From contig JAISFR010000124.1 in NCBI GenBank assembly GCA_031263565.1, positions 1 through 34,886 of the forward strand: a DNA stretch of 34,886 nucleotides. Reading direction: 5' to 3'. The first letter of the stretch is position 1. The number at the start of each line of letters is the position of its first letter. The notes under the pieces are model-generated. The model worked only from the letters and a program-made list of their open reading frames with translations. It ran no database searches and was not told the DNA's origin. Below are positions 1 through 34,886 of the stretch, one piece after another. Position numbers and translations under genes: made by a program. The DNA comes from Candidatus Adiutrix sp. (lineage in GTDB: Bacteria; Desulfobacterota; Desulfarculia; Adiutricales; Adiutricaceae).

Positions 1-133
1 CAAAACAAAGGCCGAGAGCAATGTCTGGTTTCGAGATGTCGAGCAGCCATTCCTCTCCCGTTGCTTTTCCCTTTCCCTTGGTCATTAATCATTTACCCAT
101 AATTTTTATCTACACCCGACCGGCCGGGGCGGC
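1..133. other. Left edge, possible fragment of a truncated gene
   Basis: The window edge cuts this stretch and its coding status is ambiguous. On the minus strand an ATG at 85 opens a frame that runs off the edge (28 residues beginning MTKGKGKATGEEW). On the plus strand a frame ending at the TAA near 85-87 is also open from the edge. Neither has a convincing ribosome-binding site or recognisable motif, so I do not call a gene. The AT-rich part (about 83-112) looks intergenic. Confidence 0.25.
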
Positions 134-162
134 TTGACTTATGGAGGGGAGTGAATTATTCT
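134..162 (+). promoter_or_regulatory. Candidate sigma-70 promoter of the GAPDH gene
   Basis: TTGACT (134-139) and TATTCT (157-162) are separated by 17 bp, close to the sigma-70 consensus. The predicted start of transcription near 169 leaves a leader of about 80 nt before the ATG at 248. Confidence 0.5.
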
Positions 163-247
163 GGGGCCTGGACTTGCTGGTTATTTGAGCGTTCGTCAGG
201 GCGGGCGCCAGTATGATGTTCGTAAATGTTCTGACAGGAGGCATTTT

Positions 248-1267
248 ATGGTGAAGGTTAAAGTCGGCATCAACGGATTCGGCCGCATTGGCCGCCAGGT
301 TTTGAAGGCCATGCTGGAAAGGCACCCCGAGGCCATGGAAGTGGTGGCCGTCAATGATCTGGGCGACGCCAAAATGAGCGCCCACCTTTTCAAATATGAC
401 TCCAACTACGGCCGCTTCAACGGCCAGGTGGAAGTCAGGGGCGACAGTTTTTTCATCAACGGCGGCGAGGTCAAAAATTTCGCCTTCCGCGACCCCAAGG
501 AAATCCCCTGGAAGTCGGTGGGCGCGGAACTGGTCATCGAATCCACCGGCCTCTTCACCGACGCCGTCAAAGCCAGGGCCCATATCGAGGGCGGCGGGGC
601 CAGGCGGGTCATCATCTCGGCCCCGGCCAAAAATGAAGACGCCACCTTTGTCTGCGGCGTCAACCACAACACCTACGACCCGGCCAGGCACTATGTGGTC
701 TCCAACGCCTCCTGCACCACCAACGGCCTGGCCCCGCCGGCCATGACCGTCCATAAGGCCTTCGGAATAGAAAAGGCCATGATGACCACCATCCACAGCT
801 ACACCAACGACCAGCGCATCCTGGACATGCCCCACGCCGACGTGCGCCGGGCCCGGGCCGCCGCCCTGAACATCATCCCGACCAGCACCGGCGCGGCCAA
901 GGCCATCGGCCTGGTCATGCCCGAGCTGAAGGGCAAGTTCGACGGCTATTCCCTTAGGGTGCCGACCCCCACGGTTTCGGTCATCGACCTGGTGGCCGAG
1001 CTGGCCAAAGAAACCGACAGCGACGGGCTCAAGGCCGCGCTTAAGAAAGGCGCCGAAGGCGAACTGAAGGGCATCATGGGCTACGACGAGGAAGGCCTGG
1101 TCTCGATGGACTACAAGGGCTGCCCCCTGTCCTCCATTGTCGACGCCCCCTTCTGCCAGGTGCTGGGCGGCCGGATGGCCAAGATCGTGGCCTGGTACGA
1201 CAATGAATGGGGTTATTCCTGCCGGGTCAGCGACCTGGCGGACCACATGATCAAAAAGGGTCTTTAA
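248..1267 (+). CDS. gap: Type I glyceraldehyde-3-phosphate dehydrogenase
   Basis: Cytoplasmic glycolytic/gluconeogenic enzyme that oxidises and phosphorylates glyceraldehyde 3-phosphate to 1,3-bisphosphoglycerate. The protein has 339 residues, the usual family length. The N-terminal Rossmann motif is INGFGRIGR (about 8-16). Asp37 in VNDL favours NAD over NADP. The catalytic SNASCTTN motif is at 152-159 (Cys156), with the partner His183 in TIHSYT. The ATG at 248 is chosen over the upstream in-frame TTG at 185 because AGGAGG lies just before it and family homology starts there. One mild oddity is [10 protein letters not shown], where most homologues have a second Cys (SCTTNCLAP). The cobalamin riboswitch of cobT begins only 14 nt after the stop, so the two genes may share transcription. 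Confidence 0.96.
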
Positions 1268-1281
1268 AGTTTAGACCTGCC

Positions 1282-1437
1282 GTTCTGCTAAACGGAACAC
1301 GGTGAAAATCCGTGGCGGTCCCGCCGCTGTAACCGGGGACCTGGCTTTCCAGGCGACAGGCCACTGCCCGATTTGAAGTCGGGCGGGAAGGCCGGGAAGC
1401 CCGGGCTGATCCGGCTAGCCAGAAGACGCAGCAGAAC
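1282..1437 (+). ncRNA. Cobalamin (AdoCbl) riboswitch
   Basis: This is a classic cobalamin riboswitch in the leader of cobT. The closing helix pairs GTTCTGCT (1282-1289) with AGCAGAAC (1430-1437). Inside are the conserved core GGTGAAAATCCGTGGCGGT (from 1311), CCGCCGCTGTAACCGGGGA, GCCACTGCCC and the B12-box-like AGCCAGAAGACGC (1418-1430). In the known class, ligand binding to the B12 box lowers expression of cobalamin synthesis or uptake genes. Its position before cobT fits this. Confidence 0.93.
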
Positions 1438-1473
1438 TGTCGCCCAGCGAGGACTCCGATGGCAAAGGTTGTT

Positions 1474-1507
1474 CCGGCCGGTGAAGGCGTGCGCTTTCAC
1501 CGGCCGG
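1474..1507 (+). promoter_or_regulatory. Perfect 12-bp hairpin, likely expression platform of the riboswitch
   Basis: CCGGCCGGTGAA (1474-1485) pairs perfectly with TTCACCGGCCGG (1496-1507) around a 9-nt loop. It lies between the aptamer and the cobT start. No U-run follows, so it is not an ordinary intrinsic terminator. It may act on translation, on Rho access, or through the loop pseudoknot known for this riboswitch class; which one is not visible. Confidence 0.5.
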
Positions 1508-1564
1508 GGCCGTTTCAGGCCCCTCGCGCCTGTTCTCATTTATTGAAAGGTTGAGGTTCGAAAA

Positions 1565-2659
1565 ATGAATTATGAAGAACAATTGCGGGAACACCTGAAA
1601 CAGATCGGGCCCATCAACCGGGCCCTGGCCGATTATGCCCGGGAGCGCGAGGATGCCCTGGCCAAACCGCGCCGGACCCTGGGCCGCCTGGAGGACTGCG
1701 CCGTGAGGCTGGCGGCCATCCAGAACCGCCGCCGCCCGGGTTACGAGCACCGGCTGATCGTGGTCTGCGCGGCCGACCACGGGGTGGTCGAGGAAGGGGT
1801 CAGCCCCTATCCGCAAGACGTCACCCGGCAGCAGATTGCCAACTTTTCCCAGGGCGGAGGCACCATCACCGTGCTGGGCCGGCACGCCCGGGCCAAAGTG
1901 CTTCTGGCCGATGTGGGGGTCAATTACGATTTTCCGGAAAACCCCGGCATTCTCGATTGCAAGATCGCCTACGGCACCCGGAACATGGCCAAGGGCCCGG
2001 CCATGAGCCGGGAGGAAGCCCTGAGAAGCATCCTGGCCGGCATCGATATCGTGCTGAACGAGCCGGCCGTGGAACTGGCCGCCGCCGGGGAGATGGGCAT
2101 CGGCAACACCACGCCCTCTTCGGCCATCTGCTCGCTCCTGACGGGTCTGACCCCGGAAGAGGCCACGGGCGTCGGCTCGGGGCTGGACCCGGCCAAACTG
2201 GCCCACAAGGCCGAGGTCATCCGGCGTTCGATTGAGATCAATAAACCCGACCCCGATGACGCCATCGACGTCCTGGCCAAGATCGGCGGCCTGGAAATCG
2301 GGGCCATGTGCGGGGTCTACCTGGGGGCGGCCATGCGGCGCTCGGCGGTGATCATCGACGGCTTCATCGCCGGGGCGGCGGCCCTTCTGGCCGCGAAGCT
2401 GGCCCCGGCCCTTCGGGACTACTTTTTCGCCGGCCACTGTTCCAGGGAAAAAGCCCACCGGGCCACCCTGGAATACCTGGGCCTCGAGCCCCTGCTGGAT
2501 CTGGGCCTGTGGCTGGGGGAAGGCAGCGGCGCGGCGGTCTCCATGTTCATTCTGGAATGCGCGGCCGCCCATTTCAATGAAATGCGCACCCTGGAAGAAG
2601 CCATGGTCTGCGACACCCTCGAACAGGAGAAAGCCAAGGCCAGCCGGAAAGACAAATAG
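1565..2659 (+). CDS. cobT: Nicotinate-nucleotide--dimethylbenzimidazole phosphoribosyltransferase
   Basis: CobT transfers the phosphoribosyl group of nicotinate mononucleotide to a lower-ligand base such as 5,6-dimethylbenzimidazole, giving the alpha-ribazole phosphate used in nucleotide loop assembly of cobalamin. The 364-residue protein matches family length. Visible motifs are the N-terminal VVCAADHGVVEEGVSPYP (67-83), GEMGIGNTT (175-183) and LGEGSGA near the C terminus. Glu319 in LGEG corresponds to the catalytic Glu317 of Salmonella CobT. A GAAAGG/TTGAGG purine tract precedes the ATG. The upstream cobalamin riboswitch independently supports the assignment. It stands alone here, with no other cob genes in the window. 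The stop codon overlaps the start of a 30-bp repeat found again at 32495-32524. Confidence 0.96.
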   Translation: MNYEEQLREHLKQIGPINRALADYAREREDALAKPRRTLGRLEDCAVRLAAIQNRRRPGYEHRLIVVCAADHGVVEEGVSPYPQDVTRQQIANFSQGGGTITVLGRHARAKVLLADVGVNYDFPENPGILDCKIAYGTRNMAKGPAMSREEALRSILAGIDIVLNEPAVELAAAGEMGIGNTTPSSAICSLLTGLTPEEATGVGSGLDPAKLAHKAEVIRRSIEINKPDPDDAIDVLAKIGGLEIGAMCGVYLGAAMRRSAVIIDGFIAGAAALLAAKLAPALRDYFFAGHCSREKAHRATLEYLGLEPLLDLGLWLGEGSGAAVSMFILECAAAHFNEMRTLEEAMVCDTLEQEKAKASRKDK

Positions 2660-2683
2660 CCGGTCGCCCCGGAGAGGGCGATG
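2654..2683 (+). repeat. 30-bp interspersed repeat, copy 1
   Basis: The segment beginning AAATAGCCGGTCGCCCCG is repeated at 32495-32524 on the opposite strand with 28 of 30 bases identical. It holds a small inverted repeat, TCGCCC/GGGCGA (2664-2681). It overlaps the cobT stop codon. Two copies over 30 kb suggest a REP-like family. Confidence 0.55.
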
Positions 2684-2692
2684 ACAGAAGCC

Positions 2693-2721
2693 TTGACATC
2701 AAAAAGAAAAGACGTTAATAA
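2693..2721 (+). promoter_or_regulatory. Sigma-70 promoter of tRNA-Leu
   Basis: TTGACA (2693-2698) is a perfect -35 box, followed after 17 bp by TAATAA (2716-2721). The predicted start lies a few bases before the mature tRNA 5' end at 2733. Confidence 0.7.
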
Positions 2722-2732
2722 TAAGCAAATCC

Positions 2733-2819
2733 GCCCGGATGGTGGAATTGGTAGACACAAGGGACTTAAAATCCCTCAACCGCAAGGTTGTGCCGGTTCA
2801 AGTCCGGCTCCGGGTACCA
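2733..2819 (+). tRNA. tRNA-Leu (anticodon UAA)
   Basis: This is an 87-nt class II tRNA with encoded CCA. The acceptor stem GCCCGGA pairs with TCCGGGT (one G-U pair), followed by discriminator A and CCA (2817-2819). The anticodon stem AGGGA/TCCCT encloses CTTAAAA, giving anticodon TAA (2767-2769). The variable arm and GGTTCAAGTCC T-loop are intact. It has its own promoter upstream and terminators downstream. Confidence 0.97.
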
Positions 2820-2832
2820 GATGAATAATCGG

Positions 2833-2882
2833 ACCACCCCTTCAAGGGGTGGTTTGGAAGAGGCCCCCTATAAGGGGGCTTT
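2833..2882 (+). terminator. Tandem hairpins after tRNA-Leu
   Basis: ACCACCCC (2833-2840) pairs with GGGGTGGT (2846-2853), followed by TTT. GCCCCC (2863-2868) pairs with GGGGGC (2874-2879), followed by TTT. They can serve as terminators of the tRNA. Hairpins of this kind also occur at the right ends of IS200/IS605 elements, and a tnpA remnant lies just beyond, so they may originally have been IS end structures. Confidence 0.6.
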
Positions 2883-2940
2883 GATACTTGCCACGCCTAA
2901 AGGCGCATTTAATGGTTTCGCCAGCGGCGGGAACCGTTCG

Positions 2941-3062
2941 TCAGCGGCCGGCCATGGCTTTATGCGCCATGTCTTCATAACGCAAGGCCTGGTAAAGGGA
3001 ATCCAGGGCGGACAGACGGGAACTGTCGGCGGCATTGATGGCCGACAAGTCAGTGCCGAATT
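2941..3062 (-). pseudogene. Unidentified C-terminal gene fragment
   Basis: Read on the minus strand in the frame ending at TGA 2941-2943, about 39 codons give a protein-like C terminus (FGTDLSAINAADSSRLSALD, then LYQALRYEDMAHKAMAGR). It has no start codon and joins in a different frame to the tnpA remnant at 3050-3163. I do not recognise the family. It could be the tail of a gene interrupted by insertion and deletion, or chance. Confidence 0.3.
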
Positions 3063-3163
3063 ATCCCTCGAATATCTTCTCGCAAATAGCCATACATCAC
3101 TTTCCGCCGGTACTTCGGGATAAAGACTATGTGGTAGATGCAGTTCCCTTTACGGGTATAGTA
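3050..3163 (-). pseudogene. IS200-type TnpA transposase remnant
   Basis: On the minus strand this frame reads YYTRKGNCIYHIVFIPKYRR, then KVMYGYLREDIRGI and a stop. That matches the N-terminal signature of IS200-type Y1 transposases (family pattern W-N-C-x-YHIVF-x-PKYRR). The start codon is missing, and a stop occurs after about 37 codons, before the HUH motif and the catalytic tyrosine. The element is therefore dead. It sits between tRNA-Leu and the metal-resistance genes, and the tandem hairpins at 2833-2882 could be its right-end structure. Confidence 0.75.
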
Positions 3164-3226
3164 TCAACGTGGCCAATCAACAGCAGCTGAGACTGTCGTC
3201 ATCACTTGGCTTAACGGAGAGCAACA

Positions 3227-3502
3227 ATGCGGGAATGTATGGATGTGGACGCGGTCGTCGCCAGGTTAAAGCGTATTGAAGGGCAGATTCGCGGCATTAT
3301 GGGCATGGTGGAGAAGGATATACCCTGCGAGGATATTCTGATTCAAATCGGGGCGGCCAAGTCCGCCCTGCACAAAACCGGACAGGTCATTCTGGAAGGC
3401 CATTTGCATCATTGCGTCTTAACCGGGATCGCCAATGGCGATTCGGAAAATACCCTTAAAAAATTGGCTAAAGCTGTCGAACAGTTTTCCAGGATGACCT
3501 GA
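3227..3502 (+). CDS. CsoR/RcnR-family (DUF156) metal-sensing repressor
   Basis: A 91-residue all-helical repressor that binds operator DNA and releases it on binding metal or on cysteine modification. The family signature LKRIEGQIRGIMGMVEKD is at 14-31. The sensor residues are Cys34 (IPCEDIL), His59 and Cys63 (EGHLHHC). This C-H-C pattern is that of Cu(I)-sensing CsoR. RcnR would have His at the last position, and CstR lacks the His. There is an additional Cys4 near the N terminus. GGAGA lies 6 nt before the ATG. The gene is followed 240 bp later by a P1B ATPase, and the intervening DNA carries a DUF156-type operator, so this protein probably controls the ATPase. Copper is the likely ligand but unproven. 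Its promoter must lie within or next to the IS remnant. Confidence 0.9.
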   Translation: MRECMDVDAVVARLKRIEGQIRGIMGMVEKDIPCEDILIQIGAAKSALHKTGQVILEGHLHHCVLTGIANGDSENTLKKLAKAVEQFSRMT

Positions 3503-3614
3503 CGGCCCGGCGGTCAAAAGCCCGGGGCCGATGGCTGGCCCAGGGGCCGCCCAGCCGCGTTTTTGCCTTTAAAAACCCTTGATTCAAAAAAATCAGGCCG
3601 GCCTTAATTGCTTA

Positions 3615-3665
3615 TTGACATCAGTTTTCAATTATTATACCCTTAAGGGGTAATGGGTATAATTG
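3615..3665 (+). promoter_or_regulatory. Promoter and CsoR-type operator before the metal ATPase
   Basis: A consensus -35 TTGACA (3615-3620) is followed by an AT-rich spacer and an operator-like nest of inverted repeats. The inner one is TACCC-TTAA-GGGGTA (3638-3652). The outer one is TATACCC (3636-3642) with GGGTATA (3655-3661). G/C-tract palindromes flanked by TA are typical of CsoR/RcnR/FrmR operators. The -10 box is not clear, because the best hexamers (near 3636) overlap the palindrome; a repressor bound there would block the polymerase. Confidence 0.65.
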
Positions 3666-3742
3666 AAGTCAAAACATAAGCAGCCGGTCAGGCGAAATAG
3701 CCGCCCGGAAATCAGGCCTGAGCCCGTCCCCTGGAGGCAGCC

Positions 3743-5680
3743 ATGGAAAGCATCAAGCAATGGCTTTCAGATGAAGAGAAAAGATCAATGGTTTTCAGCG
3801 GCATCTCGGCTGTAGCCCTGCTGCTCAGCTTTATCGAGTGGCCCGGAAATCCGCCCTTCGACCCGGCCTGGACAGCCGTTATCTTGTGCGGCTGGCCCAT
3901 ACTTAAAGGCGCGGCGATCGGGCTGGCAACCAGTTTCGATGTCAAGGCCGACGTGCTGGTGGCCATGGCCTTGATCGCGGCCCTATTTATCGGGGAAATA
4001 TTCGCGGCCGGCGAGGTGGCCTTTATTATGTCGCTTGGCTCCCTTCTCGAGGAGCGGACCGTGCGCAAGGCCAGGGAAGGCCTTGAAAAGCTGGTTAATC
4101 TGACCCCCGCCACAGCCAGGGTGCTGCGAGGCTCGGAAGAGATGATTGTTCCGGCCGGGGAGGTCAAGGTCGACGACCTTTTGAGAGTCCTGCCGGGAGA
4201 AATAATTCCGGTGGACGGCCTTATAACTTTTGGCCAGACGGCTGTCGACCAGTCCCTGATGACCGGGGAGTCCCTGCCGGTGGATAAAGACGCGGGCGAT
4301 GAAGTTTTCAGCGGAACCGTCAACCAGTATGGCGCTTTTGATTTTAAAGCGGTTAAAGTGGGGGAAGACAGTTCCCTTCAAAGGATGATCAGGCTGGTGG
4401 AGTCGGCCGAAGCCTCCAAGACCCCCATCGTCCGGATAATGGATCGCTGGGCCGCCTGGATCGTGGGCCTGGCCCTGACCACGGCTTTGATTACCTGGGG
4501 GCTGACCGGCGAGATCATCCGGGCCGTGACCATTTTGGTCGTTTTTTGCCCCTGCGCCCTGGTGCTGTCCACTCCGACGGCCATTATGGCCGGAATCGGC
4601 AACGCCACCCGCTTCGGAATCCTCATCTCGTCCGGCGATGCCCTGGAGCGGCTGGCCAAGGTACTGGTGGTGGCCTTCGACAAAACCGGCACCCTGACCT
4701 ATGGCCAACCTGAGGTCACTTCCGTGGAGACTTTCGGCGATTTATCGGCCAAAGAGCTGCTGGCCCTGGCCGCGACGGTCGAGCAACGCTCCGAACATCC
4801 GTTGGGACGGGCCGTTATTCGCCATGCCCGGACGCAAGGGGTCAGGGCGGCGGACCTGGAGGACTTCAATCTTATCCCCGGCCGGGGGCTTAAAGTGAAA
4901 AGCGGGGGCCATGAAATCATTGGCGGAAGCGCTCAATTAATGAACGAGGCCGGTCTGACCATATCTGCCGGCCTGGCGGCGGCGGTCCAAAAACAGCGCG
5001 AAGAAGGCCGGGCCATTATTTACATCGGCCGCGACCAGGCCGCCGTGGGCTTCATCGCCCTGGCCGATACTTTGCGGCCGGACGCCAGAGCCACAGTCAA
5101 AGGAATTGAAGCCGAAGGGGTTCGCACCATACTTCTGACCGGCGATCATATCGAGGCGGCCAGGCGCATCGCCGCCGAGGCCGGAATTGAAGATGTCCGG
5201 GCTGAATTGCTTCCTGAAGACAAAGTTGGAATTATCAGGGATGATTTGCAAAAAAACAGATGGGAAAAAACTTTGATGGTCGGTGACGGGCTCAATGATG
5301 CGCCGGCCTTGAAAGCGGCTTATGTGGGGCTGGCCATGGGCGGAGCCGGCAGCGGCATGGCCGTTGACGCCGCTGACGGAGTTTTGGTGCGCGACGACTT
5401 GAAGCGCCTGCCCCACCTGTTGAGACTGGCCCGAAAGACGGCCAAAACCATAAAGGTGAATATCGCTTTATCCATGGTTCTGAACCTGATCACGGTAATT
5501 CTGGCCGCCGCCGGCCTGCTGGGGCCGGTGCTGGGCGCTCTGGCCCACAACGCCGGCGCCTTTCTGATCGTTTTCAACTCGGCCAGACTGCTCAACAGCC
5601 AAGACAGCACGGTTATTGACGATCCGAAGGACAGTCAAAAAGGGGCCTCCGAGCAACTTTTAAAGACCGGTGTCTCATGA
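3743..5680 (+). CDS. P1B-type heavy-metal-exporting ATPase
   Basis: Inner-membrane pump that uses ATP to move a soft metal ion out of the cytoplasm. The 645-residue protein has paired N-terminal membrane helices (about 20-100), the actuator motif TGES (174-177), the metal-binding transmembrane CPC (269-271), the phosphorylation motif DKTGTLT (313-319), the HP dipeptide of the nucleotide domain (352-353), TGD (466-468) and GDGLNDAP (514-521). Two C-terminal helices follow (about 565-615). There is no N-terminal HMA domain or Cys/His-rich metal tail. The last helix contains HNAGAFLIVFNSARL rather than the Cu-type MxxSS or the Asp of ZntA/CadA, so metal specificity cannot be read safely. GGAGG precedes the start. 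It is probably repressed by the upstream CsoR-family protein. Confidence 0.93.
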   Translation: MESIKQWLSDEEKRSMVFSGISAVALLLSFIEWPGNPPFDPAWTAVILCGWPILKGAAIGLATSFDVKADVLVAMALIAALFIGEIFAAGEVAFIMSLGSLLEERTVRKAREGLEKLVNLTPATARVLRGSEEMIVPAGEVKVDDLLRVLPGEIIPVDGLITFGQTAVDQSLMTGESLPVDKDAGDEVFSGTVNQYGAFDFKAVKVGEDSSLQRMIRLVESAEASKTPIVRIMDRWAAWIVGLALTTALITWGLTGEIIRAVTILVVFCPCALVLSTPTAIMAGIGNATRFGILISSGDALERLAKVLVVAFDKTGTLTYGQPEVTSVETFGDLSAKELLALAATVEQRSEHPLGRAVIRHARTQGVRAADLEDFNLIPGRGLKVKSGGHEIIGGSAQLMNEAGLTISAGLAAAVQKQREEGRAIIYIGRDQAAVGFIALADTLRPDARATVKGIEAEGVRTILLTGDHIEAARRIAAEAGIEDVRAELLPEDKVGIIRDDLQKNRWEKTLMVGDGLNDAPALKAAYVGLAMGGAGSGMAVDAADGVLVRDDLKRLPHLLRLARKTAKTIKVNIALSMVLNLITVILAAAGLLGPVLGALAHNAGAFLIVFNSARLLNSQDSTVIDDPKDSQKGASEQLLKTGVS

Positions 5681-5848
5681 TAAGATATCAGAGCGATCTG
5701 GCGGCTTGGGCCCGGACGACGCTCAAGCCCGGACGCCCCGGGCGGCGCGGAATGGCGCCGGCCGGCAAGCAGCCGCCTGGTCGCCCAAGTTCCAGCGAGC
5801 CGTCAGCCGGCACCTGTTTATACAAGTGCCTGGGGTCAGGAGAATCAG

Positions 5849-8095
5849 ATGGTCACCCGCCAAGCGGAAAACAATCAGCCGGGGAGCGAGGCCAACGGCC
5901 GGAAATCCTTCGGCGTCAGCGGCCGCTATGAACTGAGCCCCCTGCAGAGACGCCGCAAGATCCGTCTGGAGCGGGGGGCTATCCTGGGGGCCGGCCTGGG
6001 GCTTCTGATCCTGACCCTGGTTCAGCGGAAGATCATCGACCTGGGCCTGAGCGACAGCCAGGGCCTGGTGGCCCTGGTCTCCATCAATGTCTCGGTTCTT
6101 TTGACCACCCTTTTGATGCTGCTGATTCTCAGGCAACTGTACCGCATTTTTTTCGAGCGGCACGGCTATGGCTCGCTCCAGACCAAGATGGTGGTGGCCT
6201 TTATCTGTCTGTCGCTTTTGCCCACCATCCTGATTTTCTATTATTCCTACCGTCAGTTGGTTCGCGGGCATGACCTGTGGTTCAGCCCCCAGATAGAAGA
6301 GGCCCTGCGCGATTCCCTGGACCTGACCGAGGCCGTGCTGAGCATGGACAACCGCTTTCTGACCGGCTTCGGGGGCGATATCCTCGACGAGTACGGTCAG
6401 TTGAAGCAGCCGCCGGAGACTAAACGCCTCCATGATTTTCTGGAACACAGCCGCCGCCGTTTTCGCCTGGCCATCGTGGAATTTTACAATCCTGACGGCC
6501 GTCTGCAGGCCCGGGCCGGCGACGAGGACCTGCCCCCCATTTATCACGAATGGTTCGAACGGCAGCTCAATTCCGGCCCGCCCTGGAACAGCACCGTGGA
6601 AACCGCCTCCGGCGACCTGACCCGCCTGGTCTGGCCCATTTTCCCGCCCAGCACCCAGGAAGATGCGACCCCCCGGGGCTTTCTGGTGGTCGGCCGCCTG
6701 ACCCTGGCCCCCATCCGCTCCCAGATGGAAGACGTCCGCCACGCCCTGACGGGTTATCAGGATGCCCTGAGGGTCCAGCGACCCTTCCGGGTCACCCAGT
6801 TGACCGCCCTGACGGCCATGGCCGTGCTGACGGTCTTCATCTCCGTCTGGATAGGCGCCCATCTGGCCCGTTCCCTGGCCCGTCCGGTGCTGGATCTGGT
6901 GGACGGCACCAAACGGGTGGCCGCCGGCGACCTGGATTTTCGCCTTCGTCCGCAGGGCCGCAGCGGGGAATTCGCCGAACTGGTCAGTTCCTTCAACCAG
7001 ATGACCAGGGAATTGAAGGAAATGTATGCCGAGCTGGACCGCCGCCGCCGCTTTGTGGAAACCGTCTTGCGAAAAGTCTCCACCGGGGTGGTCATTCTGG
7101 AAAGCGACGGCCGGCCCAGGAACATCAATCAGGCGGCCAGGGACATTCTGGCCGGCCAAAGCGCTTCCGGGGAATCGGAAGCCAGCGGTTCCGATGCCCG
7201 GACCGGACCGGCTCTGCCCCAGCCCCTGGCCGCCCTGGCCGACGAAATCCTCAAAGCCCCCCACCCGGCCCGCCGCCTGACCGAACGCCACGTCGTTCTC
7301 AATGTGGGCGAAGCCCGTTTGAGCCTGAAGGTCGGCCTGGCCCCCCTGAGAAACGAGGAAGGCCACGAAATCGGCTGGCTGATGACCTTCGACGACCTGA
7401 CCGAACTGGAAAAGGCCCAGCGTCTGGCCGCCTGGCGGGAAGTGGCCCGGCGCATCGCCCACGATGTCAAAAACCCCCTGACCCCTATTCAACTTTCCGC
7501 CCAGCGTCTGCGCCGCCGTTTTCTGGACCGGCTGGCGGGCGAAAGCGACGGGGCGGTTTTTGAGGAATGCACCTCGGTCATCATCCGTCAGGTGGACGAG
7601 ATGAAAAAACTGGTGGATGAATTCTCCAGTTTCGCCCGCCTTCCGGAAATCAAGCCCCGGCCCGGCGACTTTGCCGCCTTTCTGGAAGAGAGTCTGACCC
7701 TTTTTCGCCAGGCTCACAAAAAAGTGGCCTTCCATCTGGAAATCAAAGACCAGCCGCCGGTCTTCCCCTTTGACCCCGAACAGATGCGGCGGGTGCTGAC
7801 CAATATCCTGGACAACGCGGTGGCGGCCATGAACGGGGAAGGCCAGGTTTTTCTGACTTTGGAACTGGACGAAATGGCCGGCCTGCGCCTGAGCATTGCC
7901 GACACCGGCCCGGGCCTGCCCCCGGAAATCCGCGACCGCCTTTTTGACCCGCACGTCAGTACCAAGGAAAACGGCCAGGGTCTGGGCCTGGCCATTGTCC
8001 GCACCATTGTGGCCGACCACGGCGGTTTCATCAAAGCCAAGTCCCGGCCGGAAACCGGGGCCAAATTCATCATCGAACTGCCGCTGCGGGTTTAG
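5849..8095 (+). CDS. NtrY-like membrane sensor histidine kinase
   Basis: A 748-residue two-component sensor kinase. Near the N terminus are three membrane helices (about 43-130), then a periplasmic sensing region of about 190 residues, a fourth helix (about 318-343), a HAMP linker (SLARPVLDLVDGTKRVAAGD), a PAS-like region (about 400-520), and the dimerisation domain with phospho-acceptor His538 in RRIAHDVKNPLTPIQLSAQR. The ATPase domain has DNAVAAMN, DTGPGLPPE and GQGLGLAIV. This arrangement and the NPLTPIQLSAQRL segment are those of the NtrY family. CAGGAG precedes the ATG. No response regulator lies next to it, so the partner is outside the window; the usual NtrX-type neighbour is absent. 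The next gene starts 15 nt downstream and is probably cotranscribed. Confidence 0.9.
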   Translation: MVTRQAENNQPGSEANGRKSFGVSGRYELSPLQRRRKIRLERGAILGAGLGLLILTLVQRKIIDLGLSDSQGLVALVSINVSVLLTTLLMLLILRQLYRIFFERHGYGSLQTKMVVAFICLSLLPTILIFYYSYRQLVRGHDLWFSPQIEEALRDSLDLTEAVLSMDNRFLTGFGGDILDEYGQLKQPPETKRLHDFLEHSRRRFRLAIVEFYNPDGRLQARAGDEDLPPIYHEWFERQLNSGPPWNSTVETASGDLTRLVWPIFPPSTQEDATPRGFLVVGRLTLAPIRSQMEDVRHALTGYQDALRVQRPFRVTQLTALTAMAVLTVFISVWIGAHLARSLARPVLDLVDGTKRVAAGDLDFRLRPQGRSGEFAELVSSFNQMTRELKEMYAELDRRRRFVETVLRKVSTGVVILESDGRPRNINQAARDILAGQSASGESEASGSDARTGPALPQPLAALADEILKAPHPARRLTERHVVLNVGEARLSLKVGLAPLRNEEGHEIGWLMTFDDLTELEKAQRLAAWREVARRIAHDVKNPLTPIQLSAQRLRRRFLDRLAGESDGAVFEECTSVIIRQVDEMKKLVDEFSSFARLPEIKPRPGDFAAFLEESLTLFRQAHKKVAFHLEIKDQPPVFPFDPEQMRRVLTNILDNAVAAMNGEGQVFLTLELDEMAGLRLSIADTGPGLPPEIRDRLFDPHVSTKENGQGLGLAIVRTIVADHGGFIKAKSRPETGAKFIIELPLRV

Positions 8096-8109
8096 AAAAG
8101 GAGCCGCCC

Positions 8110-9672
8110 ATGTATCTGGCTACGAGCGCTGAAATGAAAGCCCTGGACCGCCTCGCCATCGAGCGTTTCGGCCTGCCAGGCATTGTGCTGATGGAAAACG
8201 CGGCCCGGTCTGTTTTCAGGGCCGCCCTGGATTTCTGGCCCGACTGGCCGGCCTCGCCCCGGGTCATGATTCTGGCCGGCCCCGGCCAGAACGGCGGGGA
8301 CGGCTGGGTCCTGGCCCGCCTTTTTTCCGCCGCCGGTTTCCAGGTTCAGGGTTTTCTGGTCAAGCCGGCCGGCAGGGAAGTCACGGGCGAGGCGGCCGTC
8401 AACCTGGCCGTGGCCCAAAAAATGGGGCTGGATATCAGCAAGGTGGCCGGCGAGAGCCAACTGCCGGACTTCGGCCGGGCCGACCTGATCGTCGACGCCC
8501 TTTTCGGCACCGGCCTGGGCCGCCGTCTCAGCGGCCCGGCGGCCCTGGCGCTGAAAAGCGCCGGGGAGGCCAAAGCCGCCCGGGGCCCGCGGCTGCGGGT
8601 GCTGGCCGTGGATCTGCCTTCCGGCCTTTCCGGCGACAGCGGCGAACTGTGGGGCCCGCCTTTGCCGGCCGATCTGACGGTCACCCTGGGCGCGCCCAAA
8701 GTGGGGCTCTACCTTCGGGAGGGCCCGGCTCTCTCCGGGCGAATAGTGGTGGGCGACATTGGCCTGACCCCGCAGATGCTGGCCCAGGCCCCACCCCGGG
8801 GGCGGCTCTCGGACCCGGAGGAACTGCGCCCCTTTCTCCCGGAACGGCCGCTGGACGGCCATAAGGGCTCCTTCGGCCATGTGCTCCTGGCCGGCGGCGC
8901 CCGGGGCAAAACCGGGGCCCTGGTCCTGGCCGCCCGGGGCGCGGCCCGCAGCGGCGCGGCCCTGGTCACCGCCCTGCATCCGGCCTCCCTGGGCCCTGTC
9001 TACGAGGAGAAGCTGACCGAAGCCATGACTCTGGAACTGCCGGAAGACGAGCCCGGCGAGCTGTCGGCCGAAGCCGGCGATCTCATTCTGGACTATTTTT
9101 CCGAACGTCAGGCCCTGGCCCTGGGGCCTGGCCTGGGCCTGGGCGAAGGCGCGGCCCAAACGGTGCTGAAGGTGGTCAAGGGTTCCCGCTGGCCCCTGGT
9201 CCTGGACGCCGATGCCCTGACTCATCTGGCCGGCCAGTTGAAAATCCTCAAGCCCCTGAAAAATCTGGTGCTGACCCCGCACCCCGGCGAGGCCGCCCGC
9301 CTTCTCGCCAGCAGCGCCCAGATGATCCAGAGCGACCGCCTGGGGGCGGCCCGGGAAATGGCCGAACTCAGCGGAGCGGTGGTGCTGCTGAAAGGCCGCC
9401 ACAGTCTGATAGTCGAGCCCGGGGGCCGCTTCTTCCTGAACCCCAACGGCGGGCCCCATCTGGCCGTGGGCGGCAGCGGCGATCTCCTGACCGGCCTTCT
9501 GGCCGGCCTCCTGGCCCAAGGGGCGCCGGCCTTTGAAGGCGCGGCCCTGGCGGCCTGGGTCCACGGCCGGGCCGGCGATATCTGCGCCGAGGAACTGGGC
9601 CCCTGCGGCCTGACCCCCGACGATGTGGCCCGGCGTCTGCCCCGGGTCTGGCGCGAATTGAGAGGCTCCTGA
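8110..9672 (+). CDS. nnr: Bifunctional NAD(P)H-hydrate epimerase / ADP-dependent dehydratase
   Basis: Cytoplasmic metabolite-repair enzyme that interconverts S- and R-NAD(P)HX and dehydrates the hydrate back to NAD(P)H. The 520-residue protein has both expected domains. The N-terminal epimerase (YjeF_N, about 1-215) has AGPGQNGGDGW (56-66). The C-terminal ADP-dependent dehydratase (about 235-515) has KGSFGHVLLAGG, VLDADAL, LTPHPGEAARLL (about 388-400) and AVGGSGDLLTG (about 451-461). AAAGGAG lies just before the start. It closely follows the histidine kinase gene. The frequent partner tsaE is not present. Confidence 0.95.
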   Translation: MYLATSAEMKALDRLAIERFGLPGIVLMENAARSVFRAALDFWPDWPASPRVMILAGPGQNGGDGWVLARLFSAAGFQVQGFLVKPAGREVTGEAAVNLAVAQKMGLDISKVAGESQLPDFGRADLIVDALFGTGLGRRLSGPAALALKSAGEAKAARGPRLRVLAVDLPSGLSGDSGELWGPPLPADLTVTLGAPKVGLYLREGPALSGRIVVGDIGLTPQMLAQAPPRGRLSDPEELRPFLPERPLDGHKGSFGHVLLAGGARGKTGALVLAARGAARSGAALVTALHPASLGPVYEEKLTEAMTLELPEDEPGELSAEAGDLILDYFSERQALALGPGLGLGEGAAQTVLKVVKGSRWPLVLDADALTHLAGQLKILKPLKNLVLTPHPGEAARLLASSAQMIQSDRLGAAREMAELSGAVVLLKGRHSLIVEPGGRFFLNPNGGPHLAVGGSGDLLTGLLAGLLAQGAPAFEGAALAAWVHGRAGDICAEELGPCGLTPDDVARRLPRVWRELRGS

Positions 9673-9732
9673 AGCCGCCAACCGGCCCCGGCCAGGCTTT
9701 CCCCTTGGGAACCAAAGCTCAGGCGTAAGGGA

Positions 9733-9759
9733 TTGAATTACTGAACGGAGGGATATAAA
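9733..9759 (+). promoter_or_regulatory. Weak candidate promoter for the ahcY transcript
   Basis: TTGAAT (9733-9738) and TATAAA (9754-9759) are separated by 15 bp, shorter than optimal. The predicted start near 9767 would place the SAH riboswitch at the very 5' end of the RNA, as expected. Confidence 0.35.
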
Positions 9760-9781
9760 ATGCAGACAGTCTTCAGGTTTT

Positions 9782-9834
9782 GCGAGGAGTGCTGCAAGGG
9801 TTTCCCCTCAGGCTCGCTATACAACGGCACTCGT
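9782..9834 (+). ncRNA. S-adenosylhomocysteine (SAH) riboswitch
   Basis: The sequence fits the SAH riboswitch consensus. P1 pairs GCGAG (9782-9786) with CTCGC (9813-9817). The conserved strand GAGGAGTGCTGCAA (9784-9797) follows, with the P2 hairpin GGGTTTCCCC and the CAGGCTCG segment. The pseudoknot helix pairs GAGTGC (9787-9792) with GCACTC (9827-9832) after AACG. It lies 26 nt before ahcY. In the known class, SAH binding turns expression on. Downstream, ACCC near 9839-9843 could pair with the GGGT of the ribosome-binding site (9851-9854) in the off state. Confidence 0.92.
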
Positions 9835-9859
9835 AACCTACCCATATGGAGGGTGCCGC

Positions 9860-11248
9860 ATGGATTACCAAGTAGCCGATCTGAGTCTGGCCGAATGGGG
9901 CCGCAAGGAAATCAAAATCGCCGAAACCGAAATGCCGGGCCTGATGGCCCTGAGGCGTAAGTACGGCGCGGAAAAACCCCTGAAAGGGGCCCGGGTGGCC
10001 GGGTCGCTGCACATGACCATCCAGACGGCGGTGCTGATTGAAACCCTGGCCGCCCTGGGCGCTGAAGTGCGCTGGGCCTCATGCAACATCTTCTCCACCC
10101 AGGACCACGCCGCCGCGGCCATGGCCGAGGCCGGGCATCCGGTCTTTGCTTTCAAAGGTGAGAGCCTGGAGGACTATTGGGAATTCTCCCATAAAATTTT
10201 CGACTGGCCGCCGGACCGGCCGGCCAACATGATTCTCGACGACGGGGGCGACGCCACGCTGCTGATCACCCTCGGCGCCCGGGCCGAAAAAGACCCCTCG
10301 CTTCTGGAGAAGCCCGACAGCGAAGAGGCCGCCGTGCTCTTCGCCGCCATCAAGCGCCGTCTGGGCCAGGATCCCCTCTGGTACTCCACCCGCTTAAAAT
10401 CCATTCGGGGGGTGACCGAAGAGACCACCACCGGGGTACACCGCCTCTATCAGATGGCGGAACAGGGCGCCCTGCCCTTTCCGGCAATCAATATCAACGA
10501 CTCGGTGACCAAAAGCAAGTTCGACAACCTCTACGGCTGCCGGGAAAGCCTGGTGGACGGCCTCAAGCGGGCCACCGACGTCATGGTGGCCGGCAAGGTC
10601 GCCGTCATTCTGGGCTATGGCGACGTGGGCAAAGGCTGCACCCAGAGCCTGCGCGGCCTGGGGGCCACAGTCTGGGTGACTGAGATCGATCCCATCTGCG
10701 CCCTCCAGGCGGCCATGGAAGGTTACCGGGTGGTGCGCATGGACGAAGTCGCCCCCCTGGCCGACATCTTCGTCACCTGCACCGGCAACGTCAACGTCAT
10801 CAGCCATGAACACATGAAAGCCATGCGCGATCAGGCCATTGTCTGCAACATCGGCCATTTCGACAGCGAAATCGAAGTGGCCGCCCTCCGCGCCTATCCG
10901 TGGGAAAACATCAAGCCGCAGGTGGATCAGGTCGTCTTTCCCGACGGCAAGCGCATTATCCTTCTGGCTGAAGGGCGCCTGGTCAATCTGGGCTGCGCCA
11001 CCGGCCACCCCAGCTTTGTGATGAGCAACAGCTTCACCAACCAGGTGCTGGGGCAGATGGAACTCTATAACGGCGGCGACCGTTACCGGAACCGGGTTTA
11101 TGTGCTGCCCAAGCATCTGGACGAAACCGTGGCCCGGCTTCACCTCGACCGCATCGGCGCCCAACTGACCACCCTGACCGAAAAGCAGGCCGCCTACATC
11201 GGCGTCAAGGTCCAGGGACCCTATAAGCCGGATCACTATCGCTATTAA
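9860..11248 (+). CDS. ahcY: Adenosylhomocysteinase
   Basis: NAD-dependent enzyme that hydrolyses S-adenosylhomocysteine, the inhibitory by-product of SAM-dependent methylation, to adenosine and homocysteine. The 462-residue protein starts [18 protein letters not shown] and ends in the characteristic KPDHYRY. Key features are the substrate-site [13 protein letters not shown] (about 51-63), [13 protein letters not shown] (about 75-87), [13 protein letters not shown] (187-199), [13 protein letters not shown] (211-223) with the Lys/Asp catalytic residues, and the NAD-binding GYGDVGKG (252-259). GGAGGG (9848-9853) sets the start. It is controlled by the SAH riboswitch immediately upstream and closed by an intrinsic terminator. 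Confidence 0.98.
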
Positions 11249-11296
11249 AGCCCGACCGGCGACCTTCCCCAGACCCCGGGCTTGTATGGACAATGC

Positions 11297-11327
11297 CCCC
11301 GCTCCCCGTGGAGCGGGGTTTTCTTTT
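11297..11327 (+). terminator. Intrinsic terminator after ahcY
   Basis: CCCCGCTCC (11297-11305) pairs with GGAGCGGGG (11310-11318) around CCGT, followed by TTTTCTTTT. It ends the ahcY transcript. It lies between ahcY and the convergent iclR-type gene but lacks a U-run in the other direction. Confidence 0.9.
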
Positions 11328-11345
11328 GGCCGCCGGCGTCACCGC

Positions 11346-12140
11346 TCAAGGCTTCTTCAGGGGCCACTGTTCAGGCGGCAGGCCGTTGAGAATGGACAGT
11401 TCCCAGGCATGAGCCAGGAGAGTTCCGACCACGGCTTCTTTCTTTTCCAGCAAACGGCCCCGGGGGCCGGTGATGCTGATTGAGGCGTTGGCCTCGCCGT
11501 GCTGGTTTAAGATCGGCACAGCCACACAGTAAAGGCCTTCAAAAGTTTCCCCGTCATTGATGGCGTAACCCTGACGCCTGACCCTTTTGATCTCCCTGAC
11601 CAGGGCGGACGGGTTGCGCAGACTCCGGGGCGTGAAACGCTCGAAAGCCAGCCGGCTTAAAATCAGTTCCCGCTGGCTTTCACCGGAAAAGGCCAGAATG
11701 GCCTTGCCCATACCGGAGGCGTGGAAGCTGACCTCGGAGCCCAGATTCATGTCGAAACGCACGTAAGGATCGGGCACGGAGTCGATCTTGTCAATGCAGA
11801 CGGCCTTGGCCGGCTCCACCCGCAGGGCCATATGGGCCACTTCCTGAAAAAGATGGGACAGTTTTTTCAAATAGGGTTTGATCAGTTCCCGCAGGCCGCC
11901 CCGGTCTATTTCCCGGCTGCCGATCTGGAACATCTTGACGGTATTGAAATAACGGTGGTCAACCAGGCTCTGCGCGACAAAAGCACGGTCTTTCAAGGTT
12001 TTGAGCAGACGGTACATGGTGGCTTTGTCCAGGCCCAGTCTCTGGTGCAGATCGGCCAGGGAAGACGGACCGTGCTCGCCCAGATCCTCAATCAGCAACA
12101 GGGCCTTGTTCAGAGAGTTGACGGTATAGTTTTTTTCCAT
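11346..12140 (-). CDS. IclR-family transcriptional regulator
   Basis: A 264-residue DNA-binding regulator. The N-terminal winged helix-turn-helix (about 6-65) reads YTVNSLNKALLLIEDLGEHG followed by a recognition helix in LDKATMYRLLKTL. The C-terminal effector domain (about 80-250) includes SFHASGMGKAILAF and GYAINDGETFEGLYCVAVPI, both typical of IclR. The ribosome-binding site is weak, but family homology begins at this ATG. The gene points away from the phosphotransacylase/oxidoreductase/symporter genes and shares their 640-bp upstream region, the usual arrangement for an IclR protein controlling a neighbouring catabolic operon. The effector is unknown. Confidence 0.93.
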   Translation of the reverse strand: MEKNYTVNSLNKALLLIEDLGEHGPSSLADLHQRLGLDKATMYRLLKTLKDRAFVAQSLVDHRYFNTVKMFQIGSREIDRGGLRELIKPYLKKLSHLFQEVAHMALRVEPAKAVCIDKIDSVPDPYVRFDMNLGSEVSFHASGMGKAILAFSGESQRELILSRLAFERFTPRSLRNPSALVREIKRVRRQGYAINDGETFEGLYCVAVPILNQHGEANASISITGPRGRLLEKKEAVVGTLLAHAWELSILNGLPPEQWPLKKP

Positions 12141-12257
12141 GACTGTTAATTTATTGACAGAGCCTTATGATTCGGCGCCTTAAGGCTGTTGATCCAGAGT
12201 TTGGGCCTGAAGTCAGGGTATCACAGGCCAAGGCGTTTTACAATATGAAAAATCATC

Positions 12258-12271
12258 TGAAACGCGGTTCA
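12258..12271. promoter_or_regulatory. Candidate IclR-type operator 1
   Basis: TGAA-ACGCGG-TTCA is an inverted repeat between the divergent genes. IclR-family proteins commonly bind TGAAA/TTTCA-like palindromes. The match is short and could be chance. Confidence 0.3.
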
Positions 12272-12466
12272 ATTTTATGATCTGAAATGGACGGCCGCCC
12301 CCTGGAAAGAGCCCCGCGAAACAAAACCGGTCTTATTTTGAGATTATCGTTAACCGGACTGGCCGGGGAACAGAGCCGGGGAAGATCCCCAGGCCAGGAC
12401 GGCCGACCTCCGGGCAGGCTTTTTCGAACTCTGAATATGAGTCATTTTGGATTCAATTTTACCATA

Positions 12467-12481
12467 TGAAATAATGTTTCA
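12467..12481. promoter_or_regulatory. Candidate IclR-type operator 2
   Basis: TGAAA-TAATG-TTTCA is a perfect 15-bp inverted repeat about 105 bp upstream of the -35 box of the ptb promoter. Its form resembles known IclR/KdgR boxes. A regulator here could act as an activator. Confidence 0.4.
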
Positions 12482-12585
12482 AGGCCCACAGGGAAAACAC
12501 AGGCGGCTGGCTCAAATTTTATATCCATTATTTAAACCTGTTATCCAAGCAAACTTTAAAATCTACGGGAATCGCCTTTTGAGAA

Positions 12586-12614
12586 TTGACAAGCCTATTT
12601 TCACGGGGTATAAT
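12586..12614 (+). promoter_or_regulatory. Perfect-consensus sigma-70 promoter of the ptb-like operon
   Basis: TTGACA (12586-12591) and TATAAT (12609-12614) are exact consensus hexamers with an optimal 17-bp spacer. Transcription would start near 12621, about 155 nt before the first gene. Confidence 0.85.
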
Positions 12615-12777
12615 TTTTCCACTATCAATAGCATTTCATCCAGGAACATTAGAATCAGGCAGAATCTTACACTGCTGTTTTTTCCGTAATCAACCTGTTC
12701 CGCCGAAGGCGGACGGGGCGGCCGCTTTTTATGGTCAAGCCCTTCGGAAACATTTTTTATAGAGACAGGGAGAAGCA

Positions 12778-13674
12778 ATGTACAAGACTTTCGAAGAGCT
12801 CATCGCCGCAGCCCAAAAACGGGGGCCCAAGAAGGTGGCCGTGGCCGTGGCCCAGGATCCGGAGATTCTGGCGGCCATGAAGCACGCCCGGGACCTGGGC
12901 CTGGCCGTCCCCGTTCTGGTAGGCGAGGCCTCCGCCGTCCACCCTCTGGCCGAAAAGGCCGGCTTTGGTCCGGAAGTGGAAATCGTCGATGAGGCGGATC
13001 AGGACCAAGCCGCCCTGAAAGCCGCCTCTCTGGTGAGCGAGGGCCGGGCCCAGGTGCTGATGAAGGGCCTGATCAACAGCGGCAATTTTCTCAAAGCCGT
13101 GCTCAACAAAGAGCGCGGCCTGCGCAGGAATAAAGTCTTGAGCCACCTGGCCGTTTTCGAGGCGCCCGGAGTGGACCGCCTGATGTTCCACAGCGACGGC
13201 GGCATGAATGTTCTGCCGGATCTGGAGACCAAAAAGGAAATCCTTATCAATGCCTTACAGGCCATGGCCTCCATGGGCCTGAGCCAGCCGGCGGTAGCCG
13301 TTTTGAGCCACAACGAACAGGTCAATGAAAAAATGCCCAGCACCACCGACGCGGCCGCCCTGGTGGCCATGGCCGGAAGAGGCGAACTGCCCCCTTGCGT
13401 CATTGAAGGCCCCCTGGCCCTGGATGTGGCCGCCAGCGCCGAGGCCGCCCGACATAAAAAGATCCGAAGCCGCATTGCCGGGCAGGTCGATCTCTTCATC
13501 TTCCCCAATATCGAAGCCGGCAATATCGCCGGCAAAACCCTGAACTATTATGCCCGGGCCAAAATGGCCGGCCTCATTCTGGGCGCGGCCGCGCCGGTGA
13601 TCATGGCCTCCCGGTCCGACGACGCGGCCGCCAAGCTCAACTCCATCGCCCTGGGCTGCCTGTCGGCCGGCTGA
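12778..13674 (+). CDS. Phosphate butyryl/acetyltransferase-family protein (Ptb-like)
   Basis: Member of the PTA_PTB family, which swaps coenzyme A and phosphate on an acyl group. The protein has 298 residues, the size of Clostridium phosphate butyryltransferase rather than the longer Pta. Recognisable segments are VLMKGLINSGNFLKAVLNKE (about 97-116), HLAVFEAPG, HSDGGMNVLPDLETKKEILINA (about 140-161) and the C-terminal FIFPNIEAGNIAGKTLNYY (about 240-258). GGGAG lies before the ATG. No butyrate or acetate kinase gene follows, so the acyl phosphate must be used elsewhere or the enzyme acts in another direction. It is the first gene of an apparent operon with an Ldh_2 oxidoreductase and an SSS symporter. 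The acyl substrate cannot be read from sequence. Confidence 0.88.
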   Translation: MYKTFEELIAAAQKRGPKKVAVAVAQDPEILAAMKHARDLGLAVPVLVGEASAVHPLAEKAGFGPEVEIVDEADQDQAALKAASLVSEGRAQVLMKGLINSGNFLKAVLNKERGLRRNKVLSHLAVFEAPGVDRLMFHSDGGMNVLPDLETKKEILINALQAMASMGLSQPAVAVLSHNEQVNEKMPSTTDAAALVAMAGRGELPPCVIEGPLALDVAASAEAARHKKIRSRIAGQVDLFIFPNIEAGNIAGKTLNYYARAKMAGLILGAAAPVIMASRSDDAAAKLNSIALGCLSAG

Positions 13675-13716
13675 GCTTTTTGGGCTTCACTCGCCAATCT
13701 ACGAAAAAGGAGAACC

Positions 13717-14799
13717 ATGAACACTTTTCCCAAAGAGAAGCTGGAGAAAACCGCCGCGGCCCTTTTGGCCAAGGCCGGCCTGAGGCCGGAAGATGCCCTT
13801 CAGGCGGCCGAGGTGATCATTCAGTCCGATTTGAGCGGGGTGGATTCCCACGGACTTTCGCGCCTGGCGCTCTACCTCGGCCGCATTCGCCAGGGAATGG
13901 TCAACACCGCGCCCAAGATCGGGATCATCAGCGAAACCGAATCCTCCCTGATCCTGGACTGCGACAACGGCCTGGGCGTGGCCACCGTGCCCCGGGCTTT
14001 GGAACTGGCCCTGAAGAAGGCCCGGGGCGCCGGGGCCCTGGCCTGCGTCATGCGCAACAGCAATCATTACGGCGTGGGCAACTATTATGCCCTGAAGAGT
14101 ATTTCCGAGAACATGATCTGCCTTCTGTGCACCAGCACCACCCCCAGCATGGCCCCCACCGGCGGAGTGGAGCTCCTGATCGGCAGCAACCCGGTCACCG
14201 TGGGCGTCCCGGCCGGAAAAGCCCGGGCGGTCATTCTGGACATGGCCTCCAGCAATGTGGCCATGGGCAAGCTTCAGGCCATGTTGAGGGAAAAGCAAAA
14301 GATTCCCTTTGGCTGGGCCATCACCCAGGACGGCCGCCCCACGGACGACCCGGCCGAAGCGGTGCTGGGTTCCCTTTTGCCCATTGCCGGCTACAAGGGC
14401 TATGGCCTGGCGGTGATCGTGGATATTCTGTCGGCTCTTTTGTCCGGGGCGGCCGTGGGCCCGGAAATAGGCCGTCTGGACGGCCGGGGACCGCTGAAAC
14501 CGGAAGAAATCGGCCATTTTCTCCTGCTGATAAATGTGGAGAAATTCCGCCCGGTGGCTGAATTCAAAGCCGCGGTGGACAGTTATGTGGAATTGCTGAA
14601 GACGTCCAAAAAGGCCGAGGGCGTCCCGGAAATCTTTTTGCCGGGCGAAATCGAACTGAAGAAGATGGCCCAGCGGAGCGCGGAAGGCATCGCCGTGACC
14701 GAAGCCCTGGGCGAGCAACTGTCGGCCCAGGCCAGGGAGCTTGGCCTGGCCGGTCCGGAAGACGATTTCGCCGCCCTGGTAAAAAAGTTCGCCGGCTAA
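13717..14799 (+). CDS. Malate/L-lactate dehydrogenase family (Ldh_2) oxidoreductase
   Basis: NAD(P)-dependent 2-hydroxyacid dehydrogenase of the Ldh_2 family, whose members act on malate, L-lactate, ureidoglycolate, sulfolactate or 2,3-diketogulonate. The 360-residue protein shows the family hallmarks DLSGVDSHGLSRL (43-55) with the active-site His, RNSNHYGVGNYYAL with a second His (about 112-125), IGSNPVTVGVPAG, ILDMASSNVAMGK and GYKGYGLAVIVDILSALLSG. AAAAAGGAG precedes the ATG. It lies 42 bp after the Ptb-like gene. The family split by substrate is not visible in these motifs, so malate should not be assumed. Context suggests oxidation of an imported hydroxyacid or reduction of a keto acid. 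Confidence 0.88.
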   Translation: MNTFPKEKLEKTAAALLAKAGLRPEDALQAAEVIIQSDLSGVDSHGLSRLALYLGRIRQGMVNTAPKIGIISETESSLILDCDNGLGVATVPRALELALKKARGAGALACVMRNSNHYGVGNYYALKSISENMICLLCTSTTPSMAPTGGVELLIGSNPVTVGVPAGKARAVILDMASSNVAMGKLQAMLREKQKIPFGWAITQDGRPTDDPAEAVLGSLLPIAGYKGYGLAVIVDILSALLSGAAVGPEIGRLDGRGPLKPEEIGHFLLLINVEKFRPVAEFKAAVDSYVELLKTSKKAEGVPEIFLPGEIELKKMAQRSAEGIAVTEALGEQLSAQARELGLAGPEDDFAALVKKFAG

Positions 14800-14895
14800 A
14801 AGACGGCCTTATGGAAACCCGCCTTCAGGCGGAGACGCTTTGTCGGACAGCACCAGACTTACAGGAGAATCTGACTCGGAAAGGAACAGCCGCTT

Positions 14896-16344
14896 ATGAG
14901 CATCAACATCCCCCTCTTAATCGTCATCATTTACATTATCATGCTTTACGCCATTTCCTGGTATTCCACCAAGCTCTCAAAAGGCGGGGCGATCGGTTTT
15001 CTCCTGGCCAACCGGGGGCTGCCGGCTATCATTATCGCGGTGATGATCGCCGGCCTGGCCATCGGCGGCGCCTCGACCGTGGGCGTATCCGAAAGTTCCT
15101 ACACCAAAGGCTTGTCGGCCGGCATGTACAACGCGGCCTGGGCGGCCGGCGCCATCGTGGTGGGCATCGTGGCCGCCAAACGCTTGCGCAATATGAACTT
15201 GAGCACTATCCCGGAACTGTTCGGCAAGTTTTATACGCCCAGCGCCCGCTATCTGGGAGTGATCGGCCAATTGGTCATCATGCTGACCATCCTGGCTCTC
15301 CAATACGTGGCCGGCGGGGCCGTGCTGACCGCTCTTCTGCCCGAATACTTCAACTTCACTTCCGGCATGTCGGTCACGGCCGTGGTCTTTGTGGGCATTT
15401 GCCTGATAGGCGGCTATTGGGCGGCGGGCCTTTCCAACTTCATCAACGTCATCGTCATCTATCTGGGTCTGGTGATCGGCTGCGTCTCGGTGGTCAGTTC
15501 GGCCGGCGGCCTGGGGGCTTTGTCGGCAGCCCTGCCCGAAGCCCACTGGTTCAGTTTCGTGGAAGGCATCGGCTTTCCGGTGGTGGCCGGCTGGTTCGTG
15601 GTCATGATTACCCAGACTTTCGGGGTTCAGGCGGCCGTCCAGACCTCTTTCGCGGCCAAAGACAGCAAATCCGCCCGCAACGGCTTCATTATCGGCGGCC
15701 TGATCATTCTGCCCGTCGGCTTCATCGCCGCCCTGATCGGCATGGGCGCGGCCGTCAAGTACCCTGGTCTGGAGAGGGCCGCTCTGGCCCTGCCGACCAT
15801 TATGATGGACCAGAATCCCGTTGTTTCCGGCCTGACCCTGGCCGGCCTCTGGGCGGCCGACGTTTCCACGGCGGTGGGCCTGCTCCTGGGCTGCGCCACC
15901 ATGATCATGCAAGACGTGATCGCCCCCCTGCGCCGCGGCCGGAAGACCTGGGACAATAAAAAAGAGATGTTCATGTCCCGGGTCATGGTTTTAATTGTGG
16001 CCGCGGTGACTTTTTTAATGGCGCTCCAGGTGCGCAGCATTCTGGGGACCATCATGATCGGCCTGTCGCTGACCACGGCCTATACCATGATTTTGCTGGC
16101 CTCCCTCTTCTTCCCCCAATGGTGCCGCCGCAGTTCGGCCATCTGGTGTCTGATAGTGGGCCTGGGCGTCATTCTCATTTGGCAGTTCGTGCCCAGCCTG
16201 CGCTTCGGACCGCAGGTCATCTACATCGCCTGGCCGGCGGTGCTGATCACCTTCTTCCTGGTGGCCGTGCTGGACAAGAACAAGAGCCCGATTCCCGAAA
16301 ACTGGGCCCGCGATCGCATCGAAGAATCCACCGATCTGCGGTAA
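14896..16344 (+). CDS. Sodium:solute symporter (SSS family)
   Basis: A 482-residue integral membrane transporter of the SSS family, which couples inward sodium flow to uptake of sugars, amino acids, carboxylates or similar solutes. About thirteen hydrophobic segments are visible, beginning IPLLIVIIYIIMLYAISWYS. Family-like segments are FLLANRGLPAIIIAVMIAGLAIGGASTVG (about 35-63), including the conserved GGAST region, and the later NFINVIVIYLGLVIG. AAAGGA lies about 10 nt before the ATG. It is the third gene of the IclR-linked cluster and presumably brings in the substrate. It is followed by a strong bidirectional terminator. Confidence 0.9.
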   Translation: MSINIPLLIVIIYIIMLYAISWYSTKLSKGGAIGFLLANRGLPAIIIAVMIAGLAIGGASTVGVSESSYTKGLSAGMYNAAWAAGAIVVGIVAAKRLRNMNLSTIPELFGKFYTPSARYLGVIGQLVIMLTILALQYVAGGAVLTALLPEYFNFTSGMSVTAVVFVGICLIGGYWAAGLSNFINVIVIYLGLVIGCVSVVSSAGGLGALSAALPEAHWFSFVEGIGFPVVAGWFVVMITQTFGVQAAVQTSFAAKDSKSARNGFIIGGLIILPVGFIAALIGMGAAVKYPGLERAALALPTIMMDQNPVVSGLTLAGLWAADVSTAVGLLLGCATMIMQDVIAPLRRGRKTWDNKKEMFMSRVMVLIVAAVTFLMALQVRSILGTIMIGLSLTTAYTMILLASLFFPQWCRRSSAIWCLIVGLGVILIWQFVPSLRFGPQVIYIAWPAVLITFFLVAVLDKNKSPIPENWARDRIEESTDLR

Positions 16345-16361
16345 TGAGCCGGTGGTGAAAC

Positions 16362-16396
16362 AAAACGGCCGCGCCCGGTCAGCGCGGCCGTTTTTT
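16362..16396. terminator. Bidirectional intrinsic terminator
   Basis: AAAACGGCCGCGC (16362-16374) pairs with GCGCGGCCGTTTT (16382-16394), followed by TT. On the minus strand the stem is followed by TTTTG. It closes both the symporter operon and the convergent TonB-like gene. Confidence 0.92.
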
Positions 16397-16414
16397 ATCG
16401 ATTATGCCCCGACC

Positions 16415-17353
16415 TCAATTCCGTCGTCGGTCGTGGTTGAAGACCAGGGGCACGGTGAGGCGGCGGCCCCCGAAAACCGAGGGCGGAGGCGGCAGCGGCG
16501 AAGACTGGCGCAGGGCCTGTTCCACGGAACGGTCGAAATCCGCGTCGCCGCTGGAACGGACCCGGCGGGCGGAGGAAATGCGCCCGTCGGGCTCGATGAC
16601 GATGTTATAAAAAGCTTCCAGTCGGCGAGTGGAATTTCGGGTCAGCGGCGACCATCTCCGGTCGATGCGGCCGATGATGAGGCTGTAGTAACGCGAGGCC
16701 AGAGGATCGGCCTGGCCCTGGGCTCCGCCCAGAATCCGGGCGTCCCGGCCCAGGCTGCGGGTCATCATTTCATAAGGGGTCAACTGCCGCTTACCGGGGG
16801 TTGCATCGGCGCTCCTGTCCCGTTTTTGGACTTCCGGGGGGCTGACTTCGGGCGGCGCGGCCCGGCGGCGCTCCATTTCCGGGGCCTGGCTCCGGGGCTG
16901 AGGCCCCAAAGGGCTTTCCTCCGGCCGGGCGGCCCGGTTCAGGTCCTCCCGGTCCGCGGTCAGCGGCGGGGGCTCCGGCGGGGCCTGGGCGGGCTCCCCG
17001 TCCCCGGAATCCCCGTCCCCTTCGGGAACCGAACTGAGGGTGTCGCCTTTCGGCAGAGGCGGCGGCGGGGGCTCGTCGATCGCCTCGCTCTCCGCTTCAA
17101 GGCCCGGCTCCGACGTCGGGGCCGGTTCCGGGGCCCGGGCCGGACCGGGACTGTCGCCCAAAAGGCTGACCATCATCACTTCGGGCGAGGCTTCTCTTTC
17201 CGGTTCACAGGCCGGCACGCCAAATAAAAAAACGCAGATCACCAGCAGATGCAGAAGCAGCGACAGGCCGAAAGCCGCCCCCCCCGGCACCTGCCTTCGC
17301 CGGGACAGCCTATCGGCCCCCGGGCTTCCCTTTTCAAATAATACCGCCTTCAT
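16415..17353 (-). CDS. TonB/TolA-like energy-transducer protein
   Basis: A 312-residue cell-envelope protein with a single membrane anchor (about 25-48, AAFGLSLLLHLLVICVFLFG), a long periplasmic linker rich in Pro, Glu and Arg (about 50-190), and a TonB/TolA-type C-terminal domain (about 218-312) including YYSLIIGRIDRRWSP, FYNIVIEPDGRISSARRVRSSGDADFDRSVEQAL and FGGRRLTVPLVF. Such proteins couple the inner-membrane proton gradient to outer-membrane or cell-division machinery through ExbBD or TolQR. No exbBD/tolQR genes or outer-membrane receptor are nearby, so the partner system is unknown. It is monocistronic, divergent from cysS and shares a terminator with the symporter. Confidence 0.8.
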   Translation of the reverse strand: MKAVLFEKGSPGADRLSRRRQVPGGAAFGLSLLLHLLVICVFLFGVPACEPEREASPEVMMVSLLGDSPGPARAPEPAPTSEPGLEAESEAIDEPPPPPLPKGDTLSSVPEGDGDSGDGEPAQAPPEPPPLTADREDLNRAARPEESPLGPQPRSQAPEMERRRAAPPEVSPPEVQKRDRSADATPGKRQLTPYEMMTRSLGRDARILGGAQGQADPLASRYYSLIIGRIDRRWSPLTRNSTRRLEAFYNIVIEPDGRISSARRVRSSGDADFDRSVEQALRQSSPLPPPPSVFGGRRLTVPLVFNHDRRRN

Positions 17354-17379
17354 GGCCGCCCCGGGTCTATGTCATCCAA

Positions 17380-17416
17380 AACGGCGCTCAAACCCCGGGT
17401 CGTTTTGAGCGCCGTT
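17380..17416. repeat. 13-bp inverted repeat in a divergent intergenic region
   Basis: AACGGCGCTCAAA (17380-17392) is the exact complement of TTTGAGCGCCGTT (17404-17416). It lies just upstream of the TonB-like gene and upstream of the cysS promoter. No gene ends here, so it is not an obvious terminator. It could be a leader hairpin or a binding site. Confidence 0.7.
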
Positions 17417-17515
17417 CTGGAAAAATTTCAACTGCTCAAATAAAGCACGGGCCGGGACAAAAGTCAAGGCCGGCCGGAGGCCCGAAATCAGGCCCCGCCA
17501 GCCCGCAATCGGAGC

Positions 17516-17545
17516 TTGACCGGGCCGGCCGGCCTGGGCTACAAT
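17516..17545 (+). promoter_or_regulatory. Sigma-70 promoter of cysS-uvrB
   Basis: TTGACC (17516-17521) and TACAAT (17540-17545) with an 18-bp spacer; predicted start about 40 nt before the cysS ATG. Confidence 0.6.
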
Positions 17546-17590
17546 CATATTTTGCCGAACCGGCACAAGTATGCGGCGAAGAGGTTAATT

Positions 17591-18995
17591 ATGCTGAAAA
17601 TACATAATACGAAAAGCGGGCGCTTGGAGACCTTCCAGCCTCTGGAAGACGGGCGGGTCACCCTTTACACCTGCGGGCCCACGGTCTATGACCACGCCCA
17701 TGTGGGGCACGCCCGGGCTTCGGCCGCCTTCGACATACTGGTGCGGCACCTGAAAGCCGGGGGCTATAAGGTCGACTATGTGCGCAACTATACCGATGTG
17801 GACGACAAGATCATCAAGCGGGCCCGGGACAAAGGCCAGGATTGGCGGGCCCTGGCCCGGACCTATATCGACAGCTATACCCAGGACATGGAGGCCATCG
17901 GCTGCCTGCCGCCCACCCACAGCCCCCGGGCCACGGAATACATCGAACCCATGATCGAGGACATCCAGGCCATCATCGAGCGGGGTTACGCCTATGAAGT
18001 CGAGGGCGACGTCTATTTCGACGTGACGGCCTGGCGCCAGTACGGCCAACTGTCGCACCGGGAAATGGACGAACAGGAGGCCGGGGCCCGGGTCAGCGTG
18101 GACGAACGCAAAAAAAACCCGGCCGACTTCGCCCTCTGGAAAGCCGCCAAAGCCGACGAACCGTCCTGGCCCAGCCCCTGGGGGCCGGGCCGCCCGGGCT
18201 GGCACCTGGAATGCTCCACCATGAGCTTCAGGCTGCTGGGGGCCGAGTTCGACATTCACGGCGGCGGGCAGGATCTCATTTTCCCCCACCATGAAAACGA
18301 GCTGGCCCAGTCCGGGGCCCTGGGCCGCCCCATGGCCCGCTATTGGACCCACAACGGCTTTGTACGCCTCAATAATGAAAAGATGTCCAAATCCCTGGGC
18401 AATTTTTTCACGGTCAAGGATGTCCTGGAGAAATTCGACGGCGAAGTGCTGCGCTATCTGCTGATTTCCAAGCATTACCGGGGGCCCCTGGATTTTTCCG
18501 ACGAGGCCCTGCGGGAGGCTGAAAAGGCCCTGGAACGGATCTACCGGGCCATCGAGGGAGTCGAGGACCTGATGGGCGAACGCGACTGCCTGGCTTTCAA
18601 GATGAAGACGGTGGACGAGTTCCGGCGGAAATTTACCGAAGCCCTGGATGACGATCTCAATACGGCCAAGGCTCTGGGCGTGGTCTTCGACCTGGTGCGG
18701 GCCATGAACAAGGCCGCGGCCGCCGACAACCTGGAAGACGCCGTGGCCTTTTACTGCGCGCTGAAGATCATGGGCGAGGAACTGGGCCTCTGGCAGCGTT
18801 CGCCGGCCGATTTTTTCGCCGCCCTGGCCGAGCGACGCGGGGTGAAGCTGGAAGCCGGGGAAATTGAAAAGCTGATCGCCGCCCGGGCCGAGGCCCGCTC
18901 TTCCAAGAACTGGGCCGAAGCCGACCGCATCCGCGACGAACTGGCCGCCAGGGGTCTGGTGCTGGAAGACAAGGCCGGGGTCACCACCTGGAAAA

Positions 18996-19012
<17 letters not shown>
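17591..19012 (+). CDS. cysS: Cysteinyl-tRNA synthetase
   Basis: Class I aminoacyl-tRNA synthetase that charges tRNA-Cys. The 473-residue protein has [18 protein letters not shown] (26-43), holding the zinc ligand Cys28 and the HIGH-type motif HVGH (37-40). Further zinc-site elements are [10 protein letters not shown] and [17 protein letters not shown]. The KMSKS motif is in [12 protein letters not shown] (about 261-272). The C-terminal anticodon-binding region ends [26 protein letters not shown]. The ATG at 17591 (after GAAGAGG) is preferred over an in-frame TTG at 17516, which is the -35 box of the promoter. The gene overlaps the start of uvrB by 17 bp, implying cotranscription and perhaps translational coupling. 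Confidence 0.97.
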
Positions 19013-21005
<1,993 letters not shown>

Positions 21006-21034
21006 AAGGGGTTTTGGACGTCTCTGGATAAAAC

Positions 21035-22051
21035 TCAGCCGCCGATGCGGCTCATTTCCCGGCCGTAACCGGGGGCCGCGCCTTCGGCCCTGGCTTCCAG
21101 ATGGCTGACCGGCTTGTGCCCGGCGGCGACCAGGAAAAGGGCCCGCAGATCCTCGTCGCCGGCGCCGGCTCTCAGGGGGCCGCGCAGATCAATTTCCTGA
21201 TCGGTCAGAAGACAGGGTTTGAGCTTGCCGTCGGCCGTCAGGCGCAGACGGTTGCAGTGGCCGCAGAAATGGCCGCTCAAGGGGCTGATGAAACCAATGG
21301 CCCCCAGCGCCCCCCTGGCCCGGTAGAGCCGGGCCGGGGCCGAAGGGTCGCCGGGCGGGAGAGCTTCCAGCGGCCCCATATCCCGGGCCACAACGGCCAG
21401 AAGCTCTTCGGTGGGCAAATAAGCTCCCCGCCGCCACAAATCGCCCCGGCCGATGGGCATGTGCTCGATGAAACGCACGTCCACCGGATATTCCAGGGCC
21501 AGTCGAGCCAGAGCCGTCACCTGACCGTCATTGACCCCCCGAATGGGCACGCAGTTGATTTTGGTGCTGAAACCGGCCGCCAGGGCGGCCTGAAAGCCGG
21601 CCCAGGCCCGGCGGGCCAGTTCCTCTCCGGCCCGGCCGGGACGGCCGACCATTTCCGCGTAAAGCGCCGGATCCAGGCTGTCCAGACTGATGTTCAGGCC
21701 CTTTATTCCGGCGGCCTTCAGATCAGCGGCCATTTCAGGCAACATCAGGCCGTTGGTGGTCAGGCACAGTTCCTGAAACAGCCCGGCCTCTCCCAGGCTC
21801 TTTATGAAATCCAAAAGTCCCCGCCTGACCAGAGGTTCCCCGCCGGTCAGACGCAGCTTGCGCAAACCCAGGCCGGAACCCAGACGGGCCAGGCGCAGAA
21901 GTTCCTCATAAGTCAGAATATCCTCATGCGACAGCTTGGGCACGCCCTCCGGGGGCATACAGTAGCGGCAGCGCAGATTGCAGCGGTCGGTGACCGACAT
22001 ACGCAGATAGGTCAAACGGCGGCCGCCGGCGGCCATCAATATCGCGGACAT
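21035..22051 (-). CDS. moaA: GTP 3',8-cyclase (molybdenum cofactor biosynthesis)
   Basis: Radical SAM enzyme that converts GTP to 3',8-cyclo-7,8-dihydro-GTP, the first step of molybdopterin synthesis. The 338-residue protein has the SAM-cluster motif CNLRCRYC (Cys24, 28, 31), TGGEPLVRRGL, NISLDSLDP, and a second iron-sulfur site FCGHCNRLRLTADGKLKPC (C-x2-C-x13-C, near 266-284). It ends in the conserved GG that is essential in homologues. It converges with uvrB, with only 29 bp between the stops. No other moa/moe genes are in the window. No Moco-type RNA motif was recognised upstream. Confidence 0.97.
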   Translation of the reverse strand: MSAILMAAGGRRLTYLRMSVTDRCNLRCRYCMPPEGVPKLSHEDILTYEELLRLARLGSGLGLRKLRLTGGEPLVRRGLLDFIKSLGEAGLFQELCLTTNGLMLPEMAADLKAAGIKGLNISLDSLDPALYAEMVGRPGRAGEELARRAWAGFQAALAAGFSTKINCVPIRGVNDGQVTALARLALEYPVDVRFIEHMPIGRGDLWRRGAYLPTEELLAVVARDMGPLEALPPGDPSAPARLYRARGALGAIGFISPLSGHFCGHCNRLRLTADGKLKPCLLTDQEIDLRGPLRAGAGDEDLRALFLVAAGHKPVSHLEARAEGAAPGYGREMSRIGG

Positions 22052-22303
22052 TTTCTCCCGTCCCCCTGAAACAGGCCGGAAAATTTCCCTGGCAGTCCCA
22101 GCGCTCTGAACTCTCTGATAGGGTGTTTGTCCATAATAGCCTTTTTTATTTTATCCGGTCAATCATTAAGAACTGGCCAATTGGGGAAACTTCAATTATT
22201 ATAATTAGCCGGGAGGAAAACCGGAAGGCGGCTCCGCCGGCTTTGAGAAAATTGTATCCGGAATATAGCCGAGAGTTCCACTTAAAGATTTGGAGGCCCA
22301 CTT
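22052..22303. promoter_or_regulatory. Divergent intergenic region with a TATAAT box
   Basis: This 252-bp AT-rich spacer lies between moaA and the DUF362 gene. A consensus -10 TATAAT (22200-22205) faces the DUF362 gene, but no good -35 is visible; CCAATT lies at the 17-bp position. A small GGCGG-CT-CCGCC hairpin lies near 22229-22240. A GGAGG site precedes the downstream gene. Confidence 0.4.
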
Positions 22304-23224
22304 ATGGATCGACGCAGTTTTTTGAAATACCAGGCGGCCGGACTGATGTGGCTGGCCGGCGGCTCGCCCCTCTGGGGCCCGGCCGGCCGCGCTCTGGCCG
22401 ACGACCGTCCTGATGTGGCCGTGGTCAAAGGCCCGCCGGGGGCGGCCGCCCGGGCGGCCGTGGAAATGCTCGGCGGCATGGGGCGCTTCGTCAAAACCGG
22501 GCAAAAGGTGGTCATCAAGCCCAACATGAGCTTTGCCAGGGCCCCGGAAACGGCCGCCAACACCCACCCTGAAGTGGTCAAGGAGATCCTTTTGATGTGC
22601 CGGGAGGCCGGGGCCGGACAGATCCGCATTCTGGACCATTCCCTGCAGGATCCCCAGCGCAGCCTGGAAATGTCGGGCATTCTGGCGGCCTGCGACGGCG
22701 TGGAAAGAGGCCTCTGCCATCATCTGATGGAAGAACGCTTTTATCGGGAAAGTCAATTGACCCAGGGCCTGGAGATGACCTCCAACCGGGTGATGCGTGA
22801 TGTGCTGGAGGCTGACGTGCTCATTGCCGTCCCGGTGGCCAAAAGCCACGGCGGGGCCGGGGTTTCGCTGTCCCTGAAAGGCCAGATGGGGCTGATCTGG
22901 GACCGCCGCAGCATGCATTCCCGCTACAGCCTGGACCAGGCCATCGTCGATCTCAATACCCGGCTGAAGCCCCATCTGGCGGTCATTGACGCCACCCGGG
23001 CCATGACCACCGGCGGACCCGGGGGCCCGGGCAAGATCATCAGCCCCGGGGAGGTCATTGCCTCGGCCGACCCGGTGGCCGCCGACGCCACAGCCGTGGC
23101 CGCCTATGAATGGTACGGCCGCAAAATCCAGCCCCGGCAGGTGGCCCACCTGGCGGCCGCCCACGAACGCGGCCTGGGCCGCCTGGATATCGAGAACCTG
23201 CTTACCCGGCGCCTGAGCCTGTAA
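22304..23224 (+). CDS. Tat-exported DUF362 domain protein
   Basis: A 306-residue protein with a twin-arginine signal (DRRSFLKYQAAGLMWLAGG, about 2-20), suggesting export in the folded state. The rest (about 36-300) is a DUF362 domain, with GQKVVIKPNMSFARAPETAANTHPEVVKEIL, LIAVPVAKSHGGAGVSLSLKGQMGLIWDR, LAVIDATRAMTTGGPGG and SADPVAADATAVA. DUF362 proteins are often linked to iron-sulfur ferredoxin domains or metal centres, but none is attached here and no CxxC motif is present, so the cofactor and the reaction are unknown. The ATG follows TTGGAGG. It is monocistronic and shares a terminator with a convergent ArsR-like gene. Confidence 0.85.
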   Translation: MDRRSFLKYQAAGLMWLAGGSPLWGPAGRALADDRPDVAVVKGPPGAAARAAVEMLGGMGRFVKTGQKVVIKPNMSFARAPETAANTHPEVVKEILLMCREAGAGQIRILDHSLQDPQRSLEMSGILAACDGVERGLCHHLMEERFYRESQLTQGLEMTSNRVMRDVLEADVLIAVPVAKSHGGAGVSLSLKGQMGLIWDRRSMHSRYSLDQAIVDLNTRLKPHLAVIDATRAMTTGGPGGPGKIISPGEVIASADPVAADATAVAAYEWYGRKIQPRQVAHLAAAHERGLGRLDIENLLTRRLSL

Positions 23225-23278
23225 AAGACCGTAAAAACTGTCGACCATCGTCGGTGAACTTCAGGCCAATTTGAAAAT

Positions 23279-23325
23279 AATCGCCAAAATCCCCGTCGCC
23301 AGGCGGGGATAAGGCGATTTTTTTT
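23279..23325. terminator. Intrinsic terminator after the DUF362 gene
   Basis: A long hairpin pairs AATCGCC (23279-23285) and ATCCCCG (23289-23295) with CGGGGAT (23304-23310) and GGCGATT (23313-23319), with a small internal loop, followed by a run of T. It ends the DUF362 transcript and probably also the convergent regulator transcript. Confidence 0.85.
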
Positions 23326-23356
23326 CTCATCTCAGTGGCCTTCAGGAAACGGGTGG

Positions 23357-23683
23357 TCAGTTTGCTTTTACATTGCCGAAATACTCGATGTAGGCCTTGA
23401 TCCGGTCCATGGTTACGGAAATAAGTTCCCAATCCACATACATGACCACTTCTTTGCCTACGCGCTCGCCCTTCAAAATACCGGCGTCCTGAAGAACGCC
23501 GATATGATGGACCACCGCTGTCCTGGAAAGGTTGAACTGGTCGGCGATTCGCTTGATGTTCAACTGCTCCCCAGGCTCAAAAAGCATGATGATGCGCTGC
23601 CTGGTGATGGACCCCAAGGCGGTCATCACCGGTCCGATTACTTTCCATTGTTCGATGACTTCGTTTGAAAATTCTGTTCTCAT
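23357..23683 (-). CDS. ArsR-like winged-helix transcriptional regulator
   Basis: A 108-residue DNA-binding protein. After an N-terminal helix, the winged helix-turn-helix (about 22-85) shows ALGSITRQRIIMLF, LNIKRIADQFNLSRTAVVHHIGVL (recognition helix) and the wing DAGILKGERVGKEVVMYV. No CxCD metal site or clear cysteine sensor is present, so it is not a classical metal-sensing ArsR. I chose the ATG at 23683; a TTG at 23800 would add 39 residues of low similarity. It has no partner on its strand, so its target is not clear from context. An inverted repeat 140 bp upstream (23823-23855) may be its operator. Confidence 0.8.
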   Translation of the reverse strand: MRTEFSNEVIEQWKVIGPVMTALGSITRQRIIMLFEPGEQLNIKRIADQFNLSRTAVVHHIGVLQDAGILKGERVGKEVVMYVDWELISVTMDRIKAYIEYFGNVKAN

Positions 23684-24256
23684 GTTCAGGTCGCCTTGGA
23701 TTTCTGTGGTCTGTCCATCGCCCGCGGCTCCATTCGAGTTAGTTGATTTAATAATTTTCCGGGAAATGCGTACCTGGCCCTGCAAAGCGCTTATTTCCAA
23801 AGGCTGTAGATATAAATCCAGATTTACTATTTTGTATATCTGACACTATAGTAAATGTAAAAATAAGCATCAAGTGATCTGACTACAGAACTAGTATAAA
23901 TGATCCTTGCGGAAATGTCAAATGCTTTGTCTGATTTTCCGACTTACTCAGAGCGACCTCATATGGAATTGCCCGGCGCTCAGTTTGGCTGAAAATCCGT
24001 CCGACGATTGCCCCCCGGGCGCGCCCGGATATCCTGTGCGGCAATTTATTTATTTAAATTCAAATAGTTAAATTTAATTTTCCACCTTTGTCCCCAGGCC
24101 CCGAAAGCTGATCTTCAAGCCGGCGTTTTTTACTTGATTTTATGGAGAAATTGATTATTCTATAAATTGACGTGTAAAAGACGCCGTCCAAGCGAGCCGG
24201 GGGGGCGCCGGGGCTTGAGGCGGGCTTTGTATTTGATTGCTTATGAGGTTACCATA
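23684..24256. other. Divergent intergenic region, no gene seen
   Basis: This stretch of 573 bp is much more AT-rich than its flanks. I see the inverted repeat at 23823-23855, an AT tract of mixed A and T runs at 24041-24080, and possible weak promoter elements for the zapB-like gene (TTGATT at 24133-24138). No tRNA, known RNA motif or protein-coding frame could be supported; a 6S RNA was considered here because of the nearby zapA but its fold was not recognisable. Confidence 0.5.
23823..23855. promoter_or_regulatory. Inverted repeat upstream of the ArsR-like gene
   Basis: TTTACTAT (23823-23830) and ATAGTAAA (23848-23855) form exact 8-bp arms with 17 bp between them, in promoter-like AT-rich DNA. 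Placement and symmetry suit an autoregulatory operator for a dimeric winged-helix repressor. Confidence 0.4.
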
Positions 24257-24490
24257 ATGGACCTGTCTAAATTTGAAGCCCTGGAAGCCCGGGTTTCGGT
24301 TGTTCTGGACAAGGTGGCGTCGCTGACCAGACAGAACGAAAAGCTTGAGGAAGATCTGACGGCCAGCCAGGACCAACTGGCCGCCGCCCAAAAAGAACTG
24401 GCCGCGGCCGAAGGGCTTTTATCCGAAATGCAGGCCGACCGGGAAGCCGTTCTGGCCAAAGTCGACGCCCTCATCAAGCGGCTGGAATAA
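24257..24490 (+). CDS. ZapB-like small coiled-coil protein
   Basis: A 77-residue protein, almost wholly predicted coiled coil with heptad-like Leu/Val/Ala spacing (FEALEARVSVVLDKVASLTR, then NEKLEEDLTASQDQLAAAQ). It is of the size and character of ZapB, which bridges ZapA-FtsZ filaments at the division septum. Sequence identity to E. coli ZapB cannot be asserted by eye; the position directly before zapA is the main support. The ATG at 24257 follows TGAGG; an upstream in-frame start at 24167 would only add a basic GC-rich stretch. Confidence 0.75.
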   Translation: MDLSKFEALEARVSVVLDKVASLTRQNEKLEEDLTASQDQLAAAQKELAAAEGLLSEMQADREAVLAKVDALIKRLE

Positions 24491-24544
24491 ATGAAACCCG
24501 CCGGCCCTTATGTAACCAACTTTCCGAATCTCCGGATTGAACAG

Positions 24545-24557
24545 CCCGCTCAGCGGG
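24545..24557 (+). promoter_or_regulatory. Small hairpin between the zapB-like gene and zapA
   Basis: CCCGC-TCA-GCGGG then TTCCTTATGG. This short stem about 20 nt before zapA might modulate transcription or translation within the operon. It is too weak to call a terminator. Confidence 0.25.
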
Positions 24558-24576
24558 TTCCTTATGGCGGCTGACA

Positions 24577-24996
24577 ATGAGTTCGGACAAGCATATCTAC
24601 TCTGACCGGGCCAGACCCGGGGCCACGGACGAAAAAAGCATTTCCTTTGGCGAACCCCGCCTGGTCACGGTCAAGATGTTCGATCGGGAATATCAGATCA
24701 AGACCGATCAGCCTCAGTTGGTGGAGCTTTTGGCCGCCGAGGTCAACCGGGAGGCCCGCAAGCTGCGGGATTCCTCACCCGCCCAGATGGGGCCCGGCCA
24801 TTTCGACTGGCCGGTGCAGGTGGCCTTTCAACTGGCCTTGAGCCGTTTTCGCACCCAGGAAGAGTACAATACCCTGAAAGCCCAGATAGACTCGGAAGCT
24901 GAAAGGATGGCCGAACGAATTACGGCCACTCTGGATCAGGCCGAGGCCGAAAAAATGGTTCAGCGCATCAAGGCCGACCTGGACGATAATCTGTGA
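24577..24996 (+). CDS. zapA: Cell division protein ZapA
   Basis: ZapA binds and bundles FtsZ filaments at midcell. The 139-residue protein has the globular head LVTVKMFDREYQIKTDQPQLVELLAAEVNREARKL (about 29-63), typical of ZapA, then a helical tail (about 83-139) suited to the coiled-coil tetramer. There is an N-terminal extension of about 26 residues before the conserved head, so the true start could be later, but no better in-frame ATG with a ribosome-binding site exists. It is followed by rny after 207 bp, an arrangement familiar in deltaproteobacteria. Confidence 0.85.
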   Translation: MSSDKHIYSDRARPGATDEKSISFGEPRLVTVKMFDREYQIKTDQPQLVELLAAEVNREARKLRDSSPAQMGPGHFDWPVQVAFQLALSRFRTQEEYNTLKAQIDSEAERMAERITATLDQAEAEKMVQRIKADLDDNL

Positions 24997-25203
24997 ATTA
25001 AGCGGCCGGCCGGGCTTTGAAGGGCCTGACCTGTTGAAAAAATCAGGCTCCCAAAAAGACGAATTGTAGAATTATTACTTAATAAATTCAATATATTATA
25101 TATCAATTTTATCGTGAGACCATGACGATTCCGACCAGCCCGGTTCAGACCGGTTGAAATATGGCGGCGCGCGGCTCGGCGCGGACCTGGAGACTGTATA
25201 ATT

Positions 25204-26769
25204 ATGAGCGAATATATTGTTCTGGCCGCAGCCGGCCTGGGCGTTCTGGCCTTGGGAATATTTTTCGGTTTTTGGTGGCGCAAAAGAATTTTTGAATCCA
25301 AACTGGAAAACATCGAACATTTATCTCAAAAAATGATTGAGGAAGCCCAGCGGGATGTGGTCAATATAAAGAAAGAGGCCACTTTGCAGGGGCAGGACAT
25401 CATTTTCCAGATGAAAGCCGCCTGCGACAAGGAGCTTCTGGAAAAAAAGCGGGAACAGAAAAGGCAGGAAGACCGCCTGACCCAGAAAGAGGAGCATTAT
25501 GAACGCCGGGCCGAACAGCTGGCCCAGCGGGAAGCGGCCGTGGCCCGGCAGGAGGCCGACCAGGCCAAGGCGGAGAAAAAAAACCAGGGCCGGGCTGAGG
25601 AACTGACCCAGGTGATCAGCGCCCATCAGGCCGCGCTCGAACGGGCGGCTTCCCTGTCGGCGGCCGAAGCCAAGGAAATGCTTCTGAAAAACATGGAGGA
25701 GGAGGCCCGCCATGAGGGCGGCAAGCTCATCCGCCTGGTGGAGATGGAAACCCGGGAGGTGGCCGACAAAAAGGCCAAGGAAATTCTGGCCCTGGCCGTC
25801 AAGCGCTATGCCGGGGACTATGTGGCCGAGCACAGCATCAGCGTGGTGCCGCTGCCCAACGACGAGATGACGGGCCGCATCATCGGCCGGGAGGGCCGCA
25901 ACATCAGGGCCATCGAAGCGGCCACCGGGGTGGACCTGATCATTGACGACACACCCGAAGCCGTGATTTTGTCGGGTTTTTCCCCACTGCGGCGGGAAAT
26001 AGCCCGCCTCTCCCTGGAGAGGCTAATTTCCGACGGCCGCATCCACCCGGCCCGTATTGAAGAGATCGTGGCCAAAGTCACCGAGGAAATGGAGCAGTCC
26101 CTGAAAGAGGCCGGGGAACAGGCCACCTTCGACGTCGGGGTGCACGGCATCCATCCGGAACTGATCAAGACCCTCGGCAAGCTGAAATATCGCACCAGCT
26201 ACGCCCAGAACGTTCTGCAGCATTCCCTGGAAGTGGCTTTTCTCTGCGGCATCATGGCCGCCGAACTGGGGCAGAACGTCAAACAGGCCAAAAGAGCGGG
26301 GCTGCTGCACGACATCGGCAAGGCCGTGGATCATGAGGTGGAAGGACCTCACGGGCTGATCGGGGCCGATCTGGCCAAACGTTACGGCGAGTCGCCGGCC
26401 GTGATCCACGCCATCATGGCCCACCATGAGGACACCCCGCCGGAGACCATACTTGACGTCCTGGTGCAGGCCGCCGACACTCTGTCCGGGGCCCGCCCCG
26501 GGGCCCGCCGGGAAATGCTGGAAACCTACGTCAAGCGCCTGGGGGATCTGGAACGCATCGCCAATTCCTTTACCGGCATATCCAAGACCTACGCCATCCA
26601 GGCCGGGCGGGAAGTACGGATCATCGTCAACAGCGAGCAGATTTCCGATGATTCGGCGGCCGTGCTGGTCAATGACATCTGCCGCAAGCTGGAAAAGGAG
26701 ATGGCCTATCCCGGGCAGATCAAGGTCACCGTTATCCGCGAGACCCGGGCCGTGGGCTACGCCAAATAG
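25204..26769 (+). CDS. rny: Ribonuclease Y
   Basis: Membrane-anchored endoribonuclease that starts decay of many mRNAs. The 521-residue protein has one N-terminal membrane helix (about 4-24), a long charged coiled coil (about 30-195), a KH RNA-binding domain (about 215-275, [20 protein letters not shown]) and an HD domain (about 330-430) with the metal-binding HD in [12 protein letters not shown] (about 368-379). Length is that of the family. The ATG follows GGAGACTGTATAATT, with a rather distant purine tract. The usual downstream neighbour, a YmdB-type phosphodiesterase, is missing; an oppositely oriented acyltransferase lies there instead. Confidence 0.97.
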
Positions 26770-26796
26770 CCCGGCCCCGCCGGCCGGGGGAGCCGG

Positions 26797-28800
26797 CTAC
26801 CGCTTCAGCCCCCGGCCGGTCTCCGCCGGCCTTTCTTCGGCCAGGGACTTGAAGAAAGGGGCCAGAGCGCCGCGAAAACGCAAAGCGCCGTAACTGGTCA
26901 GGTGGTTGTCGTCGGTATAAAAATTGTATTGGTCGTCGCCGGGCAGGCACCAGCCGTCAGGGCAGATATACTCTTCCACACTCAGAACCTTCAGGCCCGG
27001 CCCCTGGAAGGACTGCAGCAGCCGGTGGGCTTCGGCATTGCGGTTTCGGTAGAAGCGGACCGGATAAGCGCTGTCCACGGGCGAATGACCGCGCAGGGCC
27101 TCCCGGCTGAGGCGATTGGTGACGTGAAAGGGATATTCAGGGATGTTTTCAATAAACCAGACTTCCGCGCCGGCCTGATTGAAGTCTTCGACCAGATCGC
27201 TGAGCCCCTTGACGAACAGATCTCGGCCGCCACGAAGTTCGGCATTTTCCGGGGCTTCGAAATCAGGCCTTTTTTCAGCCAGGGGCGGCAACGCGAAAAA
27301 GCCGCTGTAACGAGTGGCCACCAGGACTTTTTTGATTCCCCTGGCCCTGACCATTTCCAGCATCCCCTGCCTGAAGCCTTCGCAGTTATAGCCGCGCCGC
27401 TTGCCTTTCAGGCGGCTCATGACCGGGCAGGGCGGCGGAGAGATTTCCAGGCCCGGCACTCCGGCCTCCACAGCCGACTTTTTCAGGCCGGCCCGCCACA
27501 TTCCGGCGTGACTGTCCCCCCAGACCAAAAATCGCGCTTCGCCCGCCGGCCCCAGCGGCCAGGCCATAATTTCCACTTTCTCCCCGTTGAAGTCGCTTTC
27601 GTGAAACATTAACGGCTTCTCGTCAACTTTATGGCTGCGGTCCGCCTCCCTGGCCCAAAATTCTATTTTGGGGTTCAAAAGGGCCGGCAGTCCGTTACTG
27701 TGACGGATCAGCCGCCCGGTCACGGTAAAGCAGACCAGGCCGATCAGCGCGGCCGCGAAAACGGCCCGCCGGTTTTTGAAAACGCGGCGTTCCCGCACCG
27801 GCTTTTCAATATAGCGCCACGTAAGCCAGGACAGGCCGAAGGCCGCGGCCACCGCCGCCAGCCGGGCCCCGGGGCTCAGAGGATCATCCAGGATATAACG
27901 CGGCAAGACTAAAAGCGGCCAATGCCAGAGATACAGGGAGTAGGAAATCTGGCCGATCCCCCGCATCGGGGCCAGGGCCAGAGCGCGGCCGACCAGACTG
28001 GCTTCCGGGCCGTCACGGTGGATCAGAATCAACAGGGCGGCACCCAGGCAAACAGGAAGCGCGGCCAGACCCGGGAAGGGGGTCCGGGGGCCGTAAATAA
28101 AAACCGGCGCCAGCATCAGGCCCAGACCGGCCAGGGCCAAGCCCCCGGAGAGAGACCGGGCCAGGGACCTTATCGGCAGCAGAGCGGTCAGGGAGCCGGT
28201 CAGGAGTTCCCAGGCCCTGGTGTGCAGCCAGTAGAAGGCCAGTTCCGGTCGGGTCCCGACCTGAACTATGGCGGCGGCCAGAGAAGCGGCGGCGATCAGG
28301 GTCAGGGCCGGGCAGAGAAATCTTCTGGCCGGCTTAGACAGCAGCCACAAAATCAAAGGGAAGAGAATGTAAAACTGTTCCTCCACCGACAGGGACCAGC
28401 AATGCAGGAGCGGCTTGGTATATGACTGGGCGTCAAAATATCCGGTCTGGTGAAAAAAATAGATATTGACCCAAAAAGTGGCCGTGGCCGCCAGCGAGCG
28501 CCCGAAGCCCCGCGAATCAAAGGGCATCAGCACACCCCAGGAGACAATGGACAGCACCAGCAACAGGCAGAAGAGGGGCGGCAGGATTCGGCGGCAACGG
28601 CGCTCGTAAAAGCCGGCCAGACTGAAACGTCCGGTTTTCAGTTCGTCGGTCAGAATGCGGGTGATGAGGTAACCGGAAATGACGAAAAAGATGTCCACCC
28701 CCACATAGCCGCCGGAAAAGCCGGGCAGCCCGGCATGATCCGACAAGACGGCCGAGACGGCCACCGCTCTTAAGCCGTCAATTTCCGGCCGATACTTCAT
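26797..28800 (-). CDS. Membrane acyltransferase with SGNH domain (OafA/OatA type)
   Basis: A 667-residue acyltransferase-3 family protein that probably O-acetylates a cell-surface polysaccharide such as lipopolysaccharide or peptidoglycan. The N-terminal part (about 1-360) has some ten membrane helices with EIDGLRAVAVSAVL, GVDIFFVISGYLIT and the conserved FYERRCRRILPP and SLSVEEQFYILFPL. The C-terminal part (about 400-667) is a periplasmic SGNH hydrolase-like domain with VWGDSHAGMW (catalytic Ser region, near 427-436) and DDNHLTSYG (catalytic Asp/His, near 633-641). It is a single gene on the minus strand between rny and an intergenic region, with no glycan biosynthesis genes beside it, so the acceptor is unknown. 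It ends 28 bp from the rny stop. Confidence 0.93.
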   Translation of the reverse strand: MKYRPEIDGLRAVAVSAVLSDHAGLPGFSGGYVGVDIFFVISGYLITRILTDELKTGRFSLAGFYERRCRRILPPLFCLLLVLSIVSWGVLMPFDSRGFGRSLAATATFWVNIYFFHQTGYFDAQSYTKPLLHCWSLSVEEQFYILFPLILWLLSKPARRFLCPALTLIAAASLAAAIVQVGTRPELAFYWLHTRAWELLTGSLTALLPIRSLARSLSGGLALAGLGLMLAPVFIYGPRTPFPGLAALPVCLGAALLILIHRDGPEASLVGRALALAPMRGIGQISYSLYLWHWPLLVLPRYILDDPLSPGARLAAVAAAFGLSWLTWRYIEKPVRERRVFKNRRAVFAAALIGLVCFTVTGRLIRHSNGLPALLNPKIEFWAREADRSHKVDEKPLMFHESDFNGEKVEIMAWPLGPAGEARFLVWGDSHAGMWRAGLKKSAVEAGVPGLEISPPPCPVMSRLKGKRRGYNCEGFRQGMLEMVRARGIKKVLVATRYSGFFALPPLAEKRPDFEAPENAELRGGRDLFVKGLSDLVEDFNQAGAEVWFIENIPEYPFHVTNRLSREALRGHSPVDSAYPVRFYRNRNAEAHRLLQSFQGPGLKVLSVEEYICPDGWCLPGDDQYNFYTDDNHLTSYGALRFRGALAPFFKSLAEERPAETGRGLKR

Positions 28801-28878
28801 GGAAGCTCCAGCAGCTATGTTCGGCGGTTACCAACAACGAGTAATCATTGAATAATTAAAACTTCAATCCAGTCATTC

Positions 28879-28910
28879 CCATATGTATACCCATATGGAG
28901 CCATTATACT
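28879..28910 (+). promoter_or_regulatory. Candidate regulated promoter with CCATATG inverted repeat
   Basis: CCATATG (28879-28885) and CATATGG (28891-28897 region) form an inverted repeat directly before a -10 like TATACT (28905-28910). The -35 position has no consensus, which would suit an activator-dependent promoter. Confidence 0.35.
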
Positions 28911-28932
28911 ATGAATAATGGAGGAGGTAAAT

Positions 28933-29001
28933 ATGCCCCGGATAGCTTTTCAGGGTAGAGTCGAGATGCGGCAAGGCGGAGGCCCTTTTGACTTCGGCTG
29001 A
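28933..29001 (+). CDS. Possible 22-residue micro-ORF
   Basis: An ATG preceded at ideal distance by GGAGGAGG opens a 22-codon frame beginning MPRIAFQGRVEMRQGG and ending TGA. The ribosome-binding site is the best in this region and a -10 box lies upstream. No family is recognised. It may be a leader peptide or the truncated start of a lost gene. Real translation is uncertain. Confidence 0.3.
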   Translation: MPRIAFQGRVEMRQGGGPFDFG

Positions 29002-29075
29002 CGGTTCCCCTGGTCGGGCCTGCAGAGGGCTTCCACCCCCAAGTGGGTGCGCCCGGCCGGGCGCAGCAGAACAGC

Positions 29076-29101
29076 CGCCAGACGGGCGGGCCCGTCTGGC
29101 G
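29076..29101. repeat. Strong GC-rich hairpin near the end of the marR-type gene
   Basis: CGCCAGACGGG (29076-29086) pairs perfectly with CCCGTCTGGCG (29091-29101) around CGGG. No U-run follows on either strand, so a simple intrinsic terminator is not supported. It lies 40 bp beyond the stop of the MarR gene and could shield its 3' end. Confidence 0.6.
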
Positions 29102-29139
29102 AAGACATTATTCAAGCCTGTTGTTACACGCCGGCCTTA

Positions 29140-29856
29140 TCATTCGGAGTCGGAATCATCGGCCTTGGCCGGCCCCTGCCCTTCCCGCTCAGGCTGGTCA
29201 TAGCCGCCGGGTCGCTGGTGAGACCCAAAGCCCTCGCGGCCGTGAAACCCGCGGCGATCGCACGGGCCGCGAAACCCGCACCGCTCATGCGGGCCGTGAG
29301 GATGATGGAAATGACCACTCAGACGCTGGAGAAAACCAGGGCCGTGACCGGGCCCCAAGCGGCCGCCGCCCCGCCCGAAGCGACCCCGCCCGGAATCTTC
29401 CTCCCCGGAATCGAACCTGGTCTCCCAATCGCCGATCAGCTTGCCCAGAAGGCTGTGCAACTGTACTAATTCATCCTGACTCAAAGAGCCGAAAACTTCT
29501 TCGGCCATTTCGGCCCGGTCGTCACCAACGCTTCTCAACATATTTTCACCTTCCTCGGTCAGCATGATGTCAATGGTTCTTTTGTCCTCTTCATTGGGCC
29601 GGCGCCTGATCCAGCCCGGCTTTTCCAGCTTGTTCAAAAGCTCGCTCAAAGAAGCCGAGCGCATATCCAGCATTTCGGCCAGCTGGCGCTGGGTGACCGG
29701 GCCAACCGAGGCCAAAAGGCGCAACAGGCGGCCCTGGGCCGGGGGCATGGGTCCGGCGTTCCGCCGGCGCCTCAGATGCGGACCGCTGCGGTGCAAAAGA
29801 TGGACGCTGTGATGAAACATTTCCAATAATTCTATCTTGATCTGGTCTTCTTCCAT
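29140..29856 (-). CDS. MarR-family regulator with Gly/His/Arg-rich tail
   Basis: A 238-residue transcription factor. Residues about 5-145 form the MarR winged helix-turn-helix, with QRQLAEMLDMRSASLSELLNKLEKPGWIRRR (56-86) as the DNA-reading part and the wing with the conserved D-x-R (EEDKRTIDIMLTEEG). The last 88 residues (151-238) are an unusual low-complexity tail full of Gly, Arg, His and Pro (GRFGRGGGRLGPGHGPGF, GHFHHPHGPHERCGF) that ordinary MarR proteins lack; it contains two Cys and many His and could bind metal or nucleic acid. I start at 29856, after AGGGG, not at the upstream in-frame start at 29907. It follows a small cysteine protein by 19 bp and probably controls the shared promoter. 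Confidence 0.88.
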   Translation of the reverse strand: MEEDQIKIELLEMFHHSVHLLHRSGPHLRRRRNAGPMPPAQGRLLRLLASVGPVTQRQLAEMLDMRSASLSELLNKLEKPGWIRRRPNEEDKRTIDIMLTEEGENMLRSVGDDRAEMAEEVFGSLSQDELVQLHSLLGKLIGDWETRFDSGEEDSGRGRFGRGGGRLGPGHGPGFLQRLSGHFHHPHGPHERCGFRGPCDRRGFHGREGFGSHQRPGGYDQPEREGQGPAKADDSDSE

Positions 29857-29875
29857 GTTTAACCCCTGGCAGCTC

Positions 29876-30070
29876 TTATGAGCGAAAAAAATCCCGCCCC
29901 TTTTCACAGCCCAAGTCGCTGAGGGAACAATGGTTGCGGCAGAGCGAGCAGTGCCCTATTTCCGAACGGGTCGCAGTCGGAGCGGCCGTGCCCGGATCGA
30001 CAGGCCGGTGGCCCCAACGGCGGTGAAGGTAGTGACGGCCGCGGCCGAAAAAAGAGATATAGTGACGCAT
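29876..30070 (-). CDS. Small cysteine-motif protein upstream of marR
   Basis: A 64-residue protein not recognised as a characterised family. The N-terminal part is rich in Arg, His and aromatic residues (FFGRGRHYLHRRWGHRP, 7-23). The C-terminal part carries the motif C-x2-C-x3-C-x6-C (Cys41, 44, 48, 55 in HCSLCRNHCSLSDLGC), suited to bind a zinc ion or iron-sulfur cluster. The ATG at 30070 follows AGGAG; the longer in-frame start at 30130 lacks this support. It is the first gene of the MarR operon, under a promoter flanked by two palindromes. The tail of the MarR protein has a similar Gly/Arg/His composition, which hints at a shared role. Confidence 0.65.
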   Translation of the reverse strand: MRHYISFFGRGRHYLHRRWGHRPVDPGTAAPTATRSEIGHCSLCRNHCSLSDLGCEKGRDFFRS

Positions 30071-30210
30071 TTGAACTCCTGCTTCTTGAACTCGCGTTTT
30101 GACGCGGTGGTGGTTTTTGGCTTTCTTCACCGGCTTGTCAGCCTTGAAAAAATGAAAGCCTGACTGGAATTTGCGGACTTGGGCGCCTAAACATAAAAAG
30201 CGGCGTCTTC

Positions 30211-30232
30211 ATTTACAAGGTACCTTGTAAAT
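30211..30232. promoter_or_regulatory. Perfect 22-bp palindrome, MarR-type operator O1
   Basis: ATTTACAAGGT (30211-30221) is followed directly by its exact reverse complement (30222-30232), centred on GGTACC. It lies just downstream of the -10 box of the minus-strand promoter of the small-protein/marR operon. Perfect palindromes of this length next to a marR-family gene are typical autoregulatory operators. Confidence 0.75.
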
Positions 30233-30233
30233 A

Positions 30234-30262
30234 AGAATGCCACTTCCGTCTTCTTTTGTCAA
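30234..30262 (-). promoter_or_regulatory. Promoter of the small-protein/marR operon
   Basis: On the minus strand TTGACA (30262-30257) is a perfect -35 box, followed after 17 bp by CATTCT (30239-30234), a weak -10. Operator-like palindromes lie on both sides, one upstream of the -35 and one over the start of transcription. Confidence 0.65.
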
Positions 30263-30272
30263 GAAAAAATAT

Positions 30273-30284
30273 TAAGGTACCTTG
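30273..30284. promoter_or_regulatory. Second GGTACC palindrome, operator O2
   Basis: TAAGGTACCTTG shares the AAGGTACCTT core with the perfect palindrome at 30211-30232. Centre-to-centre distance is about 57 bp. It lies upstream of the -35 box. Two sites bracketing a promoter allow cooperative repression. Confidence 0.6.
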
Positions 30285-30321
30285 CTATTTTTTAAATCAT
30301 TGAAGTTCATAATCACAATCT

Positions 30322-31101
30322 TCAAGAATAAACATGGACACTGCCCTGGGCGGACGGCAGGTAGGAGACTCCCAGCCAGGTGATCATCAACAGCAGCAGG
30401 GCCAGAGACAACAGCCCCAAGGTCAGCCGGGGCCTGATGTCTTTGAGGCGCATATGAATGTAAAGCAGATAGGCCGAGGCGGTCACCAGGGCCCAGGTCT
30501 CCTTGGGGTCCCAGGACCAGTAATGGCCCCAGGCCTCCTTGGCCCAGGCCGCGCCGCTCAAAAGACCCAGCATCAGAAAGCCGAAACCCACATAGACCAC
30601 ATTGTCCAGAAAGGCATAGAGTTCCGGGTCGGCCTGGCCACGTTTTAGGCGCCGCAACTGCACCAGGCCGGCCATGGCGGCCACCCCCAGAAGAGCGTAG
30701 GCCAGCATGTAAACCGTCACGTGGGGAATAAAATAGACGCTTTGCAGGGCCGGCATCAGGGCCTGGGAGTGTATTTCGGGCTTCAAGAGGTTGATGATCG
30801 CAAAGACCGAGGCCAGCAGCGCCGAGAAAGCCAGCAGCCAGGGGTAGGGCCAGCGCCTGTAGGCCAGATAGCCCGCCCCGGACAAAAAAAGCGAATACCA
30901 CAGGCGGGTCTCGCCCATGGTGCGCATGGGCGGGCGGCCCAAGTCGCGCCAGAAGGCGGCCACAAAGACCGTGAAAACAGCCAGGCCGGCCAGAAGAGCC
31001 GCCTCGGCCAGCCGCCGGCGGCCCCGCATGACGGCCGCGGCCGACAGCCACCACAGGCCGACGGCCGGGGGGGCCAAATAGTTGAATTCAGTCCAGGTCA
31101 T
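30322..31101 (-). CDS. ccsA: Cytochrome c biogenesis protein CcsA/ResC
   Basis: Integral membrane haem-handling subunit of system II cytochrome c maturation, which carries haem to the periplasm and joins it to apocytochrome with ResB/Ccs1. The 259-residue protein has about eight membrane helices and the WWD signature WGHYWSWDPKETWALVTASAYLLYIHMRL (about 191-219), plus conserved haem-ligand-like His residues (FIPHVTVYM and near the C terminus). It starts 60 bp after the resB-type gene on the same strand. Together with nrfHA upstream it forms a respiratory cluster. A weak AGGTG lies before the ATG. Confidence 0.95.
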   Translation of the reverse strand: MTWTEFNYLAPPAVGLWWLSAAAVMRGRRRLAEAALLAGLAVFTVFVAAFWRDLGRPPMRTMGETRLWYSLFLSGAGYLAYRRWPYPWLLAFSALLASVFAIINLLKPEIHSQALMPALQSVYFIPHVTVYMLAYALLGVAAMAGLVQLRRLKRGQADPELYAFLDNVVYVGFGFLMLGLLSGAAWAKEAWGHYWSWDPKETWALVTASAYLLYIHMRLKDIRPRLTLGLLSLALLLLMITWLGVSYLPSAQGSVHVYS

Positions 31102-31161
31102 GAGTCGGCACCTGATAATAACAGTCCCTAAGCGCCAGAAAAACCGTCATTCTTTGGGCGA

Positions 31162-32406
31162 TCAGACGGCCGCCCTCCGGCGGCGGCCCTGCCAGATCAG
31201 GCCAAGGGCGCCGGCGGCCAGCAAAATCAGCCCGGCCTGAACCGGAAGCAGCCAGGGATCGTAAACCAGTTCGAAACTGCTGTAAGGCGACAGGCGGCCG
31301 GAGGCCTGATCATAGCCGTATTGATAAATCATCCAGGGGCCGATTTTCAGGGGGTGGTTGACTTCCAGCGCCGCCTCCCGCTCCTGCCCTTCCCGGGTGT
31401 AGACCTTGATTTTGGAACTGAAGCGTCTGGGTTCCGGCTGGGTCATGGCCACGACCAGGTTGTCATCCAGAGCCAGAAGAGAGAGCGGCACATAGCGGTT
31501 GCCGCTCAGCACCCAGCCCTGCCTGATCTCTCCGCTGGCAAGGTTACGGGCCAGAACATGGGCGGCCGGGGTCGAAGCCGGCATGGGTATTTCCCGGTAG
31601 CCGCCGCCCTCGCCCGGCACGGCCTGGTGAATATATTCCAGCACCCTGATTTCCCACTGGCCCAGGCGGCCGTCAACCCGGCCGGGGTCGATCTGGTGCC
31701 AGTCGGGCCGGCCTTCGGGCTGGGGCCGGCCGCTATGGCGGTCCACCAAAGCCAGTTTCGGGGAATAGAAATCCAGGTCGAAATCATCGAGGCGAATGGC
31801 CAGGGGCAGCTCCAGCACCTCTTTGTTCTCACCGTAAACCCGCCACTCCACCTGGCCTTCGTTCACATACATCACGTGACGCCTGAGGTCGGCCGCGCCC
31901 AGGCCGGCCGCGGCCATTAAAAGCCACAGGCCGCCGTGGTTGAGAAAGAAGAGGAGCCCGCCCCGCTTAAAGCGCAGCCGCCTGACGGTCACCAGGGCCA
32001 GAGAGAGCAGGATAAGAAGATAAATCAGCACAAAAGGCCAGCAGGAGGTCATTTGGGCCAGACCCAGGCGCAGAAAGAAATCAGGCTCGGGCGGCAGATG
32101 GAGCAAGCGGGGGGTCAGGCCCATGATAAGACTGAGGACCATCAGGCCCAGAATCAGACTGACCGCCCAGGGCACGCTGCCCAGCCACCTGAAAAGAGGG
32201 GCGCGGCTGAACGGGCGTCCCAGCAGGGCCAGAAGCAGGATCAAGGCGCCCAGCACGACATTGACGGGATAATGGAGGAAGAAATAATCGAACGGCCCGA
32301 TGACCAGTTGGGCGGCCAAACCGCCCAGCATCAGGGCGGCGACAATCAGCAGGTTTTCCCGGTAGGAGCAGGGGAATCGCCACATTTTTTCGGGGTAGCT
32401 TTCCAT
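31162..32406 (-). CDS. resB: Cytochrome c biogenesis protein ResB/Ccs1
   Basis: Partner of CcsA in system II cytochrome c maturation; it holds the apocytochrome and keeps the haem site reduced. The 414-residue protein has N-terminal membrane helices (about 15-160: NLLIVAALMLGGLAAQLVIG, VPWAVSLILGLMVLSLIMG, WPFVLIYLLILLSLALVTV, NHGGLWLLMAAAGLG), a large periplasmic domain (about 178-380) and a last helix (WLLPVQAGLILLAAGALGLIW). The HGGLWLLMAAAGLG stretch carries a conserved His. I start at the ATG at 32406; a TTG at 32412 would add two residues. It lies 219 bp from the nrfA stop, with a hairpin in its leader. Confidence 0.9.
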   Translation of the reverse strand: MESYPEKMWRFPCSYRENLLIVAALMLGGLAAQLVIGPFDYFFLHYPVNVVLGALILLLALLGRPFSRAPLFRWLGSVPWAVSLILGLMVLSLIMGLTPRLLHLPPEPDFFLRLGLAQMTSCWPFVLIYLLILLSLALVTVRRLRFKRGGLLFFLNHGGLWLLMAAAGLGAADLRRHVMYVNEGQVEWRVYGENKEVLELPLAIRLDDFDLDFYSPKLALVDRHSGRPQPEGRPDWHQIDPGRVDGRLGQWEIRVLEYIHQAVPGEGGGYREIPMPASTPAAHVLARNLASGEIRQGWVLSGNRYVPLSLLALDDNLVVAMTQPEPRRFSSKIKVYTREGQEREAALEVNHPLKIGPWMIYQYGYDQASGRLSPYSSFELVYDPWLLPVQAGLILLAAGALGLIWQGRRRRAAV

Positions 32407-32426
32407 CTTCAAGTGGTCTGGTCGCA

Positions 32427-32456
32427 GCCGGGCAAAAAGGGCGATTTTTGCCCGGC
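32427..32456. promoter_or_regulatory. Perfect 12-bp hairpin in the resB leader
   Basis: GCCGGGCAAAAA (32427-32438) pairs exactly with TTTTTGCCCGGC (32445-32456) around GGGCGA. It ends 20 nt before the resB start. It has no trailing U-run. It might set the ratio between nrfHA and resB-ccsA expression by RNA stability or partial termination. Confidence 0.5.
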
Positions 32457-32494
32457 AGGGGACGGATTGGCCGACCGAACCGGTCGCTCCGCTC

Positions 32495-32524
32495 CGTCGC
32501 CCTCTCCGGGGTGACCGGCTATTT
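32495..32524 (-). repeat. 30-bp interspersed repeat, copy 2
   Basis: Minus-strand copy of the repeat at 2654-2683, with 28 of 30 bases identical. It lies between nrfA and resB, about 100 bp after the nrfA stop. Confidence 0.55.
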
Positions 32525-32624
32525 TTATAATCGGGCCTACTTTAAGGAATTGCTGCCTGGCCGGCGCCGGCTTCAGGAAGCTACTGATCAGCCTGCTCGC
32601 CTCGACGCAAGACCCGGCCCGGCG

Positions 32625-34112
32625 TTAAATACGCCCGTTCTTACGAGCCGCATCCAGCCACTGCGGCACCACGGTCTTCACAAATTCGGCTTTCTGGCCT
32701 CTGAGTTTATCCATATCCAGGCCGATATAAGCCTGGGCCTTTTCCTTGCTGGAAAGGTCAGGCATCTCGAATTCGGTCAGGCCCTGGCCATAAAGCACGT
32801 CCTTCAAAAGCATCTGGGCCTGAAGGGCCTTGTCCAGACCATGGGCCAGAATCCGCTGGGTCTCGATGGGAGCGTGGAAGGAAGCCCCGTGAGAGGCCAC
32901 GCCAAAGTCCCAACGCCACTGGGCGGCCCGGATCAGCTTCTGGGCCGGGGCCATCTCAGCCTCGGCGGCCCCCTTCTCCCAGGCCAGCTTGGCCATGATG
33001 TGAGCCTTGGCCAGTTCCGGCTCCAGGCGGTCGCGGATCTCCAGAATCTTGTCCTGACGCTCATAGACGTAGCTGATCAGGTTGGCCTCGGTGTCGCGAT
33101 GGCAGGTCTGGCAGGTACTGGCCACGTTCTTGAGCGGACTCATCAGATGATGGTCGGAAAACTTTAGGCCGCCCTCGGAAATGTAAGGCATATGGCAGTC
33201 GGCGCACGACAGGCCGCGCTGGCCGTGGGTGCCCAGTTTAAACAGCTCATAGTCGGGATGCTGGGCCTTGAGCATCTTGGTTTTGCTCAGGGCATGGGTC
33301 CAGTCGCCGTAGTCGAGGTTGTCGTAATAGGCCTCCATGTCCTCCATGCTCATACCGTCATCCCAAGGGAAGGTCAGGTATTTCCCGTCGCCCTTGAAAT
33401 AATATTCAACATGGCATTGGGCGCAGACCAGGCTGCGCATCTCCTGGAGGGTGGCGTCCTTGATATTTTTGCCCTGCCGCTGATAAGCCTCCACCAGGGC
33501 CGGCCGGGTGATGGTCAGGTTCATGGTGGCCGGGTCATGGCAGTCGGCGCAGCCGATGGCGTTGACCACTTCCGGGCCCCAGTCGCTCCACTTGGCCTGG
33601 TAGAAATTTTCAAGGCCCTTTTCCTGCATCAGGCGAGGCACATCCGGGCTTTTGCAGGCCCAGCAGGTGCCGGGCTGAAGGTCCCCCTGACCGTCAACGC
33701 CCGGCGCGCCCACCCGCAGGGTCTGCCGCATGTCTTCAATCGTGTACCAATGGCCCCGGGGCGCGGAATAGTCGCGGGAGAAAGCGTAGCCGGCCCAGAG
33801 GACGACCATCTCCGGCCGGTGGGCCAGGACGTCGTCCATCACGCTGCCCAGATACTTGCTTTTAAAATCCATCTCCCGGGTCTTCTTCCAGGTTTCCCAC
33901 TCCCGGGGATAGTTCTGGCCCCACAGGCCGCTCCGGGGCTCAATACCCTCAATGGGCACTTTGACGTTGTTGTAGATGGAGGCCACTTCGGCCCGGCGGA
34001 AGGTGATGGTGGCCGCCAGCACGGCCAGCAGAAAAACGCCCAGGGCCACGGCAATGAATACCGCCCCGGCCACGTAGATCGGGCCCTTGTTGATCAAGTC
34101 GTTAAACTTCAT
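32625..34112 (-). CDS. nrfA: Cytochrome c nitrite reductase catalytic subunit
   Basis: Periplasmic pentahaem enzyme that reduces nitrite to ammonium with six electrons. The 495-residue protein has the special active-site haem motif CWACK (150-154) and four CxxCH sites: CADCH (188-192), CAQCH (230-234), CADCH (303-307) and CQTCH (334-338). Other hallmarks are PRGHWYTIEDMRQTLR (118-133), which holds an active-site Arg, CHVEYYF with the active-site Tyr, KAQHPDYE (282-289) with the calcium-site Lys-x-Gln, and GTHGQRGLSCADCHMP with the active-site His. The N terminus is a single membrane segment (about 12-36). GGGGGAG precedes the start. It is cotranscribed with nrfH, 39 bp upstream. Confidence 0.98.
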   Translation of the reverse strand: MKFNDLINKGPIYVAGAVFIAVALGVFLLAVLAATITFRRAEVASIYNNVKVPIEGIEPRSGLWGQNYPREWETWKKTREMDFKSKYLGSVMDDVLAHRPEMVVLWAGYAFSRDYSAPRGHWYTIEDMRQTLRVGAPGVDGQGDLQPGTCWACKSPDVPRLMQEKGLENFYQAKWSDWGPEVVNAIGCADCHDPATMNLTITRPALVEAYQRQGKNIKDATLQEMRSLVCAQCHVEYYFKGDGKYLTFPWDDGMSMEDMEAYYDNLDYGDWTHALSKTKMLKAQHPDYELFKLGTHGQRGLSCADCHMPYISEGGLKFSDHHLMSPLKNVASTCQTCHRDTEANLISYVYERQDKILEIRDRLEPELAKAHIMAKLAWEKGAAEAEMAPAQKLIRAAQWRWDFGVASHGASFHAPIETQRILAHGLDKALQAQMLLKDVLYGQGLTEFEMPDLSSKEKAQAYIGLDMDKLRGQKAEFVKTVVPQWLDAARKNGRI

Positions 34113-34151
34113 AGCACATCTCCCCCGAGCTGTTTACCGTCAATTAAAATA

Positions 34152-34721
34152 TCAAAGCAGGTCGCTGAGCCACCCGGGAACCGGAGACTCAGGAAAAGGC
34201 ACGATGGCGCCCGGCGCGGACGCCAGATTGCTGATGTTGGTATGGGGCACCTGGCTGTGGCAGTCCCAACAGGCCCGCCCTTCGCCCTTGAGCACCTGGT
34301 CGTAGGCCACGTTCATCTTGGTGAATTCGGTCACCAGGGGACTGTGGCAGCGCAGACAGTTTTCCAGGATGACGGCGCTGGAGCCCTCCCGGGCCCGGAT
34401 GACCTGGGGCTGGCCGTCGACAGTGAAGACCGCCGCGTGATAGAGACCGTCCACAGCCTTGAAGGTGTAAGCCGAGACCAGATTGTCCTGAGGCACGTGG
34501 CAGTCGTTGCAGGTGGTCCAGAGCGCGTGGGAGCTTTTGCTCCAGGCCTGGTAATAGGGGGCCATGACATGGCAGTTGACGCAGACGGCCGGGTCTTCCG
34601 AAAGATAGGAATAGGCCCGGGAAACGTAAATAGCATAGGAACCCAGCCCGGCGATCAGCCCGGCCAGGGCAAAGATGCTCACCAGCATTTGATTCGGAGT
34701 CAGTTTGAGAAGAAAATTCAT
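34152..34721 (-). CDS. nrfH: Cytochrome c nitrite reductase quinol-oxidising subunit
   Basis: Membrane-anchored tetrahaem cytochrome of the NapC/NirT family that oxidises menaquinol and passes electrons to NrfA. The 189-residue protein has one N-terminal membrane helix (about 10-35) and four haem motifs: CVNCH (47-51), CNDCH (71-75), CLRCH (122-126) and CWDCH (151-155). Met53 in CVNCHVM matches the CHxM haem ligand seen in Desulfovibrio NrfH. The ATG at 34721 follows GGAAG; the 43-residue in-frame extension upstream shows no similarity or signal and was not used. It is the first gene of the nrfHA-resB-ccsA set. Confidence 0.97.
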   Translation of the reverse strand: MNFLLKLTPNQMLVSIFALAGLIAGLGSYAIYVSRAYSYLSEDPAVCVNCHVMAPYYQAWSKSSHALWTTCNDCHVPQDNLVSAYTFKAVDGLYHAAVFTVDGQPQVIRAREGSSAVILENCLRCHSPLVTEFTKMNVAYDQVLKGEGRACWDCHSQVPHTNISNLASAPGAIVPFPESPVPGWLSDLL

Positions 34722-34852
34722 AAATCTTCCAACATCTTTCTCCCGTCGGCACACACGGCCTGAACCCGCACTCCGGCGAGATACAGGCGCCAAACGCGAT
34801 CTTCCGACCTGAATACATCTTTCGGCGCCTGCAGGAAATCGACTCCCCACGA

Positions 34853-34864
34853 ACCCTTAAGGGT
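34853..34864. promoter_or_regulatory. ACCCTTAAGGGT palindrome upstream of nrfH
   Basis: A perfect 12-bp palindrome 130 bp upstream of nrfH. Its core CCCTTAAGGG also occurs in the operator at 3638-3652 before the metal ATPase. It may be a regulator site, but one short palindrome can be chance. Confidence 0.3.
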
Positions 34865-34886
34865 GCGCAAACAAATCCCGGCCTAA

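Follow-up and report, generated by a model that had tools for sequence, protein, structure and literature searches.

One-component regulators normally hold their sensor and DNA-binding parts in one chain, and autoregulation is ordinary among members of the MarR family. In the zinc-dependent member AdcR, zinc is bound within the MarR fold and not through a partner with four cysteines. To our knowledge, no described MarR member has a separately encoded four-cysteine (C4) partner or an N-terminal C4 module. ArnR has a MarR-like winged helix, and a cysteine-bound [4Fe-4S] cluster controls its DNA binding; its three cysteines, spaced 179/193/223, are in the C-terminal domain of the same protein (PMC12343034). 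ArnR has neither the compact C4 motif nor the split partner of the locus described here.

This locus, from Candidatus Adiutrix sp., encodes a small C4 protein followed by a MarR regulator. It shares with the MarR family (PF01047; MarR, SlyA, HpaR) the winged helix, an apparent autoregulation via palindromes around the promoter and, in some related loci, efflux targets. In contrast to the family, the MarR protein of the window and of the related Desulfobacterota has a long Gly/Arg/His tail. The MarR fold and a possible metal response are common to this pair and the zinc-dependent AdcR/ZitR group. However, the AdcR model NF038251, with a cut-off of 175 bits, gave 13.7 bits with the window MarR and 25 bits with a fused form. 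ArnR and AdcR both do without a separate partner of this kind, and the C4-MarR pair, judged by sequence, appears to be MarR regulation in a new form, with an undescribed C4 mini-domain at its base. A literature search of incomplete coverage turned up no account of box, motif or pairing, and this absence is weak evidence of novelty.

Organisation of the locus

The window, the whole stretch of 34,886 nucleotides that was analysed, corresponds to contig C81. Its draft genome (2.97 Mb) belongs to the same genus as genome G003. The small protein, P0001, has 64 residues with the cysteine pattern C-x2-C-x3-C-x6-C and is encoded at 29876..30070 (minus strand) by an open reading frame with an ATG start and an AGGAG Shine-Dalgarno sequence 5 bases upstream. 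After a gap of 19 bp, the MarR gene follows on the same strand (29140..29856, 238 residues from its ATG). The promoter of the pair has a TTGACA -35 element (30257..30262, minus strand) and, with 17-bp spacing, a weak, probable -10 element CATTCT (30234..30239, minus strand). Operator box 1, the perfect 22-bp palindrome ATTTACAAGGTACCTTGTAAAT at 30211..30232, covers the expected transcription start, and operator box 2, AAGGTACCTT at 30274..30283, is upstream of the -35 element. The small protein, the MarR gene, the TTGACA element and both boxes had been listed in a sequence-only reading of this DNA, and all of them were confirmed.

The MarR protein is the best MarR of its genome. It matched Pfam PF01047 with an E value of 8.5e-15 and 54.8 bits (cut-off 24.6), which identifies the winged-helix domain, and none of the equivalog models reached its cut-off with this protein. 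Its last 92 residues or so (29140..29418, minus strand) form a Gly/His/Arg-rich tail. All Desulfobacterota-type MarR proteins in the set end in a tail of 36-108 low-complexity residues, rich in Gly/Arg or His, in agreement with the earlier suggestion that the tail belongs with the pair. In its place, the fused MarR proteins of Bacillota carry 9 and 12 residues. Therefore, the tail is part of the Desulfobacterota version of the regulator. Since Gly and Arg are more constant than His, a metal-binding role of the tail should not be taken for granted.

An acyltransferase-like gene is downstream of the pair, and this adjacency is not kept in relatives. Upstream of the promoter, nrfH, nrfA and two cytochrome c biogenesis (ResB/CcsA-like) genes are arranged head to tail at 30322-34850 (minus strand). 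A link between these genes and the C4-MarR pair was rejected because the arrangement is absent in G003, G004 and the other relatives.

The C4 motif and its distribution

P0001 carries a 22-residue unit, CPLCxxHCPLxxPxCxKG, which is CSLCRNHCSLSDLGCEKGRDFF in the window (29885..29950, minus strand) and was matched by the motif profiles A2, A4 and A5. The window member has the mini-domain pattern C-x2-C-x3-C-x6-C-x2-G with CPLC and HCPL, and S replaces P at two motif positions. In 29/29 Desulfobacterota-type copies, the four cysteines and one glycine are unchanged, and CPLC and HCPL are nearly invariant. Over these 29 sequences, the mean pN was 0.25 against a pS of 0.73, a ratio of 0.34 from uncorrected values near saturation. 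This indicates purifying selection on the C4 unit, and the small frame passed the conservation check on which the earlier reading had staked its case. In G003 (L004:1494-1688, minus strand) and G514 (L115), the MarR gene is intact, but an indel, through either sequencing error or decay, shifts the reading frame of C4.

Many of the small C4 proteins have His/Gly/Arg-rich N-termini; most Desulfovibrionaceae members are rich in Gly/Arg and not in His. Pfam, searched at E up to 1 with three small C4 proteins, gave no match; nor did NCBIfam, searched with P0001 at E up to 1 and with two other small C4 proteins at E up to 0.01. Among PDB sequences, the motif profile found no significant match. The best hit was the YacG zinc finger (1lv3, 4tma; E 1.3, 12 bits, not significant), in which PFCSKRCQLIDLG weakly and locally resembles PLCxxHCPLSxPG, but its cysteine spacing is unlike that of the C4 motif. 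AlphaFold models of the small protein (pLDDT 56) and of the fused C4-MarR N-terminus (pLDDT below 50) did not resolve the C4 site.

The single-sequence search with P0001 gave mostly composition-driven chance matches at E above 0.01. The only true relatives in it, recognised by the motif, were from G003 (E 4.5e-7), G014 (E 0.03) and G004 (E 0.107); the cysteine unit of the latter two was recognised by eye in candidate loci. Where this search was too weak, the 22-residue unit was turned into a profile (A2, then A4 and A5). Matches in G028 were set aside, because their context showed no resemblance to the motif unit. By profile search, the motif was found in 25/297 sampled Desulfovibrionia genomes, in 17/298 genomes of the class of Coriobacteriales and in 2/391 genomes of the class of the Lachnospiraceae record. 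It was also found in records of Erysipelotrichaceae, Lachnospiraceae and Coriobacteriales. Plasmids yielded generic MarR only and no C4 protein, and no C4 match was confirmed in viral contigs. Some of the motif loci are MAG fragments. On one contig labelled Accumulibacter (L052:2132-4734), high-GC genes are joined to a C4-MarR-FUR-CDF segment like those of Desulfobacterota, and this contig is likely chimeric or misbinned.

In Coriobacteriia and Clostridia, the motif also occurs without MarR. Therefore, it is not specific to MarR and looks, from its sequence contexts, like an undescribed mobile mini-domain. Some members in these classes are DUF4405/cytochrome b561-like membrane proteins and carry the motif, mostly C-terminally, after the membrane domain (L057, L145, L153, L158, L142). 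The Coriobacteriia proteins have it at their C-terminus, behind a linker of low complexity, whereas its position is internal in one genome of the Clostridia class. Unlike the C4-MarR loci, these loci have no MarR nearby and no boxes.

Linkage and fusion with MarR

In 27 of the 30 motif loci L053-L082, the MarR gene comes directly after the C4 gene or is fused with it. Within Desulfovibrionia, MarR was adjacent or fused in 24 of the 25 genomes with the motif. Three of the 30 loci have no such link. The C4 gene of L055 is between ubiD- and ubiX-like genes, and in L057 the motif is the C-terminus of a DUF4405 membrane protein. In L074, a solo C4 gene is preceded by two boxes, with no MarR in the 11 kb examined. 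Since these boxes stand before a solo gene, the C4 protein itself would be a target.

Gene fusion is standard evidence of two proteins acting together. Four C4-MarR fusions were found, two in Bacillota (L056, L058) and two of Desulfovibrio type (L053, L059). In both Bacillota fusions, the C4 unit is at the extreme N-terminus of a tail-less MarR. The linked genes, the four fused proteins and the shared operator bear out the earlier proposal that the small protein is a partner of the regulator. An IS200-type transposase gene is present just upstream of the fused frame of L053 (L053:167-583), and the promoter boxes are missing there.

Paired operator boxes around the promoter

The 2.97-Mb genome holds just two copies of the box AAGGTACCTT, both of them at this locus, with their centres 57 bp apart around the TTGACA promoter. 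About 1.5 copies are expected by chance in the genome from the base composition of the window, and therefore the closeness of the only two copies is notable even before any comparison. The wider form WAGGYRCCTW was counted 21 times in the same genome against 38 in the control; therefore, no wider regulon is claimed.

In related loci, the boxes read AAGG(T/C)(A/G)CCT(T/A), mostly 57 bp apart and, in most loci, around a TTGACA promoter. With the strict pattern, at least one box was found in 26/29 related loci against 0.61 in dinucleotide shuffles, and a box pair 55-61 bp apart in 20/29 against 0.0. TTGAC[ATG] is kept 14-20 bases from box 2 in nearly all of them. In G004 and L079, GCGC takes the place of GTAC at the core of the box. 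The palindromic operators that overlap their own promoter, as in the MarR family, are thus present as two boxes and are kept upstream of orthologous operons, so that a second check of the earlier reading also came out in its favour. Autoregulation of the MarR gene through these palindromes, as that reading held, is very probable from the conservation of both boxes around the promoter.

In a reverse test, AAGGTACCT-N45-50-AAGGTACCT was scanned in 297 Desulfovibrionia genomes. All of the 13 paired-box sites were upstream of a C4 gene, and the reversed control pattern gave 2 matches. The co-occurrence of palindromes and gene pair, which had been put forward for tabulation, was found in this way. 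Twelve of the 13 loci were known already; the thirteenth, in G514, has a frameshifted C4 gene with MarR, FUR and CDF genes.

The fusion operons of Bacillota, which contain an ABC exporter or a MATE-like pump, have one or two (A/T)AGGTACCT boxes overlapping or flanking the promoter. In Erysipelotrichaceae, two boxes with TAGGTACCT flank the consensus promoter of the ABC operon of L049, which holds C4-MarR and two ABC exporter genes. In G386, a single AAGGTACCTT overlaps the -35 element of an operon of a MATE-like pump gene and C4-MarR; the pump was assigned from sequence, because the fragment scanned had no Pfam match. Because nearly the same operator is found in two phyla, a shared regulator lineage across them is indicated.

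Discussion

The linkage, the fusions, the shared paired boxes and the conserved tail together argue that C4 and MarR form one autoregulated unit. As such, the pair probably represents a new type of sensor for metals or redox state. On balance, we lean slightly towards a split one-component regulator, composed of a MarR autorepressor and a C4 sensory partner in trans whose cysteines hold a metal or an Fe-S cluster. A MarR dimer would repress the sigma-70 promoter of its own operon by binding the two conserved AAGGTACCTT boxes on either side of it. The co-expressed small protein would be its sensory partner in trans, and the arrangement in the fusions suggests that its C-terminal C4 mini-domain contacts the N-terminal dimerisation region of MarR. 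The most likely role of the four cysteines is to coordinate a metal ion or a small Fe-S cluster, the loss or gain of which would change the binding of MarR to DNA. Derepression would then supply more C4 partner and, where present, the products of efflux genes (CDF, MATE, ABC, CusB-type). In the window genome, exact boxes are found only at the C4-MarR operon, and therefore the pair itself is the sole evident output. Less in line with this reading are the occurrence of the motif without MarR, the shifted C4 frames of G003 and G514 and the lack of a transport or metal gene after MarR in most Desulfovibrionia loci.

The lack of any other exact box in this genome also makes the small protein the sole evident product of derepression, which leaves room for a buffering role. 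The small protein would then be the effector of an ordinary ligand-sensing MarR. The MarR pocket would sense a small molecule, and the His/Gly/Arg-rich and C4 parts of the peptide would buffer metals or thiols by sequestering a metal or a toxic electrophile. The box pair before the solo C4 gene of L074 favours this somewhat, and the His/Gly-rich N-termini of many C4 proteins and the motif in proteins without MarR are in line with it. However, the four fusions, two of them Bacillota forms without a His/Gly tract, point to regulation over storage, and the bias of most Desulfovibrionaceae members to Gly/Arg over His also counts against buffering. We regard buffering as unlikely, though not negligibly so.

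Cysteine-based sensing is established in the MarR family (OhrR, MarR). Disulfide formation by the cysteines, or their reaction with electrophiles, oxidants or quinones, could release MarR from DNA. Such a thiol switch, in place of a metal site, would fit the MATE, ABC and RND-type efflux genes in the vicinity of fused forms and the anaerobic lineages named as hosts in the records. We regard it as rather improbable, because four invariant cysteines at fixed spacing, with an invariant Gly and a near-invariant Pro within 22 residues, resemble a metal or cluster site more than a switch of one or two cysteines. The motif elsewhere without MarR and the solo gene of L074 could also mean that a conserved but functionally unrelated frame merely shares the MarR promoter. 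This is very improbable in view of the 24/25 linkage in Desulfovibrionia, the four fusions in two phyla and the shared boxes.

To return to the split regulator, Desulfobacterota have the sensor-like part as a tiny protein of its own and Bacillota have it as a fusion, while the operator is nearly identical in the two phyla. The pair is therefore a directly testable case of a split sensor and comes with a ready reporter promoter. Many oxygen-avoiding bacteria share the paired boxes, and the new cysteine mini-domain awaits assignment in anaerobes, where the sensing of metals, sulfide and oxygen is often unknown. As a tentative proposal, CPLCxxHCPLxxPxCxKG may be an undescribed mobile metal/Fe-S mini-domain of anaerobes, serving as a trans sensor for MarR and as a cis sensor when fused. 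Elsewhere, it would be attached to cytochrome b561-like (DUF4405) membrane proteins and to basic small proteins as a redox appendage.

Neighbouring genes and other contexts

The Fur, CDF and CusB-type neighbours in some loci give no more than a hint of metals. FUR follows MarR in L084, L090 and L115 (Pfam) and, as read from sequence, in the G004 locus (L110). CDF cation efflux genes were found in L093 (Pfam) and, read from sequence, in L115 and L052; L083 has a CusB-type adaptor with a heavy-metal-binding domain (Pfam). Most Desulfovibrionia loci have no transport or metal gene after MarR, and most loci of Desulfovibrionaceae type have nothing conserved downstream of it. In two genomes of Desulfovibrionia (L091 and L097), a DUF3861-like small protein is encoded just downstream of MarR, in L097 with 22 bits against a 27-bit cut-off.

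In G014, a genome of the same family, a small C4 protein (L010:1384-1680, minus strand) is encoded downstream of an ECF-type sigma factor gene and not beside MarR. The very Lys-rich small proteins of Coriobacteriia (L143, L144, L146-L148, L150-L152, L154, L156) end in CPCCSKHCPLSKPKCGKG or near variants and have no MarR or boxes. In a Lachnospiraceae MAG, the gene that separates ubiD- and ubiX-like genes (L050:3980-4180) encodes a small C4 protein whose tail is rich in His; some hydroxyarylic acid decarboxylase operons have a small third gene in the same place.
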